Source of the DNA: Desulfobulbaceae bacterium
Lineage (GTDB): Bacteria; Desulfobacterota; Desulfobulbia; Desulfobulbales; SURF-16
DNA length: 64,000 bases
Reading direction: 5' to 3'
NCBI GenBank assembly: GCA_020444175.1
Contig: JAHLLM010000007.1
Span: forward strand, 1-64,000
The translations under genes were made by a program, and so were the position numbers. Numbering within the stretch: position 1 is the stretch's first letter; every line of letters starts with the position of its first letter. Below the pieces are notes generated by a model. The model searched no databases and had not been told where the DNA came from. It saw only the letters and a program-made list of their open reading frames with translations. Shown one piece after another: positions 1 through 64,000 of this stretch.

Positions 1-58
1 ACCCAACAATTCTGGTAGCATGAAACGAATTTAACCCAACCTACAATGGAATAACAAC
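1..58. repeat. Partial copy of MITE-like family A, cut by the window edge
   Basis: These 58 bases are identical to 241-298, the right half of the complete element at 110-325. After base 58 the sequence diverges, so this copy lacks the right terminal inverted repeat carried by the full copies. It could be a truncated or decayed older insertion. What lies to its left is outside the window. Confidence 0.85.
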
Positions 59-109
59 TAAGAACTCTCTTTGTGCTGGTTGAAATACGTTGGTAATCAC
101 TAATCAATA

Positions 110-325
110 ACTCAACTTTCCGACTTCATGTATTGCCTTAATTTATGGTGTTATTTGTAGGTTGGGTTAATTTCCAATAACCTCTGTTCTTGTTGGGTTA
201 TAGGTCTTTCAACTTTTTTACTTATTGCTTGCTACCGAAAACCCAACAATTCTGGTAGCATGAAACGAATTTAACCCAACCTACAATGGAATAACAACGA
301 GTTATGTCAAGTCGGAAAGTTGAGT
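110..325. mobile_element. MITE-like element, family A, copy 1 (216 bp)
   Basis: The element is bounded by perfect 17-bp inverted repeats (actcaactttccgactt at 110-126, its complement at 309-325). It is flanked by a 5-bp direct repeat CAATA (105-109 and 326-330) that looks like a target-site duplication. Inside, gtaggttgggttaa and its complement form a second inverted repeat, so the element could fold into a long hairpin. It has no coding capacity. A second 216-bp copy at 32037-32252 differs at only about two positions, which implies recent movement by a transposase supplied in trans. The rest of the first 346 bases holds only the partial copy at 1-58. Confidence 0.9.
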
Positions 326-346
326 CAATAATAAAATGAAGTAACT

Positions 347-1498
347 TCAGCCAAACTGATTCGTGTTCGGTTCAGCCTCGGATATAAAATAAGAAAACCC
401 TTTGCCCGGGCCGCCCTTTACTTCAACAAGGGCCACGGGAAGACGCGTCGGCGTCCCTGACAGCAGGGCTCTGTGGGCAGAGAGCCACTGTAGTCTGGCT
501 TCTGTTTTGGTCCGGATCTTCCACCGTCGTTTTTTGGGGAAACGGGTGATAAGAAAATCCTTGCCTTGCCTTGAAAATTTTTTCATGGGCTGGGAGCCGC
601 AACGCTCTCGCCCGGCAGAAGATTTTTCGTAGAACGTATCAATAGCAGCAAAAAATGCCTGTTCATCAGCAAGATCAAAATCCCGGCGAACAATGGCGAC
701 AAACCCCTTATCCTTGATTTTTTTATGAAGGGAATTTGCCCGCTGATATTTTTTCAGTTTCTTGTCTATTTTTCTTTTTTTCATCCTGACACTTTTGCGA
801 AAAAGCCGCCTCACGGTTTTCCCGTCAAATTGCCAGCAGCGCGCCCCGGTGTAATGCCGTATACATTCTTTAAAAACTTCATGGCCCAAATGAACGATAT
901 CCGACCCCAGAAGAACAAGTTGACGAAGTGATTGTTTGGGGGGAACCGAACCCTGTTCAAATTGCATTTCCGCCGGATCAAGAACATACAGCGCCTCCCC
1001 CCGGGCCAGGAAATTACCGAGATGGAGATCATGCTGCACGACCCCGTTTTGATGCAGCAGGGCGAGCTGTTCAAAGACCTTGCAGAGCCAGGTGCGCTGC
1101 TCCTCGTACGATGTAGAGGAAACGATTTCCTTAACCGGACAGCTGTCCTCAATTTTTTCAAGGACGACAATGAGCACGTCGCCGGCGACTTTACCGCAGA
1201 AAAGAGGACGGGGAGCGGGTATTTGTCTTTCATGCAGGGCAAGCAAGCCATCTATTTCACGCCTGCTGTGGGTTGCGGACCTGCGTTTATCCAGAAAAAG
1301 TTTCACAATAACATCTTTTTCCCGCCAGCTTCCCCCATAGACTTCCCTGCTGTCCGGCACCTTTCTTAACTGCTTTGTGCAGGAAACAACTTCGACCTCA
1401 CCAGGAGACACACCAAAGGGTTGATAGAGGTCCGGAATGTCAAATTTACGTATTACATCGACTGAATAGTGCAATGGAGTTTCAGGAGTAGTAGTCAT
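347..1498 (-). CDS. Lipopolysaccharide kinase-like (Kdo/WaaP superfamily) protein
   Basis: This 383-residue protein has a protein-kinase-like fold. The catalytic loop reads HDLHLGNFL (about residue 156) and the metal-binding loop reads LDPAEM (about 172). This pattern fits the Kdo/LPS kinase family that phosphorylates LPS core sugars on the cytoplasmic face of the inner membrane. A lysine/arginine-rich stretch around 235-265 and a C-terminal part of unknown role follow the kinase core. It lies 21 bp downstream of waaP in the same direction, so it is probably the last gene of the waaG-waaP operon. The exact acceptor sugar cannot be read from the sequence. Confidence 0.8.
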   Translation of the reverse strand: MTTTPETPLHYSVDVIRKFDIPDLYQPFGVSPGEVEVVSCTKQLRKVPDSREVYGGSWREKDVIVKLFLDKRRSATHSRREIDGLLALHERQIPAPRPLFCGKVAGDVLIVVLEKIEDSCPVKEIVSSTSYEEQRTWLCKVFEQLALLHQNGVVQHDLHLGNFLARGEALYVLDPAEMQFEQGSVPPKQSLRQLVLLGSDIVHLGHEVFKECIRHYTGARCWQFDGKTVRRLFRKSVRMKKRKIDKKLKKYQRANSLHKKIKDKGFVAIVRRDFDLADEQAFFAAIDTFYEKSSAGRERCGSQPMKKFSRQGKDFLITRFPKKRRWKIRTKTEARLQWLSAHRALLSGTPTRLPVALVEVKGGPGKGFSYFISEAEPNTNQFG

Positions 1499-1519
1499 GG
1501 ATAGATATTTTTTAACGAA

Positions 1520-2404
1520 TCAACCTTTCTTTTTCAGCCGCCTCTTTGCGGTGTGACGGGCAATTTTATCTGTTTTGGCCTGAATCCATCTCCAGAGAAG
1601 CTGATCCGGAAAACCGATGTTTTTGCCTTCTTTTCCAAGGTACGACTGAAACAGGAAAAACTGCTCATCAGGCAGAAAGACATCCCCTTCTCGCAGAGTG
1701 TAATTGCATTCAGCCATTGTCTTAATCGGCCAGCGGAATCGTGACAGGGGATTCATATCCACCCGCTGCAGGTCAAAAAGAGCGACAAAAGGAGTCTCTT
1801 CTACTCCTTTCAGGAGAATATGGGTGGCGTTAAAATCACGATGATTAAAGCCCTGTTCATGCATTTTACTGGCATAGACCGCCACAGAGCGCAGAATATT
1901 GCGACGCTTTTCCCTGTTTTCCGCCCCTTTCAGTCGTGCCGATTGATACCGGATAAGGGACTCAAGCTGCACCAGGGGTGCAAAATCCTCGGTAAGCAGA
2001 AAGGACTCAACCGTATTGTCCCTGTATATCTTTTCCCCCATGGCAACCGGTTCGGCGGTGGCCAGCTTGTTTTGCCGGAAGCTGCAGAAATGGCTGAATT
2101 CCTTGCCGCCTTCCGAACACCACTGGATTGAACCAGGTGGTACTCTTTTGCAGACCTGTTTTGGTTCCCTGGCAAATTTTTTCAGATAAAATCCGACGCC
2201 GTCTATCTCAAAGCGGAGCACAGCCCGGTCTTTGAGTTCCTTGACAACCCTTGCTCCCTGCAGACCGTGAAAGTCCTCAAAAGAATGAAAGCCATTTTCC
2301 GTCAGCAGACGGGCATATGAGGAGTTCTGCACAAGGCGGCATCGGGCATCATCCTTTTCAGATACTGTCTCGCTGACAGCTACGGGAGCGGCAAGATCTC
2401 TCAT
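1520..2404 (-). CDS. waaP: LPS core heptose kinase WaaP
   Basis: This 294-residue protein matches the WaaP/RfaP family, which phosphorylates heptose I of the LPS inner core. The catalytic loop reads NHRDFNATHILL (about residues 187-198) and the metal-binding motif reads DLQRV. Its ATG overlaps the end of the waaG gene by 4 bp, an arrangement typical of translational coupling. Known WaaP proteins act in the cytoplasm on nascent core oligosaccharide before MsbA export. The neighbouring waaG and second kinase gene support a core-phosphorylation module. Confidence 0.88.
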   Translation of the reverse strand: MRDLAAPVAVSETVSEKDDARCRLVQNSSYARLLTENGFHSFEDFHGLQGARVVKELKDRAVLRFEIDGVGFYLKKFAREPKQVCKRVPPGSIQWCSEGGKEFSHFCSFRQNKLATAEPVAMGEKIYRDNTVESFLLTEDFAPLVQLESLIRYQSARLKGAENREKRRNILRSVAVYASKMHEQGFNHRDFNATHILLKGVEETPFVALFDLQRVDMNPLSRFRWPIKTMAECNYTLREGDVFLPDEQFFLFQSYLGKEGKNIGFPDQLLWRWIQAKTDKIARHTAKRRLKKKG

Positions 2405-3540
2405 GACGGCACACCGCCTTTCTTGAGTTCGACCATCTCTTCAATAATCCGTACGGCAACCTGGGGCCGACTGTACAGATCCGCCTGATCGGCATAACGG
2501 GCCCCATTTTCTCCCTGCTCCTTTAATTTGCCCGAATCAAGCATCCGGTAAAGCTGTTTATTCATTTGGGCCTGCCGAAAGGGAGAGGAAACAAGCTCCC
2601 CGGCATCGGCATATTTAACATGGAACCCATACCCGCAGTTCTCGGTGGCAAGAACAGGGAGTCCGGCAACCATGGCTTCCAGGATGACATTCCCCGTGTT
2701 CTCGGCAAAGGCGGGGTGCAGGAGGATATCGGCACAGGCGTAAAAACGGGGGACATCCGAACGGACGCCAAGGACATGAACCTGATTTTTGACTCCCAGT
2801 GCAGCGGCCTTACGCAAAAAATGTCGAGGTTTTCCCTTGCCGATAACGTAAAGATGCGTTTTTTCTCTCAAAGTATCAGGCAGCGAAGCAAGGGCAGCAA
2901 TTGATCGGGAAAGACCTTTTCGATGGAAATCAGAGCCGACCATGAGCAGCATGAATCCCGGATAAATACCGAGTTCCTGCCGCAGCTCTTTTCTGTCCAC
3001 CCTGTTCAGTCCCTGACGGATTTTCTGCTTATCGATTCCCGGAGGCAAATAATGAAAACGCTCTCTGGGGGTATGGTAAACCCTGATATAGTTATCGCGT
3101 TCCGCTTCCGAAAGATACATGATATGGGTCTTTGAGCGGACAGAAAAAACATCCCTTTCAAACTCGGAGTAAACCCTGTATCTCGGAGTCAGCCGGACAA
3201 GTGGCGTTCGTCTTTCAGCCATGTCTTTGACATAACAGACGTCAGCCGCATAATAGAGGTCAAGACCGGGCATGCGGTTAAAGCCGACAATAAGATCAAA
3301 ATTTTCCAAAGAGATTTCCCTCTGCCACTGGGCAACAAAAGACCTTCCCCGTGAATGATTGGACAATCCTTTTCCCGGCAGCAGGGTAATCTTCATGTTC
3401 TGCGGTCTTTCTCCCTGCCAGCTCATGGTATAGACGTGAACCGAATGGCCCTTTGCAAGGCAGGCATGTGCAATACGGAGAAAATTTTTCTCCAGCCCGC
3501 CAAAGGGATAAAAATTATTCAGAATAAAGGCAAGATTCAT
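2401..3540 (-). CDS. waaG: LPS core glucosyltransferase-like protein WaaG (GT4)
   Basis: This 379-residue GT-B glycosyltransferase begins MNLAFILNNFYPFGGLEKNF, which closely resembles the WaaG N-terminus with its YFPFGG motif. Residues LDLYYAADVCY (about 105) and RFHYLPPGID (about 160) are also WaaG-like. The C-terminal half carries the GT4 donor-site signature around HPAFAENTGNVILEAM. The start at 3540 is chosen because its ATG overlaps the TGA of the upstream GT83 gene (ATGA). A longer open frame upstream only runs through that gene. Known WaaG adds the first outer-core hexose to heptose II. The exact sugar here is uncertain. Confidence 0.86.
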   Translation of the reverse strand: MNLAFILNNFYPFGGLEKNFLRIAHACLAKGHSVHVYTMSWQGERPQNMKITLLPGKGLSNHSRGRSFVAQWQREISLENFDLIVGFNRMPGLDLYYAADVCYVKDMAERRTPLVRLTPRYRVYSEFERDVFSVRSKTHIMYLSEAERDNYIRVYHTPRERFHYLPPGIDKQKIRQGLNRVDRKELRQELGIYPGFMLLMVGSDFHRKGLSRSIAALASLPDTLREKTHLYVIGKGKPRHFLRKAAALGVKNQVHVLGVRSDVPRFYACADILLHPAFAENTGNVILEAMVAGLPVLATENCGYGFHVKYADAGELVSSPFRQAQMNKQLYRMLDSGKLKEQGENGARYADQADLYSRPQVAVRIIEEMVELKKGGVPS

Positions 3541-5045
3541 GGAGTCAGGCCTTGTGCATTGCAGAGTCCATTTGCTCCATATAAACGCCCCTGTCTGTTT
3601 CGCTTTAAGAATACAGGCCATTCCCCTTTGACGCAAAGACCTGCCTCATCTAAATGAGGCCAGGATCTATCATCAGCAACAAGAAGAAATGTCTGTCCCT
3701 GTGCGAGCTTGTCTTTCAAGTGCGGCATGTCAAGAACAGGAATCGGCTCCTTATAATAATAAACAAGCTGAATCTGTGTCTTTTGAAAAGAATAAAGCGG
3801 ATATCCCTGACCAACCTCATGTGCCTTTGCCGCAACCGAAGGAAGGGCAATAAAACGGTGACTGTAGATCTTCGGCACAAGAAAAATATAAAAAAAGAAA
3901 TTACCTGCCACAAGAACGACTGCGGCAATCCAGAAAATCAGCCTGGATTTGCCGGTCAGCGGCGCAATTTTGTTTTTATAAAAATGAGTTAATTGCATAG
4001 CCAGAAAAGCAGCAACACAAGGAAACAGAGGCAGGATGTATTTCCCATGCTTTTCCCCAATGCAGGACATGATAACCAGGGGGACCAGAAAACAGACCGT
4101 AAAATAGCTTTCAAGATTTGACGATCTTATGATTTTTATAAGCTTTGACGGGCGCTTGTAAAAAATAATCAGTATCCAGGGCGCAAAAGACCCGAGCAGA
4201 ACCAGGATATATTTATAAAACGCACTGTTGCGGGACTCACCGCTTATTTTTCCGGCAATGTCTTTTTCAATAAGGGCCTGAATGGTTGCCTGGTCCATGG
4301 AAAAATAGACCAGAATAAACCATGGCAGGCACACGGCGAGGAAAAGAAGCCAGCCGCGCCAGCTTGCCAGCCCCTTCAAGGCGGATCGGTCCACCAGGAA
4401 ACCGAAAAGCAGCAAGGGAGGGATGAAAAAAAGAAGGGCAACTGGCCCCTTTGTCAAAACGGCCAGGCCGATGAAAAGATATGCGGCGTAAAGATATTTT
4501 GTGCCGCCTACTCGCAGAGAATCATAATAGAAAAGAAGCGCTCCACTGCAGAAAAAGGTGAGCATCATTTCTATTTCCGCCTGTCTGGCATGCTGAATAA
4601 AAAGCTGCGAGGTAATAAGGATCAGCACACAAAACAGGGCAGGATGCACACCGGCATATTTTTTCAACCGATCAAAGAAGAGCCAGACAGTGGCCAGCGC
4701 GCATAAAATCGAGGGCAGACGCAGCACCCCTTCCGAGGTGCTTTGGAACAGCAAGGCAAAAATAGCCTGAATCCAGTAATACAAAGGCGGCTTGGTGATG
4801 TAAATTTCGCCGTTCATGGTTGGAATCAGCCAGTTGTGATGCGCCATCATTTCCTGGACAACAACCATTCTTCTGGCCTCGTTATGGGCCAGTATGGGCA
4901 CGGACCATGTTCCCCAGAAAAAAATCAGAATCGAGGAAAAGAGTGCAAACAACGTCATGCGCCGGATCATTTCCATGGAATCATCAATATGAAAAGGGTT
5001 GGTGGCGTTGTCAGTGTTTTTATTCATTTTTTGATTACTACTCAT
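3537..5045 (-). CDS. GT83/ArnT-like polyprenyl-phosphate-sugar transferase (first of two)
   Basis: This is a 502-residue polytopic membrane protein of the GT-C superfamily. The first periplasmic loop reads NEARRMVVVQEMM followed by NWLIPTMNGEIYITKPPLYY. It matches the ArnT/PMT family, including the acidic catalytic residue in the NEAR motif. ArnT enzymes move a sugar from undecaprenyl phosphate onto lipid A or core in the periplasm. The first six residues come from the end of the MITE-like element at 5032-5214, so translation may instead start at the internal ATG at 5027 (MNKNTD). It is translationally coupled to waaG. The donor sugar is unknown. Confidence 0.82.
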   Translation of the reverse strand: MSSNQKMNKNTDNATNPFHIDDSMEMIRRMTLFALFSSILIFFWGTWSVPILAHNEARRMVVVQEMMAHHNWLIPTMNGEIYITKPPLYYWIQAIFALLFQSTSEGVLRLPSILCALATVWLFFDRLKKYAGVHPALFCVLILITSQLFIQHARQAEIEMMLTFFCSGALLFYYDSLRVGGTKYLYAAYLFIGLAVLTKGPVALLFFIPPLLLFGFLVDRSALKGLASWRGWLLFLAVCLPWFILVYFSMDQATIQALIEKDIAGKISGESRNSAFYKYILVLLGSFAPWILIIFYKRPSKLIKIIRSSNLESYFTVCFLVPLVIMSCIGEKHGKYILPLFPCVAAFLAMQLTHFYKNKIAPLTGKSRLIFWIAAVVLVAGNFFFYIFLVPKIYSHRFIALPSVAAKAHEVGQGYPLYSFQKTQIQLVYYYKEPIPVLDMPHLKDKLAQGQTFLLVADDRSWPHLDEAGLCVKGEWPVFLKRNRQGRLYGANGLCNAQGLTP

Positions 5046-5214
5046 CTTCAGTCTTTTTATACGTCATTCCCGCGAAAGCGGGAATCCAGGCGGACGAGCC
5101 AGCTACTCTGGATTCCCGCTTTCGCGGGAATGACTTTTGTGTAGACAGTATTTTTTGAATTATTAATGCATTACAGTACCTGCTGCAAGACTGGCTGAGT
5201 TTCAGTGGTAATCA
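5032..5214. mobile_element. MITE-like element, family B, copy 1 (183 bp)
   Basis: Terminal inverted repeats tgattactact (5032-5042) and agtggtaatca (5204-5214) match with one mismatch. A 9-bp direct repeat attcatttt sits just outside each end (5022-5030 and 5217-5225). The interior carries paired copies of the common motif cattcccgcgaaagcgggaat in opposite orientation, giving a strong hairpin. A 183-bp copy in reverse orientation lies at 39626-39808. Its left end supplies the first codons and the 5' leader of the GT83 gene ending at 3537. Confidence 0.85.
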
Positions 5215-5271
5215 CAATTCATTTTGTATTTATTCAGCAAAGGCACGAAATGAGCCTCCACTCCGGTTACT

Positions 5272-6915
5272 TCATTTTTTCAGGCTTATCCGACTGAGGA
5301 AAATCTTCTCTTTTTGAGGTTTGCTCTTTTTATAGTCAAAACGGTCGACAACCTCTATTTCCACCTCGGCATTCATTTTTTTACTGAGAAAAGCGGCTGG
5401 ATCGCCTTTTGAGATAACGGCCACCGGCTTCTCCTGTCGAAGCAAAGAAAGGACCTCATCGCTCCGCCACTCTCGAATATGGCGATTAAGTTCCCAGACA
5501 TGGACCATGTTAATAACACCGCCCTCCATCTGATAAAGAACCACATCCTCCGGGAGTACCGCAAGAGCGGCCTGGGACATGGTTTTATACTCAGGGTTTG
5601 CAAAGATTAAATCCCGATACGAATACATATACGTAAAAAAGGTAAACAAGAGAAGAAAAAGGGAAAGCAGGGACAGGCCCACAACATTCCTTTTTCGGTA
5701 CACTCTCCAGGCCGCTGCGGCAATCGCCCCATAGACAAGGCCTGCAACAATGAAAAAAAATGTTGAACCGCCGCCATTCTGAAAGCGTAGGAAGTAAAAG
5801 AGCGTACCAGGCAGCAGAACGGCAAAAACAGAGGTAAGCAGTGTATGCAGAAAAAGAAGCACTTCATCAGCGCGCACCTGGGTGCCTTTCTTGAAAACAT
5901 CAGCAAGACCCCGCAAAAAGCTCCCGCCCAGCATTGCCAAAGGTATTAAAGCCGGCAGCAGATAACGCGGCTTTTTTTCAGGTATGGCTGACAGCAGCAG
6001 AATGGCGATCCCGAACCAGACAAGCAGAAAACGATAATCAGAAACAGATATGCCGGTTCTTTTCTCGGCATATGGTTTGACCAGTGCCGCTAAGGTGAAA
6101 GTGAGCCACACCGTGCTGAACAGGGGGAAATTCCAATAATACCAGAAGGGCTGCACATGCCTGTTTACCCAGGCCCCGGATTCCTGCTGGGTCACGGCCA
6201 GGAGCGCTTCCGGATGATAGATAGCGATATAGAGAGGCCATGCCGCGCTGATGATAAGGCAAAGCACAAGCGAAAAAACAAGCTGCGGCCATCTCTTTTT
6301 CATACCGCTCCCTTTATAAACCCAGAAATAGCCGGCTGCAAAGGGCAGAAAAAGAGAAAAGAAGGAAACAGGCCCTTTGCTCATGAACGACAGGCCGAGA
6401 AAAACACCAATGACAACAAAAACCGACAGAGTGCCTTTCTCCCGTATGGCATAAAGAAAGGCCCAAAGTGCGGCCAACATAAACGTATGGCAGAATATAT
6501 CCCAGGATGCCTTGTGCCCTACTTCAAAAAGAAGAATATTGGAACCGAGCATGGCGGCCGCCATAAAGGCCATGAGGCGGTCCTTGCTCAGGGTCCAGCA
6601 GAAGCCATAGAGAAACAGGACGAGCAGGGTGGCGGAGATAGCATTGGGAATACGGAGTAGCGACAGATCATCGGTCCCACCCGCGGCACGAGTTACCAGA
6701 GCAGCAAACCAGGTGGGAAGCGGAGGCTTGGCAAGTCTGATTTCCCCATTCATGGTGGGTATAAGCCAGTCGTTGTTATCAACAATTTCCCTGGCCGCCA
6801 CGAGATTCCTGGCTTCCATCATGTCAACGGGTATTACCCCGCATTTGTAGAAGAAGGAGACACAACTTAAGACAACAAGCAGTAAAAGAGGAAAAGTATG
6901 TGATTTAAAATTCAT
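5272..6915 (-). CDS. GT83/ArnT-like polyprenyl-phosphate-sugar transferase (second of two)
   Basis: This 547-residue polytopic GT-C protein has the ArnT-type first loop VDMMEARNLVAAREIV followed by DWLIPTMNGEIRLAKPPL (about residues 27-70). It has roughly a dozen hydrophobic segments and a soluble C-terminal domain from about 430. It is clearly related to the next gene downstream (3537-5045). The start is placed at the ATG at 6915. A TTG nine bases upstream is possible, and neither has a clear Shine-Dalgarno sequence. It follows the double-LAB_N and GT2 genes, which suggests it uses the lipid-linked sugar they make or deliver. Confidence 0.8.
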   Translation of the reverse strand: MNFKSHTFPLLLLVVLSCVSFFYKCGVIPVDMMEARNLVAAREIVDNNDWLIPTMNGEIRLAKPPLPTWFAALVTRAAGGTDDLSLLRIPNAISATLLVLFLYGFCWTLSKDRLMAFMAAAMLGSNILLFEVGHKASWDIFCHTFMLAALWAFLYAIREKGTLSVFVVIGVFLGLSFMSKGPVSFFSLFLPFAAGYFWVYKGSGMKKRWPQLVFSLVLCLIISAAWPLYIAIYHPEALLAVTQQESGAWVNRHVQPFWYYWNFPLFSTVWLTFTLAALVKPYAEKRTGISVSDYRFLLVWFGIAILLLSAIPEKKPRYLLPALIPLAMLGGSFLRGLADVFKKGTQVRADEVLLFLHTLLTSVFAVLLPGTLFYFLRFQNGGGSTFFFIVAGLVYGAIAAAAWRVYRKRNVVGLSLLSLFLLLFTFFTYMYSYRDLIFANPEYKTMSQAALAVLPEDVVLYQMEGGVINMVHVWELNRHIREWRSDEVLSLLRQEKPVAVISKGDPAAFLSKKMNAEVEIEVVDRFDYKKSKPQKEKIFLSRISLKK

Positions 6916-6998
6916 GACTGGCAAAAAGGCCGGGAAATATGGTGAATGATTGATTTATCAGGTTTTTTTTAACAGGGTAAACAACACAATCACAATAT

Positions 6999-7628
6999 TC
7001 AAGATACCCGGGCAGCTTTTCTGTAAAGCAGAATATTACGCCCGTACACCACGACACCAAATACCTGCCCCAGAATGAGCACCGGATCATGGCGAAACAG
7101 ACCGTAAACAAGGATCATGGCTGATCCGACAATACTTATAATCCAGAATCCCAGAGGCAGAAGAGATGCCTTTGATTTTTCCATGCATATCCATTGATAG
7201 ATAAAGCGAAAAGTAAATATTGACTGACCCACGGCGCCCCAAGCGAGGAGAGGTGAGGAAATATCCTTGTTAAACAAAATTTCCTGCAGGCTGTAATGAT
7301 TACTCAGCAGGAGCCAGATCATTGAGAACAAGGGAAAGAAAATGGCCGTCCACCTGAAAAAAACAGGAATTTTGTCCCAGGCTTTCTGGTAATGGAGATT
7401 ACGGATGTAAATGCAGTAATTTATTGACTGCCCGGCGATAATGACAATGTCCCGGCGCAGGAAACCGTAAACAATAAGAAGAAAGGAGGCAAAGATACTG
7501 AGTTGCCAGAAAAGAACCGGTGACAATACACGTCCGGCTTTTTCGGAGTATATCCATTGCACGAGCATACGTGCCGAAAAAAGGATCTGGGCCAGGAAAC
7601 CTATCCCGAAAATGATATTCTGATTCAT
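6999..7628 (-). CDS. Membrane protein with two tandem LAB_N (lipid A biosynthesis N-terminal) domains
   Basis: The 209-residue protein is made of two similar halves. Each has about three hydrophobic segments and a conserved start (GFLAQILFSARMLVQWIYSE at about 9-28; GQSIFTFRFIYQWICMEKSK at about 131-150). Each half also has a later GQ motif (AGQSINYCIYIRNL; LGQVFGVVVYGRNI). This is the LAB_N family, otherwise seen at the N-terminus of some LpxB proteins or as single-domain proteins. The gene overlaps the GT2 gene by one base. A 3+3 helix duplicated layout resembles PQ-loop/SWEET carriers. A role in flipping a lipid-linked sugar is inference only. Confidence 0.8.
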   Translation of the reverse strand: MNQNIIFGIGFLAQILFSARMLVQWIYSEKAGRVLSPVLFWQLSIFASFLLIVYGFLRRDIVIIAGQSINYCIYIRNLHYQKAWDKIPVFFRWTAIFFPLFSMIWLLLSNHYSLQEILFNKDISSPLLAWGAVGQSIFTFRFIYQWICMEKSKASLLPLGFWIISIVGSAMILVYGLFRHDPVLILGQVFGVVVYGRNILLYRKAARVS

Positions 7629-8341
7629 CAGCCTTTCCGGGCAACTTTATACAGAATGGAGCGTTTACGCATCCAGCGAAAGGCCAGTGTATCAAAAAAA
7701 GGGCCGATCAGGCGATTCCATAAATGGTATTTGGCGGTTCCGGCAAATCGCGGGAAATGAGATACAGGAAGCTGTTTCACTCTGCCGTCCTGCAACTGAA
7801 TCAGGGCGGGAATAAATCGATGCATACCTGTAAAAAAGGGAATTCTTTTGGCGTAATCAGACTTCATGATCTTTAAAGGGCAGCATGTGTCGGTGATGTT
7901 GTCGTTTATCATGCTGCGCCTGAAGGCATTGGCAATTTTTGAAGACAATTTTTTGACAATGGTATCCTTTCTTTTGGCACGTATACCATTAACCATTTCA
8001 TAGTCAGGAAAATAAGCAAAGAATTTTTCAAAATCAGCCGGATCAGTCTGCAGGTCTGCATCAATATAGCCGACAAGCTCTGTCTCACAGGCATCTATGC
8101 CCGCCTTGATGGCGGTGCTGAGCCCATGATTGCAGTCAAGTGAAATATAGTGATAGGCAGGATCCTCGCCACAGATCTCTTCAATGATCGGCATACTGTT
8201 ATCAGAGGAACCATCATTGACAAAGAGGACTATGCAGTCATGGGAGGATGAGCCGAGAAAGGCATCCATCTTCTCCTTGAAGGCGTACAGACTCTCCTCT
8301 TCATTGTAGACCGGGACTATGATTGTTAATTCATGGGGCAT
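7628..8341 (-). CDS. GT2 family glycosyltransferase, DPM1/ArnC-like
   Basis: This 237-residue protein starts with TIIVPVYNEEESL (residues 6-18), has VNDGSSD for the nucleotide and DADLQTDP for the metal/donor site, and belongs to GT2. The sequence resembles polyprenyl-phosphate glycosyltransferases (dolichol-phosphate mannose synthase, ArnC), but no C-terminal membrane helices are evident, unlike ArnC. It is the first gene of the block followed by the double LAB_N protein and two GT83 proteins. That order fits synthesis of an undecaprenyl-phosphate sugar on the cytoplasmic side. The sugar is unknown. Confidence 0.82.
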   Translation of the reverse strand: MPHELTIIVPVYNEEESLYAFKEKMDAFLGSSSHDCIVLFVNDGSSDNSMPIIEEICGEDPAYHYISLDCNHGLSTAIKAGIDACETELVGYIDADLQTDPADFEKFFAYFPDYEMVNGIRAKRKDTIVKKLSSKIANAFRRSMINDNITDTCCPLKIMKSDYAKRIPFFTGMHRFIPALIQLQDGRVKQLPVSHFPRFAGTAKYHLWNRLIGPFFDTLAFRWMRKRSILYKVARKG

Positions 8342-8469
8342 ATGTAACTCTATACTCTTTTAAAACAAGCCATTGCCACTAACATGGGATGCCTTATTCA
8401 AATGATAAAAGCATGATTATCTCGATAAAAGTACGTACTTTTCGGCGGCGGCAGAGTGTATTTTTTACA

Positions 8470-8616
8470 CTAGGAGCCTGTCCGAGAATGCCCTTTTTCC
8501 CGATTTCAGCGTCACTACGAAAATAAAAATGCTCACATATACCTAATATGCTGCGCTTTTTATTTTCTATGCTCCTTGAACTCAGAAAAAATTTCTATTC
8601 TCGGACAGCCTCCTAG
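8470..8616. mobile_element. MITE-like element, family D (147 bp)
   Basis: A 20-bp inverted repeat ctaggagcctgtccgagaat (8470-8489) pairs with 8597-8616 with one mismatch. Both ends sit at CTAG, so a TA target duplication of IS630/mariner type is possible. It has no open reading frame. It lies in the 397-bp gap between the sulfotransferase gene and the GT2 gene. The rest of that gap (8342-8469 and 8617-8738) is AT-rich, has no gene that I can see, and may carry the promoter of the GT2 block. Confidence 0.75.
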
Positions 8617-8738
8617 AGGCAGAAATGCGAGACAGTCAAAGCATAATTTTAAGCAAAACAAGAATCAAACAGTATAAACCATTGATTGACAAACTATCAA
8701 CTTAAAAAAATCATTATACAAACAAAGCACTTTGCTCA

Positions 8739-9710
8739 TTAAATAAGTCTTTTGGAAACCTTGCCTGATACTTTTTTTCTTATGCCGGGCATGATAATGC
8801 CAAGAGCAGTGTTCACGAAAAAAATCTGCAAAAATGAAAGCTTGATCGTTTCTCTTTCATAGCCGAGATCGTCCATAAGATTTCCGACCAAACGTTCAGC
8901 CAGGGCTAAAAGAGGAACAGGTAATTTTTTGTAGGCGGATATGCGGGAGACATCAAAGGGACGCTTGATGTTCTGATGGGCAAAAGCTCCCCGGCTTGAA
9001 AAGACCTGATCATTTCCTCTTTGCTCATGATCGAGCATGGAAGGTTCAAAAGAAATGCCGACCAGATTACAGATCGAGTCCAATGTTGACCGCGGATCAT
9101 TCAAAAAACACTCATAGGATACAGTCAGCCACCGGCTGTCGCCGGTCTGTTTTTTTGCCGATTGTCCGGCACGAATCCATTCCCGCCATAAGAGAAGATG
9201 TTCAGCCGTAAACCCCAGACATTTGAACCAGCGAATCGACGATTCACTGTCAGCTTTTTTTCTTTTTACAAGATAGGAAAGACATACGGACCGTGGGTCC
9301 CTGACAATTTCAACAAAACGGGCACCTGGGTACATGTCGAGAATTTCCTGAACAAAGAAAATATTATTTAAACTCTTTTCGCCCCAGACAACGTTCACAG
9401 ATGGAACAGGGAGAAGTTTCTCATAAATTTCGCGGAAGCTGAGCGGAGTTGCACTACAAGTAGAGTTTACAATTTCAGCAGGAAGGCTGTGGAGATGATT
9501 TTTACAGAGACCAATTTTACTCAATTGGAGGACAAGTGTGCGCAGTTTTTCAGGTGCCACCAAATCCTCTGTGCGATAACCGGCGTTGCGGAGGGCAAAA
9601 ATAAGTTCCGGTTCATTAATGAGCCGCACCGCGGAATGCTGCTCTAGAACCGAACGTAGCAGAGTCGTCCCTGAACGTCCATAACCGACAATAAAGAGAG
9701 GCTGTCCCAC
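8739..9710 (-). CDS. PAPS-dependent sulfotransferase
   Basis: This 323-residue protein has the 5'-phosphosulfate loop GYGRSGTTLL (residues 9-18). It also has the 3'-phosphate-binding region around VEIVRDPRSVCLSYL (about 135-150), both typical of the sulfotransferase superfamily. It would use PAPS to sulfate an acceptor, here most likely a cell-surface glycan, because it lies 4 bp downstream of a CMP-nonulosonate synthetase gene in the same operon. It is soluble with no signal peptide, so it should act in the cytoplasm before export. The acceptor cannot be predicted. Confidence 0.8.
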   Translation of the reverse strand: MGQPLFIVGYGRSGTTLLRSVLEQHSAVRLINEPELIFALRNAGYRTEDLVAPEKLRTLVLQLSKIGLCKNHLHSLPAEIVNSTCSATPLSFREIYEKLLPVPSVNVVWGEKSLNNIFFVQEILDMYPGARFVEIVRDPRSVCLSYLVKRKKADSESSIRWFKCLGFTAEHLLLWREWIRAGQSAKKQTGDSRWLTVSYECFLNDPRSTLDSICNLVGISFEPSMLDHEQRGNDQVFSSRGAFAHQNIKRPFDVSRISAYKKLPVPLLALAERLVGNLMDDLGYERETIKLSFLQIFFVNTALGIIMPGIRKKVSGKVSKRLI

Positions 9711-9714
9711 GTTT

Positions 9715-10446
9715 TTATGCTCTATCCAGGGTCACCTTGTTATGCTCAAGGAGAAACTCGGCAAACTCAAGATCATCAGGACCATCGACATCGATGTCAT
9801 AGGGAGGTTTTATTTCAACGCCAACGGAGATATCGCCGAACGGATCCTTGCCGGCCAGGATGGAAGCCGAGCGGGTGACCACCAGGTTGCCGAACTTGAA
9901 AAACTTCGGCTTTAACTGTTTGTTGTAAGCCTTTTGCCTCTCTTCATGGAAACGGAAGCGCACATGACCATCTTCAAACACGCGCTGATTAAAGGCGTGG
10001 TTATTGTGGGCAATGGGCGCAATGGTCTGGGACGAATCAGCCTGCGGGTCCCCGCGCAAAGCCATGATGCATTGTTCTATATGTGCGGCGAGAAGAAAGG
10101 GAGAAGTGGGCTGCAGCAGAACGATCATGCCGGGATACCTGCCGCTCTCCTTTGCCATTTCTTCCAGGACATGCCCCATGACATCAATAACCGGCGAGTC
10201 ATCGCCTGCCATTGATTGGGGACGTGGTATAACCTTGACATCCCTTGATCTGCAGAAATCGGCAATTTTATCATGATCAGTGGAACAGACTGTTGTTTGT
10301 AACAGCGGGCATCCATGGGCGGCAGAGATGACATAATCGATCATGGGCCTGCCTCCCAGGGAAGCCATGTTTTTTAATGGTATACTCTTGGAACCGCCCC
10401 GGGCCGGGATAAGACCGATCACATAATTTTCATCTATTTGGGTCAT
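9715..10446 (-). CDS. neuA: CMP-nonulosonate (acylneuraminate) cytidylyltransferase
   Basis: This 243-residue protein starts with the CTP-binding motif IPARGGSKSIPLKN (residues 13-26), followed by GRPMIDYVI and a DDSPVIDV segment, as in NeuA/LegF/PseF enzymes. These activate a nine-carbon 2-keto sugar acid as its CMP derivative in the cytoplasm. Its start overlaps the dehydrogenase gene by 4 bp. NeuB and NeuC homologues lie just upstream in the operon. Whether the sugar is N-acetylneuraminate, legionaminate or another nonulosonate is not settled by sequence. Confidence 0.82.
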   Translation of the reverse strand: MTQIDENYVIGLIPARGGSKSIPLKNMASLGGRPMIDYVISAAHGCPLLQTTVCSTDHDKIADFCRSRDVKVIPRPQSMAGDDSPVIDVMGHVLEEMAKESGRYPGMIVLLQPTSPFLLAAHIEQCIMALRGDPQADSSQTIAPIAHNNHAFNQRVFEDGHVRFRFHEERQKAYNKQLKPKFFKFGNLVVTRSASILAGKDPFGDISVGVEIKPPYDIDVDGPDDLEFAEFLLEHNKVTLDRA

Positions 10447-11423
10447 TTTTCTTCTTCTTTGATATTTAAAAAATCAAGCGCCATATCGATGGTGTGTCCT
10501 TCCGTCTTGCGCCAGGCATCCACCGTTGAACCGCCGATATGGGGCGTGATAAAAAGGTTGTCATTGTTTCTGGCATATTCCAGGACGGGATGGTCGTAAA
10601 AGGTGTCCTGGAAACCGGGTTGAAATTCACCTTCAAAAACATCAATGGCAGCACCGGCAAGCCTGCCGTTTTTCAGTGCCGACAAAAATGCCCCCCAGTC
10701 GATCAGCTCGCCACGGGCGGTATTAATCAGGTATGCCCCCTGTTTACAGGAGGAAAAGATATCCTGATTGAACATGCCTTCGGTCTCCGGTTCATGGGGC
10801 ACATGGATAGTGATAATATCACTTGTTGCCACAAGCTCTTCAAGAGTGTCCAGGCGTTCAATATCTTTGTCAGATGACGCAACAAAAGGGTCAAAATAGC
10901 GCACCTTCATGCCGAAAACTTTCCCGTATTGCGCCACCATCCCACCAAGTCTGCCAAGTCCCACAATACCGAGATCAAGGCTTGACAGCATGGCCGGAGC
11001 CCCAAAAGGACGCCTGTCCCATTTTCCTTCAAGCACGGACCTGTTGGCGGCAATAAGATTGCGGGTCAGAGTAATAATCAGCCCCCAGGTCAATTCCGCA
11101 GTCGGGGTAATTGTGGACAGAAAATCCTGGGCAAATTTCAGGCAGGCCACCTGAATCCCTTTGCTCTTTGCGTAATTGACATCAATATGAGGATGCCCAG
11201 TAGTGTTTGAGGCAATGACCTTGAGCCTGGGAGCTGCGTCAATTTTTTCCCGGTCCACCTGGTAGCCAAGAGGGGCAAATAAAACTTCGGTTCCAGCCAG
11301 AATTTCCTTGCTGTCGTGGCTTGGATCAGGGAGTTCTGTAACCTGGAAAGCCTGGTGCAACCTCTGCAGGTTTTCAGGCTGATATTTGAGCATGGAATAA
11401 TAAAGGGCTGTTGGTTTTGTCAT
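10443..11423 (-). CDS. D-isomer-specific 2-hydroxyacid dehydrogenase
   Basis: The 326-residue protein belongs to the SerA/LdhA-type dehydrogenase family. It has a Rossmann motif GIVGLGRLGGMVAQYG (about residues 152-167), followed by the conserved INTARGELID stretch with its arginine. The catalytic histidine lies in ITPHIGGSTVDAW near the C-terminus. It is shorter than SerA and lacks an ACT domain. It sits between neuC and neuA homologues and overlaps neuA by 4 bp, so it probably acts in the same sugar pathway. Its substrate is unknown. Confidence 0.78.
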   Translation of the reverse strand: MTKPTALYYSMLKYQPENLQRLHQAFQVTELPDPSHDSKEILAGTEVLFAPLGYQVDREKIDAAPRLKVIASNTTGHPHIDVNYAKSKGIQVACLKFAQDFLSTITPTAELTWGLIITLTRNLIAANRSVLEGKWDRRPFGAPAMLSSLDLGIVGLGRLGGMVAQYGKVFGMKVRYFDPFVASSDKDIERLDTLEELVATSDIITIHVPHEPETEGMFNQDIFSSCKQGAYLINTARGELIDWGAFLSALKNGRLAGAAIDVFEGEFQPGFQDTFYDHPVLEYARNNDNLFITPHIGGSTVDAWRKTEGHTIDMALDFLNIKEEEK

Positions 11424-11477
11424 ATGCTGGCCGGAGTTCGTTATTTCTGTAAAGACATCAAATCATCTCTCAAAAAA

Positions 11478-12629
11478 TTAGAAAGTGATTTGCTTCTGTA
11501 AGGAAAAGCTGAATGTACTTAATACGTCGACAATTTTCTCCCCTGCCTTACCGTCGCCGTAACAGTAATCCGCTTCATAGGGGCCATGCTCCACCTGTTG
11601 TTTGATAGCCTCTGCTATTTTGTTACGGTCATACACAACGTCAACCAGATTCTTGCCCCTTTCCCGGCCTTTCTGACGGGTGCCGATATTTACACAGGGA
11701 GTGCCGAGAAAAGAAGCTTCCCTTATGCCGCTGGATGAGTTGCCGGCGATACAGGCCGCATTTTTCAGTAAAGGTGCAAAGAGCTCTATGGGCAGGCTTT
11801 TGAAAAAATGAACATAATCAGGATTCGCATGCTCCCTGAACAGGCGAATTCCCTTGCTGATGCCGTCGGACCCGGCATCCATATTCGGCCATATCCAGAC
11901 CGTCGGTATTTGAAGCATCTGGATTGCAGCAACGGTTTCATTGATATGGGCCAGATTTTCAGTATATTCCGTGGTCACGGGATGCTGAATAACGACAATA
12001 TATTTTCCCGGGACAAGATCAATCATTGCCCCTACCCCGCTGCTCTTCTGATAGGCAAGAACCGGGCTGAGGTCTTCTAGATTCTCTTCAGCCAGCACAT
12101 CAAAACTGGTCGCCCCAACCTTGAATATACTTTGGGGATTCTCCCCCATGTGTTCTATCCTGCGTGCTGCATCCTTTGTGGCAGGGAAATGCAGATGAGA
12201 CAATTTGGTAATGGCATGACGGATACTTTCGTCAATTGATCCGGAGACTTCGCCACCCTCCACATGGGCGATGGGGATATTCATATATGAGGCCGCCATG
12301 GCAATGGCAAGGCATTCATAGCGGTCGGCAATGACGATGACCACATCAGGTTTGAGATTCTCAAAGGCCGTACTGAATTCGGATACCGCAATACCTGCTG
12401 ATTTTGCCATGGTTACAGGATTTTCTCCCTCAATGACAAAATGAATGACCCTGTCAATTTTGACGTCTTCTTCCAGGGTGTTGAGGATGCGGCCGTATTT
12501 TTCTAGAATGACGGAACCGCCAAGAATGAGCTGCAGTTCGAGATCAGGATTCTCAAGGATCCCCCTGATCACAGTCTTCATTTTAGCGTAATTTCCTCGG
12601 GTGGTAATAATAACGCATATTTTTTTCAT
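11478..12629 (-). CDS. neuC: NeuC-like UDP-N-acetylhexosamine 2-epimerase (hydrolysing)
   Basis: This 383-residue protein starts KKICVIITTRGNYAKMK and contains VIVIADRYECLAIAMAA, IPIAHVEGGEVSGSIDES and AGNSSSGIREASFLGTPCVNIG, all typical of NeuC/LegG enzymes. These convert a UDP-HexNAc to the free 2-epimer sugar plus UDP. The start at 12629 is chosen because GGAG lies five bases upstream. An earlier start would run into the neuB stop. It follows neuB directly, so it supplies the sugar that NeuB condenses with PEP. NeuC and LegG cannot be told apart here. Confidence 0.83.
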   Translation of the reverse strand: MKKICVIITTRGNYAKMKTVIRGILENPDLELQLILGGSVILEKYGRILNTLEEDVKIDRVIHFVIEGENPVTMAKSAGIAVSEFSTAFENLKPDVVIVIADRYECLAIAMAASYMNIPIAHVEGGEVSGSIDESIRHAITKLSHLHFPATKDAARRIEHMGENPQSIFKVGATSFDVLAEENLEDLSPVLAYQKSSGVGAMIDLVPGKYIVVIQHPVTTEYTENLAHINETVAAIQMLQIPTVWIWPNMDAGSDGISKGIRLFREHANPDYVHFFKSLPIELFAPLLKNAACIAGNSSSGIREASFLGTPCVNIGTRQKGRERGKNLVDVVYDRNKIAEAIKQQVEHGPYEADYCYGDGKAGEKIVDVLSTFSFSLQKQITF

Positions 12630-12631
12630 CT

Positions 12632-13663
12632 TTACTCCAAATCCTGCCAATGAATCACGGTATCAGCAGCAAGATGTTTATTTATTTTTTTGCCAATTAC
12701 AGAATGAAGTTGTGAAGGAGCAATCCCGGTGCCCGGACGTTTGCAGATAATCTTGTCAGTGCTCAGGATGTCCCCCTTTTTTAAGTCAACGGCAGACACA
12801 AGACTTTTTCTGGCCCAAGCAAGATTATCCATCTCTGTATTCGAAACGCCAATTGCACCTGTGCCGAGTCCTTTTTCGATCTCCCGGGCCTGTTCGACAA
12901 GCTGGGGGAGATCATCCCAGGAACAGGATACCTTCCAGTCCTGGGCATTGGGGATATTATAGTCAAGGGTAATGTGTTTTTCGATAATTTTGGCGCCCAG
13001 GGCAACTGCGGCAAGAGGAAAATGAATGCCCCGCGTATGATCGGAATAACCGGTTATGACTTCGAAACGTTTATGCAATTCCGCAATGGAGCGCAGATTG
13101 ATTTCATCAGCCGGAGCCGGATAATTCGTAATACAGTGCAAAAGAGCAATATCCTTATTGCCTGTTTCAGCAATGGCGTTCAAAGCCTCTTCCACCTTGG
13201 CCAGGGTGTACATGCCTGTTGAAAATATCACCGGTTTTCCAAGAGAGGCTACCTTGGCAAGAAAGGGCCAGTTGTCCACTTCACCTGACCCTATTTTGTA
13301 GGCAGGCACATCAAGTTTAGATAAAAATTCAAGGCTTGCCTCGTCATGGGCCGTGGCAAAAAAAGTGATCCCCTGCTCCCTGCAATAGGATTGAATCTTA
13401 TAAAAATCCTCATGGGGCAGACATCGTGTTGCCAGTCTTTCGCGCCATTCTTTCGATTCAGCCGCTATCAGTTCATCAACCTGAAAAATCTGAAATTTAA
13501 CAGCGTCTGCCCCCGACTGCCTGGCCAGATCAACAAGCTTGAATGCTTTGTCAATACTGCCGAAATGCGCGACCCCAGCCTCGGCAATAATATAAACAGG
13601 GCAGTCCTGCCCAATTTCTCTGCCGTCTATGGAAAACTGTCTGTTAAATTTCATAGGTGTCAT
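12632..13663 (-). CDS. neuB: Nonulosonic acid synthase NeuB
   Basis: The 343-residue protein has an N-terminal TIM-barrel NeuB domain (YIIAEAGVAHFGSIDKAFKL at about 24; KIGSGEVDNWPFL; GYSDHTRG; EKHITLDYNIPNAQD). A C-terminal SAF/antifreeze-like domain follows (from about 280). The family condenses a 2-epimerised amino sugar with phosphoenolpyruvate to form a sialic-acid-like sugar. It is followed immediately by neuC, whose ribosome-binding site lies inside the end of this gene. The ATG at 13663 has AGGG nearby. A second ATG nine bases downstream is possible. Confidence 0.87.
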   Translation of the reverse strand: MTPMKFNRQFSIDGREIGQDCPVYIIAEAGVAHFGSIDKAFKLVDLARQSGADAVKFQIFQVDELIAAESKEWRERLATRCLPHEDFYKIQSYCREQGITFFATAHDEASLEFLSKLDVPAYKIGSGEVDNWPFLAKVASLGKPVIFSTGMYTLAKVEEALNAIAETGNKDIALLHCITNYPAPADEINLRSIAELHKRFEVITGYSDHTRGIHFPLAAVALGAKIIEKHITLDYNIPNAQDWKVSCSWDDLPQLVEQAREIEKGLGTGAIGVSNTEMDNLAWARKSLVSAVDLKKGDILSTDKIICKRPGTGIAPSQLHSVIGKKINKHLAADTVIHWQDLE

Positions 13664-13781
13664 TGGCCCTGTTAAGGGTTTAGCAGTCTTGTTAGGAAAA
13701 AAAGTGTTAGTTTAAAATTTACGAACCAGAAGCTTAAATGGGGAATTACAATAGTTGAATATGGACCAGATATAAAGGATT

Positions 13782-15251
13782 TTAATAAAAAAAAGTCCAA
13801 ATAACATTGGCAAGTCTTTCCGAGGCCTTGCCGTCGAATGGTTCAAGATGGTAGTGGCGCAGAGCCTGGCGCTGCTCCGCATCGGTATGGGGATCAGCGA
13901 GATACTCGACAACGGCGCGATCCAGCTCCTCGTAGCTGCCGACCTGCCTGGTGCCGCCTGTTTTACAGACTGCCGCGTAATGTTCCAGCTTGTAAAACAT
14001 CTTCACACTCTCATTTTCAGAAACCTGGCGATCACCGTCAAATGATATATTGATGGCACAGGTGTCAAAGGCCGAAGCATCCAGGGCTATGGTGCCTGCA
14101 GATGAAATGACTATACTGCTGTATTGAAGCAAGTTGGTAAAATAGACCCTGTCCGTATAACATGGTTCAGTCATGATGACATTGGGCTGACCGGCAAATT
14201 CTTCAAAGCGTTGTCTCCAGTGAGTATCACCCGGATGAGGTCTGATCATGATGTGGACACCTGTACCATATTCCCCGGCATGAATCGCCTTTATCATATG
14301 ACGCAGGATATCGGGTTCATGGTGGCCGAGACGGCTGGTATTGGCCCCGAACAGGATAAGCCGTGCATCCTTATCCAGCTTCAGCTCCTCAAAAAAACGC
14401 TCACGTCCCTGAAAGACTTTCCGGTCCTTATAGATATCCATCTGCGGCCAGCCGGTAATGATAATATCTTTTTCGTCTATGTCATGGTGGGTTATGAGCT
14501 GATCGGCCATATACCTGTTCTGAACCACATAGCGGCTGAGTCCGGGGGCAACCGGACCTTTCAGGGTAGGATTGTCCCAACTGCCCACCATGCCGATTAT
14601 CGGGATATCTCTTCTCTTGGCAGCATTCAGGTAGGGAAAAATTCTGGCGGTCTGGATATAGTTAATCACAACAACGTCAAATTGGCTTGAATCAAAAAGA
14701 GTTTCTACCGTGACACTGTTGCCAAAGCGCCAGAAATAGAGACGAAGAAAAAAATTATAGAGTGTTTTACTGTTCGGGAACGGCCAGCCGAGTTTCGGAT
14801 CGGCATAACGCTGGGCATTGAAACCTTGCTGGGATCGAAAGCTTTTCAACAGCTTAAATCGATACCATCTGGCCATGGATTTCCGGAGGCGATGCCCGAA
14901 AAAATTATGTATCTGATTAAAGCGGAAAACCAGCGCTCCGTGGGCGGCCCGATTCAAGAGGAGGGCATGAACAAGCGCGTAACAGAAATTGCAAAACAAC
15001 AAGGAGAGAATTTTTCCGTTCAACATGGAAGGAAAAGCAACAGGTTTTTTAAGATTTTTCCATGTTAAACGATCATTTTGAAAACCGTCAACCTTGACCT
15101 CGTCTTCAGGATAAAGGCTGACAAAGGTAGCGCTAACATCGGTTCTGGAGTTCAAAATGGCGGGGATATTGCTAGACAGCACATTCCGGGAGGCAAAATG
15201 CGTTGGTAAGACAAAAAGAATCCTGTACTGTTGTCTTTTTTTTGTCGCCAT
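13782..15251 (-). CDS. Putative GT-B glycosyltransferase, paralogue of the next gene upstream
   Basis: This 489-residue protein is not confidently assigned. It has a GT-B-like layout: an N-terminal RILFVLPTHFASRNVL motif, a middle GSWDNPT segment followed by VVQNRYMADQ and GWPQMDIYK, and a C-terminal SSAGTIALDASAFDTC donor-site-like motif. It ends with EPFDGKASERLANVI, similar to ends seen in CDP-glycerol glycerophosphotransferase-like and other surface-glycan transferases. It shares all these blocks with the gene at 15258-16697. No signal peptide is seen. Being between the NeuB and SQD1-like genes, it probably transfers a sugar made by this cluster. Confidence 0.6.
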   Translation of the reverse strand: MATKKRQQYRILFVLPTHFASRNVLSSNIPAILNSRTDVSATFVSLYPEDEVKVDGFQNDRLTWKNLKKPVAFPSMLNGKILSLLFCNFCYALVHALLLNRAAHGALVFRFNQIHNFFGHRLRKSMARWYRFKLLKSFRSQQGFNAQRYADPKLGWPFPNSKTLYNFFLRLYFWRFGNSVTVETLFDSSQFDVVVINYIQTARIFPYLNAAKRRDIPIIGMVGSWDNPTLKGPVAPGLSRYVVQNRYMADQLITHHDIDEKDIIITGWPQMDIYKDRKVFQGRERFFEELKLDKDARLILFGANTSRLGHHEPDILRHMIKAIHAGEYGTGVHIMIRPHPGDTHWRQRFEEFAGQPNVIMTEPCYTDRVYFTNLLQYSSIVISSAGTIALDASAFDTCAINISFDGDRQVSENESVKMFYKLEHYAAVCKTGGTRQVGSYEELDRAVVEYLADPHTDAEQRQALRHYHLEPFDGKASERLANVIWTFFY

Positions 15252-15257
15252 GAGATC

Positions 15258-16697
15258 TTAATGTAAAATTATGTCCGCCAGCCGCTCTGAGGCTTTGCCG
15301 TCAAAGGGGTCAAGAAACAACTCTTTTAATCTCATCCGTCCGGCTGCATCGGCTTCGGGATTATTAAGATATGCAACTATTGCCTTATCAAGTTCATTGA
15401 AACTGTAAACCGGCCTGGTGCCTCCGGTTTTAAGAACCGCGGAGTAATGTTCCGATTCATAAAAGTTCAAAACCCGGTTATGTGGCTCGGGCCTAAGATC
15501 GCCATCAAAGACCACGCTTATTGTGCAGGTATCAAAGGCCACAGCGTCCAGAGAAATGGTGCCTGCCGTTGAAATAACAATATCAGAGTGTTTCAGGAGA
15601 TTGACGAGATGCGTCCTGTCATGATAATTCGGCGGCTCAATCACCACGAATTTTCTGTCTGAAAATTCTGTGAGATGCTGCTGCCAGAATTTGTCTCCCG
15701 GATGAGCCCGCAGGATAAAGGCGACCTTGGGGCCGTATTCGCCTGCCTCAGCTTTTCGCAGCATGTGCCTGACCACACTCGATTCATGAGCGCCAAAACG
15801 TCTGGTCGAAAGACCAAAGACAATGAGCCGGCAGTCCGCATCCAGACCCTGTTCCTTAAAAAAATCGTCCCTGTCCTGCAGGACATCCTCTTTTTTATAA
15901 ATATCCATTTGAGGCCAGCCTATAATACGCAGCCGGCTGGATGAAACATTGTGGAGTTTTTTTACCTGATCCGCCATGTATTTATTCTGGACAATATAAA
16001 AATCACAGGGATACAGACCGCCCTTGGTCGTCGGGTTGTCCCAACTGCCGACAATACCGATGGTCGGGATATTCCGGCGTCCGGCAGCAGTAATATAAGG
16101 AAATATCGGTGAAGTCTGGACAAAATTAAAAACAACCAGATCATACTTGCCGTTGTCCATAAATGCCTCAACCCTGTAGTCACATCCCCAGGACCAGTAT
16201 CGCAGGGAGGTCAGAAACAAATAAAGCTTGCTGCTGCAGGGGAACGGCCAGGCCAATTTCTTATCAACAAGCTTTTTCTGCACCGCGCTGCCGCGCTGCC
16301 ATCGGCCACCTGTTCTCTTTTTCCACCAATGATGGATAAACAGACCTTTCAGCTGATGAAAACGGTAAAATAAGGCATCATGACTCGCCCTGCCAAGCAA
16401 TAAAAGGTGCAGAAACCTGTAAACCAGGTTCATCACCATATATTTCATGCCATGACCGGCACGCACCTTCTTTTCAGAGACAGGATTTTTCAGACTCTTC
16501 CAGTCAAGGTTTGAGGCCCCAAATCCGGCAACTTTTGCTTCATCATCGGCAAACAGCGAAACAAATGTGACATGGACATCGGCATGCTGTGCCATGATAT
16601 CAGGGATACTGCTTTCCAGTATATTGCGTCCGGCAAATCGATTCGGCAGAACAAAAAGAATCCGCTTTTTATTCGAACTCATAGGTTGATTTACCAC
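15258..16697 (-). CDS. Putative GT-B glycosyltransferase, tandem paralogue
   Basis: This 479-residue protein is the tandem partner of 13782-15251, with matching blocks KKRILFVLPNRFAGRNIL, GSWDNPTTKG, IVQNKYMADQ, IIGWPQMDIYK, STAGTISLDAVAFDTC and DPFDGKASERLADII. The start is a GTG at 16697, with AAAGG upstream, overlapping the TAA of the SQD1-like gene. An internal ATG at 16682 is the alternative. The family is uncertain, but the GT-B pattern and the setting point to transfer of an activated sugar to a surface glycan or lipid. Confidence 0.6.
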   Translation of the reverse strand: MVNQPMSSNKKRILFVLPNRFAGRNILESSIPDIMAQHADVHVTFVSLFADDEAKVAGFGASNLDWKSLKNPVSEKKVRAGHGMKYMVMNLVYRFLHLLLLGRASHDALFYRFHQLKGLFIHHWWKKRTGGRWQRGSAVQKKLVDKKLAWPFPCSSKLYLFLTSLRYWSWGCDYRVEAFMDNGKYDLVVFNFVQTSPIFPYITAAGRRNIPTIGIVGSWDNPTTKGGLYPCDFYIVQNKYMADQVKKLHNVSSSRLRIIGWPQMDIYKKEDVLQDRDDFFKEQGLDADCRLIVFGLSTRRFGAHESSVVRHMLRKAEAGEYGPKVAFILRAHPGDKFWQQHLTEFSDRKFVVIEPPNYHDRTHLVNLLKHSDIVISTAGTISLDAVAFDTCTISVVFDGDLRPEPHNRVLNFYESEHYSAVLKTGGTRPVYSFNELDKAIVAYLNNPEADAAGRMRLKELFLDPFDGKASERLADIILH

Positions 16698-17875
16698 TTC
16701 AAACCTTTAAAAATAATATCCGTCCGGATATTGTTTTTGTATTTCAATATGATCTGCATCATCTGCTCCATCACTTCAGCGCTCAGCAGATGCGGCTTTA
16801 CACCAAGATTAAGAAGGCTCTGGTAAGTCGGGTTGTAATAATGCTCTTCCGCCTCTATACGGGGATTTTCCAGATGGTTGATTTTCACATCAATGCCAAA
16901 GGCTTTCCCAGCCTCCTGCGTCATTGCCGCCAGTTCATTAACGCTGAAAGTCTCCATAATCTGGTTGTAAATACGAAGTTCACCGGGGTCAGCGGCGTTC
17001 TGTTCGGCAAGATGAACACATTGCAGGGTGTCATTGATATTGAGGTAGCCGCGGGTTTGTCCTCCCTTGCCATAAACAGTCAACGGGTAATCAACCAGCG
17101 CCTGCACCATGAATCTGTTGACAATTGTTCCAAAAATTTCATCATAGTTGAATATTGTCTTTAAACGCTCATCAATTTTCGATTCCTCGGTCTCCATGCC
17201 GTATACCGGTCCCTGCATGAGATCGGTGACCCGCAGATTCCATAAGCGTACGCCAAACCAGAGCAGATCCGTATCCATTATCTTGCTTGTATGGTAGAGA
17301 GAGCTTGCCTGGCGCGGAAATAAAAATCTGTCGCTCCGCCCCTTGTGCTCAATATCAAGCCAGCCTTCCTCGATGTCAATATTCGGGGTGCCGTATTCCC
17401 CCATTGTGCCAAGCTTGACAATATGGGTGTTGCGGGCAAAATCACGCACGGCAAACATGAGGTTATTGGTAACAAGCAGGTTGTTTGACAGAGTTATATT
17501 GGCGTACTTGTAGTTAAGCAGAGAGTATGGTGCAGATGGCTGTTCAGCGTAATGAATCACCGTATCCGGAATTCCCGTAAAAGAAGAATCCACTGCCCAG
17601 CTATAATGGGCAGCACCGTTAAACAGCGAACGAAGCACTTCCGGATCCGTCAAATCACCGATGACCACCTTTATCTCATGACCTGTGTGCTCATTCCAGA
17701 TTTTTGCCCTTTCAACCAAAGAGGGTAACGGGTAGAGCATTCCAACATCCAGCTCGGTACAGCTGTTCCTGCGAAAGTAGTTATCCACAACCGTGACCTG
17801 ATAGCCTCGATTTGAAAAATACATGGCTGTAGGCCATCCAAGATAACCATCACCGCCCAAAATAAGTATATGCAT
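16691..17875 (-). CDS. sqdB: SQD1-like UDP-sulfoquinovose synthase
   Basis: This 394-residue extended SDR-family protein closely matches plant SQD1 and bacterial SqdB. It has GGDGYLGWPTAMYFS at the NAD site, EQPSAPYSL, LGTMGEYGTPNIDIEEG (about 155-171; T157, M158, E160) and YHTSK (Y194, K198). It continues with VYGKGGQTRGYL and a C-terminal RIEAEEHYYN. SQD1 adds sulfite to UDP-glucose to give UDP-sulfoquinovose. Compared with the plant enzyme as I recall it, the motif LNQGVVYG reads LMQGPVYG and GEQRSAPYS reads AEQPSAPYS, so a related but different sugar product cannot be excluded. It sits in a surface-glycan operon, not next to a lipid SqdX-type transferase. Confidence 0.82.
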   Translation of the reverse strand: MHILILGGDGYLGWPTAMYFSNRGYQVTVVDNYFRRNSCTELDVGMLYPLPSLVERAKIWNEHTGHEIKVVIGDLTDPEVLRSLFNGAAHYSWAVDSSFTGIPDTVIHYAEQPSAPYSLLNYKYANITLSNNLLVTNNLMFAVRDFARNTHIVKLGTMGEYGTPNIDIEEGWLDIEHKGRSDRFLFPRQASSLYHTSKIMDTDLLWFGVRLWNLRVTDLMQGPVYGMETEESKIDERLKTIFNYDEIFGTIVNRFMVQALVDYPLTVYGKGGQTRGYLNINDTLQCVHLAEQNAADPGELRIYNQIMETFSVNELAAMTQEAGKAFGIDVKINHLENPRIEAEEHYYNPTYQSLLNLGVKPHLLSAEVMEQMMQIILKYKNNIRTDIIFKGLKW

Positions 17876-17895
17876 GTCTCGTTTCTTTTTTGTAT

Positions 17896-18939
17896 TCAGA
17901 TAATATTATTTGATTTCAAAAACTCTAAAAGCTCGCCTTTGCTCAGTGCCGGCTCATGGGAAGAGTTGTATGGCTTTGCAATTTTATCCGTTACTATTTC
18001 CGGATAATCATAATTTATGTTGCCGTAAACTCCCCTGAAAGCGGGAAGCACAGCAAAGTATTCGGGAAGCTCAAGCGAGCGTCCCATCTCTTCGTGACTC
18101 ATCAGCTCCTCGTAGAGCTTCTCGCCGGGTTTTGAACCTATTTCAACAATTTCAATGTCAGCCGGATCATATCCATGTTGTGCCGCCAGCTGCTCTATCA
18201 TTACTTCAGCCAGGTCACTGATGCGGGCTACCGGCATTTTGGTGATAAAGACATCCCCTCCCCTGGCCAGAGGAACGGAGTCGATAACAAGCCGCACCGC
18301 CTGCTCAACACTCATGACAAAGCGGGTCATATCCGGGTGGGTCAGGGTAACAGGCCCGCCTCTGCTTATCTGCTGCTTGAAAATCTCCACCACTGAACCG
18401 TTTGACCCTAAGACGTTTCCAAAACGAGTGGAGGCAAATACCGGTTCAGAGCCCTGGAAATTCAAATTTGCAGCGCTCATCAGCCTTTCTCCCATCAACT
18501 TCGAGGTGCCCATGACATTGGTTGGATTTACCGCTTTATCAGAACTTGTAAAAATGACTTTGCCAACTTTGTTTTCACAGGCTGCATAGATGATGTTCTG
18601 CACACCATTGATGTTTGTCTGAACTGCCTCAAAAGGAGAACGCTCGCAGAGAATGACGTGCTTGAACGCCGCAGCGTGGAAAACGACATCTACCCCCCTC
18701 ATTTTCCGGCACAGTTTGTCCCGGTCCCGGATATCAGCAAGAAAGAACCTGGCTCTTTCGTCACCCCAGAACCGCTGTTCCAGAAAAAAAAGACCGCTCT
18801 CGTTATTGTCAAGCCCGATGAGAGCTTGCGGCTCATAATCATTTTCAAGGATTGTTTTGACCAACTGTGAGCCCACCGTGCCACAGGCACCGGTAATCAA
18901 AATACGTTTCCCTTTTAAAAAATTTTTCCCATTTTCCAT
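17896..18939 (-). CDS. UDP-sugar 4,6-dehydratase (PseB/LegB/CapD type)
   Basis: The 347-residue SDR protein begins KRILITGACGTVGSQLVKTI (Rossmann motif). It contains AAFKHVILCERSPFEAVQTN, a TSSDKAVNPTNVMGTSK stretch with the catalytic residues, and RFGNVLGSNGSVV, as in the polysaccharide biosynthesis family of UDP-GlcNAc 4,6-dehydratases. These carry out the first step to diacetamido-trideoxy sugars, including pseudaminate and legionaminate precursors. It is the first gene of the surface-sugar operon. No PseC/LegC aminotransferase is visible in the window, so its pathway partner is either elsewhere or different. Confidence 0.83.
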   Translation of the reverse strand: MENGKNFLKGKRILITGACGTVGSQLVKTILENDYEPQALIGLDNNESGLFFLEQRFWGDERARFFLADIRDRDKLCRKMRGVDVVFHAAAFKHVILCERSPFEAVQTNINGVQNIIYAACENKVGKVIFTSSDKAVNPTNVMGTSKLMGERLMSAANLNFQGSEPVFASTRFGNVLGSNGSVVEIFKQQISRGGPVTLTHPDMTRFVMSVEQAVRLVIDSVPLARGGDVFITKMPVARISDLAEVMIEQLAAQHGYDPADIEIVEIGSKPGEKLYEELMSHEEMGRSLELPEYFAVLPAFRGVYGNINYDYPEIVTDKIAKPYNSSHEPALSKGELLEFLKSNNII

Positions 18940-19141
18940 TTTCTACCTACATATTCCTCACCCACTAAAGTGGACTAAAATATCAAAATTTTCAGGACTC
19001 TTTTCAGTACCCCCTTGAGGGGTATAAGTCCCTTAACAGCAGAGGCAACTTGTTTATTTTAAATATTTTTTTTGAATTTCTTCCCCAAATAACACGAAAA
19101 TAAATCCTGAGGGACTAAAACTAATTCAAAATTATAAAATA

Positions 19142-19298
19142 TGCGTATATACAATTTTCAGTAAAAAATTGTTATTTCCCATGTAGCCAAGCTTTCAATA
19201 CCGGATTCCCGCCTTCGCGGGAATGACACACAAAATATACCGTCACTCCCGCGAAGGCGGGAATCCAGAGATTGATAACTGAAAATTGTTTATAGGCA
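19142..19298. mobile_element. MITE-like element, family C, copy 1 (157 bp)
   Basis: A 21-bp terminal inverted repeat (19142-19162 and 19278-19298) pairs with two mismatches. AT-rich flanks aattataaaata (19130-19141) and aattataaata (19299-19309) resemble a target duplication. Inside are two opposed cattcccgcnnnngcgggaat-type arms. A second, more divergent copy lies at 45522-45685. It fills most of the 393-bp gap between the waaL-like and dehydratase genes. The remaining part (18940-19141) is AT-rich and probably holds the promoter of the dehydratase-led operon, but I see no clear boxes. Confidence 0.8.
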
Positions 19299-19332
19299 AA
19301 TTATAAATAAAATCATGGGAACGATGCGTTAT

Positions 19333-20592
19333 TCAGTGCAATAAAACGGCATCGTTGTCTTCCATGGTGCGTAAAACAGTTATAAAGGCTATCGGTAACC
19401 AGAAAACAAACCAGAATTCGGAGACATCGGCAAGTGGATATTTACCATTTGTCAGCAAACAGAGACACCCATAAAAAAGCAAAATTCCCCAAAGCTGTAT
19501 CTGTTTGTTCTTTTTAAGTGATATTTTCAAGGCGTAAATCAAGTAGGATGCCATAACGAAAACTCCGGCAATACCACAATAGCGATAAATATCAATCAGA
19601 AAATTGTGGCTGTGATCATAGACAAAACCTGACGCTACAACAAACTTCGTATCCGGCTTTAAGCCCTGTCCTAAAAAATAATGGTCTCCTGTCTCCTGAA
19701 ACACCGCCTGCCAGACTTCCAGACGAAGGGATAAGCCTCTTTCCCATAATTTTTCACCGAGTCCCTGCATGGCAATGACAAAGGAGTCCACGCCTGTAGC
19801 CAGAAGAAGGCCCACGAATGCTGCGGCAAAAGTGATCCCGACAAAGAGAAGAACCTTTTTTTGAAGGAGCAGCCTGTCGTAGTTAAAAGAAAAGAGAACC
19901 AGCACACTCACCATCAGGGCAAGCAAAGGGCCTCGGCTATAAGTGATAATCATCAAAAGCAGCTGTGGGAAAATGATCAGGATTGGCACAAGTGATGCCC
20001 AGGTCTTTTCAAGCTTTTTCTCGTTTAGAAATATCCACAGACTAAAAAGCGAAGCAGCTCCCCATATCCATCCTATCCTGATTGAATTGTTAAACTGCCC
20101 CAAAGTGACAAATGAGCCTTTGAGCGGCATCAATCTCACCCCGGATAAAAAACCATAGTCCGTATTGTAGCGCCATAAGGCAAGCAAGGCGACAAAGGTG
20201 GACAACGTCACTGTCAGATAGGGAATGATGTAAACAACCCGGGGCTGCCTGCGCACAATGAGATAGACGGAGATAAGCAGGGTTAAAATAGTGAAAGCCC
20301 GGCGTAAAGCATACAGGAGCAGAGGAATGCCAAAATTTTCCGTCCAGAAAACAGGCAAACAGAGAACAATGAGAACCAGGGCGCCTGCCATGAAAAAACC
20401 GTCGTTGTACAAAGTTGTTACAATACTTTTTGCTGAAAAACAAAGTGTCAAAACAAGGGGAATAATAATAAAATAGAGGTAATTCTGACTCAAAGAGCCG
20501 GGTTTAGAGGACAGAAAGAAACTCGCGACAAAGAACAAAAGACCGGCGGGGAGAAGAAAAAACAGATATTTTTCTATTTTGCCACACTTCAT
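19333..20592 (-). CDS. O-antigen ligase family (WaaL-like) membrane protein
   Basis: This 419-residue protein has about eleven hydrophobic segments and a large periplasmic loop containing SLRLEVWQAVFQETGDHYFLGQG (broken here at 20 residues in the real motif: RLEVWQAVF and FLGQGLKPD) and then YDHSHNFLIDI. This is the O-antigen ligase/polymerase (Wzy_C) pattern. It would join lipid-linked glycan to lipid A core in the periplasm. The start at 20592 is preceded by GGAGAGGT. It lies between msbA and the surface-sugar operon, consistent with final assembly of the glycan. A polymerase role is the main alternative. Confidence 0.8.
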   Translation of the reverse strand: MKCGKIEKYLFFLLPAGLLFFVASFFLSSKPGSLSQNYLYFIIIPLVLTLCFSAKSIVTTLYNDGFFMAGALVLIVLCLPVFWTENFGIPLLLYALRRAFTILTLLISVYLIVRRQPRVVYIIPYLTVTLSTFVALLALWRYNTDYGFLSGVRLMPLKGSFVTLGQFNNSIRIGWIWGAASLFSLWIFLNEKKLEKTWASLVPILIIFPQLLLMIITYSRGPLLALMVSVLVLFSFNYDRLLLQKKVLLFVGITFAAAFVGLLLATGVDSFVIAMQGLGEKLWERGLSLRLEVWQAVFQETGDHYFLGQGLKPDTKFVVASGFVYDHSHNFLIDIYRYCGIAGVFVMASYLIYALKISLKKNKQIQLWGILLFYGCLCLLTNGKYPLADVSEFWFVFWLPIAFITVLRTMEDNDAVLLH

Positions 20593-20661
20593 ACCTCTCC
20601 TTCTCCCTGACAAAACAAGGATACAGGCAAAAGAGATTGGTTCAGTGTTACAAAAAGGCCG

Positions 20662-22407
20662 TTAATCAACACGGTTTTCATTGCCGAACTGCATTGTATA
20701 AAGCTTCTGATATTCACCTCCAAGGGCTAAAAGCTCTTCATGTGAACCTTTTTCAACTATTTTACCCTGCTTTAAAACGATGATGCGATCAGCATATTTT
20801 ATTGTTGATAAACGATGGGCAATGACGAATGTTGTTCGGTTTTTCATCAGGTTGTCCAAGGCCTTTTGCACTTCCAATTCAGACTCAGTATCGAGAGAAG
20901 ACGTTGCCTCGTCGAGAATAAGGATAGGGGAATTTTTTAAAATGGCACGGGCAATTGAAATTCTCTGCCGTTGGCCACCGGAAAGCCTGGCCCCGGATTC
21001 ACCAATAATGGTGTCAAATCCTTCGGGAAGCTCGTTTATGAATTTAAGAGCATGGGCGGAACGGGCAGCATCTCGTATTTCATCGTCGGAACAGTCACGG
21101 CTGCCGTAGGAGATGTTCCTTTTGACTGAATCATTAAAAAGTATGGTTTCCTGGGTAACGACACTTATCCGGCTGCGCAGAGAGCTCAAACTCATATCCC
21201 TGACATCCATCCCGTTAATGCAGATCTGCCCTGAAGTGACATCGAAAAACCGCGGAATCAAATTGACCATTGTTGTTTTTCCGCTGCCGCTGGTACCGAC
21301 AATGGCCAAAACCTGACCTGATTTCACCTGTAAATCAAGATCACTCAGAATCTTCCCACTGTTATCGTAAGAAAACCCAACATTTTCAAATTCCACCATT
21401 TTAATTTCAGGTGAAAGCTCCTTGGCATCAGGAGGATCGACAATCATAGGTTTCTGATCAAGGAACTCAAAAATACGCCCAGAGGCGGCAAGGCCTTTCT
21501 GCAGGGCATTATTTACTTTGCTTACCTGTTTTATGGGGTCGTAGATCATAATAAGGGCAGCCAGGAAGGAAAAGAATGTTCCAGGAGTCGAGACTCCGGA
21601 AATTACCTGCTTGCCACCGTAAAAAATAATCAGGGCAATTCCGAATCCCCCCAGCAGTTCCATCAGTGGGTGTGCAAGGCTTCTTACCTTCACGTCCCGG
21701 ATCACGGTTTTAAAAAGCTTATCTATGGATTTTGTAAAACGTTCTATTTCGATCCTTTCCATGCAAAATGCTTTGACAATACGGTTTCCGGCAATGGACT
21801 CATGCAGAATAGTGGAGACAACCCCTCTGATTTTCTGTGATTTTATACTCAGCCTGCGGTATTTACGACCAAAGGAAACAATCGGAAAAAAAGCAAGGGG
21901 CAGGAAGATGAGCGACATAAGAGCAAGCTTCCAGTCCTGATAAAAAATGACCCCGATGAGCCCCACCACCTGGAACATGTCTTTCAATACGCCGACAAGG
22001 GCTTTAGAGATGGCATTCTGGATCAGGGCCACATCGTTCATGACTCTGGAGATTAATTCTCCTGTGGATGTTTTATGAAAAAATGAAAGCTGCATTGACT
22101 GGATATGAGAAAAAAGATTTATTCGTATATTCTTTACAACGCTCTGACCGACATAATCCATTAAAAATGCATAGCCGTAATAGAAAATACCCTTGACAAG
22201 AAAAAGAGCTATCAGCGCAATGGGAAGCATTGACAGCATGAATTCATTCTTGTTAAAAAAGATTTCATCAAGCAGAGGTTTGACCATATATGCCTGCAGG
22301 GCACTCAGGCCGGCAACAAACACCATACAAAGCATGGCAACGATGAGTTTGAAGCGATAGGGTTTTACTTCATTAAGTAGAAGTGATAACAATCTCTGGT
22401 TTCGCAT
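20662..22407 (-). CDS. msbA: Lipid A export ABC transporter MsbA
   Basis: This 581-residue half transporter has six N-terminal membrane helices (ABC type-1 exporter domain, about 1-320). A nucleotide-binding domain follows with Walker A GTSGSGKTT, signature RLSGGQRQRISIARA, Walker B LILDEATSS and the switch histidine in FVIAHRLST. Length and motifs fit MsbA, which flips lipid A core across the inner membrane. The start at 22407 gives the usual family length. A TTG at 22458 would add 17 residues. No good ribosome-binding site is seen for either. Its location at the head of an LPS locus supports the call. Confidence 0.85.
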   Translation of the reverse strand: MRNQRLLSLLLNEVKPYRFKLIVAMLCMVFVAGLSALQAYMVKPLLDEIFFNKNEFMLSMLPIALIALFLVKGIFYYGYAFLMDYVGQSVVKNIRINLFSHIQSMQLSFFHKTSTGELISRVMNDVALIQNAISKALVGVLKDMFQVVGLIGVIFYQDWKLALMSLIFLPLAFFPIVSFGRKYRRLSIKSQKIRGVVSTILHESIAGNRIVKAFCMERIEIERFTKSIDKLFKTVIRDVKVRSLAHPLMELLGGFGIALIIFYGGKQVISGVSTPGTFFSFLAALIMIYDPIKQVSKVNNALQKGLAASGRIFEFLDQKPMIVDPPDAKELSPEIKMVEFENVGFSYDNSGKILSDLDLQVKSGQVLAIVGTSGSGKTTMVNLIPRFFDVTSGQICINGMDVRDMSLSSLRSRISVVTQETILFNDSVKRNISYGSRDCSDDEIRDAARSAHALKFINELPEGFDTIIGESGARLSGGQRQRISIARAILKNSPILILDEATSSLDTESELEVQKALDNLMKNRTTFVIAHRLSTIKYADRIIVLKQGKIVEKGSHEELLALGGEYQKLYTMQFGNENRVD

Positions 22408-22466
22408 AAATTTATATATAAAATAGTATTGGACCCATTTCGGCTCCAATCGTGTCAAAATAAATG

Positions 22467-22575
22467 GTAACTATTCAGCTGCACCCCATCTTTGAACGAT
22501 CTGTCCTGCTCACATAGAGGGGCTATAGCTTCGCAGGCCTGCTTGTCCAAATCTGAGGCACATCTGAATAGTTAC
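22467..22575. repeat. Short inverted-repeat element, family E (109 bp)
   Basis: A perfect 12-bp inverted repeat gtaactattcag (22467-22478) and ctgaatagttac (22564-22575) bounds 109 bp without coding capacity. A GGCTC-AATTC-GAGCC hairpin follows at 22589-22603, with another ctgaatag fragment at 22609. No clear target duplication is seen and no second full copy occurs in the window. The rest of the 432-bp msbA/GT4 divergent gap (22408-22839) should hold two promoters, but I could not pick out convincing boxes. Confidence 0.6.
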
Positions 22576-22839
22576 GGCCTGAAGTTGAGGCTCAATTCGA
22601 GCCTTCGCTGAATAGATACAATAAATGTAACTCGATGAGTTTCAGGGAAGACTTATAAAAATAAAACAATGACTTTTTCGCTCTATTTTGTCACTGTATT
22701 AATGTCAAATCTCTTTAAAAAATTTAAAGAGCAGAATATATGCTAGTTAATTCAAAAAGGCAACCTGTCAACTCTTAGACATATAAACTCTCTTTCAACA
22801 ATTTAATCCCCCGTACCACGTGACTATCTTTTCAATGAC

Positions 22840-23961
22840 ATGACCCCGGCAAAAGCACTCCTGCAAATTCGATACGGATATCCGGGGTTGATGACCACCT
22901 GCGATGAATACCTGCACTCCTTTGACAAGTGTGAATACAGGAAAATTGTTGTCTTTTTATGCGGAAAGGAAAACGAAGCAATACGTTCCTCAATCGAAGC
23001 AGACAAGGTCATTTTCCTGCAACTTGAGAAAAAACAGCTGCGCGGCTTATCCATTTCTGCAGTGAAACAGCTTCTTTATTTATGCCGCTCCGAAAAAGTG
23101 GATATTGTCCTGGCCCATCGCTACAAGTCTCTGAAAATTATCGTGTTAACAAGTATTTTTTATGACTTTAAAATTATTATGGGGATTGTGCACCGCTTCG
23201 GGCAATTCAAAACCCTGGCACGCAGAATAACAGGCAAGACGTTTATTCAAAGGGGGATAAAACTTGTTGCGGTTTCCGAGGCCTTAAAAAAAGACATATT
23301 GGATTCAGGCATCAACGCTTCGCCGGATGACGTTCTGGCTTTGGCAAATTGTGTAGATATCGAAACAATGGAAAAAGATCTCCTTTCCCGGGAGAAATCA
23401 CGTGATCAACTGCATCTTGCAAAAGACCTGTTTGTTGTAGGCACGATTGCCCGTTTGTCCGAAGCCAAGGATTACCCCACCCTGCTGCGATCATTTGCAG
23501 CAGTCAAAAAACAGATCAACAAAAGTGTCCTGGTCATAGTGGGAGAGGGGCATCTTCGATCTGAGCTCAAAAGAGAGGTTGAGCAACTTCAAATTGCCGA
23601 TAGTGTTATCTTTACAGGCAGAATAAACAATGCCTGGAGGATAATTCCCGCCTTTGATGTCTTTGTCTTATCATCACAGTACGAACCATTCGGCAGGGTT
23701 CTTCTGGAGGCCATGCTCGCCAAAGTACCTATTGTGTCCACTGATTCAGGAGGCACCCGCGAGGTCCTTGGCGATTATCCTTTGCAGCCACCGGGAGGAG
23801 TTACGCAAATTTCCCGGGCCGTTATCGATATGCATTCAATGACCAGCACCGAAAAGGAACAACTCACAGACAATTTATATGACAGGCTTCAGAAATATTT
23901 CAGTCGATCCTATTTCAAAGAAAAACTCCTCATGTTCATTCAATCGCTTAACAACTTTTAA
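22840..23961 (+). CDS. GT4 family glycosyltransferase
   Basis: This 373-residue GT-B protein has a C-terminal GT4 domain with VGTIARLSEAKDYPTLLRSF (about 205-224), VIVGEGHLR, and the donor-binding acidic motif YEPFGRVLLEAML, then STDSGGTREVL. The N-terminal acceptor domain has MTTCDEYL and AVSEALKKDIL. It would transfer a sugar from a nucleotide donor in the cytoplasm. It is the only glycosyltransferase on the plus strand beside msbA and is transcribed divergently from it. Acceptor and donor are not predictable. Confidence 0.83.
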   Translation: MTPAKALLQIRYGYPGLMTTCDEYLHSFDKCEYRKIVVFLCGKENEAIRSSIEADKVIFLQLEKKQLRGLSISAVKQLLYLCRSEKVDIVLAHRYKSLKIIVLTSIFYDFKIIMGIVHRFGQFKTLARRITGKTFIQRGIKLVAVSEALKKDILDSGINASPDDVLALANCVDIETMEKDLLSREKSRDQLHLAKDLFVVGTIARLSEAKDYPTLLRSFAAVKKQINKSVLVIVGEGHLRSELKREVEQLQIADSVIFTGRINNAWRIIPAFDVFVLSSQYEPFGRVLLEAMLAKVPIVSTDSGGTREVLGDYPLQPPGGVTQISRAVIDMHSMTSTEKEQLTDNLYDRLQKYFSRSYFKEKLLMFIQSLNNF

Positions 23962-24179
23962 GCCGCATTGAAAATTGTGCTCACGAAACACCGTCCCCAG
24001 GCATTTTCAAAGCTTGGATATTCGCTCTTGCTAACCTCGTTAAATTCTGCTTTATTTACCTCCTGAACATACTCAAGAATTGCTCAGGCTTTTGCAGCTT
24101 TCAGAAGATTGTACATGTATGGCCAACACTTCTTTACAAAATAAATATATGCGGGAATTTACTGCGATATGGAAACAAA

Positions 24180-24347
24180 ATGATAAAAAAAGAACTCCTC
24201 GAAATTCTTGCCTGTCCGAAATGCAAGGGTCCGGTCAAATTGAACGAAAAACAGGACGGATTGATCTGTGAAACATGCAGGCTCGTGTATGAAATTAAGG
24301 ATGATATTCCCATTATGCTTATTGATGAGGCCAAACCCCTTAACTAG
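24180..24347 (+). CDS. Trm112/YcaR-like small zinc-ribbon protein
   Basis: This 55-residue protein begins MIKKELLEILACPKCKGPV, has a second pair CETC (C30, C33), and ends with the usual YEIKDDIPIMLIDEA segment. Four cysteines (C12, C15, C30, C33) can bind one zinc. It belongs to the Trm112-like family, whose bacterial member YcaR lies near lpxK/kdsB in enterobacteria. The bacterial function is not well defined. It is 59 bp upstream of the isomerase-like gene in the same direction. The preceding 218 bases (23962-24179) hold nothing I recognise. Confidence 0.85.
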   Translation: MIKKELLEILACPKCKGPVKLNEKQDGLICETCRLVYEIKDDIPIMLIDEAKPLN

Positions 24348-24406
24348 TGCTCGTCTAAAAATAAGCCTTATTTCTTGACATACACTAATCAGAGCCTGGT
24401 AATGAC

Positions 24407-25189
24407 ATGCTTATCACCTCCCACTGTTTTATTAATGCACCGTTTGTGCATCTACGGGATCACATTGAACACTACATAGATCTCGGAATCCAGCCGGAAA
24501 TCGGTCTGGAAGGTGATGTATTGTATGACTTTTCTGATGACGAATTTGCCAAAATAGCAGCAAAACTGCACGACGCGGGGCTCTCCTGCACACTCCACGC
24601 CCCTTTCTTTGAACTTTCAGTGGGGGCGCTGGACAGATACATTCGGGACGCAAGTCGTAAAAAACTACGCAGGGCATTCCAGCTTATCGCTGTTTTCAAG
24701 CCGAAATCCATTGTCTGTCACCTCGGCTTTGAGGAAAACAAACATGGCTATAAAGAGGAAGAGTGGTTTCAGCACTCTATTGAGGCATGGCGGGAGTTCC
24801 TCGAAATTGCCGAAAACCACCACACTCCTCTCATGCTTGAAAATACGTACGAAAAAACACCTGCCCAGCATCAGCGGATACTCAAGACCCTGAATTCCCC
24901 CATGGCTCGATTCTGCCTGGATGTCGGCCATGTGCTTGCCTTTGCCAAAAATTCATGGCAGGACTGGCTTCCCGCACTTGAACCCTGGCTTGGCCAGCTT
25001 CATCTGCACGACAATAAGGGAGGAAAGGATCTGCATCTTGCCCTGGGCAAGGGTATTTTTCCATTTCAGGAATTGTTTGACTATCTGAAGGCACAGGAAC
25101 TTACGCCGCTCATTACTCTGGAACCACATCAAGAAAACGGTGTTTCCGACAGCCTGAATGCTCTTGAACGTTTTTGTTTTTTCAGATAA
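24407..25189 (+). CDS. Sugar phosphate isomerase/epimerase-like TIM-barrel protein
   Basis: This 260-residue protein fits the AP endonuclease 2/xylose isomerase-like TIM barrel family. It has TLHAPFFEL (about 62-70), an SIVCHLGF strand end, LMLENTYEKTP with a likely metal-binding glutamate, and CLDVGHVLAF. LHLHDNKGGKDLHLALGKG and TLEPH follow near the C-terminus. These His/Glu/Asp sites form the usual metal centre. It is soluble and its substrate is unknown. It lies upstream of dnaE with 92 bp between. Confidence 0.78.
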   Translation: MLITSHCFINAPFVHLRDHIEHYIDLGIQPEIGLEGDVLYDFSDDEFAKIAAKLHDAGLSCTLHAPFFELSVGALDRYIRDASRKKLRRAFQLIAVFKPKSIVCHLGFEENKHGYKEEEWFQHSIEAWREFLEIAENHHTPLMLENTYEKTPAQHQRILKTLNSPMARFCLDVGHVLAFAKNSWQDWLPALEPWLGQLHLHDNKGGKDLHLALGKGIFPFQELFDYLKAQELTPLITLEPHQENGVSDSLNALERFCFFR

Positions 25190-25281
25190 TTTCTTGCCCG
25201 GCATGCTGTAAATTTTCTGTATCTGCTTTTTTTGTTTTTCCTTCAACAATTCATTATAGACCCAAAAACTGACTTAAAAAC

Positions 25282-28200
25282 ATGACTGAACAAACCCCAC
25301 CCCCAGCCAATTTTGTCCATCTCCATGTACATACGCAATACAGTCTGCTGGACGGCGCTATCCGACTCAGTGATCTCCTGGCAAAATGCAAGGAATATGG
25401 CATGGATACCGTGGCCATCACTGATCACGGCTCTATGTTCGGCGCTTTGGAGTTCTACGTCAAAGCTAAAAAGGCGGGTATCAAACCGATCATCGGCTGT
25501 GAATTCTACATTGCCCCCAATTCCCGGTCAGACAAATCAGCTAAAAGTGCGGGAAAAGCCGCTTTTCATATTGTCCTGCTGGCAATGGATATCACCGGCT
25601 ATAAAAATCTGTTAAAACTTGCCTCCATTGCCCAGCTTCAGGGATTTCACTACAAACCCCGCATTGACAAAGAGGTCATGATTGCGCACAGTGAGGGTCT
25701 CATTGCGCTGACAGCCTGCCTGCATGGGGAGATTCCCTATCTTATCGCCAAAGAAAAAAACATGGACCTGGCCAGGAAAAAGGCAAAAGAGCTCCAGAAA
25801 ATTTTCGGCGACAGGCTCTATTTTGAGATGCAGGAAAACGGCATGGAGGAACAGACCATTGTCAACAACGGTCTTAAAGTCCTGTCAAAAGAACTTGGTG
25901 TTCCCCTTGTGGCTACCAACGACTGCCATTATCTGAACAGAGAGGAATCACAGGCCCATGAGCTCCTGCTCTGCATCCAGACCGGCAAAACAATTCTGGA
26001 CGCCAACAGGTTTCAGTTCAGCACTGACCAGCTTTATTTCAAATCTCCGGATGAAATGCGCCATGAATTTTCCCATTGCCCTGAATCTGTTGCAACCTCT
26101 GTTGAAATTGCCAACCGATGCAATCTTGAACTGGAGTTCGGCAATCATTATTTCCCTAAATTTCCTGTACCTGAAGGCGAAACTCTCGATTCCATGTTTG
26201 AAAAAATTGCTCGCGACGGTTTCAAGGATCGACTCGTTGAGATACGAGCCAGGGAAAAAATGACTCCTGAGCTTGAGAAGACCTATCGCGATCGCCTTAA
26301 CATGGAGATCGACGTTATCAAGACAATGGGTTTTCCGGGCTACTTTCTTATTGTTGCCGACTTTATCAGGTGGGCCAAAGAACACGATATTCCGGTCGGA
26401 CCCGGACGCGGCTCGGGTGCAGGAAGCCTTGTTGCCTTTTCCATGCTTATCACCGACATAGACCCCATCCCCTACGGACTCATCTTTGAACGTTTCCTCA
26501 ATGTTGAGCGCCAGTCCATGCCCGACTTTGATGTTGATTTCTGCCAGGAACGCCGGGGAGAGGTCATTAAATACGTCCATGAAAAATACGGTGGTGATGA
26601 TCACGTCACCCAGATCGTCACCTATGGCTCCATGAAGGCCAAAGGTGTTATCAGGGATGTGGGCAGGGCGCTTGCCATGCCTTTTGGCGATGTTGACCGC
26701 ATTGCCAAGCTTATTCCTGATGAGCTGAAAATGACCATTAAAAAGGCTCTTAAGGAAGAACCGCGCTTAAAAGACCTGCACAATCGGGACGAACAGGTCA
26801 AAAAACTCCTTGATATCGCCATGGTACTGGAAGGACTGCAGCGCCATACATCCATACATGCCGCAGGTGTCGTGATTTCGCCGGAGCCCATGGTTGAGTA
26901 TCTGCCGGTCTGCAAGGGACCAAAGGGTGAAGTTCTCACCCAGTATGACATGAAATACACGGAGATGACGGGGCTTATCAAATTCGATTTTCTGGGCCTG
27001 AAGACCCTGACCGTCATTTCCCGGGCCTTGAAGTTGATCAGTGAGGTTCGGGATGAGCCGCTGGACATCAGTAAAATCCCCATGGATGATCCTAAAACCT
27101 ATGATCTTCTGTGCAAGGGAGACGCCCTTGGCGTGTTCCAGCTGGAAAGTTCCGGCATGCGCCAGCTGCTCATGAAGATGAAGCCCGAGGTTTTTTCCGA
27201 TCTCATCGCCCTTGTGGCCCTTTATCGTCCAGGACCGCTGGAAAGCGGCATGGTGGATGATTTTGTCAACACCAAGCACGGCAAGATGGTTGCCACCTAT
27301 CCCCTTCCCCAGCTTGAGCCCATACTCAAAGAGACTTACGGTGTTATTGTCTACCAGGAACAGGTCATGAAGATTGCCAATGTCCTTGCCGGCTATTCCC
27401 TTGGTGATGCCGATAATCTGCGCAGGGCCATGGGCAAGAAAATTCCTGCGGTCATGGAGGAACAACGGGGTAAATTCATGGCTGGGGCGGAAAAGCTGAA
27501 TGTTCCCCTGGATAAAGCCGAGTATATCTTTGACCTGATGGCCAAATTTGCAGGATACGGCTTTAATAAATCCCACAGTGCCGCCTATGCCCTTATTTCA
27601 TACCAGACAGCATATCTGAAGGCCCATTATCCGGCACAATTCATGGCCGCTCTCCTGTCATGCGACGTGAACAACACAGACAAGGTCGTGCGCTACATAA
27701 ACGAGTGCAAGGACCATGGCATTGACGTTCTGCCCCCGGACATTAACGAAAGCAACCAGGATTTCAACGTTATCAACGACTGTGTCCGATTCGGTCTGGC
27801 TGCTGTCAAAAATGTCGGCGGCGCTGCCCTTGATTCCATTATGGAGGAACGTGCCAAAGACGGTCCGTATCAATCCCTTGGCGAATTCTGTTCCCGGGTT
27901 GATTCACGCAAAGTTAACAAAAGGGTCATTGAAAGTCTTATTAAAGCCGGTGCTTTTGATTCAGTGGGTGCGAAACGCTCGCAACTGTTCGCCATTCTTG
28001 ATCAGGCCATGGATCAGGCCCAGGCCTCCCAGCGTGACAAGGAAAGCGGACAGCTCTCTCTCTTTTCAATCATGCCGGAGGAGACCAAAGTAAAATCAAC
28101 CACAATCCCCCTCCCCGACATTGCTGAATGGGACGAAAAAACAAGGCTTGCAGCGGAAAAGGAAACAGTGGGCTTTTACATAACCGGTCACCCCCTTGAT

Positions 28201-28830
28201 GACTACAAGGAAGATATAGCACAGGTAATTGATACGGAAATCTCTGATCTTCATAACCGCAGCGACGGCTCGGCGGTGAGAATAGGAGGACTAATCAAGA
28301 CAAGAAAAGACCTGAAAAGCAAAAAAGGTGATCTCATGTCTTTTATCACCCTGGAAGATACAACAAGCAGTGTTGAGGTCATCGTTTTCCCTCAAACCTA
28401 TGCTGCCTGTGCCCATCTCCTTGCTGAAGACTCTCCACTCATCATTCAGGGCGTACTCCAGAAAGAAGAGGAAAGAGGGGCGAAAATCCTGGCCGACGCC
28501 ATTGACCTTCTTGCCGATGCCCGCAAGAAATATACTGCCTCGGCAAGGATTATGCTCTATTCGGATCGTATCAACCGCAAGAAAGTAGAGGATCTGAAAA
28601 AGGTGATCCACAGGCACCATGGCCCCTGCCCTGTTGCACTGACCCTTCATTTCAATAAACGAGGGGAAGCGGACATAGACATCCCGGAGGATCTGACAAT
28701 CAACCCGAGCCGGGAGTTTACCGATGATGTCGCAAGTACTCTCGGCTATGCAGCAATTCACTATATGAAGCGACAGGCCGAGATTGCCCAGAAGAAAAAC
28801 GGCAAATGGAATGGAAAAAAAGGGAACTGA
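25282..28830 (+). CDS. dnaE: DNA polymerase III alpha subunit
   Basis: This 1182-residue replicative polymerase has an N-terminal PHP domain (FVHLHVHTQYSLLDGA at about 11; ITDHGSMFG). The catalytic palm carries GPGRGSGAGSLV and the acidic MPDFDVDFCQERR motif. A finger/HhH region with GFNKSHSAAYALISYQTAYL and a C-terminal OB-fold domain (RIGGLIKTRKDLKSKKG) follow. Length is standard for bacterial DnaE. The PHP histidines look intact, so residual phosphatase or exonuclease activity is possible. No strong ribosome-binding site precedes the ATG. Confidence 0.96.
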   Translation: MTEQTPPPANFVHLHVHTQYSLLDGAIRLSDLLAKCKEYGMDTVAITDHGSMFGALEFYVKAKKAGIKPIIGCEFYIAPNSRSDKSAKSAGKAAFHIVLLAMDITGYKNLLKLASIAQLQGFHYKPRIDKEVMIAHSEGLIALTACLHGEIPYLIAKEKNMDLARKKAKELQKIFGDRLYFEMQENGMEEQTIVNNGLKVLSKELGVPLVATNDCHYLNREESQAHELLLCIQTGKTILDANRFQFSTDQLYFKSPDEMRHEFSHCPESVATSVEIANRCNLELEFGNHYFPKFPVPEGETLDSMFEKIARDGFKDRLVEIRAREKMTPELEKTYRDRLNMEIDVIKTMGFPGYFLIVADFIRWAKEHDIPVGPGRGSGAGSLVAFSMLITDIDPIPYGLIFERFLNVERQSMPDFDVDFCQERRGEVIKYVHEKYGGDDHVTQIVTYGSMKAKGVIRDVGRALAMPFGDVDRIAKLIPDELKMTIKKALKEEPRLKDLHNRDEQVKKLLDIAMVLEGLQRHTSIHAAGVVISPEPMVEYLPVCKGPKGEVLTQYDMKYTEMTGLIKFDFLGLKTLTVISRALKLISEVRDEPLDISKIPMDDPKTYDLLCKGDALGVFQLESSGMRQLLMKMKPEVFSDLIALVALYRPGPLESGMVDDFVNTKHGKMVATYPLPQLEPILKETYGVIVYQEQVMKIANVLAGYSLGDADNLRRAMGKKIPAVMEEQRGKFMAGAEKLNVPLDKAEYIFDLMAKFAGYGFNKSHSAAYALISYQTAYLKAHYPAQFMAALLSCDVNNTDKVVRYINECKDHGIDVLPPDINESNQDFNVINDCVRFGLAAVKNVGGAALDSIMEERAKDGPYQSLGEFCSRVDSRKVNKRVIESLIKAGAFDSVGAKRSQLFAILDQAMDQAQASQRDKESGQLSLFSIMPEETKVKSTTIPLPDIAEWDEKTRLAAEKETVGFYITGHPLDDYKEDIAQVIDTEISDLHNRSDGSAVRIGGLIKTRKDLKSKKGDLMSFITLEDTTSSVEVIVFPQTYAACAHLLAEDSPLIIQGVLQKEEERGAKILADAIDLLADARKKYTASARIMLYSDRINRKKVEDLKKVIHRHHGPCPVALTLHFNKRGEADIDIPEDLTINPSREFTDDVASTLGYAAIHYMKRQAEIAQKKNGKWNGKKGN

Positions 28831-28841
28831 CGCAGAGGCTC

Positions 28842-28990
28842 GCGAGTGTCTGTCCATAAATGGCCCTTTTGACCGATATCTGCGTCATGCTTAAAAAATT
28901 ATCCTCGGAATATCGTATATATGCCTCCGGTAATTTTTTGCGCAATCCTTGATCTCGAACAAAATGACCTATTTCTGGACAGACACTCGC
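28842..28990. mobile_element. MITE-like element, family F (149 bp)
   Basis: Imperfect 25-bp inverted repeats bound the element, from gcgagtgtctgtccataaat at 28842 to the complementary arm ending at 28990. The interior is AT-rich and non-coding. It lies 11 bp after the dnaE stop, and its last base is the first base of the (reverse-strand) stop codon of the YkgJ gene, so it separates two convergent genes. No clear target duplication is seen. A similar isolated end is at 34267-34290. Confidence 0.7.
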
Positions 28991-29769
28991 TATCTCTTTT
29001 TGCGCATCTTCAAGGTCGGCATGTCGGCCAGTACAAGTTTCAACCAGTCAAAACCAAAAGATAAGAGGGCTTCGTCATCGGTTTCAATTGACCTGATTCG
29101 GTTTTTAGGAAGCTTGAAGTCGGCAAGCAGGTTGTGCTGCTTGACGTAGTCCCGGAATCCGTCAATATTATAACAGACCATAAAGGCCAATTTCTGCCTC
29201 GGCCCGGCTGCACCCTCCCCGGCCCAGGGATTCTGTGCAAAAAGGGTATCCATCTCGGCCCACTGATCAGCCATGGCATTATGGAAGAGCAGCTTCTGGT
29301 TGCGGAGCCATTCCTTCACGGACCATTCTTCATTTTCACCGTGACCTTTACAGTATTCATGGTTGGTCAAAAAATAAAACTCCTCAGCCCTTCCCTTTTG
29401 GGGAGTCCTGTCAACGCCACGTTCAAGGGGGTACATCCGACACGAAAAAGGGCGATGTTCATAGACCGTGCACCCCTCGTCCCCAAGAAAAGGGCAGGCA
29501 TTATCTGCCGACATTTTCATCATAATTGAAGGGAAATAGGGATTTGCCCCCTTTACCACCTGCACATATTTCTCCAGAAATTCATCGGAGCGGATACCAA
29601 GGCTTTTCTTCAGCTCTATGATATCATATGGATAGAGGAGCATATCCACGTTGCGGCAGCATGTCATAAAACATGAAACACCGGGATGACAGGAAAAGGA
29701 AAACATAGATTTTCCCAGAGGAACCATGCCCTCTGGAAAGGATTTTTGTTGTGAACTGGAATCTTTCAT
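28990..29769 (-). CDS. YkgJ family cysteine cluster protein
   Basis: This 259-residue protein has conserved cysteines in CHPGVSCFMTCC (about 27-38), CPFLGDEGCTVYEHRPFSCRMYP (C at about 92, 100 and 110) and EYC. This is the CxnCxxCC zinc/iron-cluster family (UPF0153/YkgJ). The family is thought to bind a metal, but its biochemical role is not established. The gene is convergent with dnaE and separated from it by a MITE-like element. No membrane segment or signal peptide is seen. Confidence 0.82.
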   Translation of the reverse strand: MKDSSSQQKSFPEGMVPLGKSMFSFSCHPGVSCFMTCCRNVDMLLYPYDIIELKKSLGIRSDEFLEKYVQVVKGANPYFPSIMMKMSADNACPFLGDEGCTVYEHRPFSCRMYPLERGVDRTPQKGRAEEFYFLTNHEYCKGHGENEEWSVKEWLRNQKLLFHNAMADQWAEMDTLFAQNPWAGEGAAGPRQKLAFMVCYNIDGFRDYVKQHNLLADFKLPKNRIRSIETDDEALLSFGFDWLKLVLADMPTLKMRKKR

Positions 29770-29951
29770 CGTAGTCTTTTAAACGTCAGTGTGAAGTGAA
29801 TGTCATAAACTTACAGCAAGGTAGTGTCACGTGTTCAAACTGTTTCACCACTAAGCTCACGAATAAATCGAAGTAAAAAGAGCATGCATTGCATTTTGCT
29901 CTTTATTCGAAGTGTTGGAAATTACCATTTGCCCAGGATTAGGTCAAGGTG

Positions 29952-31775
29952 ATGAATCGTTTTAGTCATATATCTTTAGGACTTGTTCTTCTGGCCTTTC
30001 TGACCTGCCGGACATGCTGTTTTGCCTCTTCTTCCCCCGAGCTTACGGCCTGGGTCGTACGTTGGCACATGGACACCCCTAAAAAAATACAGTCCATCTG
30101 CAAGGAAGCAAATGGCAGGTTTCAGGATCTCCTGGTCCAGGTTCGAGGTCGAGCCGACGCCTATTATAAGAGCGACCTTGCCCCTCGGGCTGAAGAGCTC
30201 GACACTTCTCCCGCCGCATTCGACCCTCTTGCCTCAGTATTGAAAGAATGCAGGGGGCAAAACATCCAGGCCTGGATGAATGTCTATTACCTGTGGACAG
30301 GAGACCAACTCCCACAAAATTCCTCCCATCCAGCCCAACCCGATAATCCCTGGATGATCAAAGATAACAGCGGCAGAAAAGTCTCAGACTATACAGAGCT
30401 TGAGCAGGCTCAGAACTGGATTGAAGGTATCTATGCCGACCCGGCTTCAATTGAATACAGGAAGCTCTTTGCAGACGTTGTCAAGGAAATTGCCTTCCGT
30501 TATCCTGTTGAGGGAATCCATCTTGATTTTGTTCGCTATCCAAACGCACACTTTGGCTTTGCCACCGAACTTGCCGTTCAATACGAAAAAAAATGGGGCA
30601 TTGATCCACGCTTCCTGCCGGAAAAGATAACTCCTGAGGATTTGAGAAACTGGTACAGCGGCAGTATGAATACGACAGACCAGCTCCTTGTCACAGGAGC
30701 TCTCATCTGGGCGGAAATGCGAGCCCAGGCAGTAACAGATCTTGTGAGACAGGTTAAGCAAACTCTCGGGCATGTAAACAAAAACCAGACGCTGTCTGCG
30801 GCTGTTTTCCCGGACTACCTGCCTGCATATCTTGACAAAGGACAGGACTGGCTGACATGGGCTGAAGAAGGGCTCATTGATGCACTGTACCCCATGGCTT
30901 ATTTTGGCGAACAGCAAAGGGTTACAAGACAAATAAATGATGTTGTGAGTGCAACCAGAAACCTAAATACTCCAATCATTGCCGGTCTGGGTGCCTATAT
31001 AAAAAAGCCCGAGGAAATCGGCAGTGAAGTTGCAAGTTTAGATCTTCCTTCCCTGCGCGGCATATCCTTATTCAGTCTGGGGCATATCATGAGAAAAAAA
31101 GGAGGGGTCCTGCCTTATGTTCAAGCGGTATCAAATAGCTCTGATAATAAAATGAAAAAGGCAGTTCACGGAATCCTCGGAATGCATCAGGATAACGATG
31201 TGCTGCAAATGATAAAAGAGTTTAAGATACTGCTGGCCAATGAGGATTCAATAAAGAAGGGACACTCTTCAGTCATTGCTGAAAGGCTGTCTCATTTCTC
31301 AAAAGCAGGAAAAAACCTGTTTCCTGAGACAATAAACAGGTTGGCAATCGGAAAAAGCCATGTAGCGGATTGGCTTGAAATGTATGGAATATTCCGTTAC
31401 GTCCATCCCTATGACACGGAAGAGAAAAAAACGGAACAGCAAAAACTCTGCAATGAAGCTCGTTTGAAAATGCTTGCAGGTGCCAACATGGGCAAGGTAT
31501 CAAAAAAGTATTCCCAGGCCGGCTCAAGGCGCTTTCAATCACGCCTTCCACGCTACTATCTGACAAAAGACCGCAAAAAAGACCAACAACTCGCCAAACT
31601 CAACACAGGAGAGGTGAGTCCTGTATTTGAAGAAGAAAACGGTTACTGGTCTTACAAAATCATTGACAGGGGCCAGGAAAAAACTGCCCTGTTTTCTGAG
31701 CTTTCGTGGCCGGCCAGAAGAGTCCTGTTCAGGGAAAAAGTGGCCCGGATTTTATCGGCAGCAAATCAACTGTAG
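29952..31775 (+). CDS. Secreted GHL10-type glycosidase fused to a parvulin-like domain
   Basis: This 607-residue protein has a hydrophobic signal peptide ending near CFASSSPE. The first domain (about 30-390) fits the glycosyl hydrolase-like 10 family of TIM barrels: WVVRWHMDTPKKI, a GIHLDFVRYP motif with a likely catalytic acid, and ALYPMAYFGEQ. The last ~120 residues (LKMLAGANMGKVSKKYSQAG; LNTGEVSPVFEEENGYWSYK) look like a PpiC/parvulin rotamase domain. That pairing is unusual. The start is the ATG at 29952; GTG at 29949 is possible. The last 10 bp overlap the convergent DUF5619-like gene. The 182-bp gap upstream has only a small hairpin. Confidence 0.75.
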   Translation: MNRFSHISLGLVLLAFLTCRTCCFASSSPELTAWVVRWHMDTPKKIQSICKEANGRFQDLLVQVRGRADAYYKSDLAPRAEELDTSPAAFDPLASVLKECRGQNIQAWMNVYYLWTGDQLPQNSSHPAQPDNPWMIKDNSGRKVSDYTELEQAQNWIEGIYADPASIEYRKLFADVVKEIAFRYPVEGIHLDFVRYPNAHFGFATELAVQYEKKWGIDPRFLPEKITPEDLRNWYSGSMNTTDQLLVTGALIWAEMRAQAVTDLVRQVKQTLGHVNKNQTLSAAVFPDYLPAYLDKGQDWLTWAEEGLIDALYPMAYFGEQQRVTRQINDVVSATRNLNTPIIAGLGAYIKKPEEIGSEVASLDLPSLRGISLFSLGHIMRKKGGVLPYVQAVSNSSDNKMKKAVHGILGMHQDNDVLQMIKEFKILLANEDSIKKGHSSVIAERLSHFSKAGKNLFPETINRLAIGKSHVADWLEMYGIFRYVHPYDTEEKKTEQQKLCNEARLKMLAGANMGKVSKKYSQAGSRRFQSRLPRYYLTKDRKKDQQLAKLNTGEVSPVFEEENGYWSYKIIDRGQEKTALFSELSWPARRVLFREKVARILSAANQL

Positions 31776-32026
31776 ATAAAAACATACTCATCGTCATTGA
31801 CGCTGATTCGCAGCCGTCCCCCATGGTTGCGCCCGTATACTTCCCAACCCGGCGCACCCTTTATCTCGCACTTCATGCAGCTTGGGGAATGTTTGTCACG
31901 AACTCTGTCATTCCAGGAAATGAGCATGGGATCTTCTTCATTTTCAGAAGCAATGGCAAGGGCCATCTTTCTGGCAAGCTCATAGTTCAGTATGCAGCCA
32001 TTTACTTTAATTTCAACTCGTTCCAT
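31766..32026 (-). CDS. Small conserved protein, DUF5619-like
   Basis: The 86-residue soluble protein reads like the small archaeal/bacterial DUF5619 (AF1514-type) family, with MERVEIKVNGCILNYELARK at the start, HSPSCMKCEIKG and GWEVYGRNHGGRLR in the middle. I recall this family from sequence pattern only and its function is unknown. Two cysteines form CMKC. A MITE-like element inserted with its edge just 10 bp upstream of the ATG, leaving no recognisable Shine-Dalgarno sequence. The gene overlaps the end of the glycosidase gene on the other strand. Confidence 0.72.
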   Translation of the reverse strand: MERVEIKVNGCILNYELARKMALAIASENEEDPMLISWNDRVRDKHSPSCMKCEIKGAPGWEVYGRNHGGRLRISVNDDEYVFIYS

Positions 32027-32036
32027 AGTCTTTTTA

Positions 32037-32252
32037 ACTCAACTTTCCGACTTCATGTATTGTCTTAATTTATGGTGTTATTTGTAGGTTGGGTTAATTT
32101 CCAATAACCTCTGTTCTTGTTGGGTTATAGGTCTTTCAACTTTTTTACTTATTGCTTGCTACCGAAAACCCAACAATTCTGGTAGCATGAAACGAATTTA
32201 ACCCAACCTACAATGTAATAACAACGAGTTATGTCAAGTCGGAAAGTTGAGT
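32037..32252. mobile_element. MITE-like element, family A, copy 2 (216 bp)
   Basis: This copy has the same perfect 17-bp terminal inverted repeats as copy 1 (32037-32053 and 32236-32252). It is flanked by a 5-bp direct repeat TTTTA (32032-32036 and 32253-32257). It is the same length as the element at 110-325 and differs at about two bases, so both moved recently. It lies directly upstream of the DUF5619-like gene and downstream of the selenoprotein gene terminator. Confidence 0.92.
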
Positions 32253-32275
32253 TTTTAAATAAGTTGCATGGTAAT

Positions 32276-32306
32276 AAAAAAGGGCGCTTTGCAAGCACCC
32301 TTTTTT
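32276..32306 (-). terminator. Rho-independent terminator of the selenoprotein rhodanese gene
   Basis: On the minus strand the RNA forms a GGGUGCUU/AAGCGCCC stem (one U-G wobble) with a three-base loop, preceded by As and followed by six Us. On the plus strand the same position is a C-A mismatch, so the minus strand is the likely functional direction. It starts about 33 bp after the stop codon of the rhodanese gene. Confidence 0.8.
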
Positions 32307-32339
32307 ATTTACTGCCGTGTTGTGAAAAATGAAAAGATT

Positions 32340-33650
32340 TTACTCTTCAGCCTCGCAGCCGTCCTCATCACATTCAACATTGGCAACAAGATATCTGGCA
32401 TTAAAACCGGCCTTAATCAGTTCCTGATACGCCATCTCGGCACGGGCACCTGTCGTACAATGGACAAGGATTTCCTTATCCTTTGGAAGGGATTCTATTT
32501 TGGCTGTCAGTTCATCCAGGGCAATATGCAGTGCATGTTCAAATTTTCCTTCTGCAGCCTCATCATTGGTTCGCACGTCAAGAATAACAGAACCAGCTGG
32601 ATTTTCTTCGACAACCCTGTTGAAATCAGCCAGGCTTACTTCGCCTTTTTCAAGCACTCTGACCCAGACAATTTCATCGGGAGAGGGAGACGTGTCAAGA
32701 GAATTGCCGGCAGCAACCCAGCCATCTATTCCTCCATCCACATAAGAAGTAGTTTTATATCCCCAGCTTTTGACGAGTTTGTATGCCTGTTTCACCTCTT
32801 TTCCATAAAGGACAACAGGTGCTGACATATTTGAAGGAAAATCATCCTCGGCATCTTCGAGGTCTGCCATTGGAATATTATAGGCCCTGGGAATATGACC
32901 TTTTTTGTATTCTTCCGAGCTGCGAAGATCAACAAGAACATGATTGCCGGTTTTTATGAAATTTTCACTGGCAACCACCGCATGGCCGGTTTTTTTCCAG
33001 CCAGGTACACCCTTGAGCATGACCTTAACATTTGTATATCCGTTTTTAACCGCCAGACCGGCGGATTGAGTGCTCATGCCTCAGGTAGGCCCCCCACAGA
33101 AAAAGATTATTTCAGTGGCTTTGTCTTTGGGTAAAACAGCTAAAGTGTCTTTTTTTATTTTTGCAACAGGGATAGATACGGCAGTGGGTAAGGAGCCTTC
33201 GTCAAAACGTTTGCCCGGACGAGAATCAACAAGATAATAATCTCCGGCCTTGGCAATCAAATCGGCGACATAGTCCGGCTGTACCTCGACAACACCTTTG
33301 GGGAGTTTGGCAAGCTTGGGCTTGATAACCGTGGCAACCTTGTCTTTGCCGACAACCTGATATTCAATGATGGCGGCATGTCCCTTTTGTGCATGTTCAA
33401 CGCCTTTGGTGTCATCAGTGAATTTAACCATCATGGTTTTAGCGTCTTTTCCCTTACCAACGCTGATTGAGATGGTTTTTGCTTTATTGGATTTACCGAC
33501 GACCTTGCCTTTATAAACATTTTTTTCGGCTTGCGTTGCAGCCGAAGCAGGTTCAGAAGCCAGGCTCGGCTGTGAGGTCACACAGTCGGCAACCAGAAAT
33601 GATGAGAAAATCATTACAGGAATGAGTTTCCGTAATATAACCTTGCGCAT
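32340..33650 (-). CDS. Secreted triple-domain rhodanese, predicted selenoprotein (in-frame UGA)
   Basis: Read through a single in-frame TGA (33081-33083) this gives 436 residues. Order: signal peptide (about 1-32), an OB-like basic segment (about 43-115), rhodanese domain 1 with FFCGGPT-U-GMST (C185, Sec190), domain 2 with DLRSSEEY but no catalytic cysteine (YGKE), and domain 3 with DVRTNDEA and HCTTGARA (C398). The frame and rhodanese homology continue without a break across the TGA (AGLAVKNGYTNVKV follows). Related rhodaneses have CGGPTC at this place, so U replaces a cysteine. A hairpin with a GGUCU loop sits 16-31 bases after the UGA. The start has AGGAGGG upstream. Without Sec insertion it would end after domain 1's loop. 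Confidence 0.85.
33050..33064 (-). promoter_or_regulatory. Bacterial SECIS-like hairpin
   Basis: On the minus strand, CCGCC (33064-33060), loop GGTCT (33059-33055) and GGCGG (33054-33050) form a perfect five-pair stem with a five-base loop. The loop begins 21 bases after the TGA at 33083-33081. E. coli fdhF has the same GGUCU loop for SelB binding at nearly the same distance after its UGA. The match supports reading the TGA as selenocysteine. Confidence 0.8.
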
Positions 33651-34322
33651 ATAATCCCTCCTGAAAAAAAAATAAAAATTATTGGTTTAAAAAAGGCCAA
33701 CCAACTTTAAAATTAAGTTCATCAAATGCGTTTTTTTGTCATTTACGAATATTTCTCATCCATTGGGTAACAATGTACAATGAATAAAAAAACAACTCAA
33801 CATAAAAAATAAAGATAATAATGAAATGCTTATATAGCGCGTACTGCTTTTATCTCTTGCCCGCAGGTAACATTCTTAAATAACATTATTTTTTCTCCGA
33901 CCTCTTCAAAAAAGAAATTTATTCCTTTTAAATTGTTTGAACGGGAAAAAACGTTTCTCAAATTCATAATTTGGGATTTTGAACCCAACATAATAAAATT
34001 CATAACTTGAGATTTATCTTTTCCAGCAAAAACAGAAAATGAGTTGCTGGAAGTGGCTGAAAGGTCTATTATTGGAACAATTTTAAATGACGTATTCTCC
34101 TAAAGAGATACAGAAAAAACATCTTGATTCAACGAGTTACCTATCTGCCAGCTACACTCTAATGCACATTATGAATCCTGATACAAAATATAATGCCTTT
34201 TAAGGCTGCATTATTATTTATCAGGTACCATCAGGTTCGACAGATCGCCATGTCAGCAACCTTTAGGTGAGTGTCTATCCATAAAATGACAAATACAGGT
34301 TACCAAACTTTCACAATATCTT
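33651..34322. other. AT-rich intergenic region without a recognisable gene
   Basis: These 672 bases separate the divergent selenoprotein and GT9-like genes. They contain no open frame of convincing length and no tRNA-like fold that I can see. A loose direct repeat (aaattcataatttgggattt near 33958 and aaattcataacttgagattt near 33996) is visible. A family F element end lies at 34267-34290. Promoters for both flanking genes are expected here but I cannot place them. Confidence 0.6.
34267..34290. repeat. Isolated end of a family F inverted-repeat element
   Basis: The sequence gtgagtgtctatccataaaa closely resembles the left end of the element at 28842-28990 (gcgagtgtctgtccataaat), with a few mismatches. 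No matching partner arm is visible nearby, so it is probably a relic. It lies 33 bp before the start codon of the GT9-like gene. Confidence 0.45.
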
Positions 34323-35858
34323 ATGGATACAGATTCAGCACATAAACTGTGGCAATATTGCCGGAACAGCGAATCAACCCTTTCCCGGTCTGCACTTATT
34401 CGGGAAATCAGCCTCACCTTCATGAACAGGGAAGCGGGAAAGAAAAATCCCGACCTCAGCGCCATTACTCTTCTTTGTGAAATAGCTTTTCTTGAAAAAA
34501 ATATGCGGACCAGGGAATTAGCTGTTACGTCCTTATACAAAGATATTATTGAAGTACTTTGCGATGATTTTTCCAGTCAGGGCGTCTCTGTCTGCAATCT
34601 TGTTCTGCTTCATATGATAGATTTTATCCGTCAAAAAGAAGAGGCAGCCAACTTTGATTCGTTATTAAACAATCTTGAGTTTTTTAATTCCCCTCTTTTT
34701 CTTGAGCGGTACATCAAAATAAAAAACTGTGACAAAGTTGACAGTTCAGCCAGAGAAAAAATAAAGAAATTTATTATACTTTCCAGAGTAACGGTGGGTG
34801 CCGATGTCGCCATTACATCAATAATCGTTCATCGTCTGCTCAAGCAATTCCCCCAGGCGCAATTCATTTTGGCAGGTCCGTCCCATTTGCCCGAAATTTT
34901 TCATGGTCTGCCCAATGTGCAATGGTGTAAATTTCAATACCAGCGCGATGGCGGCCTGATAGGACGGCTGACCTGTTGGATTTCATTATATAACCTGCTG
35001 CAAATGGAATGGCGTGGCTATGAATCCGGACAGGTTGCCGTCATTGATCCGGACAGCAGATTATGTCAGCTTGGTCTTCTCCCTCTTCTGGAAAACGATT
35101 CATCGTACTATTACTTTGCCAGTCGCGAGGACCAGAAGCAACAGGATCTGCGGCTAAGCGAATTAACAAACAAGTGGATCGATAAGGTTTTTGGAGAAGA
35201 AAAAAATATTCTCCCTCAGGTTTCCATCCGACCGGCTCACCAGAGGAATGTGACCAAATTCCTGTCTCAATTCACCGACGGTCAAAAAAGAATTGTTATT
35301 AACCTTGGTGTCGGCAATGAGGCACGTAAACGGCTGCCAGATCCTTTTGAGGAAATGCTCCTTTATCGCCTTCTTCAGGACAAGAAGACTATTGTTATCC
35401 TTGACAGCGGTTGCCATCCTGAGGAACGGGAAAGAGCCAGATTTCTGATGAAATCAATGAAACACAAAGGTATTGCAACAGCGGCTCTATCGGAAAAACA
35501 TCTCAACCGTCAACCGCTCCCGCTCCAACATGGCCTTGTCTGTCTGCAAGGTGGAATTGGCCTGCTTTCCGCCCTTATTGACCAGGCAGATGTCTTTTTT
35601 GGTTATGATTCCTGCTGCCAGCATCTGGCCACTGCCCGGAGAACAAAATCCGTTATCTGCTTCGCAGGAGCAGCAAATGATCGTTTCTTTTGTCGCTGGA
35701 AACCCCTTGATAACGCAGGCTTAACAACAACAATCCGTATCCAGGATGCATCCTCATTATCAATTTTACAATTAAACAACTTATCTGAAAAATTTGCCGA
35801 AACTATTCTCGAATCGCCTTCCATGACAGATACCAAGAACAGTAATCGGCCCAACTGA
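34323..35858 (+). CDS. GT9 (heptosyltransferase)-like protein with a long N-terminal extension
   Basis: This 511-residue protein has a C-terminal two-thirds resembling the ADP-heptose:LPS heptosyltransferase family: GADVAITSIIVHRLLKQFP (about 158-176), FILAGP, IVINLGVGNEARKRLPDPFEE, and ADVFFGYDSCCQHLATA, similar to the GT9 donor-site DSG/H region. The first ~150 residues are mostly helical with no domain I recognise. It precedes the heptose-7-phosphate kinase gene by 89 bp, consistent with a heptose-related role. Catalytic residues are not clear, so activity is uncertain. Confidence 0.65.
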   Translation: MDTDSAHKLWQYCRNSESTLSRSALIREISLTFMNREAGKKNPDLSAITLLCEIAFLEKNMRTRELAVTSLYKDIIEVLCDDFSSQGVSVCNLVLLHMIDFIRQKEEAANFDSLLNNLEFFNSPLFLERYIKIKNCDKVDSSAREKIKKFIILSRVTVGADVAITSIIVHRLLKQFPQAQFILAGPSHLPEIFHGLPNVQWCKFQYQRDGGLIGRLTCWISLYNLLQMEWRGYESGQVAVIDPDSRLCQLGLLPLLENDSSYYYFASREDQKQQDLRLSELTNKWIDKVFGEEKNILPQVSIRPAHQRNVTKFLSQFTDGQKRIVINLGVGNEARKRLPDPFEEMLLYRLLQDKKTIVILDSGCHPEERERARFLMKSMKHKGIATAALSEKHLNRQPLPLQHGLVCLQGGIGLLSALIDQADVFFGYDSCCQHLATARRTKSVICFAGAANDRFFCRWKPLDNAGLTTTIRIQDASSLSILQLNNLSEKFAETILESPSMTDTKNSNRPN

Positions 35859-35947
35859 AGGAATTTTACTGTTACTTCTTTTTAGTACTGGCAATTCCAC
35901 TCAAAAACGGTAAATAAACATTTTCAAAATATATATTCATTGAAACC

Positions 35948-36934
35948 ATGATAGAAAAAAAGCACTGGGAAAATCTGAGACAGGCCATAGGCAAATTTCC
36001 ATCCGTCAACATACTTGTTGTTGGCGATATAATAGTAGATCATTTTATCTGGGGGTCTGTTTCTCGCATCTCTCCGGAAGCACCCGTCCCTGTTGTCAAC
36101 GTGACGGACGAGACGCTTCTCCTGGGCGGTTCGGCTAATGTGCTGCATAACCTTTACGCCCTTGGAGCCAAGGCTTCCATCTGCGGCGTTATTGGTGATG
36201 ATGCAATGGGAGAACATCTCCTGACCTTGCTCGATGAAATAGATTCTCCCAAGAACGGAGTCATCAAAACCAATGACAGACCGACAACGAAAAAAAGCAG
36301 AATAATCGCTCAGAATCAGCAGGTTGTCCGCGTTGACCGGGAAAAATCCGGTCCTCTCAGCAAAAACACCATTGCCGACCTCTGCGCATTTCTTGATTCT
36401 CATCTTTCTTCTTTTGACGCAGTCATTGTATCTGATTACAGCAAAGGTGTCATCTGTGCTCCACTCATGGACCATTTGCGCAAAAAACTCCAGGACCTGC
36501 AGATCCCCATGATTGTTGATCCCAAACCCTTTCATGCAGATCTTTTTCATGATGCAACCATTATTACTCCCAATCATCATGAAGCTGAACTGATGTCCGG
36601 GATTGAGATAGATGACGATGAGTCGCTGCTGCAGGCTGCCTCAACACTGCTTGACAAATCAGGCAGCACCGCCGTACTGATAACAAGAGGTGAAGCCGGA
36701 ATGGCTCTTCTGGAAAAAAAGAAGCAGATTTTCACCATCCCCACTGTTGCCAAAGAAATTTATGACGTCACCGGAGCAGGAGATACGGTCATTGCAAGTC
36801 TCTCACTCGGACTAGCCAGCGGTCTTTCTTTTGCCGAAGCTGCGACACTGGCAAATTTTGCAGCCGGTATTGTCGTCGGTAAGGTTGGGACGGCAACGGC
36901 ATCCGCCACAGAACTTTTGGAGATTTTATCATGA
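35948..36934 (+). CDS. hldE1: D-glycero-beta-D-manno-heptose-7-phosphate kinase (HldE N-domain type)
   Basis: This 328-residue PfkB-family sugar kinase has VVGDIIVDHFIWGSVSRISP (about 25-44), the GGSANVLHNLYALGA motif and the C-terminal catalytic DVTGAGDTVIA with its base aspartate. It corresponds to the kinase half of HldE/RfaE. No cytidylyltransferase/adenylyltransferase domain follows, so it is a one-domain enzyme. It makes heptose-1,7-bisphosphate for LPS inner core. It is coupled by ATGA overlap to the following yicC gene. Confidence 0.88.
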   Translation: MIEKKHWENLRQAIGKFPSVNILVVGDIIVDHFIWGSVSRISPEAPVPVVNVTDETLLLGGSANVLHNLYALGAKASICGVIGDDAMGEHLLTLLDEIDSPKNGVIKTNDRPTTKKSRIIAQNQQVVRVDREKSGPLSKNTIADLCAFLDSHLSSFDAVIVSDYSKGVICAPLMDHLRKKLQDLQIPMIVDPKPFHADLFHDATIITPNHHEAELMSGIEIDDDESLLQAASTLLDKSGSTAVLITRGEAGMALLEKKKQIFTIPTVAKEIYDVTGAGDTVIASLSLGLASGLSFAEAATLANFAAGIVVGKVGTATASATELLEILS

Positions 36935-37818
36935 ATTATCCGCTAAGCATGACGGCCTTTGGTCGTGGCGAGCAGGTTTCGGATGCCGGAGGCTGGGTTG
37001 TTGAACTCCGATCCTTGAATCACAGATTCTGCGATGTTCGCATCAAAATGCCCCGCCAGTACACTATGCTGGAAGAAAAGATAAAAAGAGAAGTCACCAG
37101 ATTTTACAGCAGGGGCCATGTTGAAGTGGTGATAACACCTCCTGCAGATATTGTTGATACAAAAAATCTGAATGTCAATCTTCCACTTGCTCGTCAATAT
37201 CACAACTGCCTTCTGGAGCTAAAAGAAGAACTTCATTTCAACAGCGCGGAATCAGAGCTGTCTCTGGTGGCAAACTATCCCAATGTCATTACAGCAAACG
37301 ATGAACATGAAGACCTTGATCTGGTATGGGATATGCTGTCCAAGGCACTGCAGCAGTCCCTTGATTTTGCCCAAGATATGCGGGAACGTGAGGGCATCAG
37401 CCTGAAAAAAGATCTTCTTGCACGCCTTGATTTCCTTTCCACTACCAAGGAACGCATAGAAGAAAAAATTCCCCAGTTCACTTTACAGAAACAACAAACA
37501 CTCCAGGAAAGAATCGGCAAACTGACCGAAGGAATAGATCTCGATCCCGACAGAATAGCCCAGGAGATTGCCATAATTGCCGACAAGGCTGACGTTACGG
37601 AAGAGCTTGTCAGACTGACAAGCCACATTGAGCAATTCAGGCATTTTCTTGAAAAGCAGGAACCCGTTGGCAGACGCCTTGATTTTCTTTTGCAGGAATT
37701 TCTTCGTGAAATTAACACAATGGCCTCAAAGATTTCTGATGTCGGCGTTGCCCACCAGGCTGTTGAGCTCAAGAATGAAGTTGAAAAGATGAGAGAGCAG
37801 GTACAGAACCTGGAATAA
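36931..37818 (+). CDS. yicC: YicC family protein (endoribonuclease-like)
   Basis: This 295-residue protein has the YicC N-terminal pattern [31 protein letters not shown] and a C-terminal domain with [20 protein letters not shown] (DUF1732), ending in [13 protein letters not shown]. The family includes enzymes reported to cleave RNA in E. coli. It is often placed next to remA-like and gmk genes, as here. The start overlaps the kinase gene by four bases. Confidence 0.9.
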
Positions 37819-37840
37819 GTTACACAGGAGTTTTATTTTT

Positions 37841-38116
37841 ATGGACCAGAGAATGATAAACGTGGGATTCGGTAACTCAGTTGTCGCAAGCCGCGTGCTT
37901 GCCGTTGTCAACCCGAAATCCTCGCCCATCAAGAAGCTGAAGGAAGAGGCAAAAGAGCAAAAAAAGCTCATAGATGTTACTGAAGGCAGAAAAACACGTT
38001 CGATTATAATCCTTGACAGTAATCATGTCATTTTATCTGCTGTTCAGCCGGATACAATTAATCAGAGGTTCGCCCCTGCATCTCTTCCTAAAACCCAAGG
38101 AGACGATGAACTTTGA
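37841..38116 (+). CDS. RemA/DUF370-like DNA-binding regulatory protein
   Basis: This 91-residue protein begins [20 protein letters not shown] after a four-residue lead and has [20 protein letters not shown], matching the DUF370/RemA family. In Bacillus RemA activates biofilm matrix genes. In proteobacteria the role is unclear, though the yicC-remA-gmk order is conserved in many bacteria. AGGAG is present nine bases before the ATG at 37841. Confidence 0.88.
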
Positions 38117-38748
38117 GAGGAAACCTTATCATCATTTCAGCACCTTCCGGAACGGGCAAAACAACTATCCTCAAAGAGCTTTTTTCACAGACAGAGGGCA
38201 TTACCTTCTCCGTTTCCCATACAACGCGGGCCCCGAGAGCCGGTGAGACGGACGGTGTTGATTATCACTTCACCAGCAAGGATGTTTTCAAAAAAATGTG
38301 CACTGCTGATGAATTTATTGAATGGGCTGAAGTCCACGGCAATTTTTACGGCACCAGCAAAAAGGAGGTCAACAAACACCTTGATCAGGGAGTTGATGTT
38401 TTCCTTGATATTGATGTGCAGGGAGCCCGACAGGTCCGTAAAAAAATAGAAAAAGAGTGTTTCTCAATTTTTATTGTGCCGCCTTCCTGGGAGGAACAGG
38501 AAAAACGTCTGCGCGGGCGGGGCACGGATTCCGATGAAACAATTAAACTTCGCCTTGCCAATGCCAGAAAGGAAATGGCGGACGCAGACCTTTATGATTT
38601 CATGATCATCAATGATACCGTCAACCGGGCAGCATCTGTTCTCAGGGCAATCGTCATTGCCGAACGATGCAGGAACAGACGAGATGCGGAAGGAAAGCCG
38701 CTTCTTTTACCTTCTTCCACCCCTCTTCCCCCACAAAATAAAGAGTGA
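38113..38748 (+). CDS. gmk: Guanylate kinase
   Basis: This 211-residue protein has the P-loop [11 protein letters not shown] (about 8-18), [20 protein letters not shown] (GMP-binding) and [10 protein letters not shown], as in GMP kinase (GMP + ATP to GDP + ADP). The start is a TTG overlapping the TGA of the preceding gene (TTGA), with AAGGAG about ten bases upstream. The overlap suggests coupling. Length matches typical Gmk. Confidence 0.92.
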
Positions 38749-38752
38749 TAAT

Positions 38753-39574
38753 TTGACCAGCGAACGGCATCCACGTAAAAAAACAGATCATTCAGCCAGA
38801 ACACCTAAAAACACAGGGCTGGATGAAAAAAAACTCTTTGAGGAAAATCATGTCTGGGGAACCCATCCTGTTCACGAGTTGCTGCTGACCAGGCCCAGAT
38901 CAATTCATGAGATCCTCATAGAAAAAAATAAGACGAGCAATAAGCTGCAAACCATCATCGATCTGGCAAGAAAAGAGCACGTTAAAATAAAATTTGCCAA
39001 TGAACTGCGGATAGGTGGTCCCAGGATAAATCACCAGGGTATCATCGCCAGGGTTATGGCCCAGGAAACCTTGAATGACGACGCTTTTTTTGCCCTGTTA
39101 TCGGAAACAAAAAAACCAGTCCTGCTTGCCCTTGATTCAATCCAGGACCCCCATAACCTCGGGGCCATTATCCGTTCCGCTTCTGCTGCCGGGGTAACAG
39201 GCCTTATCCTGCCCAAAGACCGCTCCGCCCCATTAAGCGGAACAGTGGCTAAAATATCAGCCGGAGCCTTAAGCCACCTTCCTGTTTGTCAAACTACAAA
39301 TTTTGTCAGAATGCTGCAGAAACTGAAAGAAAAGGGCATCTGGATATACGGCACCATCAAGGAAGGCGGCAACTCAATTTTCTCAACTGATTTTTCCGGC
39401 CCAGTCTGCCTTGTCATTGGAGGGGAAGAAAAGGGTCTTCGACCTCTGGTTAAAGAACAATGCGATTTCCGGGTGACAATTCCCATGAAAGGTAAACTTG
39501 ATTCATTAAACGCTTCGGTTGCAGCAGGGATTATTCTTTTTGAAATTGTTCGTCAAAATACGATGGTCTCGTAA
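38753..39574 (+). CDS. rlmB: SpoU/TrmH family 23S rRNA (guanosine-2'-O-)-methyltransferase, RlmB-like
   Basis: The 273-residue protein has an N-terminal substrate-binding domain (WGTHPVHELLLTRPRSI). A C-terminal SPOUT domain has DSIQDPHNLGAIIRSASAAG, LVIGGEEKGLRPLV and LDSLNASVAAGIILFEI, the three SpoU motifs. The start is taken as a TTG at 38753, five bases after the gmk stop, because earlier starts in the frame lie inside gmk. The N-terminal 25 residues are basic. The rRNA target is inferred from RlmB similarity. Confidence 0.85.
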   Translation: MTSERHPRKKTDHSARTPKNTGLDEKKLFEENHVWGTHPVHELLLTRPRSIHEILIEKNKTSNKLQTIIDLARKEHVKIKFANELRIGGPRINHQGIIARVMAQETLNDDAFFALLSETKKPVLLALDSIQDPHNLGAIIRSASAAGVTGLILPKDRSAPLSGTVAKISAGALSHLPVCQTTNFVRMLQKLKEKGIWIYGTIKEGGNSIFSTDFSGPVCLVIGGEEKGLRPLVKEQCDFRVTIPMKGKLDSLNASVAAGIILFEIVRQNTMVS

Positions 39575-39625
39575 AAATTCTCTACCAGCACCTGTTGAAA
39601 AACGTATTTTACTCAAATAATATTG

Positions 39626-39808
39626 TGATTACCACTGAAACTCAGCCAGTCTTGCAGCAGATACTGTAATGCATTAATAATTCAAAAAATACTGTCTACA
39701 CATAAGTCATTCCCGCGAAAGCGGGAATCCAGAGTAGCTGGCTAGTCCGCCTAGATTCCCGCTTTCGCGGGAATGACGTATAAAAAGGCTGAAGATGAGT
39801 GGTAATCA
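39626..39808. mobile_element. MITE-like element, family B, copy 2 (183 bp, inverted)
   Basis: Perfect 11-bp inverted repeats tgattaccact (39626-39636) and agtggtaatca (39798-39808) bound a copy of the element at 5032-5214 in reverse orientation, with only a few mismatches. An 11-bp direct repeat aaataatattg lies at both sides (39615-39625 and 39810-39820, one base off on the right). It separates rlmB-like and the convergent response-regulator gene. No open frame is present. Confidence 0.88.
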
Positions 39809-39833
39809 AAAATAATATTGGAGAATAAAAGGA

Positions 39834-40421
39834 TTAGCCCATAAGCTTGTGTTTGAGCTCTTCAATCTCTTCCATGGCCTGCTTGTAACAATCAGGACAA
39901 TATCCATGGCTTATGCCGAGACCGGTTTTCCTGCTGATAAACTGGTCCAGTTCAAGCCATTCGCCATTTGAATTATCTGCCCCCTCAAAACGAACCTTGC
40001 GACAGGTGTCACAGAGGGGAAGAATTTTTTCGTATATTTTGATTTTACGTGTAAGCTCCTGCTGCTCAAGGCTCTTTGCAATTCGAATCAGCAGTTCACC
40101 GCTTTCACAGGGTTTTAAAAGGTAATCTGAGGCGCCAAGACGCAACGCTTCAATTGCAGAAGCAACTTCTCCGTAACCGGTAAGGATAATGACCACCAAT
40201 TCAGGATCTATCTCTTTGGCGACCCGTAACACTTCCAATCCACTCATCCCTTCCATCATCAGATCGGTTACAAGCAGATTATAGTAATTCTCTCTGATAA
40301 GGTCCAGACCCTCAACGCCATTGGCGGCAGTTTCCACCTCGTAGCCTGTCTGCTCAAGTTCAAACTTGAGGCAATCAAGGATTATCGGCTCATCATCAAT
40401 TATGAGAATTTTCTTTGCCAT
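39834..40421 (-). CDS. Response regulator with C-terminal cysteine pair domain
   Basis: This 195-residue protein has a receiver domain (residues 1-120) with acidic pair IIDDEP, phospho-acceptor D53 in LLVTDLMM, a conserved threonine in ILTGYG and lysine in LLKPCE. The remaining ~65 residues contain CDTC and CPDC pairs, a possible zinc site. The middle of this tail, WLELDQFISRKTGLGISHGY, is a common linker in receiver proteins of Desulfobacterota (pattern recall). There is no DNA-binding domain. It is downstream of the S1 protein gene, with 16 bp between. Confidence 0.82.
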   Translation of the reverse strand: MAKKILIIDDEPIILDCLKFELEQTGYEVETAANGVEGLDLIRENYYNLLVTDLMMEGMSGLEVLRVAKEIDPELVVIILTGYGEVASAIEALRLGASDYLLKPCESGELLIRIAKSLEQQELTRKIKIYEKILPLCDTCRKVRFEGADNSNGEWLELDQFISRKTGLGISHGYCPDCYKQAMEEIEELKHKLMG

Positions 40422-40437
40422 AACATTTGAGGGGTTG

Positions 40438-41679
40438 CTACTTGAGCTTCTTTTTCAACAGGTCTCCCAATGTTCCCATGGAGCTCTCTTTACTCCCGCC
40501 ACCTGCCTTAAAACGCTGGTATTCCTGCTGCATAGTATCTTCAGGCTCTTTTTTCTTTTTCTTTTTACCCTGTTTTTTTGCTTCAATCTGCGGCACTGAA
40601 AGCGAAATTCGTTTTTGATCAGTGTCAATGTTATCAATACGAACCTCAACAGCTTCGCCTTCCAGCACGACTTCCCTGGGATGATTGATCCTGCGCCCTC
40701 CCCCCAGGTTGGAAATATGGATCAACCCGTCTATTCCAGGCTCCAGGGTAACAAAAGCACCGAAGTCAACAAGCCGCGCCACAGTACCGGTCATGACCGT
40801 GCCCTCCTGCAGGGTGCAGGAATTCCACGGATCCGACTGGGTGTCACGCAGGCTGAAGGAATAGCGATCCTTGTCCCAATCGAGTTTTTTTACTGCCACC
40901 TCAACCTTCTGCCCTTGTTCCAATACTCCATGAATATCTGTGGTGCGTCCCCAACTGATCTCCGATATCGGTATCAAACCCTCAATTCCGCCCACATCCA
41001 CAAAAGCCCCGAATTCACGAATCGAGGTGATCTCTCCGGGAATTATCTGACCAACTTCCAGGGTTTCTTTAAGAGCCTCTTTCTGCTCGGCCCTCTGCTC
41101 TTCAAGAATTTTTCTATGCGAGAGGATGATATTTCTGCCGTTTTCTTTGAATTCGATAATCTGAAAGGGGTATTGCTGACCGATAAACTGTTCCGTATCG
41201 GAAACTTTATGCAAACTCATCTGGGAGAAAGGGCAGAAGGCACGGACACTGCCGCCTATCTTGACCTCAAATCCACCCTTGATTTCCTTTGTCACAGTAC
41301 CGTCGACGGGTATGCGACTGCGATACGCCTCTTCGAGATGAGCCTTTGCAGCAGATCCGCCTATTTTCGTGGTGAAAATCCTTTCATTTCGCTCAACAGA
41401 GAGGAAATAGACTTCAATTTTATCCCCTTCCTTGACAGAGACTTCACCTTTGTCATCAACAAGCTCGCTCAGGGCAAGGGAGCCCTCGCTTTTGCCGCCA
41501 AGGTCAAGAAAAGCCCAATCCTTTGTAATACGAACTATCTCTGCTTCCACCTTCTGCCCCGGCTCAAGGCGATCTAAAGTTGCCTCACTGGCGTCAAACA
41601 TTTCGGCAAAACCCATTTCTTCATTGCCGTTCTCATCCTGAACAGGGGTATTCTCTGGTGATGAACTCTCTTGATTCAT
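40438..41679 (-). CDS. S1 RNA-binding domain protein (RpsA-like, four S1 domains)
   Basis: This 413-residue protein has four S1 domains (about 38-110, 120-190, 205-280, 290-365). Two clear examples are GQIIPGEITSIREFGAFVDV and GTVMTGTVARLVDFGAFVTL. A lysine-rich KKKKKK stretch lies near the C-terminus. It resembles ribosomal protein S1, which has six domains in E. coli, but is shorter. It probably binds mRNA or the ribosome. The ATG at 41679 is ten bases after AAGGAG. A TTG nine bases upstream would be too close to that site. Confidence 0.85.
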   Translation of the reverse strand: MNQESSSPENTPVQDENGNEEMGFAEMFDASEATLDRLEPGQKVEAEIVRITKDWAFLDLGGKSEGSLALSELVDDKGEVSVKEGDKIEVYFLSVERNERIFTTKIGGSAAKAHLEEAYRSRIPVDGTVTKEIKGGFEVKIGGSVRAFCPFSQMSLHKVSDTEQFIGQQYPFQIIEFKENGRNIILSHRKILEEQRAEQKEALKETLEVGQIIPGEITSIREFGAFVDVGGIEGLIPISEISWGRTTDIHGVLEQGQKVEVAVKKLDWDKDRYSFSLRDTQSDPWNSCTLQEGTVMTGTVARLVDFGAFVTLEPGIDGLIHISNLGGGRRINHPREVVLEGEAVEVRIDNIDTDQKRISLSVPQIEAKKQGKKKKKKEPEDTMQQEYQRFKAGGGSKESSMGTLGDLLKKKLK

Positions 41680-41693
41680 GTCAATCAAACTCC

Positions 41694-42209
41694 TTACTCT
41701 GCTAATTTCATAGGCTCACCGACCTCGACTTTTTCTACAGTACGGGATGAGCTGTCAAGTATGGCAAAAGCCGGTTGGGTGTCTTTGCCAAGCATTTCAC
41801 CCGGGTTAATCAATAAAGTATTTCCGACTTCTTCCACACAATATCGATGATTATGTCCACAGCAGACAACATCAAAACTCCCCTGACAGGCAATGCCTCT
41901 GGCAACCTGGGGGTAATGATGAAAAGCGATTTTCATTCCTCCGGCCTCCACAGCACCCAGTACGCCATGATGGGTAATGGATGGGAACCTGGTCCCGCAG
42001 CCCTGGGAAATGAGATGCTGGTCTCCTACATTATTTCCATAAATAATATGAACCGCCCCTGCAAATCGGGCCAACTCATCAAGCATGAACGGAGAAATCA
42101 AATCTCCGCAATGTATAAGCAGCTGTACATTATAGGCATTGCAATAAATCACTGCTGCACGCAGATTTGCGATCTGGTCATGTGTATCTGATAAAATAGC
42201 AATTCTCAT
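41694..42209 (-). CDS. YfcE-type metallophosphoesterase
   Basis: The 171-residue protein has metal-binding motifs of calcineurin-like phosphodiesterases: AILSDTHDQ (D and H), HCGDLISP, YGNNVGD and CCGHNHR. It is the YfcE/MJ0936 family size. It hydrolyses phosphodiesters in vitro, with unknown natural substrate. The start at 42209 is used because a longer frame would include the hairpin at 42233-42260. It is 14 bp upstream of the S1 protein gene. Confidence 0.85.
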   Translation of the reverse strand: MRIAILSDTHDQIANLRAAVIYCNAYNVQLLIHCGDLISPFMLDELARFAGAVHIIYGNNVGDQHLISQGCGTRFPSITHHGVLGAVEAGGMKIAFHHYPQVARGIACQGSFDVVCCGHNHRYCVEEVGNTLLINPGEMLGKDTQPAFAILDSSSRTVEKVEVGEPMKLAE

Positions 42210-42232
42210 AAATTTACACCGTAAACAAACTA

Positions 42233-42260
42233 ACCACAAAGGCATTTATGCCTTTGTGGT
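42233..42260 (-). terminator. Hairpin terminator between the cobD-like and yfcE-like genes
   Basis: A perfect 13-bp inverted repeat accacaaaggcat / atgcctttgtggt with a 2-base loop lies 57 bp after the stop of the cobD-like gene. On the minus strand it is followed by tagtttgttt, a weak U-rich run. It probably ends transcription of murI-lolA-cobU-cobD, or acts as an attenuator before yfcE. Confidence 0.65.
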
Positions 42261-42316
42261 AAATATTACCAACCTGATGTCCTACTTAAACCCTGAATCA
42301 AGATAACAGAATTAAC

Positions 42317-43372
42317 TTAAAATATCTCAGACAAAGCATCAAGACAGAGCGTATTCTCTTTGCGTGCCTTTAAGGACATGCGAAAATAATGATTATCAAG
42401 CCCGTCGAAGGAGGCACAATTTCGAATCATTATCCTTTTCTTTAACAACTCTTCATGTACCTCGTCTGCCGTGATACTTTTTCTGATATGACAAAGAATA
42501 AAGTTTGCCCGACCGGGAACCACGTCAATGCCGCTCAGTTTGTTAAGAGAATCTACAAAAAAAGGCCGCTCTTTTTCCAGAAATTGCAGAACGTCTTCAA
42601 CATACGTATCCGCATGTTGAAAAAGATATTCGCCCGCCAGTTGAGCGATTCTGTTTACTCCCCACGGTTTTCTCTGTCCGGTTAACCTGTCCAAATTATC
42701 GGAATGAGAGACAAGAAAACCGAGTCTGAGGCCGGGAATACCGTAAATCTTTGATGAAGAACAGAGGAGAAAGAGATTTGGCGGCAAATCAAAATCAAGG
42801 AGTGATTTTTCCCTGGTAAAGGGGAGATAGGATTCATCCACCAGGAAAATACTCTCCTTGTGCTGCATTATCATGTCATGAAGTTCGCGGCTCTCAGTCA
42901 AACGCCCTGTTGGATTATTGGGATTGCAGATAAAAACAAGCTCTCCTCCCTGCAATTCACCGCTGAGTTCATTCAAATCGAGGAAAAACTCCTTGTCCGG
43001 AGACAACATAAAGTCTCTCGCAGGCACTTTGGCCCACTGGCAGGCAAGTCGATAGTCCGAATAAGTGGGATTAACAATAATTGCCCGTTTGTGAGCAAAA
43101 GCCGTAGGCAGGGCAAAAATAAATTCGGTTGTCCCGTTGCCGACAAGAATCTCTTTTTCACTCACCCCATACTTGTCGGCAAAAATCTTCCGCAGGGTCT
43201 CACTGGAAGTCTCGGGAAGATAGGAAATCTGATCAAGCCCGGCAGTCAGAGTTTCCTTTAAACCAGGAACCATGCCAAGAGGGGAAAGGTTACTGCTCAT
43301 ATCAATGAGATCAGTTACTTTACAGCCCAATTTCTTTGCAGTTGCAACAATATTTCCACCATGAATATTCAT
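42317..43372 (-). CDS. cobD: CobD-like threonine-phosphate decarboxylase / HisC-type aminotransferase
   Basis: The 351-residue fold-type I PLP enzyme starts MNIHGGNIVATAKKLGCKV, typical of CobD, with FICNPNNPTGRL, VDESYLPF and the PLP lysine in SSSKIYGIPGLRLGF. CobD makes aminopropanol phosphate for the cobalamin nucleotide loop. HisC-like aminotransferases are close relatives, so the call rests partly on the HGGN start and the nearby cobU gene. It is 82 bp downstream of cobU in the same direction. Confidence 0.78.
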   Translation of the reverse strand: MNIHGGNIVATAKKLGCKVTDLIDMSSNLSPLGMVPGLKETLTAGLDQISYLPETSSETLRKIFADKYGVSEKEILVGNGTTEFIFALPTAFAHKRAIIVNPTYSDYRLACQWAKVPARDFMLSPDKEFFLDLNELSGELQGGELVFICNPNNPTGRLTESRELHDMIMQHKESIFLVDESYLPFTREKSLLDFDLPPNLFLLCSSSKIYGIPGLRLGFLVSHSDNLDRLTGQRKPWGVNRIAQLAGEYLFQHADTYVEDVLQFLEKERPFFVDSLNKLSGIDVVPGRANFILCHIRKSITADEVHEELLKKRIMIRNCASFDGLDNHYFRMSLKARKENTLCLDALSEIF

Positions 43373-43454
43373 ATTGTATTATCCCAACTCAACTTTCTTT
43401 CTGGTCACGAGTAAATAACATTTTAGTTAGTCATCTCTAATAAATTCTGATTCC

Positions 43455-43991
43455 TTATTTCTTCAAATAAAGAGGCAATCCCGCTGCAACAAAAACCACC
43501 TTACTGCAATGCCTTCCTATCTGCTGATTACACCATCCGGCCAGATCCCTGAACCTGCGGGAAAGTCTGGATTCCGGAACGATTCCAAGCCCAACCTCAT
43601 TTGACACAAGAACAACCGAGGCCAAACACTCATCCACGGCCTTCCCCAGCTCTCTGATTCTTTCCTCAATTTGACAATCAGACAAATCAGCAAGCAATAA
43701 ATTAGTCAGCCACAAGGTCAGACAATCGACAAGACACACGCCATCATTTACCGAGGCCTTTCGCAAAACAGAGGCAATCTCCAGGGGTTCCTCAACGTCC
43801 AGCCATTCCCCTTTCCTTCTCTCCTTATGGAGATCCACCCTGCGCTGCATCTCTTTGTCACTCCCGACAACAGAGGTGGCAACATAGGTCTTTTGTTTAA
43901 AATTTTCAGCTATCCACTCTTCAGCAAATCTGCTTTTCCCACTTCGGCAGCCGCCGAGAACAAGCATTGTCTGTTTTATTTTGCTTTGCAT
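43455..43991 (-). CDS. cobU: Adenosylcobinamide kinase / guanylyltransferase (CobU/CobP)
   Basis: This 178-residue protein has the P-loop LGGCRSGKSRFAEEW (about 12-26), YVATSVVGSDKEMQRRV with the RV motif, and a SNEVGLGIVPE segment. This is the CobU pattern that phosphorylates and then adds GMP to adenosylcobinamide in B12 assembly. The residue HKERR is at the usual position for the guanylylated histidine. It is downstream of lolA, 34 bp, and no cobalamin riboswitch was found upstream. Confidence 0.9.
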   Translation of the reverse strand: MQSKIKQTMLVLGGCRSGKSRFAEEWIAENFKQKTYVATSVVGSDKEMQRRVDLHKERRKGEWLDVEEPLEIASVLRKASVNDGVCLVDCLTLWLTNLLLADLSDCQIEERIRELGKAVDECLASVVLVSNEVGLGIVPESRLSRRFRDLAGWCNQQIGRHCSKVVFVAAGLPLYLKK

Positions 43992-44025
43992 TTTGTAAGA
44001 GCGACCAGAGCAACACGCAAAAAGC

Positions 44026-44682
44026 TTACTGCCTGATTATCTCTGTTCCTTCCGGAGGTGTGAACTTGAAAAAATCTTTTGGGAATGATTCATTGACAGC
44101 CATATTGGAGAACAGCAAATCAGTTGTACTGCCGAGATGATCAAGTATCTGCAGCCTGTTTACCCAAAAAGTATCTTTATCAACCCAGACATAGAGAGTT
44201 TCCACCTGGGCGTGGGTCTTTCTTGGAGTCAGCTGAATAGTGTAACTCCCATCCTTTTTCATATGTTCCGGTACGGAATCCACCTTAAAATCACGTAATA
44301 CATTGCCGTTTCCCGAAAAAAAATTATAGGTGATATCTTCCTTGAGATATTCCCGGGCCGGGGTAACAATCATCTGATTCTCAGCGGAAAAATAAAGTGA
44401 AAACATTTCGCCGTCACTGACAAGAACCTGTTTGGAGGGAGATGTGTAATCCCAGCGTAAAAGACCGGGTTTCCGGATAACCATTGTGCCGCTACCTCTT
44501 CGATCCCGATGACGAATTCCGCTTATGCTGGATATCTGCTGAAAATCTGCTTTAAATGAAGTTGTTTTCTCGTAGATTTCCTGTGTCCGTCTGGCTATTT
44601 CTTCCGCATCGGGTTCGGCGCCAAACGCGGCAATCGGATAAAGAACCAAGCCGATCAATATCATAAAAAGTACATTTTTCAC
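44026..44682 (-). CDS. lolA: Outer-membrane lipoprotein carrier LolA-like
   Basis: This 218-residue protein has a signal peptide (KNVLFMILIGLVLYPIAAFGAEP) and a LolA fold with YEKTTSFKADFQQIS, GTMVIRKPGLLRWDY and KFTPPEGTEII at the end. LolA carries lipoproteins through the periplasm from LolCDE to the outer membrane. A GTG start at 44682 is chosen because GGAGG precedes it by eight bases. The preceding murI stop codon is two bases upstream. An ATG inside murI (44706) would spoil the signal peptide start. Confidence 0.85.
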   Translation of the reverse strand: MKNVLFMILIGLVLYPIAAFGAEPDAEEIARRTQEIYEKTTSFKADFQQISSISGIRHRDRRGSGTMVIRKPGLLRWDYTSPSKQVLVSDGEMFSLYFSAENQMIVTPAREYLKEDITYNFFSGNGNVLRDFKVDSVPEHMKKDGSYTIQLTPRKTHAQVETLYVWVDKDTFWVNRLQILDHLGSTTDLLFSNMAVNESFPKDFFKFTPPEGTEIIRQ

Positions 44683-44683
44683 T

Positions 44684-45484
44684 TCAAATACCTCCAGATT
44701 CGACATTAGCCAGGGTAAGTTCTATTTTTCTGCCAAAAATCCTCTGAGCCGTCAGTCGAGCAGCGTCTGTCACGTCAGAAACGTAATACTTGCTTTCTCC
44801 TCCCACTGAAAGAGATTTTTCCAGCTCCGGATTGTTTTGCAGATAATTTTTAACAACATTTGCCACAGCAGTAGAAGAATCAATAACATTGACCCTTTTT
44901 CCAATACGGGGAGCTATGAGATGCTTTAACAGAGGATAATGGGTGCATCCCAAGACCAGAGTGTCTATGCCGCGATGCTTTAAAGGATGCAGGTATCTGC
45001 GCAGAACCATCTTCGTCTCCCGTTTATCAAGCCAGCCCTCCTCAACCAGAGGAACAAGCAAAGGGCACGGTTGGGAAAACACCTTGGCACTCCTGTTTAA
45101 CGCGGCAATTTTTGACTCGTAAATATTACTTTTTATGGTTGCTCGCGTACCGATTATACCTATACGACAGTCGGACGTGACCTGTAAAGCAGCGTCTATG
45201 GCAGGAGTGATAACTTCAAAAATCGGGGCGGAAAATTTCTCTTCAAGAAGATCTGAGGCAACGCTGGCGGCGGAATTACAGGCAACAATTACCAACTTTG
45301 CGCCTTGTTTTAATAAGAATTCCGTGTTCTGCAGGGCATATTTCCGAATGGTCTCAGGGCTTTTGGATCCATATGGAGTACGGGCGAGATCGCCAAAATA
45401 AACCAGCCTTTTTTCAGGCAAAAGCTGTTCAACAGCCTTGGCAACGGTCATGCCGCCAACTCCTGAATCAAAAATTCCAATCAC
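44684..45484 (-). CDS. murI: Glutamate racemase
   Basis: This 266-residue protein has IGIFDSGVGGMTVAKAV (residues 2-18), the first catalytic cysteine in IVACNSAAS and the second in LGCTHYPLL, and YFGDLARTPYG, as in MurI. It makes D-glutamate for peptidoglycan. It is followed directly by lolA. The sequence upstream of its start (45485-45842) contains a MITE-like element and a terminator for mucR, so its promoter is constrained to a short stretch, or lies within the element. Confidence 0.93.
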   Translation of the reverse strand: MIGIFDSGVGGMTVAKAVEQLLPEKRLVYFGDLARTPYGSKSPETIRKYALQNTEFLLKQGAKLVIVACNSAASVASDLLEEKFSAPIFEVITPAIDAALQVTSDCRIGIIGTRATIKSNIYESKIAALNRSAKVFSQPCPLLVPLVEEGWLDKRETKMVLRRYLHPLKHRGIDTLVLGCTHYPLLKHLIAPRIGKRVNVIDSSTAVANVVKNYLQNNPELEKSLSVGGESKYYVSDVTDAARLTAQRIFGRKIELTLANVESGGI

Positions 45485-45521
45485 GATTTTTTATAAATTG
45501 TCAGTTATTAATAATAAAATA

Positions 45522-45685
45522 TGCTTATAAACAATTCTCAGTTAAAAATTGCCACTTTCCTGTCGCCAATTTTCCAATCTGGATTCCCGCCTCCGCGGGA
45601 ATGACATAATCAAGCCCGCCGTCACTCCCGCGGAGGCGGGAGTCTAGAGGTAGGGAGGTAGGCTACTGAGAATTGTATAGAGGCA
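45522..45685. mobile_element. MITE-like element, family C, copy 2 (164 bp)
   Basis: Terminal arms tgcttataaacaattctcag (45522) and the complementary arm ending at 45685 are imperfect inverted repeats. AT-rich direct repeats aataataaaata (45510-45521) and aataataaaaag (45686-45697) flank them. The inner arms gattcccgcctccgcgggaatgac and its mirror give a strong hairpin. The copy at 19142-19298 has the same ends but different inner-arm sequence, suggesting compensated divergence. It lies 37 bp upstream of the murI start. Confidence 0.78.
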
Positions 45686-45766
45686 AATAATAAAAAGATA
45701 ATTTTCTTTCTCAGAGAAGCATTTACCGTGCGCATCGAATAAATTGCTGCCCGGAATCCTGAACGC

Positions 45767-45805
45767 AAACAAGGCACACAGTAAAAATTGCTGTGCGCCT
45801 TGTTT
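45767..45805 (-). terminator. Hairpin terminator after the mucR-like gene
   Basis: The minus-strand RNA forms a 15-bp stem (aaacaaggcgcacag paired with ctgtgtgccttgttt), complete except for one G-U wobble. On the plus strand the same position is an A-C mismatch, so the minus strand is the likely functional direction. It starts 37 bases after the mucR stop. The U-run is short. Confidence 0.65.
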
Positions 45806-45842
45806 AACAAAAGAAAACAAATAAAGTAAGATAAAATCGGTT

Positions 45843-46319
45843 TTATTTACTTTTTTTCGCAATGCTTTTTGCAGTTTTCCCTTTCTTTTTTCGTGCTGCT
45901 ATTGCCTTTAACAGGTTCTCAGGAACCCCGCGTTCCTTACCGGCTTTTTTTCTACGCTCAGATAATGATTTTGCACACAAAGGCTGCCTGAGTGAAAAAC
46001 CATGTTTTTTGCGATATTCACGTCCGGTAAGACCATGGTCTCTAAGATGCTTGGGAGAAAGCATTTTAAAAGATTCGCCACACTCAAGGCAAATGATTTG
46101 ATTTTTTTGAATGGATTTTTCAGGAGTAATCTGAATTTCTTTCTTGCCTTGCAAATCACCTTCTGCAGTACCTTCGGCTGCTGTTTCATTGGCCTGTAAT
46201 GTCTGGAGTACATTAAAAGTATTTTGTAAGGAAGCACCCACATCATCGACAGACATACTTGTACTTGTGCATTGAGCTTTGACAATTTCTGCAGCCATTT
46301 CAACCAGTGATTTAACCAT
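45843..46319 (-). CDS. MucR/Ros family zinc-finger transcriptional regulator
   Basis: This 158-residue protein has an N-terminal helical region, a linker and a C-terminal MucR domain with CLECGESFKMLSPKHLRDHG followed by LTGREYRKKHGFS. The zinc ligands are the CxxC pair and two histidines. A basic lysine-rich tail follows. Ros/MucR proteins repress exopolysaccharide and other genes in alphaproteobacteria. The start is set at 46319 because GGAGG is six bases upstream. Regulation of the envelope-sugar genes in this window is possible but only inferred. Confidence 0.87.
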   Translation of the reverse strand: MVKSLVEMAAEIVKAQCTSTSMSVDDVGASLQNTFNVLQTLQANETAAEGTAEGDLQGKKEIQITPEKSIQKNQIICLECGESFKMLSPKHLRDHGLTGREYRKKHGFSLRQPLCAKSLSERRKKAGKERGVPENLLKAIAARKKKGKTAKSIAKKSK

Positions 46320-46704
46320 ACTTTTCCTCCGTATAAACGATAAATAAAAGACCCCGCATAACACGACTCCACAATATCCGCTCCAAGTGGATTTAAAATG
46401 CGAATTTGGAGTTAAGGTACGTATCTTTTTTCCGCCAACCTTTATTCATTCCACAATTGAAAACTTACAAGTTAAAGCATTGATGAATTCGTAAAACGGA
46501 TTAATACGGATCATCTGCCACTGTTATATCAATCGGCAGAGGTTGTGTATTTCTGATGAACAATCCGAAATCCATAATAAACAAAACAATATCTCCATTA
46601 ATTTATAGCCAAGATGAATATTTTATCAAGACTATTAGTAGAGTTTTTTCTTTTGAAGAAAAAAACAGAAATGGAAAGAAAGGAAGCAGGTAAGAAAAAC
46701 AATA
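46320..46704. other. AT-rich intergenic region
   Basis: These 385 bases lie between mucR and the GGDEF gene, both on the minus strand. I see no gene. A small hairpin gttttttctt-ttg-aagaaaaaaac near 46649-46671 follows the GGDEF gene and could act as a weak terminator. The stretch closest to 46320 should hold the mucR promoter and possibly an autoregulatory site, but I cannot place either. Confidence 0.55.
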
Positions 46705-47637
46705 TTAGTCTTTGGTTCGCCGGTCAACCATATAATTACTGCCTTCTTTTTGCTTGACATAATGCTTTATTTCAGATGCGCGGGTAGAAATTTCACCATA
46801 ATGACTGAAAAGATGATTCCCAGTGATAACCACAGCGATGGACAGGCTGAGCAGACCAAAAACAGTCTCCCTGCCCTGGCGGTCTTTCTCCATATAGCAC
46901 CCGGCTTTTAAATCCTCGGCCGGAATAAACATATTCCTGACCACATCAAAATTATCAAGAATACGTTCACAAACAGAATTGACATATTCCTCTCTGACGA
47001 TAAAGACAAAATCGTCACCGCCAACATGACCGACAAAACTTCCTTCCCGGGCTATTTCATCTATGACATTAACGGCAACCCGGGCAACCATAAGAATGAC
47101 ATCATCTCCCTGAGAAAACCCGTACCTGTCATTATAGGGTTTAAAATTATCTATATCTATGTAGCAGACACCATAACTTTCATCCGCATCAATTGCCCGC
47201 TGCATAGCCTGCAGAATGGATGTGTTCCCGGGAAGCTTGCTCAGGGGGTTATTGTCAAAAGCCCGTACCATTCTGGCCTTGGCAAGTTGCATTCTTGTCA
47301 GAAGCAGCTCGGGAGAAAACGGCTGAATGACTATATCATCAACAGGATAGACTTCCCAGTCAAGTCCTGCTGATAACTGTTTTGGGGTCAGAACCATGAT
47401 AATGGGGATATTGCTTTTCTGAAGACAGGCTTTTACTGCGTTGATAAGAATAAGACGTTCCTTTTCCCCACCGAAATCCATTTCCTGAATAAGCATATCC
47501 GGCGGATCGTCAAGAACATGAGAAACTGCCGAATGAGGATCCTTTGCCATGAGGAGTTGATATCCTTTGGTCTCCAGGAGAATCCTGTGTTCGGCTGTGG
47601 TAATTATATTTTCGCCTGCAATGAGAATTCGTTTCAT
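46705..47637 (-). CDS. Diguanylate cyclase with degenerate receiver domain
   Basis: This 310-residue protein has an N-terminal receiver-like domain that lacks the usual acidic residues: E9 in AGEN, and QE at 51-52 where the phospho-acceptor aspartate should be. The conserved lysine of KP is replaced by Q (IVIQPF). A GGDEF domain follows (about 135-300) with GVCYIDIDNFKPYND and the active site HVGGDDF. The RxxD inhibitory site is not evident (REGS instead). It probably makes c-di-GMP under protein control, not phosphorylation. It is coupled by ATGA to the HDOD gene. Confidence 0.83.
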   Translation of the reverse strand: MKRILIAGENIITTAEHRILLETKGYQLLMAKDPHSAVSHVLDDPPDMLIQEMDFGGEKERLILINAVKACLQKSNIPIIMVLTPKQLSAGLDWEVYPVDDIVIQPFSPELLLTRMQLAKARMVRAFDNNPLSKLPGNTSILQAMQRAIDADESYGVCYIDIDNFKPYNDRYGFSQGDDVILMVARVAVNVIDEIAREGSFVGHVGGDDFVFIVREEYVNSVCERILDNFDVVRNMFIPAEDLKAGCYMEKDRQGRETVFGLLSLSIAVVITGNHLFSHYGEISTRASEIKHYVKQKEGSNYMVDRRTKD

Positions 47638-48506
47638 GATATGTTGTTTTCCAGTTCGGATTGAATTTCCAGACTGAAGCCTTTAACATCCCATAATTTT
47701 TCTTCAACTTCATCAAGCACTTCATCAAGGTCTTCCGCAGACAACCCCAGAAGCTCCCAGGCGGTCTTGCTTAATGGCGGGACCCAGATATCGTCGCCAT
47801 GACCATATCCGAGGCCACGGATCAAAATGTCACTGAAGTGAATGATTGCCGTGGCCATGTCCTCGTCTTTGGCATCCTTGGGACTGTGATGGCAGGCAAT
47901 CGGCTCAACAAGTTTTGCAGGAAGGTTCCAGCTCTTTGCCAGCCAGCCCCCCACTTCGGCATGATCAAGGCCAAGTAATTCACGTTCAGCCTCAAGCCTT
48001 GAAATCTGTTTGTCTTGCACAATTTTACTGATCGAGTCAAATTCAGACTTCAGCTCCATCTTGATAGCAACCTTCCCAATATCATGGATAAGGCCGGCAG
48101 TACTTACCTCCTCGGGATCACTGACCTCCAGACGTTTTGCCAGAACGCTGCAGACCACGGCACAACCAAGGGAATGCTCCCAGAGTTCCATATCCTGGGA
48201 TTCCATCAATTCAAAAATTGACGAACTGATAATAAGACTCTTGACAACATTGAATCCAAGAAGGATAAGGGCGCTGTTTAAGGAACTTATCTTTTGAGGA
48301 AACCCGTAAAAGGCCGAATTAACAAGTTTGAGCAACTTGGCGGCCAGGATGTGGTCTTTACTTATGACTTTGCCCATCTGCTCGGTTGTCGTATCAGGAT
48401 CCTCCGCCATTTTGGTCAACTTTGAAATAATGCCGGGGAGTGTCGGCAGATTTTTTACCTCACGCAGGGCTTTGCGAAAACGAACACGTTTTGCGTCTTC
48501 CATCAC
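47634..48506 (-). CDS. HDOD domain signalling protein
   Basis: This 290-residue protein has an HDOD domain (about 15-215): LPTLPGIISKLTKMAEDPDT, SKDHILAAKLLKLVNSAFYG, LIHDIGKVAIKMEL with the HD pair, and CHHSP. HDOD proteins are HD-fold regulators without proven catalysis, common with c-di-GMP systems. It overlaps the neighbouring genes by four bases on both sides, so the three genes are one coupled operon. Confidence 0.88.
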   Translation of the reverse strand: MMEDAKRVRFRKALREVKNLPTLPGIISKLTKMAEDPDTTTEQMGKVISKDHILAAKLLKLVNSAFYGFPQKISSLNSALILLGFNVVKSLIISSSIFELMESQDMELWEHSLGCAVVCSVLAKRLEVSDPEEVSTAGLIHDIGKVAIKMELKSEFDSISKIVQDKQISRLEAERELLGLDHAEVGGWLAKSWNLPAKLVEPIACHHSPKDAKDEDMATAIIHFSDILIRGLGYGHGDDIWVPPLSKTAWELLGLSAEDLDEVLDEVEEKLWDVKGFSLEIQSELENNIS

Positions 48507-48814
48507 GCCTCCTTCCTGCTGGCGACCTTGCGCTGCATGATCCTTTTTTTGAGATAGACAAGTGGAGGCACATGCTTGACTTTGCCAAAACGCTTCTCAA
48601 TATCCCGCAGCTCCTGTTCAAGGCTTTTTTCCCCTTCAACCGCTACGGGATGACCTTCAACGGTGATATGACTGACTTCCATCTTAAGAATACGATCAAT
48701 GATCATCTGGGTTAAAGGAGTCCCCTTCCCACAGAGAATACGACCATCAGGTGTTTCCACATCCTTTGCCAGAACCATTCCCTCTGCAGCCTGCAAACTT
48801 AATATCTGTTGCAT
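48503..48814 (-). CDS. Small protein heading the HDOD-GGDEF operon (HD-GYP N-terminal-like)
   Basis: This 103-residue protein starts MQQILSLQAAEGMVLAKDVE and has GRILCGKGTPLTQMIIDRIL, a pattern seen in the N-terminal part of many HD-GYP and related regulators (AxGMxLAxDVxxxxGxxLxxxGxxL). It has no catalytic domain. A basic C-terminus follows. It may be an adaptor or sensor for the HDOD protein, with which it is translationally coupled by ATGA overlap. Confidence 0.7.
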   Translation of the reverse strand: MQQILSLQAAEGMVLAKDVETPDGRILCGKGTPLTQMIIDRILKMEVSHITVEGHPVAVEGEKSLEQELRDIEKRFGKVKHVPPLVYLKKRIMQRKVASRKEA

Positions 48815-48965
48815 TCTTCAGATCCTCTATCATGTATCATGAAAATGAATGAAAAATGTTGTACAGTAGTTGACAGAAGTGTTTGCCAACATTACATTCA
48901 AGAACAATTTTGAATAAAATCTACAATTTTCATTATACGATATACTTTTTTCAGGGAGAACTCAA

Positions 48966-49232
48966 ATGCCTATTTACGAATACGAGTGTCAAAAATGCGG
49001 TAATGTCACCGAAGCATGGCAGAGCATGAGTGATGCTCCCCTGACAACCTGCTCAGATTGCCAGGGAGAGTTAAAAAAACTTATTTCATCCAGCTCCTTT
49101 CAGCTTAAAGGCGGCGGCTGGTACGCCGATGGCTACAGCAGCACAAACAATGGAGCAAAAGCCGAATCCAATTCCAAACCGGCTCCGGCAAAAGAGTGCA
49201 GTAAGGCGGCTTCCTGCCCCTGCGCGTCATAA
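48966..49232 (+). CDS. FmdB family zinc-ribbon protein
   Basis: This 88-residue protein starts MPIYEYECQKCGNVTEAWQS and has CSDC (second zinc pair) and LIS as in FmdB regulatory proteins. A C-terminal tail CSKAASCPCAS has three more cysteines that could bind a metal. The role is unknown. An AGGGAG sequence lies a few bases before the ATG. It is divergent from the HDOD operon. Confidence 0.85.
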   Translation: MPIYEYECQKCGNVTEAWQSMSDAPLTTCSDCQGELKKLISSSSFQLKGGGWYADGYSSTNNGAKAESNSKPAPAKECSKAASCPCAS

Positions 49233-49250
49233 ATCTGCGAAACACACAAA

Positions 49251-49298
49251 GGAGGGACTTGCCCGTTCGCAGTCAGACAAAAAACGGACAAGCCCCCC
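49251..49298 (-). terminator. Strong minus-strand hairpin, terminator of a small transcript
   Basis: On the minus strand the RNA forms GGGGGGCUUGUCCGUU paired with AACGGGCAAGUCCCUCC, allowing G-U wobbles, followed by UUUGUGUGUUU. On the plus strand the wobble sites become A-C mismatches, so the minus-strand direction fits better. There is no annotated minus-strand gene of normal length to its right within the 569-bp gap 49233-49801. A small transcript is therefore implied. Confidence 0.6.
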
Positions 49299-49418
49299 AA
49301 ACCGCCAATCCTCCCAAAATCCCAATTCCCGCAAAGACAAATCACCAACCATAGCCTCTTGGCAATTTATTATCAGATTTCTTCCCATCCTTCTCCCCAT
49401 CAAACAATAAATACATTT

Positions 49419-49478
49419 CTACAGCACCATCGGCGTCACCACCAGCATATCGACAGGATCTTCTTCAAAATCTTCCAT
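49419..49478 (-). CDS. Possible 19-residue acidic peptide gene
   Basis: A short minus-strand frame (MEDFEEDPVDMLVVTPMVL) starts at an ATG with AAAAAAGGA eight bases upstream and lies about 120 bases before the terminator at 49298-49251. It could be a real peptide gene, a leader peptide or chance. I do not recognise it. The rest of the 569-bp gap (49233-49801) has no other gene that I can support. Confidence 0.25.
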   Translation of the reverse strand: MEDFEEDPVDMLVVTPMVL

Positions 49479-49801
49479 GTCGCAATTCCTTTTTTATTCA
49501 GATACTTACTAACGCGATAGCGCTGCTCCATACCCGGAATTCATTGCGTTGAAGTATTAACACCTTCAAACAAAATTAAAACACATTAAATGATATCAAG
49601 CATATGGCGTACAACACCCCAAGCTGCTCCATTTTTACATTAAAACCAAAGTGGTGACTTGTACCCATTTATTGTTGGTGGATTTTACCGAGGACACAAT
49701 GTACAATATTTACTATTCGCAAGTATGTTGTGCAAGGTATCCTGTCAGCTTACTAACTGGTTTAAAAGGATTGACAACCAACATTACCTTCCGGAGGTTT
49801 A

Positions 49802-51016
49802 ATGAAATTATCACGGGGCATATTCTGCACTTTTCTGTTCGTGCTCATTTCACTTCAAGAAACACCTACCTGTCTTGCCTTTCAAATTGGGAATCATCTC
49901 AGCCTGAACGGATACTTATCCCAAGGGTATATTGAAAGCAGCGGCAACAACTTTTTTGGAGATTCCCTTGACGGTTCTTTTGAAATTAATGAATTTGCTC
50001 TGACCACGAATTATATTGCCAACAATCAGCTCCGGCTCGGATTGCAGCTTCTTTCCCGGGATCTGGGAGAAGAAGGGAACAATGAAATCCTTATCGATTG
50101 GGCTGTGGCAGATTATCACTGGCAGGACTGGCTTGGTTTACGCCTCGGCAAGGTGAAACTTCCCATCGGCTTATACAATCAAGGCAGGGATACGGATTTC
50201 CTTCGTCCCATGGTTTTCCTCCCTCAAAGCATCTACGACGAAAACAAACGCAGCCTTCTTGTTGCTGCAACCGGGGGCAGCATATACGGAAATTTCTTTT
50301 TGGGTAACGGTGGATACCTCGATTATCAGGCCTATTACGGCAAAGTTGATTTCCGCGAGGATTCCGGTCAGGCGCAAGGGATACGATACCTGGTGAGCAA
50401 TATTAGCCGTATGAAAAATCTCGGTTCCGTTTCTGATTTTGATTCAGAAAACAGATATGTCTGCGGAGGATCATTGCTCTATTCTCCCCCTCTTGACGCT
50501 TTACGGTTTGGAGTATCCTATTTTACAGGTAAGACAGATTTTGATTTCAGGGTTGGAGGTCGGAAGGGTGAAGCAAGTGGTACCAATAAGGATTTCATTG
50601 TCCTTTCTGTGGAATACGCACAGCCTGACTGGAAAATAGCCTTTGAATATTCTGAATTCACAGGTGACCGCAAGGCTCTGGGTATCGATATTCCAGACGG
50701 ACGCTCACAGGGTGCCTATGTTCAGCTATGCTACCATCTCTATGATGAACTTGTCCTTTCAGCCCTTTACGATATTTTTTATGCAGATAAAAATGATCAC
50801 AGCGGAAGTAAGTATGCTGATCAGGGACAACCGGATTATCTTGGATGGCGCAAGGATTTTGGTCTTGGCATACGCTGGAATATCACTAACCAGCTGATCT
50901 TCAAAGCTGAACATCACTGGGTTGACGGTGCCTCTCTGCAACTGCCGATTTTTAATCCACAAGGCGTTGAAGAGCATTGGAATTATTTTGTCCTTAAAAC
51001 CTCCTTTAATTTTTAA
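49802..51016 (+). CDS. Outer-membrane porin-like beta-barrel protein
   Basis: The 404-residue protein has a signal peptide ending at TCLA-FQ. A long run of alternating polar and aromatic residues follows, ending in YFVLKTSFNF, a typical beta-barrel C-terminal phenylalanine. A long extracellular-loop-like region occurs around 200-290. It resembles phosphate-selective or general porins. It is followed after two bases by a PstS-like gene, and a ribosome-binding GGAGG precedes the start. Confidence 0.8.
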   Translation: MKLSRGIFCTFLFVLISLQETPTCLAFQIGNHLSLNGYLSQGYIESSGNNFFGDSLDGSFEINEFALTTNYIANNQLRLGLQLLSRDLGEEGNNEILIDWAVADYHWQDWLGLRLGKVKLPIGLYNQGRDTDFLRPMVFLPQSIYDENKRSLLVAATGGSIYGNFFLGNGGYLDYQAYYGKVDFREDSGQAQGIRYLVSNISRMKNLGSVSDFDSENRYVCGGSLLYSPPLDALRFGVSYFTGKTDFDFRVGGRKGEASGTNKDFIVLSVEYAQPDWKIAFEYSEFTGDRKALGIDIPDGRSQGAYVQLCYHLYDELVLSALYDIFYADKNDHSGSKYADQGQPDYLGWRKDFGLGIRWNITNQLIFKAEHHWVDGASLQLPIFNPQGVEEHWNYFVLKTSFNF

Positions 51017-51018
51017 AA

Positions 51019-51453
51019 ATGGCTATAAACAAACTGAAACGCCATATAATTATTTTTGTCATGTTTGTCACACTTATGCCTACCGGTACTGCAATTGCTG
51101 ATTTTGCGGTAATAGTGAATAAGGACAATCCTGTTGTATCAATGGGAAAATCTGATGTTAAAAATATTTTTCTCGGCAAAAAAACCTTCTGGCCGGATGG
51201 AAGCGGCATTGACGTTTATCTGCAGCGGGCAGGAAAAGCCCATCGCTCTTTTGTACTGGAAATTCTGCGAAAATCTCCGCAACAACTTTCCATGTACTGG
51301 AAACAAGCCCTTTTTTCCGGAACCGGGATTCCACCCAACCAGCTTCAGGATGATCAGTCGGTGATTAAGGCAGTGGCAGATAATGCCGGTGCCATTGGCT
51401 ACATAGCCCCGGAACATATTGATACGACAGTAAAAGCCCTGGAGTTAAAATAA
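51019..51453 (+). CDS. Small periplasmic phosphate-binding-like protein (PstS superfamily)
   Basis: This 144-residue protein has a signal peptide (IIIFVMFVTLMPTGTAIA) and a short PBP-like domain: FAVIVNKDNPVVSMGKSDVKNIFLGKK (in two pieces) and DNAGAIGYIAPEHID. It is much shorter than a full PstS (about 320 residues), and covers only one lobe. Such small versions often occur with porins and sensor kinases or cyclases. It may act as a sensor rather than transport component. It lies between the porin and the GGDEF gene. Confidence 0.78.
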   Translation: MAINKLKRHIIIFVMFVTLMPTGTAIADFAVIVNKDNPVVSMGKSDVKNIFLGKKTFWPDGSGIDVYLQRAGKAHRSFVLEILRKSPQQLSMYWKQALFSGTGIPPNQLQDDQSVIKAVADNAGAIGYIAPEHIDTTVKALELK

Positions 51454-51469
51454 AAAGGATGCATACTCG

Positions 51470-53152
51470 GTGAGGCTGACCAACACGATACGAAAAAAGA
51501 TATGGCTCTGTGTGAACGTGGCCTTAATCGGTTTTATCGTTGCAACCGGATTTGCCCTTTACTCCAATCATCAGATTAAAATTCACCTTACCCATATCCG
51601 AGACCTTGATTTCGACTTGGCGATTCGCAGCAACGAACTGCTTAATCTTTTTATCAGACAAAAAAACTTTTATAAGGACAGTTTTTTATTCGGTTCACAG
51701 GATTCGGCTAATAAGGGTAATTCGCTCTGTAAAGAAATAAAGTCAAAAATCAACTCTATCACCCAGCTCAAAAGAAGTTTTCACAGTCTCCCTCCTGACA
51801 GGATCGAAACATTGATCGGCCTTGAAAATATGTACTGTGACTATATCGAACACGCATCGAAGCTCTATCCTCTGCTTGCTCAGGGGGAAGATCCGGGAAA
51901 ACATATTGAGGCATTGCAGCAACTGGCTGCCGCCCAGAATGAAATCCACAACAACCTTGAGTATTTTTCCAAGTTTTATCGCCTTCATTTCAGCAATAAC
52001 GTTACGTATCTGATGGATATGACCAAACGAAACAGCGGTTTTCTCACTGTTTTCTTTCTAACATTGCTTGTTGTCATGCTTGGAGTTGTCAACCTGGCGG
52101 CAAAACGCACCCTGATTATTCCTCTGGCTCATATCAAGGACGCAGTGCGGGCTTTTGGCCATGGCCAGCGTTCTTTTCCTGAGCTCGAGGTCATGGATGC
52201 CGACGACGATATCGGAGAACTCGGCACTGCTATTATAACAATGACCAAAGACCTCGTTAGCACTACCGTCTCCAAAGCCTATGTTGACAGCATCCTGAGG
52301 AACATGAATGACAGTCTCATTGTCACATCAAGAGATTTTCACATCCGCAGCGTGAACAGGTCCACCCTTGAACTTCTCGGTTACGGGAAAGAAGAGCTCA
52401 TTGGTCGGCATATAAATAATGTGCTGAAAGATTTTCTCTGCGGAGAGATGAAAGACGAAGCATTTGATAACGATGAAGAGCTGTCTTTGCATCTCTGCAG
52501 CAATGCGGAAAAAACCTTTGTTACCCGGGATGGCCGGAATATCCCGATATTGCTGTCAATTTCCTGGCTAAAAGACGAGGAGAACGAAACCCACGGGCTT
52601 GTCTATGTTGCCAAGGATATCACTGACCGGAAAAAAGCAGAGCAAAAACTTCAGCAGCTCGCCCTCTACGATTTCCTAACAGGACTTCCCAACCGCATGA
52701 CATTTACTGACAGGCTGGAACAGACCCTGAAACAGGCCCACCGTGAAGGACACCAGGCAGGCCTGATGTTTCTGGACCTCGACCGCTTCAAAGATATCAA
52801 CGACACCCTGGGGCACGACTCGGGTGATGCCCTGCTGAAAAAGGCAGCTAACTGGCTCAGGGGCTGTGTACGGGAAAGCGACACCGTGGCTCGACTCGGA
52901 GGGGATGAATTTGCTATCATACTTGACAAGCTTACAGAACCAGAGGATGCAGTCAATACTGCAGAGCGAATACTTTCAGCCTTTACCAGACCGGTTATCT
53001 ACAAGGGTAATGAAATCTATTCTTCACCCAGCATCGGTATAGCATTCTACCCACGGGATGCCGGCAACACCGAAGCACTGCTCAAAAATGCTGACATAGC
53101 CATGTACAGGGTCAAACAAAACGGCGGCAACGGATATACGTTTTTTTCATGA
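51470..53152 (+). CDS. Membrane HAMP-PAS-GGDEF diguanylate cyclase
   Basis: This 560-residue protein has two transmembrane segments (about 12-30 and 185-205) around a periplasmic four-helix region. A HAMP-like segment (to about 262), a PAS domain (about 272-385) and a GGDEF domain (about 395-560) follow. The latter has YDFLTGLPNR, FLDLDRFKDIND, the active site RLGGDEFAI and the RxxD inhibitory site RESD. It makes c-di-GMP. The start is a GTG at 51470 with AAGGA about eleven bases before. It lies 16 bp after the small phosphate-binding-like gene, so periplasmic sensing is likely. Confidence 0.87.
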   Translation: MRLTNTIRKKIWLCVNVALIGFIVATGFALYSNHQIKIHLTHIRDLDFDLAIRSNELLNLFIRQKNFYKDSFLFGSQDSANKGNSLCKEIKSKINSITQLKRSFHSLPPDRIETLIGLENMYCDYIEHASKLYPLLAQGEDPGKHIEALQQLAAAQNEIHNNLEYFSKFYRLHFSNNVTYLMDMTKRNSGFLTVFFLTLLVVMLGVVNLAAKRTLIIPLAHIKDAVRAFGHGQRSFPELEVMDADDDIGELGTAIITMTKDLVSTTVSKAYVDSILRNMNDSLIVTSRDFHIRSVNRSTLELLGYGKEELIGRHINNVLKDFLCGEMKDEAFDNDEELSLHLCSNAEKTFVTRDGRNIPILLSISWLKDEENETHGLVYVAKDITDRKKAEQKLQQLALYDFLTGLPNRMTFTDRLEQTLKQAHREGHQAGLMFLDLDRFKDINDTLGHDSGDALLKKAANWLRGCVRESDTVARLGGDEFAIILDKLTEPEDAVNTAERILSAFTRPVIYKGNEIYSSPSIGIAFYPRDAGNTEALLKNADIAMYRVKQNGGNGYTFFS

Positions 53153-53153
53153 T

Positions 53154-54260
53154 TTACCTTCCACTGCAGATAATCATGGCATCACCGTAACTGAAAAAAC
53201 GGTACTGCTGCTCCACGGCATGGTTATAACAGGCCAGCATGTTTTCACGTCCGGCCAATGCGCTGACCATGAACAACAGCGATGAACCCGGCAGGTGGAA
53301 ATTGGTAATAAGGTTTTCGACAACCTTAAACCTGTAGCCAGGAAAGATATAAAGATTGCACCAGTCCTGTTTCTCGTGGACCTGCCCTGCATCGTCGGCG
53401 GCAAACTCAAGTGCCCTGACCGTGGTAGTTCCCACTGCCCAGATCCGCCCCCCCTCTTTTCTCACCTTATTAATCTTTGCGGCAGCAGCCGATGAAACCG
53501 TGATAAATTCCGAATGGATGTCATGCTCCCGGATATCCTGAACGCGCACCGGCGCAAAGGTTCCATAACCGACATGCAGAGTGACGGAAACGAGATCGAC
53601 ATCTCTTTTTGCAACTTCATCAAGAAGCTCAGGCGTAAAGTGAAGTCCTGCAGTGGGAGCGGCAACAGCCCCTGTTTCCGAGGCATAAACAGTCTGGTAT
53701 CTCTCCTTATCCTGGGCACCCTGCCCTTCCGGTCTCTTAATATACGGAGGAAGGGGCATCTGGCCATACTGGTCGAGAAGTTGATCAAGATCACCGTCAC
53801 AAAAAAGGGAAAGACGGACCTTGCCTCCTGACAAAAACTCAATAACTTCAGCGTAAAAATTGTCCGCAAAGAATATCCGCTGCCCCGGCTTGGGACGTTT
53901 TGAGCTTTTCAACAAGCCGACGACCTCCATGTGCACCATGGTGCTGTCCACTGTTCCGGAGCTGTTTGTGCCGGATTGGGGATACTCAAGGGCCAGCAGC
54001 TCAACCCGCCCTCCTGTTTCCTTCCTGCCAAGGATTCTGGCAGGAAACACCTTGGTGTTGTTGACGACAAGCAAATCCCCGGGTGCAAAAAATTTGACAA
54101 TATCGGAAAAATGAAGATCACGCATGCTGCCGGTTGTGCAATCAAAGGAAAGCAGTCTGGAGGCATCACGGTCATCAGCCGGCTGCTGGGCGATACGGTC
54201 CTGGGGAAGGTGGTAGTGATACGACTCGATGTCGTATTGCAGAGGAATTTTGTCAGACAT
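53154..54260 (-). CDS. queA: S-adenosylmethionine:tRNA ribosyltransferase-isomerase
   Basis: This 368-residue QueA protein starts with YHYHLPQDRIAQQPADDRDA and has VVNNTKVFPARILGRKETGG, GAVAAPTAGLHFTPELL, and TNFHLPGSSLLFMVSALAG. It makes epoxyqueuosine in tRNA from a preQ1 residue and SAM. It starts directly at the DUF2065 stop (TAATG). No tgt gene is nearby. It is convergent with the cyclase gene, with only one base between. Confidence 0.93.
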   Translation of the reverse strand: MSDKIPLQYDIESYHYHLPQDRIAQQPADDRDASRLLSFDCTTGSMRDLHFSDIVKFFAPGDLLVVNNTKVFPARILGRKETGGRVELLALEYPQSGTNSSGTVDSTMVHMEVVGLLKSSKRPKPGQRIFFADNFYAEVIEFLSGGKVRLSLFCDGDLDQLLDQYGQMPLPPYIKRPEGQGAQDKERYQTVYASETGAVAAPTAGLHFTPELLDEVAKRDVDLVSVTLHVGYGTFAPVRVQDIREHDIHSEFITVSSAAAAKINKVRKEGGRIWAVGTTTVRALEFAADDAGQVHEKQDWCNLYIFPGYRFKVVENLITNFHLPGSSLLFMVSALAGRENMLACYNHAVEQQYRFFSYGDAMIICSGR

Positions 54261-54457
54261 TAAAGGAGATCGGTTCGTTGTGTTATGTAGCAGAGTAAAA
54301 GACCAACACCCATGGCAAGAAGGCCCAGCACCCTCAAAACAGCAGGATTCATTTCGGCAAGCTGTTTCAGCCAGTTCTGCATGGCCTCGGGAAAAGCCAC
54401 ATAAGGCAAGGCCTCAAGGATCAATACGACCCCTATCAAAGATACTAAATATTTCAT
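54260..54457 (-). CDS. DUF2065 family small membrane protein
   Basis: The 65-residue protein (start ATG 54457, alternate 54466) has two hydrophobic segments (YLVSLIGVVLILEALPYVAF and VLRVLGLLAMGVGLLLCYI), matching the DUF2065 family often found next to hfl or purA-related genes in other bacteria. The function is unknown. It is upstream of queA and overlaps its start with TAATG. Confidence 0.78.
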   Translation of the reverse strand: MKYLVSLIGVVLILEALPYVAFPEAMQNWLKQLAEMNPAVLRVLGLLAMGVGLLLCYITQRTDLL

Positions 54458-54494
54458 GGCAGCCATAGTAGCAGGAAAATTGAAAATTGAAAAT

Positions 54495-54514
54495 TACCAA
54501 ATGATAATTTGGTA
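54495..54514. promoter_or_regulatory. Palindrome upstream of ispG
   Basis: A perfect inverted repeat taccaaat-gata-atttggta lies about 50 bases before the ispG start, with a TATACT box near 54550. It could be an operator for a regulator controlling ispG or the divergent DUF2065-queA genes. No such regulator is identified. Confidence 0.35.
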
Positions 54515-54563
54515 TGGAACTTTCCCTTAAAACTTTTCTAAAAAGAGAGTATACTCGCAGCCC

Positions 54564-55649
54564 ATGATTGAAAGAAGACAGACAAAACAGATAAAAGTGG
54601 GGAATGTAGCCATTGGAGGATCAGCACCGATTGCTGTTCAATCCATGACAAACACGGACACCCGGGATATTGAAGCAACGGTTTCACAGATACAGCGCCT
54701 TGAGTCTGCCGGCTGCGAAATAATCAGAGTGGCTGTCCTCGATGAAGAGGCGGCACAGGCAATCAGACAGATCCGGGAGCGGATTACTATCCCGCTTATA
54801 GCGGATATCCACTTTGATCACCGCCTGGCCATTGCCGGCATGGAAAACGGCGCGCAGGGCATCCGCATTAATCCGGGGAATATCGGCGGTGCTTCAAAGC
54901 TTGCCAAAGTGGCTGATGCGGCAAAAACGCACCAGGTTTCAATACGGGTCGGGGTAAATTCCGGTTCCGTTGAAAAAGACATCCTCAGTCGTTACGGACA
55001 TCCTACCCCTGAAGCACTTGTTGAAAGCGCCTTGCGCAATGTCAGCCTGCTTGAGAATCTGCATTTTTACGAATTAAAAATTTCAATCAAATCTTCGGAT
55101 ACCCTGACAACAATTGATGCCTATCGTCTTCTTTCAAAACAATGCGATTACCCCCTGCATCTCGGCGTTACCGAGGCCGGAGGCCTTATAGCAGGCACGG
55201 TAAAATCCAGTGTCGCCCTTGGCATGCTTTTATATGAAGGTATTGGCGATACCTTCCGCATTTCTCTGACCCGGGATCCGGTGGAGGAAATACGGGTCTG
55301 TTATGAACTGCTTCGCTCCCTGCGTATACGGGAACGTGGACCAGAGCTCATTTCCTGCCCCACCTGCGGACGTTGCCGGATCAATCTCTTCAGTCTTGCC
55401 GAAAGAGTAGAAAATCATATCCAGCAGATCGAAACTCCCCTGAAAGTCGCCGTCATGGGTTGCGTGGTCAATGGCCCGGGAGAAGCCAAAGAGGCGGACA
55501 TAGGACTGGCCGGAGGTCATGGGGTTGGCATAATTTTTAAAAAAGGCAAACTCTTTAAAAAGGTTCCTGAAAACGAATTATATGATGTTTTCATAAGCGA
55601 ACTTGATGCCATGACACAGCAGCATGTCATGCATTCCGATACAAAATAA
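54564..55649 (+). CDS. ispG: 4-hydroxy-3-methylbut-2-enyl diphosphate synthase (IspG)
   Basis: This 361-residue enzyme has a TIM-barrel start ([20 protein letters not shown]), [13 protein letters not shown], and C-terminal cysteines in CPTCGRC and [11 protein letters not shown] that bind the 4Fe-4S cluster. It acts in the MEP pathway for isoprenoids, making HMBPP from ME-cPP. It lies 31 bp upstream of proS, and the operon continues to relA. Length is that of the standard bacterial form. Confidence 0.94.
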
Positions 55650-55680
55650 CATTGTTACAAATGATCATAAAGGAACACAC

Positions 55681-57402
55681 ATGCGTTTTTCACAACTTCT
55701 TATTCCGACACTGAAGGAAACACCGGCTGAAGCGGAAGTCATCAGCCACAAATTGATGCTCCGTGCCGGTTTTATCAGAAAACTTGCCTCGGGCATCTAT
55801 TCCTACCTGCCCCTTGGACTCAAATCTATCAGAAAAGTAGAACAGATTGTCCGGGAAGAAATGAATAACTCAGGAGCTCAGGAGCTTCTTCTTCCCATGG
55901 TCCAGCCTGCTGATCTCTGGCAGGAATCAGGCCGCTGGCAGAAGTACGGAACTGAACTTTTGCGCTTTACCGACAGACACGACAGGGAAAACTGCCTTGG
56001 TCCGACCCATGAGGAGGTTATTACCGATCTGGTCCGTAAAAATGTTCATTCATATAGAAGTCTGCCCATAAATCTTTATCAGATTCAGACAAAATTCCGC
56101 GATGAAATTCGCCCCAGGTTTGGGCTTATGCGTGGTCGTGAATTTATTATGAAAGATGGTTACAGCTTTGACGCCACTGATTCCGACGCCGGCAAAACCT
56201 ATGAAAAAATGAATGATGCCTACCATCGCATTTTCAAGCGATGCGGACTCTCCTTCAGGGCTGTTGAAGCGGATTCCGGAACTATCGGCGGCAGCTTTTC
56301 ACATGAATTCATGGTGCTTGCGGATACAGGAGAGGACACAGTAGTCATTTGCACAAATTGCTCTTATGCTGCAAACACGGAAAAGGCAAAGGCCATGGAG
56401 AGCACGATGCCCGAAAATCCCGAACTGCTGCCAATGACAAAGATTGAAACACCGGGTAAGCGAAAGGTAAAAGCTGTCTGCAATTTTCTTGATATTGCCC
56501 CTCAAAATCTCGTAAAAACCCTTATCTATGTTGCTGACGGAGAGCCCGTTGCAGTGCTCCTGCGCGGAGATCATGAGGTTCAGGAAGTCAAACTTCAGAA
56601 TATCCTTGGTGTTGATGAAGTAAGACTCGCTGACGACAAGGAGACTTTTGATTTTGCCGGCACACCTACCGGTTATCTCGGTCCTGTCGGTCTCAAGTTG
56701 AAAATCATCGCAGATCTTGAAGTGGCGAGGATGGTCAACTTTACCGTGGGCGCCAACGAAAAAAACTTTCACATGCAAAACGTCAATTTTGGCCGGGATT
56801 TTGAGGTTGACCAGACTGCCGATCTGCGCATGATCACGGCAGATGACAGCTGTCCTTCTTGCGGCGGCAAACTCGAATTGCCGCGCGGCATTGAAGTGGG
56901 TCATATATTCAAACTGGGAACAACCTACAGCGAGGCCCTGAAAGCGACTTTCCTGGATGACCAGGGCCAGGAGATTCCTTTTGTCATGGGATGCTACGGC
57001 ATTGGCGTCAGCCGCACCGTTGCCGCTGCAATCGAACAGAATCATGATAAAGACGGGATTATTTTCCCGCTGCCCATAGCCCCCTTTCAGGTTACCCTTT
57101 TGAATCTTTCCATAAAGGATGAAGAGATTACCAAGGCCGCGGAATCGCTTTATGATGAGTTTCTCAAGCTTGGCATTGAGGTCCTGTTTGACGATCGCGA
57201 TGAGCGTCCCGGCATTAAATTCAAAGATGCCGACCTCATTGGCATTCCATACAGGGTAACTGTTGGCAAAAGTTTGACAACAGAAGGTAAAATTGAAATC
57301 CGCGAACGGAAAACAGGAGAAACCTTTTCTGTTCCTTTGGCAGAAACAACAAGCAGGTTGAAGCAGATGATAGACTCTGCAATGCAATCCTGCCAGGTAT
57401 AA
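55681..57402 (+). CDS. proS: Prolyl-tRNA synthetase (bacterial type with editing domain)
   Basis: This 573-residue class II synthetase has [20 protein letters not shown], the motif 2 region [19 protein letters not shown] and a YxA-type editing insert (about 230-400). A C-terminal anticodon-binding domain with [20 protein letters not shown] follows. The ATG at 55681 has AAAGGAA upstream. An earlier start would overlap ispG. It charges tRNA-Pro. It lies upstream of relA, 34 bp. Confidence 0.93.
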
Positions 57403-57436
57403 CCCCGTATCTCAAATAAACCGGCAGGACGTTTCA

Positions 57437-59635
57437 ATGCAGCAAGACACATCAAAAAACACTCATCACAGTAACATTGCCATTGATGACCTTTTGAACA
57501 GAGCGAGAGGATATCTGCCTCCGAAGGATGTTGATGATACCCGGAAGGCCTATGATTTTGCCCGAAAAATTCATGGGGATCAAAAACGGAGCAACGGCGA
57601 TCCCTACATAACGCACCCCCTGGCTGTTGCCCACATTCTGGCCTCCATGCAGCTTGATCCCCATTCTCTGCAAGCCGCACTCTTGCACAGCATTTTCAAA
57701 GATCCCTCAAGTAAGGTTACCGAAAAAGAGATTGAAATTAAATTCGGCGCCGATGTTGCCAACCTTGTCAAAGGGGTAAACCGCATCAACAGTGTGGAGT
57801 TCAATGCCAACATTGACTACCAGGCTGAAAACATTCGCAAGATGCTCCTTGCCATGTCTGCGGATATTCGGGTACTGATGGTAAAAATGGCTGATCGTCT
57901 TCAACTTATGCAAGTTATGGATATGCCGAATGATCAAAAGAGAGAATTCGCATCCGAAACCATGGACCTTTACGCTCCGCTGGCCAGTCGACTGGGTATT
58001 GACTGGATGAAGCGGGAATTTGAGGATCTTGCCTTTTCCTACCTGCACCCTGACGAATTCCAGAACCTCACTGCCAAAATCAAATCATCGAGCCTGGACC
58101 GCGAACGTTTTGTCGATGAAGTCAAAAAATTACTGACCACCAAGCTTGAGGAGCAGGGGCTCTCAAACTTCCAGATCCTTGGACGCCCGAAACATCTCTA
58201 CTCTATTTACCGCAAGCTCATTGCCCAGAACATTCCTCTTGAAAAGGTCTATGACAAGGTTGCCTTTCGCATCATTTTCCAGACGGTGCGCGAATGCTAT
58301 GAAGCCCTTGGTCTTGTCCATTCGCTGTGGCCGCCCATTGACGGCAGGTTCAAGGATTTTATCAGCAGCCCTAAATCCAACATGTACCAGTCGTTGCATA
58401 CATCGGTGATTGGCCCCCACGGTGACTTTATGGAGATCCAGATCCGCACCGAGGAGATGGATAAAATCGCCAAGGAGGGCATCGCTGCTCATTGGGCTTA
58501 TAAAGAAGGAACTTCCATTTCTCAGCAGGATGCCAAGATGTTTGAAGGCTTGAAACATCTTGTTCAATGTCTGCAGGATTTAAAAGACCCCAAGGAGTTT
58601 ATCGACGCCTTTAAGGAAGAACTGGATCATGCAAAAACCTATGTTCTTACTCCGAATGGAGAAGTAAAAGAATTCCCAGACGGCAGTACTCCTCTGGATT
58701 TTGCCTACTCCATCCACACGGAAGTCGGAAATCGCTGCACCGGAGCAAAAATTAACGGTCGGCTCGTTCCTTTAAAAACGGTTCTGAAAAACGGTGATGT
58801 ATTGGAGATCCTCACATCTCCCCACCAGGAGCCAAGCCGGGGCTGGCTCTCCCTTGTCAAGACAAGCAGGGCTAAAAGCAGGATCAGGCAATGGCTCCGT
58901 CAGGAAGAGATGGAAAAAAGCCTCAAGCTGGGGCAGGAAATCTCTGAACGGGAGTTACGCAAACATAACCTGAGCTTGAAAAAACTTATAAAAACCGGCC
59001 ATTTGAAGGAAATTCTCAAACGAGCCAATTCCAATGCCCTGGAAGATCTTTTACGTAAAATCGGTTCAGGCAAAATCAGGACGAATCAGATTCTTGACCT
59101 CATGCTGCCAGCTGAGGTCAAAAAAGAAAAAGAGGAAGAAGAAGCTCTTCAGGAACTGACAGGAGAAAAGGCTCAGCACGTTTCCAAGAAAGCTGATTCC
59201 GGAGACATTATTGAGATTGATGGCATTGACGGCATGCTTGTCAAAATCAGCCAGTGTTGCCTGCCCATGCCAGGCGACGACATCATGGGCTTTATTACTA
59301 CGGGACGCGGCATCTCCGTGCATAAAACCACGTGCCCCAATCTGCATAACACAGATCCGCAACGCCGCATTGAGGTCGGCTGGTCTACTTCCGCCAAGGC
59401 GCAGCACAGGGCCCAGATTCAGATTATCGCCCAGGACAGGAAAGGTCTGCTTGTCAATATATGCAATGCCATCACCACGGATGACGCCAATATTCTCAAT
59501 GTCGATGCCCATACGTCAAAAGACAATGTGGCCAGGCTCAATATTGTTCTTGAAGTTAACAGCATCGACCATCTGACAAGTCTGCTCCAGCATCTGCGCC
59601 AACTGGAGAATGTCATTGAGGCCAGAAGAAATTGA
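57437..59635 (+). CDS. relA: RelA/SpoT family (p)ppGpp synthetase with degenerate hydrolase domain
   Basis: This 732-residue long RSH has HD domain, synthetase (about 245-360), TGS (about 405-465), conserved-cysteine region (CCLPMPGDD) and ACT domain at the C-terminus. In the hydrolase part H60 is present, but HDxxED reads H84-S-I-F-K-D, so the metal aspartate (D to S85) and glutamate (E to K88) are lost. The later ADRLHN reads ADRLQL (catalytic N to L157). The synthetase site is intact: R304-F-K-D, QSLHTSV and E333 in MEIQIRTEEM. So it should make but not degrade (p)ppGpp. Confidence 0.88.
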   Translation: MQQDTSKNTHHSNIAIDDLLNRARGYLPPKDVDDTRKAYDFARKIHGDQKRSNGDPYITHPLAVAHILASMQLDPHSLQAALLHSIFKDPSSKVTEKEIEIKFGADVANLVKGVNRINSVEFNANIDYQAENIRKMLLAMSADIRVLMVKMADRLQLMQVMDMPNDQKREFASETMDLYAPLASRLGIDWMKREFEDLAFSYLHPDEFQNLTAKIKSSSLDRERFVDEVKKLLTTKLEEQGLSNFQILGRPKHLYSIYRKLIAQNIPLEKVYDKVAFRIIFQTVRECYEALGLVHSLWPPIDGRFKDFISSPKSNMYQSLHTSVIGPHGDFMEIQIRTEEMDKIAKEGIAAHWAYKEGTSISQQDAKMFEGLKHLVQCLQDLKDPKEFIDAFKEELDHAKTYVLTPNGEVKEFPDGSTPLDFAYSIHTEVGNRCTGAKINGRLVPLKTVLKNGDVLEILTSPHQEPSRGWLSLVKTSRAKSRIRQWLRQEEMEKSLKLGQEISERELRKHNLSLKKLIKTGHLKEILKRANSNALEDLLRKIGSGKIRTNQILDLMLPAEVKKEKEEEEALQELTGEKAQHVSKKADSGDIIEIDGIDGMLVKISQCCLPMPGDDIMGFITTGRGISVHKTTCPNLHNTDPQRRIEVGWSTSAKAQHRAQIQIIAQDRKGLLVNICNAITTDDANILNVDAHTSKDNVARLNIVLEVNSIDHLTSLLQHLRQLENVIEARRN

Positions 59636-59791
59636 TGGAAGCAGCAACTGCTGCGGCTACTGCAAATCCGAAATACGAATATCGAAATTTGAAACCAGAT
59701 TAAAGAAATGGATAGAAAAAAAGGTGGGAATTCCGGGAATACGGACAAAATGTCCATAAAAGCGTAAAATTGAAATTTTCTAGATTAAATT

Positions 59792-60628
59792 TCAGTCGAC
59801 ATCAAGCTTCATGCTGATATCACAGGCCGGTGCTGAATGGGTCAGAGCTCCAATAGAGATAAGACTCACCCCTGTTTCGGCCACAGAGCGAATATTTTCC
59901 AAGGTGATGCCCCCTGATGCCTCGAGAAGTGCCCTGCCCTTTACAATGCGGACAGCCTCTCTCATCATTTCAGGTTCCATGTTGTCCAGCATGATGATAT
60001 CCACATCCGCTGCAAGACAGGCTTCAACCTGTTCAAGCGTTTCACATTCAACCTCAATGCGGATGGTATGGGGAGCCCTCTCACGAACACGGTTCACGGC
60101 CCTTTGTATGGACCCGCAGGCAGCAATATGGTTATCCTTGATGAGTATGCCGTCGGCAAGATTAAAACGGTGATTATGGCCGCCTCCAACCCGAACGGCG
60201 TATTTTTCCAACATCCGCAATCCAGGTGTGGTCTTTCTGGTATCAACGATCTTAACCGGCAGCAGCATGACTTTTTCCACAAAACGGGCAGTCAGGGTGG
60301 CGACCCCTGAAAGTCTCTGAGCAAGGTTCAAGGCTACGCGCTCGGCCCGGAGCAGGTCTATTACCGGTCCTGATGCAGAAAAAAGGATATCTCCCGTTTC
60401 AACCCTGGTCCCGTCTTCAACGGCGCTCCACTCGATTGAAGGATTGCAAAGCGCAAAGACCTCACCGGCAACCTTGCCAAGACCTGCAACCATAAACGAA
60501 TCCTTGGCCACAAAACGCGCCTTTCCCTGCTGGTCGCTTTTGAAAATAGATTCACTGGTCAAATCACCGCTGCCAATGTCTTCGACAAGAAAAGACTTGA
60601 TGCTCTCAACAATTTGTAAACGATCCAT
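59792..60628 (-). CDS. nadC: Nicotinate-nucleotide pyrophosphorylase (carboxylating)
   Basis: This 278-residue enzyme has EDIGSGDLTSESIF (about 16-29), the substrate-site motif VDTRKTTPGLRMLEKYAVRV GG region and IKDNHIA, plus a late LEASGGIT stretch. It converts quinolinate and PRPP to nicotinate mononucleotide in NAD synthesis. It is four bases downstream of the lipoprotein gene. A weak AT-rich hairpin overlaps its stop codon. It is convergent with relA, 156 bp apart. Confidence 0.93.
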   Translation of the reverse strand: MDRLQIVESIKSFLVEDIGSGDLTSESIFKSDQQGKARFVAKDSFMVAGLGKVAGEVFALCNPSIEWSAVEDGTRVETGDILFSASGPVIDLLRAERVALNLAQRLSGVATLTARFVEKVMLLPVKIVDTRKTTPGLRMLEKYAVRVGGGHNHRFNLADGILIKDNHIAACGSIQRAVNRVRERAPHTIRIEVECETLEQVEACLAADVDIIMLDNMEPEMMREAVRIVKGRALLEASGGITLENIRSVAETGVSLISIGALTHSAPACDISMKLDVD

Positions 60629-60631
60629 ATT

Positions 60632-61066
60632 TTACTGCGCCCGCCAGTTGCCGTATTGGTCGCGACAGGCTGTCTGCGTCATTTTTTCCGGCTTGCCGTC
60701 AATGGTCACCAGGATTTCCGCCTCACGACAATCCTGGCTTACACTATTCTGGTAGGTATACTGGGGAGTGACAGCAAACTGGTTCCCTGTATTCGGATTA
60801 ACCCACTGTGATGTTCTTCCGTCAGGTATGGTTTCATATGCCGAGTTAATTTTCATTCGGTCTGCCTTGTCCAGTTCATTCCCCACTGCATATCCCAACA
60901 TCAGTCCGATAGCTGCACCGATCAGAGTGGCTTCCGTATTATTGCCAATTGCCTGGCCGGCAACAGCACCAACTGCCGCTCCTGTACCGGCTCCGGTTTG
61001 AGCCTTATTCGCACAGGAACTGAGCATGACAAGGCAGGACATGAGAAGAATGATTTTTTTGAACAT
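60632..61066 (-). CDS. Glycine-zipper outer-membrane lipoprotein
   Basis: This 144-residue protein has a signal peptide with lipobox LVMLSSC (C at about 16). A glycine-rich zipper follows: GAGTGAAVGAVAGQAIG, then AAIGLMLGYAVG. A C-terminal domain carries TPQYTYQNSVSQDCREAEI. It is similar to the 17-kDa antigen/SlyB-like family. The start at 61066 is set by GAGGG seven bases upstream. It is followed directly by nadC in the same direction, which is functionally unrelated. Confidence 0.83.
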   Translation of the reverse strand: MFKKIILLMSCLVMLSSCANKAQTGAGTGAAVGAVAGQAIGNNTEATLIGAAIGLMLGYAVGNELDKADRMKINSAYETIPDGRTSQWVNPNTGNQFAVTPQYTYQNSVSQDCREAEILVTIDGKPEKMTQTACRDQYGNWRAQ

Positions 61067-61411
61067 GATAAATCCCTCACAGTTATTTTTTCTCAGCAAT
61101 ATGCTTTTCAAAACTAAATTGATAATTATATATATAACAAACAAATACAATGCGAATGAACATTTTGTCAACACAAGGACAAAACTTCTTGATCAACTTG
61201 TGCACGAAAAAACTTTTTACTTCCTTTTTTTGTATGGAAGCGTTTAGTTTAATGGGATATTCTTAACCTCGATATAATATTCAAAATACTATTCAAATTC
61301 TTGGATGTTTATTTATCTCAATTATTATCAAACACACACGAACCTAACATACCATTTCTCAGATCATACAGGTAGGAAACCTGTAAAATCGTACCATTTG
61401 GAGGTATTCAC
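61067..61411. other. AT-rich divergent intergenic region
   Basis: These 345 bases lie between the lipoprotein gene (minus) and the phasin-like gene (plus). No gene or repeat is visible. Promoters for both directions are likely here. The stretch near 61270 (tataatattc) resembles a -10 box, but I found no matching -35 with confidence. Confidence 0.5.
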
Positions 61412-61720
61412 ATGATCGACTTGTTAAAAAATGCTTTTTACACCGGACTCGGAGCAGCAGAGCTGACAAAAGAAAAAATTGAAGAACTTGCCAAGGAACT
61501 GGCTGAAAAAGGAAAGCTTTCGGAAAGCGAAATGAAAAAATTCGTCGATGATGCCCTTTCAAAATCAGAGGAACGCAAGGAACAGCTCAAAAACCAGCTG
61601 GAACAAATTGTGGAAGATACAATTAAGAAAATGAACCTTGTCTCCCGCACCGAGTTTGACGCTCTTGAAAAAAAATTGCAGGAAGTGATCGAAAACCAGC
61701 AGAAAGGTTCAGAAGAGTAA
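61412..61720 (+). CDS. Phasin-like/PhaF-type coiled-coil protein
   Basis: This 102-residue helical protein starts MIDLLKNAFYTGLGAAELTK and continues with long heptad-like charged helices (ELAKELAEKGKLSESEMKKF; then an EALEKKL-type end). The pattern is that of short phasin or polyhydroxyalkanoate granule-associated proteins. It occurs next to ubiB in several Desulfobacterota. It need not mean that PHA is made, as no PHA synthase is seen here. GGAGG precedes the start. It is six bases upstream of ubiB. Confidence 0.75.
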   Translation: MIDLLKNAFYTGLGAAELTKEKIEELAKELAEKGKLSESEMKKFVDDALSKSEERKEQLKNQLEQIVEDTIKKMNLVSRTEFDALEKKLQEVIENQQKGSEE

Positions 61721-61726
61721 ATCTCG

Positions 61727-63424
61727 ATGCTCAACATTCGTAAAATAGGGGCATTCGGCAGGACATACCGCAACCTTGGCCGTTACAGGCAGATCCTGTC
61801 CGTGCTTTTCAAATACGGTTTTGGTGAGTTCATCGACACCCTCAATATTGAACAGTATCTGGAAATCAGTAAACAGATGCTGTTTAAAAAAGAGCCTAAA
61901 AGTGTTGATAAACTCACCAGACCAGAACGCGTCCGTCTTGTTTTTGAAGAGCTTGGCCCAACTTTCATAAAATTCGGCCAGATTCTTTCCAGTCGTCCTG
62001 ACCTGATACCTCTTGAGTATATTTTTGAGTTGTCAAAATTGCAGGACAAGGTGCCCTCTTTTCCATATGAAGAGGTATCACTTCTTATTCAGGACGAATT
62101 GGGACAGTCACCAGAAAAAGTATTCAAGCACTTTGACAAAGACCCAATTGCAGCAGCATCCATCGGGCAGGTGCATCGTGCCCGACTCAAAAACGACGAA
62201 GAAGTCGTCGTTAAGGTGCAACGCCCAGGCATAGAAGAGATTATTGAAACAGACCTTGAAATCATGCTCCATCTTGCCTCTCTCATGGAGCGCCACATAG
62301 AAGAATTTGAAGTACAGCGCCCCACCCGTATAGTCTCGGTTTTTGCCCGAAGCATTGAAAAGGAAATAAATTATAATTTAGAGGCGGCAAACATAGAAAG
62401 ATTTGCCCGACAATTTCTTGAAAATCAGACGGTGTATGTCCCAAAGGTGTATCGTTCGTTCAGCACTAAGCGCGTCATTACCATGGAATTTGTCTCCGGC
62501 ATTAAAGCCTCAAAAATCGACACCCTTCAAAAGGAAGGATACGACCTGCAGCTCATTGCAAGCCGTGGTGCCGTCCTTGTTATGAAGCAGATTTTCAACT
62601 TTGGTTTCTTCCATGCCGATCCCCATCCGGGCAACGTTTTTGTGCTTCCCAACAACATCATATGTTTCCTTGATTTCGGCATGATGGGTCGCATTTCCAG
62701 AAAAGAACGCAACGATTTTGCTGATCTTGTCATGCATGTCGTACGCCGCGACGAAAGAAAGGTGACCGATGCAATATTAAATATTACAACGCACCACGGC
62801 TATATTGAAAGGGGAGCTCTTGAAAACGATTTTGCCGACATTATTGAACGTTACGTCGGACTTCCTTTAAAGGAACTTGAAATCGGCCCCCTCATGCATA
62901 ACCTTCTGGAGATTGTTTCCCGCTACAGGTTAAGCCTGAAGCCGAATTTCTATCTTCTTGTAAAAGCGGCAAGCACCATGGAAGGCCTGGGCAGAATGCT
63001 TGATCCGGAATTTGAAATGACCCAGCATGCGGAACCGTTTATTACAAAAATTCAAAAAGATAAACTCAATCCCAAAAAACTGGTGGGTGATCTTGTTGAA
63101 TCCGGAACGGAACTGATGCAGCTTTTTAAAGAAATACCGTCAGGAATCCGCGACGTGCTTAGCCTTACCCGCCAGGGAAAAATCAAAATTGAATTTGAAC
63201 ACCGTGGCCTTGATCCCTTGTATGGCCACCTGGAACAGATTACCAACCGGATAGCCTTTGCCATAGTCCTTGCAGCACAGATAGTCGGCTCTTCTCTTAT
63301 TGTTCTTGCAGATATTCCGCCGAAATGGCACGGTATCCCTATTATCGGCCTTGCCGGTTTTCTCTTGGCTGGTATTATGGGCTTCTGGCTGCTTATCTCC
63401 ATGCTTCGCCATGGTAAAATGTAA
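61727..63424 (+). CDS. ubiB: UbiB/ABC1 family atypical kinase
   Basis: This 565-residue protein has the UbiB KxGQ-type motif LGPTFIKFGQILSSRPDL (about 66-83), the alanine-rich nucleotide loop AAASIGQVHRARL, the catalytic FFHADPHPGN and DFGMMGRIS. Two C-terminal transmembrane helices (from about 500) follow. UbiB proteins assist quinone synthesis through ATP-dependent lipid handling. It follows the phasin-like gene and precedes pepA. In an anaerobe it would serve menaquinone or a related isoprenoid, which is inference. Confidence 0.9.
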   Translation: MLNIRKIGAFGRTYRNLGRYRQILSVLFKYGFGEFIDTLNIEQYLEISKQMLFKKEPKSVDKLTRPERVRLVFEELGPTFIKFGQILSSRPDLIPLEYIFELSKLQDKVPSFPYEEVSLLIQDELGQSPEKVFKHFDKDPIAAASIGQVHRARLKNDEEVVVKVQRPGIEEIIETDLEIMLHLASLMERHIEEFEVQRPTRIVSVFARSIEKEINYNLEAANIERFARQFLENQTVYVPKVYRSFSTKRVITMEFVSGIKASKIDTLQKEGYDLQLIASRGAVLVMKQIFNFGFFHADPHPGNVFVLPNNIICFLDFGMMGRISRKERNDFADLVMHVVRRDERKVTDAILNITTHHGYIERGALENDFADIIERYVGLPLKELEIGPLMHNLLEIVSRYRLSLKPNFYLLVKAASTMEGLGRMLDPEFEMTQHAEPFITKIQKDKLNPKKLVGDLVESGTELMQLFKEIPSGIRDVLSLTRQGKIKIEFEHRGLDPLYGHLEQITNRIAFAIVLAAQIVGSSLIVLADIPPKWHGIPIIGLAGFLLAGIMGFWLLISMLRHGKM

Positions 63425-63441
63425 AAACAAAAGGAGAAAAA

Positions 63442-64000
63442 ATGATCTTTCTCAGCAATAAAAATCCGAGTCAATTTACAGGCGACATTCTTATATATTT
63501 TGTGCGCGAGCCGACAAAAAGAGGAGCGCCTGTCTGCAGTGATGTTCTCATACAGGAAAGAATTAATCATGCCTATCAGGTTGGCGACTGCCGCGGCAAA
63601 AACGAAGAAACTCTGCTTATCTATCCGGAACGGGTCTTTGACGGTGTTAAAGCAAAACGTCTTTTAATAGTCGGACTTGGTAAAGATGAGTTGAATCGTG
63701 AAATGTTTCGGCGGGCAGGTGGTGTCGTTGCCCAGAAAGCACTGGCCGTTAAAGCAGAGAAGCTTTTTATTGTTGTTCCCGAGGAACTGAACTTCTCAGC
63801 AGAAGAGATGACCGAATGTCTGTGCGAAGGTCTCATACTCGGCAGTTACCAGTTCAAAAAATATCAAACCAAAACGAATGAAGATGAAAAAAAGGCTGAA
63901 ATTAAAAAGATAAGCCTTTATCTGAGCCAAACATCATCTGCCACGGCCCGAAAAGCCCTGAAACGTGGAATTGCCGCCGGCAATGCAGGGAATGCTGCAA
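63442..64000 (+). CDS. pepA: Leucyl aminopeptidase (PepA, M17), N-terminal part, cut by the window end
   Basis: The frame opens at an ATG with AAGGAG six bases upstream and runs to the end of the window with no stop. The first 186 residues show the M17 N-terminal domain: DGVKAKRLLIVGLGKDELNR and FRRAGGVVAQKAL, then CEGLILGSYQF. The zinc-binding catalytic domain lies beyond the window. It is 17 bp after ubiB. Confidence 0.85.
   Translation, partial: MIFLSNKNPSQFTGDILIYFVREPTKRGAPVCSDVLIQERINHAYQVGDCRGKNEETLLIYPERVFDGVKAKRLLIVGLGKDELNREMFRRAGGVVAQKALAVKAEKLFIVVPEELNFSAEEMTECLCEGLILGSYQFKKYQTKTNEDEKKAEIKKISLYLSQTSSATARKALKRGIAAGNAGNAA

Follow-up and report, generated by a model that had tools for sequence, protein, structure and literature searches.

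In the window analyzed here, a stretch of 64,000 nucleotides on contig JAHLLM010000007.1 of a Desulfobulbaceae bacterium, two open reading frames of 189 aa and 245 aa (the second counted from the first ATG past the TGA) share one frame on the minus strand and are divided by a TGA. The question raised by this locus is whether that TGA is a stop codon or is read as selenocysteine (Sec) and, if Sec is inserted, what the joined protein might do. The literature leaves open how sulfur-disproportionating and sulfate-reducing Desulfobulbales carry out the first step in the handling of elemental sulfur (PMC12998232, PMC8780430). For periplasmic rhodaneses, strong expression is reported from Desulfurivibrio alkaliphilus and expression from cable bacteria (PMC13047784).

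The reading frame, its homologues and the Sec machinery

Translation confirmed the original prediction of a single TGA dividing two ORFs of the same frame that join into a protein of 436 aa with Sec at residue 190 (U190). The gene runs from an ATG at 33650 to a TAA at 32342-32340, the TGA is its sole interruption, and the residues around it are IIFFCGGPT-U-GMSTQSAGLAV. The features of the gene are as follows:

33656..33662, minus strand: ribosome-binding site AGGAGGG, 5 nt upstream of the ATG at 33650, read from the sequence
32340..33650, minus strand: complete selenoprotein gene, 436 aa including U190, by translation with TGA as Sec
33083-33081, minus strand: in-frame TGA giving U190, from a homologue column that holds Sec or Cys only
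33050..33064, minus strand: bacterial SECIS (bSECIS) hairpin CCGCC-GGUCU-GGCGG, from four core pairs supported comparatively and from codon constraint
32273..32309, minus strand: hairpin with a GC core and a U-run, 3' of the TAA (fold -21.4 kcal/mol, z = -5.7), likely an intrinsic terminator

The window holds another same-frame TGA at position 1522 (minus strand), between ORFs of 307 and 391 codons, with flanks that resemble the end of one ordinary gene and the start of another and not a Sec site.

Homologues of the protein were numerous. In the taxonomic family of the source genome, 14 of 22 genomes had a match, and nearly all full-length matches contained exactly one TGA; full-length homologues were 62-64% identical and had the TGA in the same column. 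In the order Desulfobulbales the protein family was found in 168 of 258 genomes. Among the best 128 matches in the order (E <= 4.6e-157), tallied by hand, 105 had an in-frame TGA and 23 had no stop. Of 109 distinct genes aligned at the codon level, 86 had TGA and 23 had TGC or TGT at the U190 column, so that position 190 was Sec or Cys in every aligned gene. We looked for homologues that end at the TGA, as an ordinary stop would predict, and found none, the Cys versions instead running through the column as a single continuous ORF. The TGA itself was present in over a hundred assemblies, among them complete isolate chromosomes (e.g., Desulfosediminicola flagellatus, Desulfopila sp.), which speaks against a sequencing error. 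To judge from these comparisons, the triple-rhodanese selenoprotein is a large conserved family and not a single oddity.

A tree of the 109 proteins, made by a quick method with the Sec column removed, required at least 11 changes between Sec and Cys, nine of them forced by well-supported branches. Two of the Cys genes (L109 and L121) retained a nearly intact hairpin sequence, as would be expected of recent Sec-to-Cys conversion. With so many changes, and with the RNA signal described below relaxed in the Cys copies, the family offers a clean natural experiment.

Beyond the order, 38 of 395 genomes sampled at the phylum level had a match at E 1e-70 or better, and most of those outside Desulfobulbales had one TGA. 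The loops of distant members include UTMS, UPFS and UVLS, and some of these proteins have an N-terminal CxxCH heme motif. In a group of divergent members (L189, L190, L207, L209-L213) the Sec loops read CGGPTUTMS, CGGVTUPFS, CIGFSUVLS and CQGFRUVLS, and some combine Sec and the heme motif in one protein. The source genome also encodes a TGA-free paralogue (L226, 4014-5363 on contig C59) with an N-terminal CxxCH motif, rhodanese domains and 31-33% identity to the window protein.

The genome needs the means to insert Sec, and the original prediction would have been undermined had these been missing. All were found in the source genome (5.42 Mb, estimated to be 100% complete): a tRNA-Sec gene with anticodon UCA (67 bits), SelA (622 bits), SelB (368 bits) and SelD (379 bits), each above its curated cut-off. 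The selD gene of this genome (L215, C79:89271-90194) has an in-frame TGA of its own at the catalytic position (AAG-U-AAK, near the N-terminus) followed downstream by a hairpin, and its product is thus a selenoprotein too. SelB was matched in 216 of the 258 genomes and was for that reason a poor discriminator in a co-occurrence test across the class; among the matches listed, the TGA-bearing genomes with no SelB match (G004, G018, G079, G128 and G129) are fragmented or incomplete assemblies.

A conserved SECIS hairpin follows the UGA

The hairpin had been proposed to begin 16 nt past the UGA, and it was located there, at 33064-33050, with its apical loop beginning 21 nt past the UGA. In single-sequence folding its stability was like that of shuffled sequence (z = +0.56), the core being merely 4-5 bp, and comparative tests were used because this result was not significant. 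An Rfam scan of the window gave no match. The pattern TGA-N17-CGCCGGTNNGGCG occurred once in the 5.4 Mb genome versus zero times for the reversed control.

If the region were constrained by its protein alone, ordinary synonymous variation would be expected after the TGA. Synonymous variation in the 86 Sec genes was analyzed over 221 testable codon columns, with the 23 Cys genes for comparison. The six columns of lowest synonymous entropy among the 221 were codons 196, 197, 198, 199, 200 and 202, with normalized entropies of 0 to 0.17 against a gene median of 0.90. Gly198 was GGT in 85/85 Sec genes, and Ala197 and Ala200 were GCC and GCG, respectively, each in 85/86. Although the amino acid at codon 196 varied (S/N/V/A/I/T), the codon ended in C in 75/75 genes of the first set, because that base is a partner in the outer stem. 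In the Cys genes, by comparison, all four synonyms were used at Ala codons 197 and 200, and Gly198 was mostly replaced. All four pairs could form in 86/86 Sec genes versus 6/23 Cys genes.

When phylum-level members were added, the four core pairs and a 5-nt loop were present in 90/90 distinct Sec sequences. The outer pair was C-G in 84, G-C in 3, U-A in 2 and A-U in 1; a third pair was C-G in 88 and U-G in 2; and the loop-closing pair was C-G in 88 and A-U in 2. A G occupied loop position 1 or 2 in every one of the 90. For L047 and L178, it was synonymous changes on both sides of the stem that made the compensation. Codon constraint and compensatory change together thus bear out the proposal that the hairpin is a SECIS element. 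Codon preferences were also noted at Gly186 (33093-33095), which is GGA in 59/84 Sec genes versus 0/23 Cys genes, and at Lys202 (33045-33047), which is AAA in 76/78 Sec genes versus 10/15 Cys genes; the recoding signal may reach past the hairpin.

Could the TGA nevertheless be a true stop, the product being truncated after one domain, or a second protein being made by re-initiation at the ATG that follows? That ATG lies one codon past the TGA (TGA GGC ATG), and none of the 86 typical Sec genes lacks M192. However, distant Sec members with UVLS, UPFS and UALS/UALT have no ATG at the site, and the Cys homologues, which often have L or F at 192, are one continuous ORF. A stop here would cut domain 1 within its active-site loop, and it gives no reason for a codon-level constraint on the hairpin that is relaxed in Cys homologues; we regard it as very improbable. 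A sequencing error, frame damage or a pseudogene would look identical in one genome, since a single base change turns TGC or TGT into TGA, but the same TGA recurs in about a hundred assemblies with the frame conserved on both sides, and the chance of this explanation is negligible. Genome-wide reassignment of UGA was also considered and was rejected, as TGA serves as the stop of other ORFs in the window and the UGA-reading tRNA is tRNA-Sec. Taken together, the TGA-bearing homologues, the conserved SECIS, the Sec machinery and the synonymous constraint led us to reject an ordinary stop, a sequencing error and two separate genes. That the UGA at 33083-33081 is read as Sec and the full 436 aa protein made is, from these comparisons, close to certain.

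Domain anatomy and a proposed sulfur relay

The joined protein had been described as having three rhodanese domains, and Pfam PF00581 matched it in three stretches (1.1e-41; 141.8 bits versus a gathering threshold of 22.2). A confident AlphaFold2 model (pLDDT 88.9, pTM 0.75) had a beta domain at about residues 45-112, three alpha/beta domains and an end hairpin. The protein is laid out as follows:

33558..33650, minus strand: predicted signal peptide, approximately residues 1-31, from the sequence
33315..33518, minus strand: N-terminal all-beta barrel (OB-like) domain, residues ~45-112, from the AlphaFold2 model
32967..33299, minus strand: rhodanese domain 1 with C185-GGPT-U190-GMS, residues ~118-228, from Pfam and structure comparison
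33096..33098, minus strand: C185, canonical rhodanese catalytic Cys position, by alignment to BH2092 (YCWGPAC)
32697..32966, minus strand: rhodanese domain 2, without the loop cysteine, residues ~229-318, from Pfam
32376..32648, minus strand: rhodanese domain 3 with loop HC398TTGAR, residues ~335-425, from structure comparison
32355..32372, minus strand: C-terminal CxxxxC tail (C427, C432), predicted beta hairpin

Residue conservation was counted across the alignment of the 109 homologues. C185 was invariant (109/109). The loop cysteine of domain 2 was absent in all 109, position 282 being Y/F and position 283 G/S/A/D. In domain 3, C398 was kept in 108/109 and R403 was essentially invariant. 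The lack of a loop cysteine in domain 2 and the Cys of domain 3, noted from the one sequence, thus held in all homologues and in all but one, respectively. The accompanying claim that Sec takes a place where related rhodaneses have cysteine was correct as to the column, which is Sec or Cys; it does not extend to the catalytic residue, as U190 does not replace the catalytic-position C185 but would act as its partner. In the alignment to BH2092, C185 opens the active-site loop and U190 closes it as the sixth residue.

The original prediction had not noticed this offset of U190 from the catalytic position, nor the OB-like domain, the CxxxxC tail and the lipoprotein-like relatives. In Pfam the OB-like domain gave a sub-threshold match alone, to the BipA C-terminal domain. 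The tail strands span residues 424-428 and 431-435 in the model, and the last 22 residues contain two Cys in 105/109 homologues and three in 3 more. Cys23 falls at the lipobox position; the column holds Cys in 75/109 homologues, with GC usual in relatives and an atypical VADC in the window protein. Most relatives look like lipoproteins on this basis, and we are unsure of the predicted lipidation of the window protein itself.

In rhodanese chemistry, the Cys at the catalytic position accepts sulfane sulfur, and the sixth loop position is normally the residue adjoining that sulfur. U190 would therefore be well placed to resolve a persulfide or to take the sulfur. We infer that the protein is most likely exported and acts on sulfane sulfur (polysulfide/thiosulfate), as a transferase or a reductase, via a C185/U190 pair. 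The hairpin directly after the UGA would recruit SelB and Sec-tRNA, and the protein would be exported, probably as a lipoprotein in most relatives. C185 would be loaded with sulfane sulfur, the donor being polysulfide, thiosulfate or a persulfide. The U190 selenol would then attack the C185-bound sulfur, and either U190 would take over the sulfur or sulfide would leave and a C185-S-Se-U190 bond would form. Domain 3, through C398, and the CxxxxC tail may hand on sulfur or reducing power, domain 3 being a possible recipient of sulfur given its likeness to the rhodanese domain of a persulfide reductase, and the dithiol tail may also reset the C185/U190 pair. Domain 2 would be structural. We give this reading as a whole (Sec insertion, export, C185/U190 sulfur chemistry and relay) a probability of about 0.72. 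As to its parts, handling of sulfane sulfur outside the cytoplasm seems likely, and we would put a specific C185/U190 redox pair at even odds.

Gene context was also surveyed. The window gene stands alone; no conserved operon partner was found across about 75 Desulfobulbales loci, and no conserved porin or cytochrome cluster lay beside the Desulfobulbales members. Heme-bearing Cys relatives in L220, L231, L232 and L233 lie near a gene for a TAT-exported molybdopterin oxidoreductase, with an NrfD polysulfide-reductase-type membrane subunit or homologue also near L220, L232 and L233, and a DUF3373 porin or homologue near L220, L231 and L232. In L220 (5511-12569) the DUF3373 porin, the heme-bearing multi-rhodanese, the TAT molybdopterin oxidoreductase and the NrfD subunit form one cluster, and L231-L233 are similar, although not all parts are present in each. 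It is possible that the L220-type cluster encodes a reductase for polysulfide or thiosulfate together with a rhodanese dedicated to it. An operon of rhodanese, molybdopterin and polysulfide reductase genes has been reported to be highly expressed in D. alkaliphilus (PMC5516251). As the clade of the window protein has no conserved neighbor, this polysulfide-reductase context is an analogy and not a linkage, and coming from a distant, heme-bearing Cys clade it may lend modest support to such a role for the window protein.

Two other accounts of the Sec protein deserve weighing. Its role could be thiol redox or oxyanion (selenite/arsenate) chemistry and not sulfane sulfur, as CxxxxU with a C-terminal dithiol tail resembles the wiring of thiol oxidoreductases, and the Geobacter ext cluster has a rhodanese-like lipoprotein, ExtH, and an ExtI that is needed to reduce selenite and tellurite (PMC5877670, PMC6148476). 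Domain 3, however, retains a canonical persulfide-forming loop and the hosts of the triple-rhodanese selenoprotein are sulfur-cycling bacteria, and we think such a role unlikely. A slightly better case, still a doubtful one, can be made that U190 is itself the sulfur-accepting nucleophile, carrying sulfur on selenium, with C185 merely resolving: Sec is the stronger nucleophile, and published rhodanese selenoproteins have been described with a UxxS-type motif that begins at Sec (PMC13188914). Against this, the BH2092 alignment places C185, right after a strand, at the canonical catalytic position, where it is invariant. We thus retain the reading in which C185 would accept the sulfur and U190 would act upon it.

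The family looks to be exported, is built of sulfur-transfer domains, and occurs in most genomes of the order, where it mostly requires selenium. We tentatively suggest that it could consist of extracytoplasmic selenoenzymes, belonging to sulfur-cycling Desulfobacterota, whose Cys-Sec rhodanese loop cleaves sulfane sulfur reductively or relays it via a second active rhodanese and a dithiol tail at the C-terminus. Each would then be a self-contained polysulfide transferase/reductase that depends on selenium and has no metal cofactor.

Comparison with known rhodaneses and selenoproteins

The original prediction had cautioned that rhodanese selenoproteins were already predicted, rightly so, as a 2026 review lists five rhodanese-like selenoprotein forms by domain, motif and accession (PMC13188914, Table 1). 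As in the window protein, forms 1-5 have Sec in or near the rhodanese active-site loop. Form 1 (UxxS, Geobacter sulfurreducens WP_010941598.1), compared by its listed motif alone, shares UxxS with the window protein and may be a relative or the same family. For form 3 (CxU, NF041203) the window protein scored 45 bits, below the cut-off of 115, and for form 5 (TsoB, NF045694) it scored 52.3 bits against a cut-off of 805. TsoB is a rhodanese/DsbD fusion with two Sec, unlike the window protein with its one, although the UxxxxU motif listed for it parallels C185xxxxU190. No NCBIfam model covers the window protein, so automatic annotation may split the gene at the TGA, and surveys of sulfur genes could miss or halve the family. 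Our searches of PMC found no paper on a triple rhodanese, nor on rhodanese selenocysteine in Desulfobulb-, and the combination of an OB-like domain, three rhodanese domains and a CxxxxC tail, with its order-wide conservation, is new in the sense that no description was found in the literature searched. ExtH (49 kDa), encoded with extIJKL in the Geobacter ext cluster (PMC5877670, PMC6148476), is by its description similar to the window protein in size and, like it, likely exported.

Structural comparisons gave nothing relevant in a Foldseek search of viral structures. EanB and YnjE are multi-rhodanese chains like the window protein (Foldseek E 1e-11 and 2e-9) but have no Sec, and their whole-chain superposition was poor (rmsd ~15-17), from which the domain arrangement of the window protein is different. 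Domain 1 lay closest to the rhodanese domain of 3tp9 (VIA Z 18.0, rmsd 1.3, 103 residues) and to BH2092 (PDB 3nhv, 3o3w; 31% in Foldseek, and for 3o3w VIA Z 17.3, rmsd 2.0, 104 residues), a single-domain protein whose CxxxxC loop has Cys where domain 1 has Sec. Domain 3 resembled the rhodanese domain of the NADH-dependent persulfide reductase Npsr (3nta/3ntd; VIA Z ~15, rmsd ~2, 93-95 residues aligned; 30% identity over residues 331-436 of the window protein), a flavoprotein that lacks Sec and has a single rhodanese domain. It also had a weak sequence match (E 7e-4) to the Wolinella Sud sulfide dehydrogenase (1qxn), a single-domain rhodanese without Sec that serves as a periplasmic carrier of polysulfide sulfur supplying Psr.
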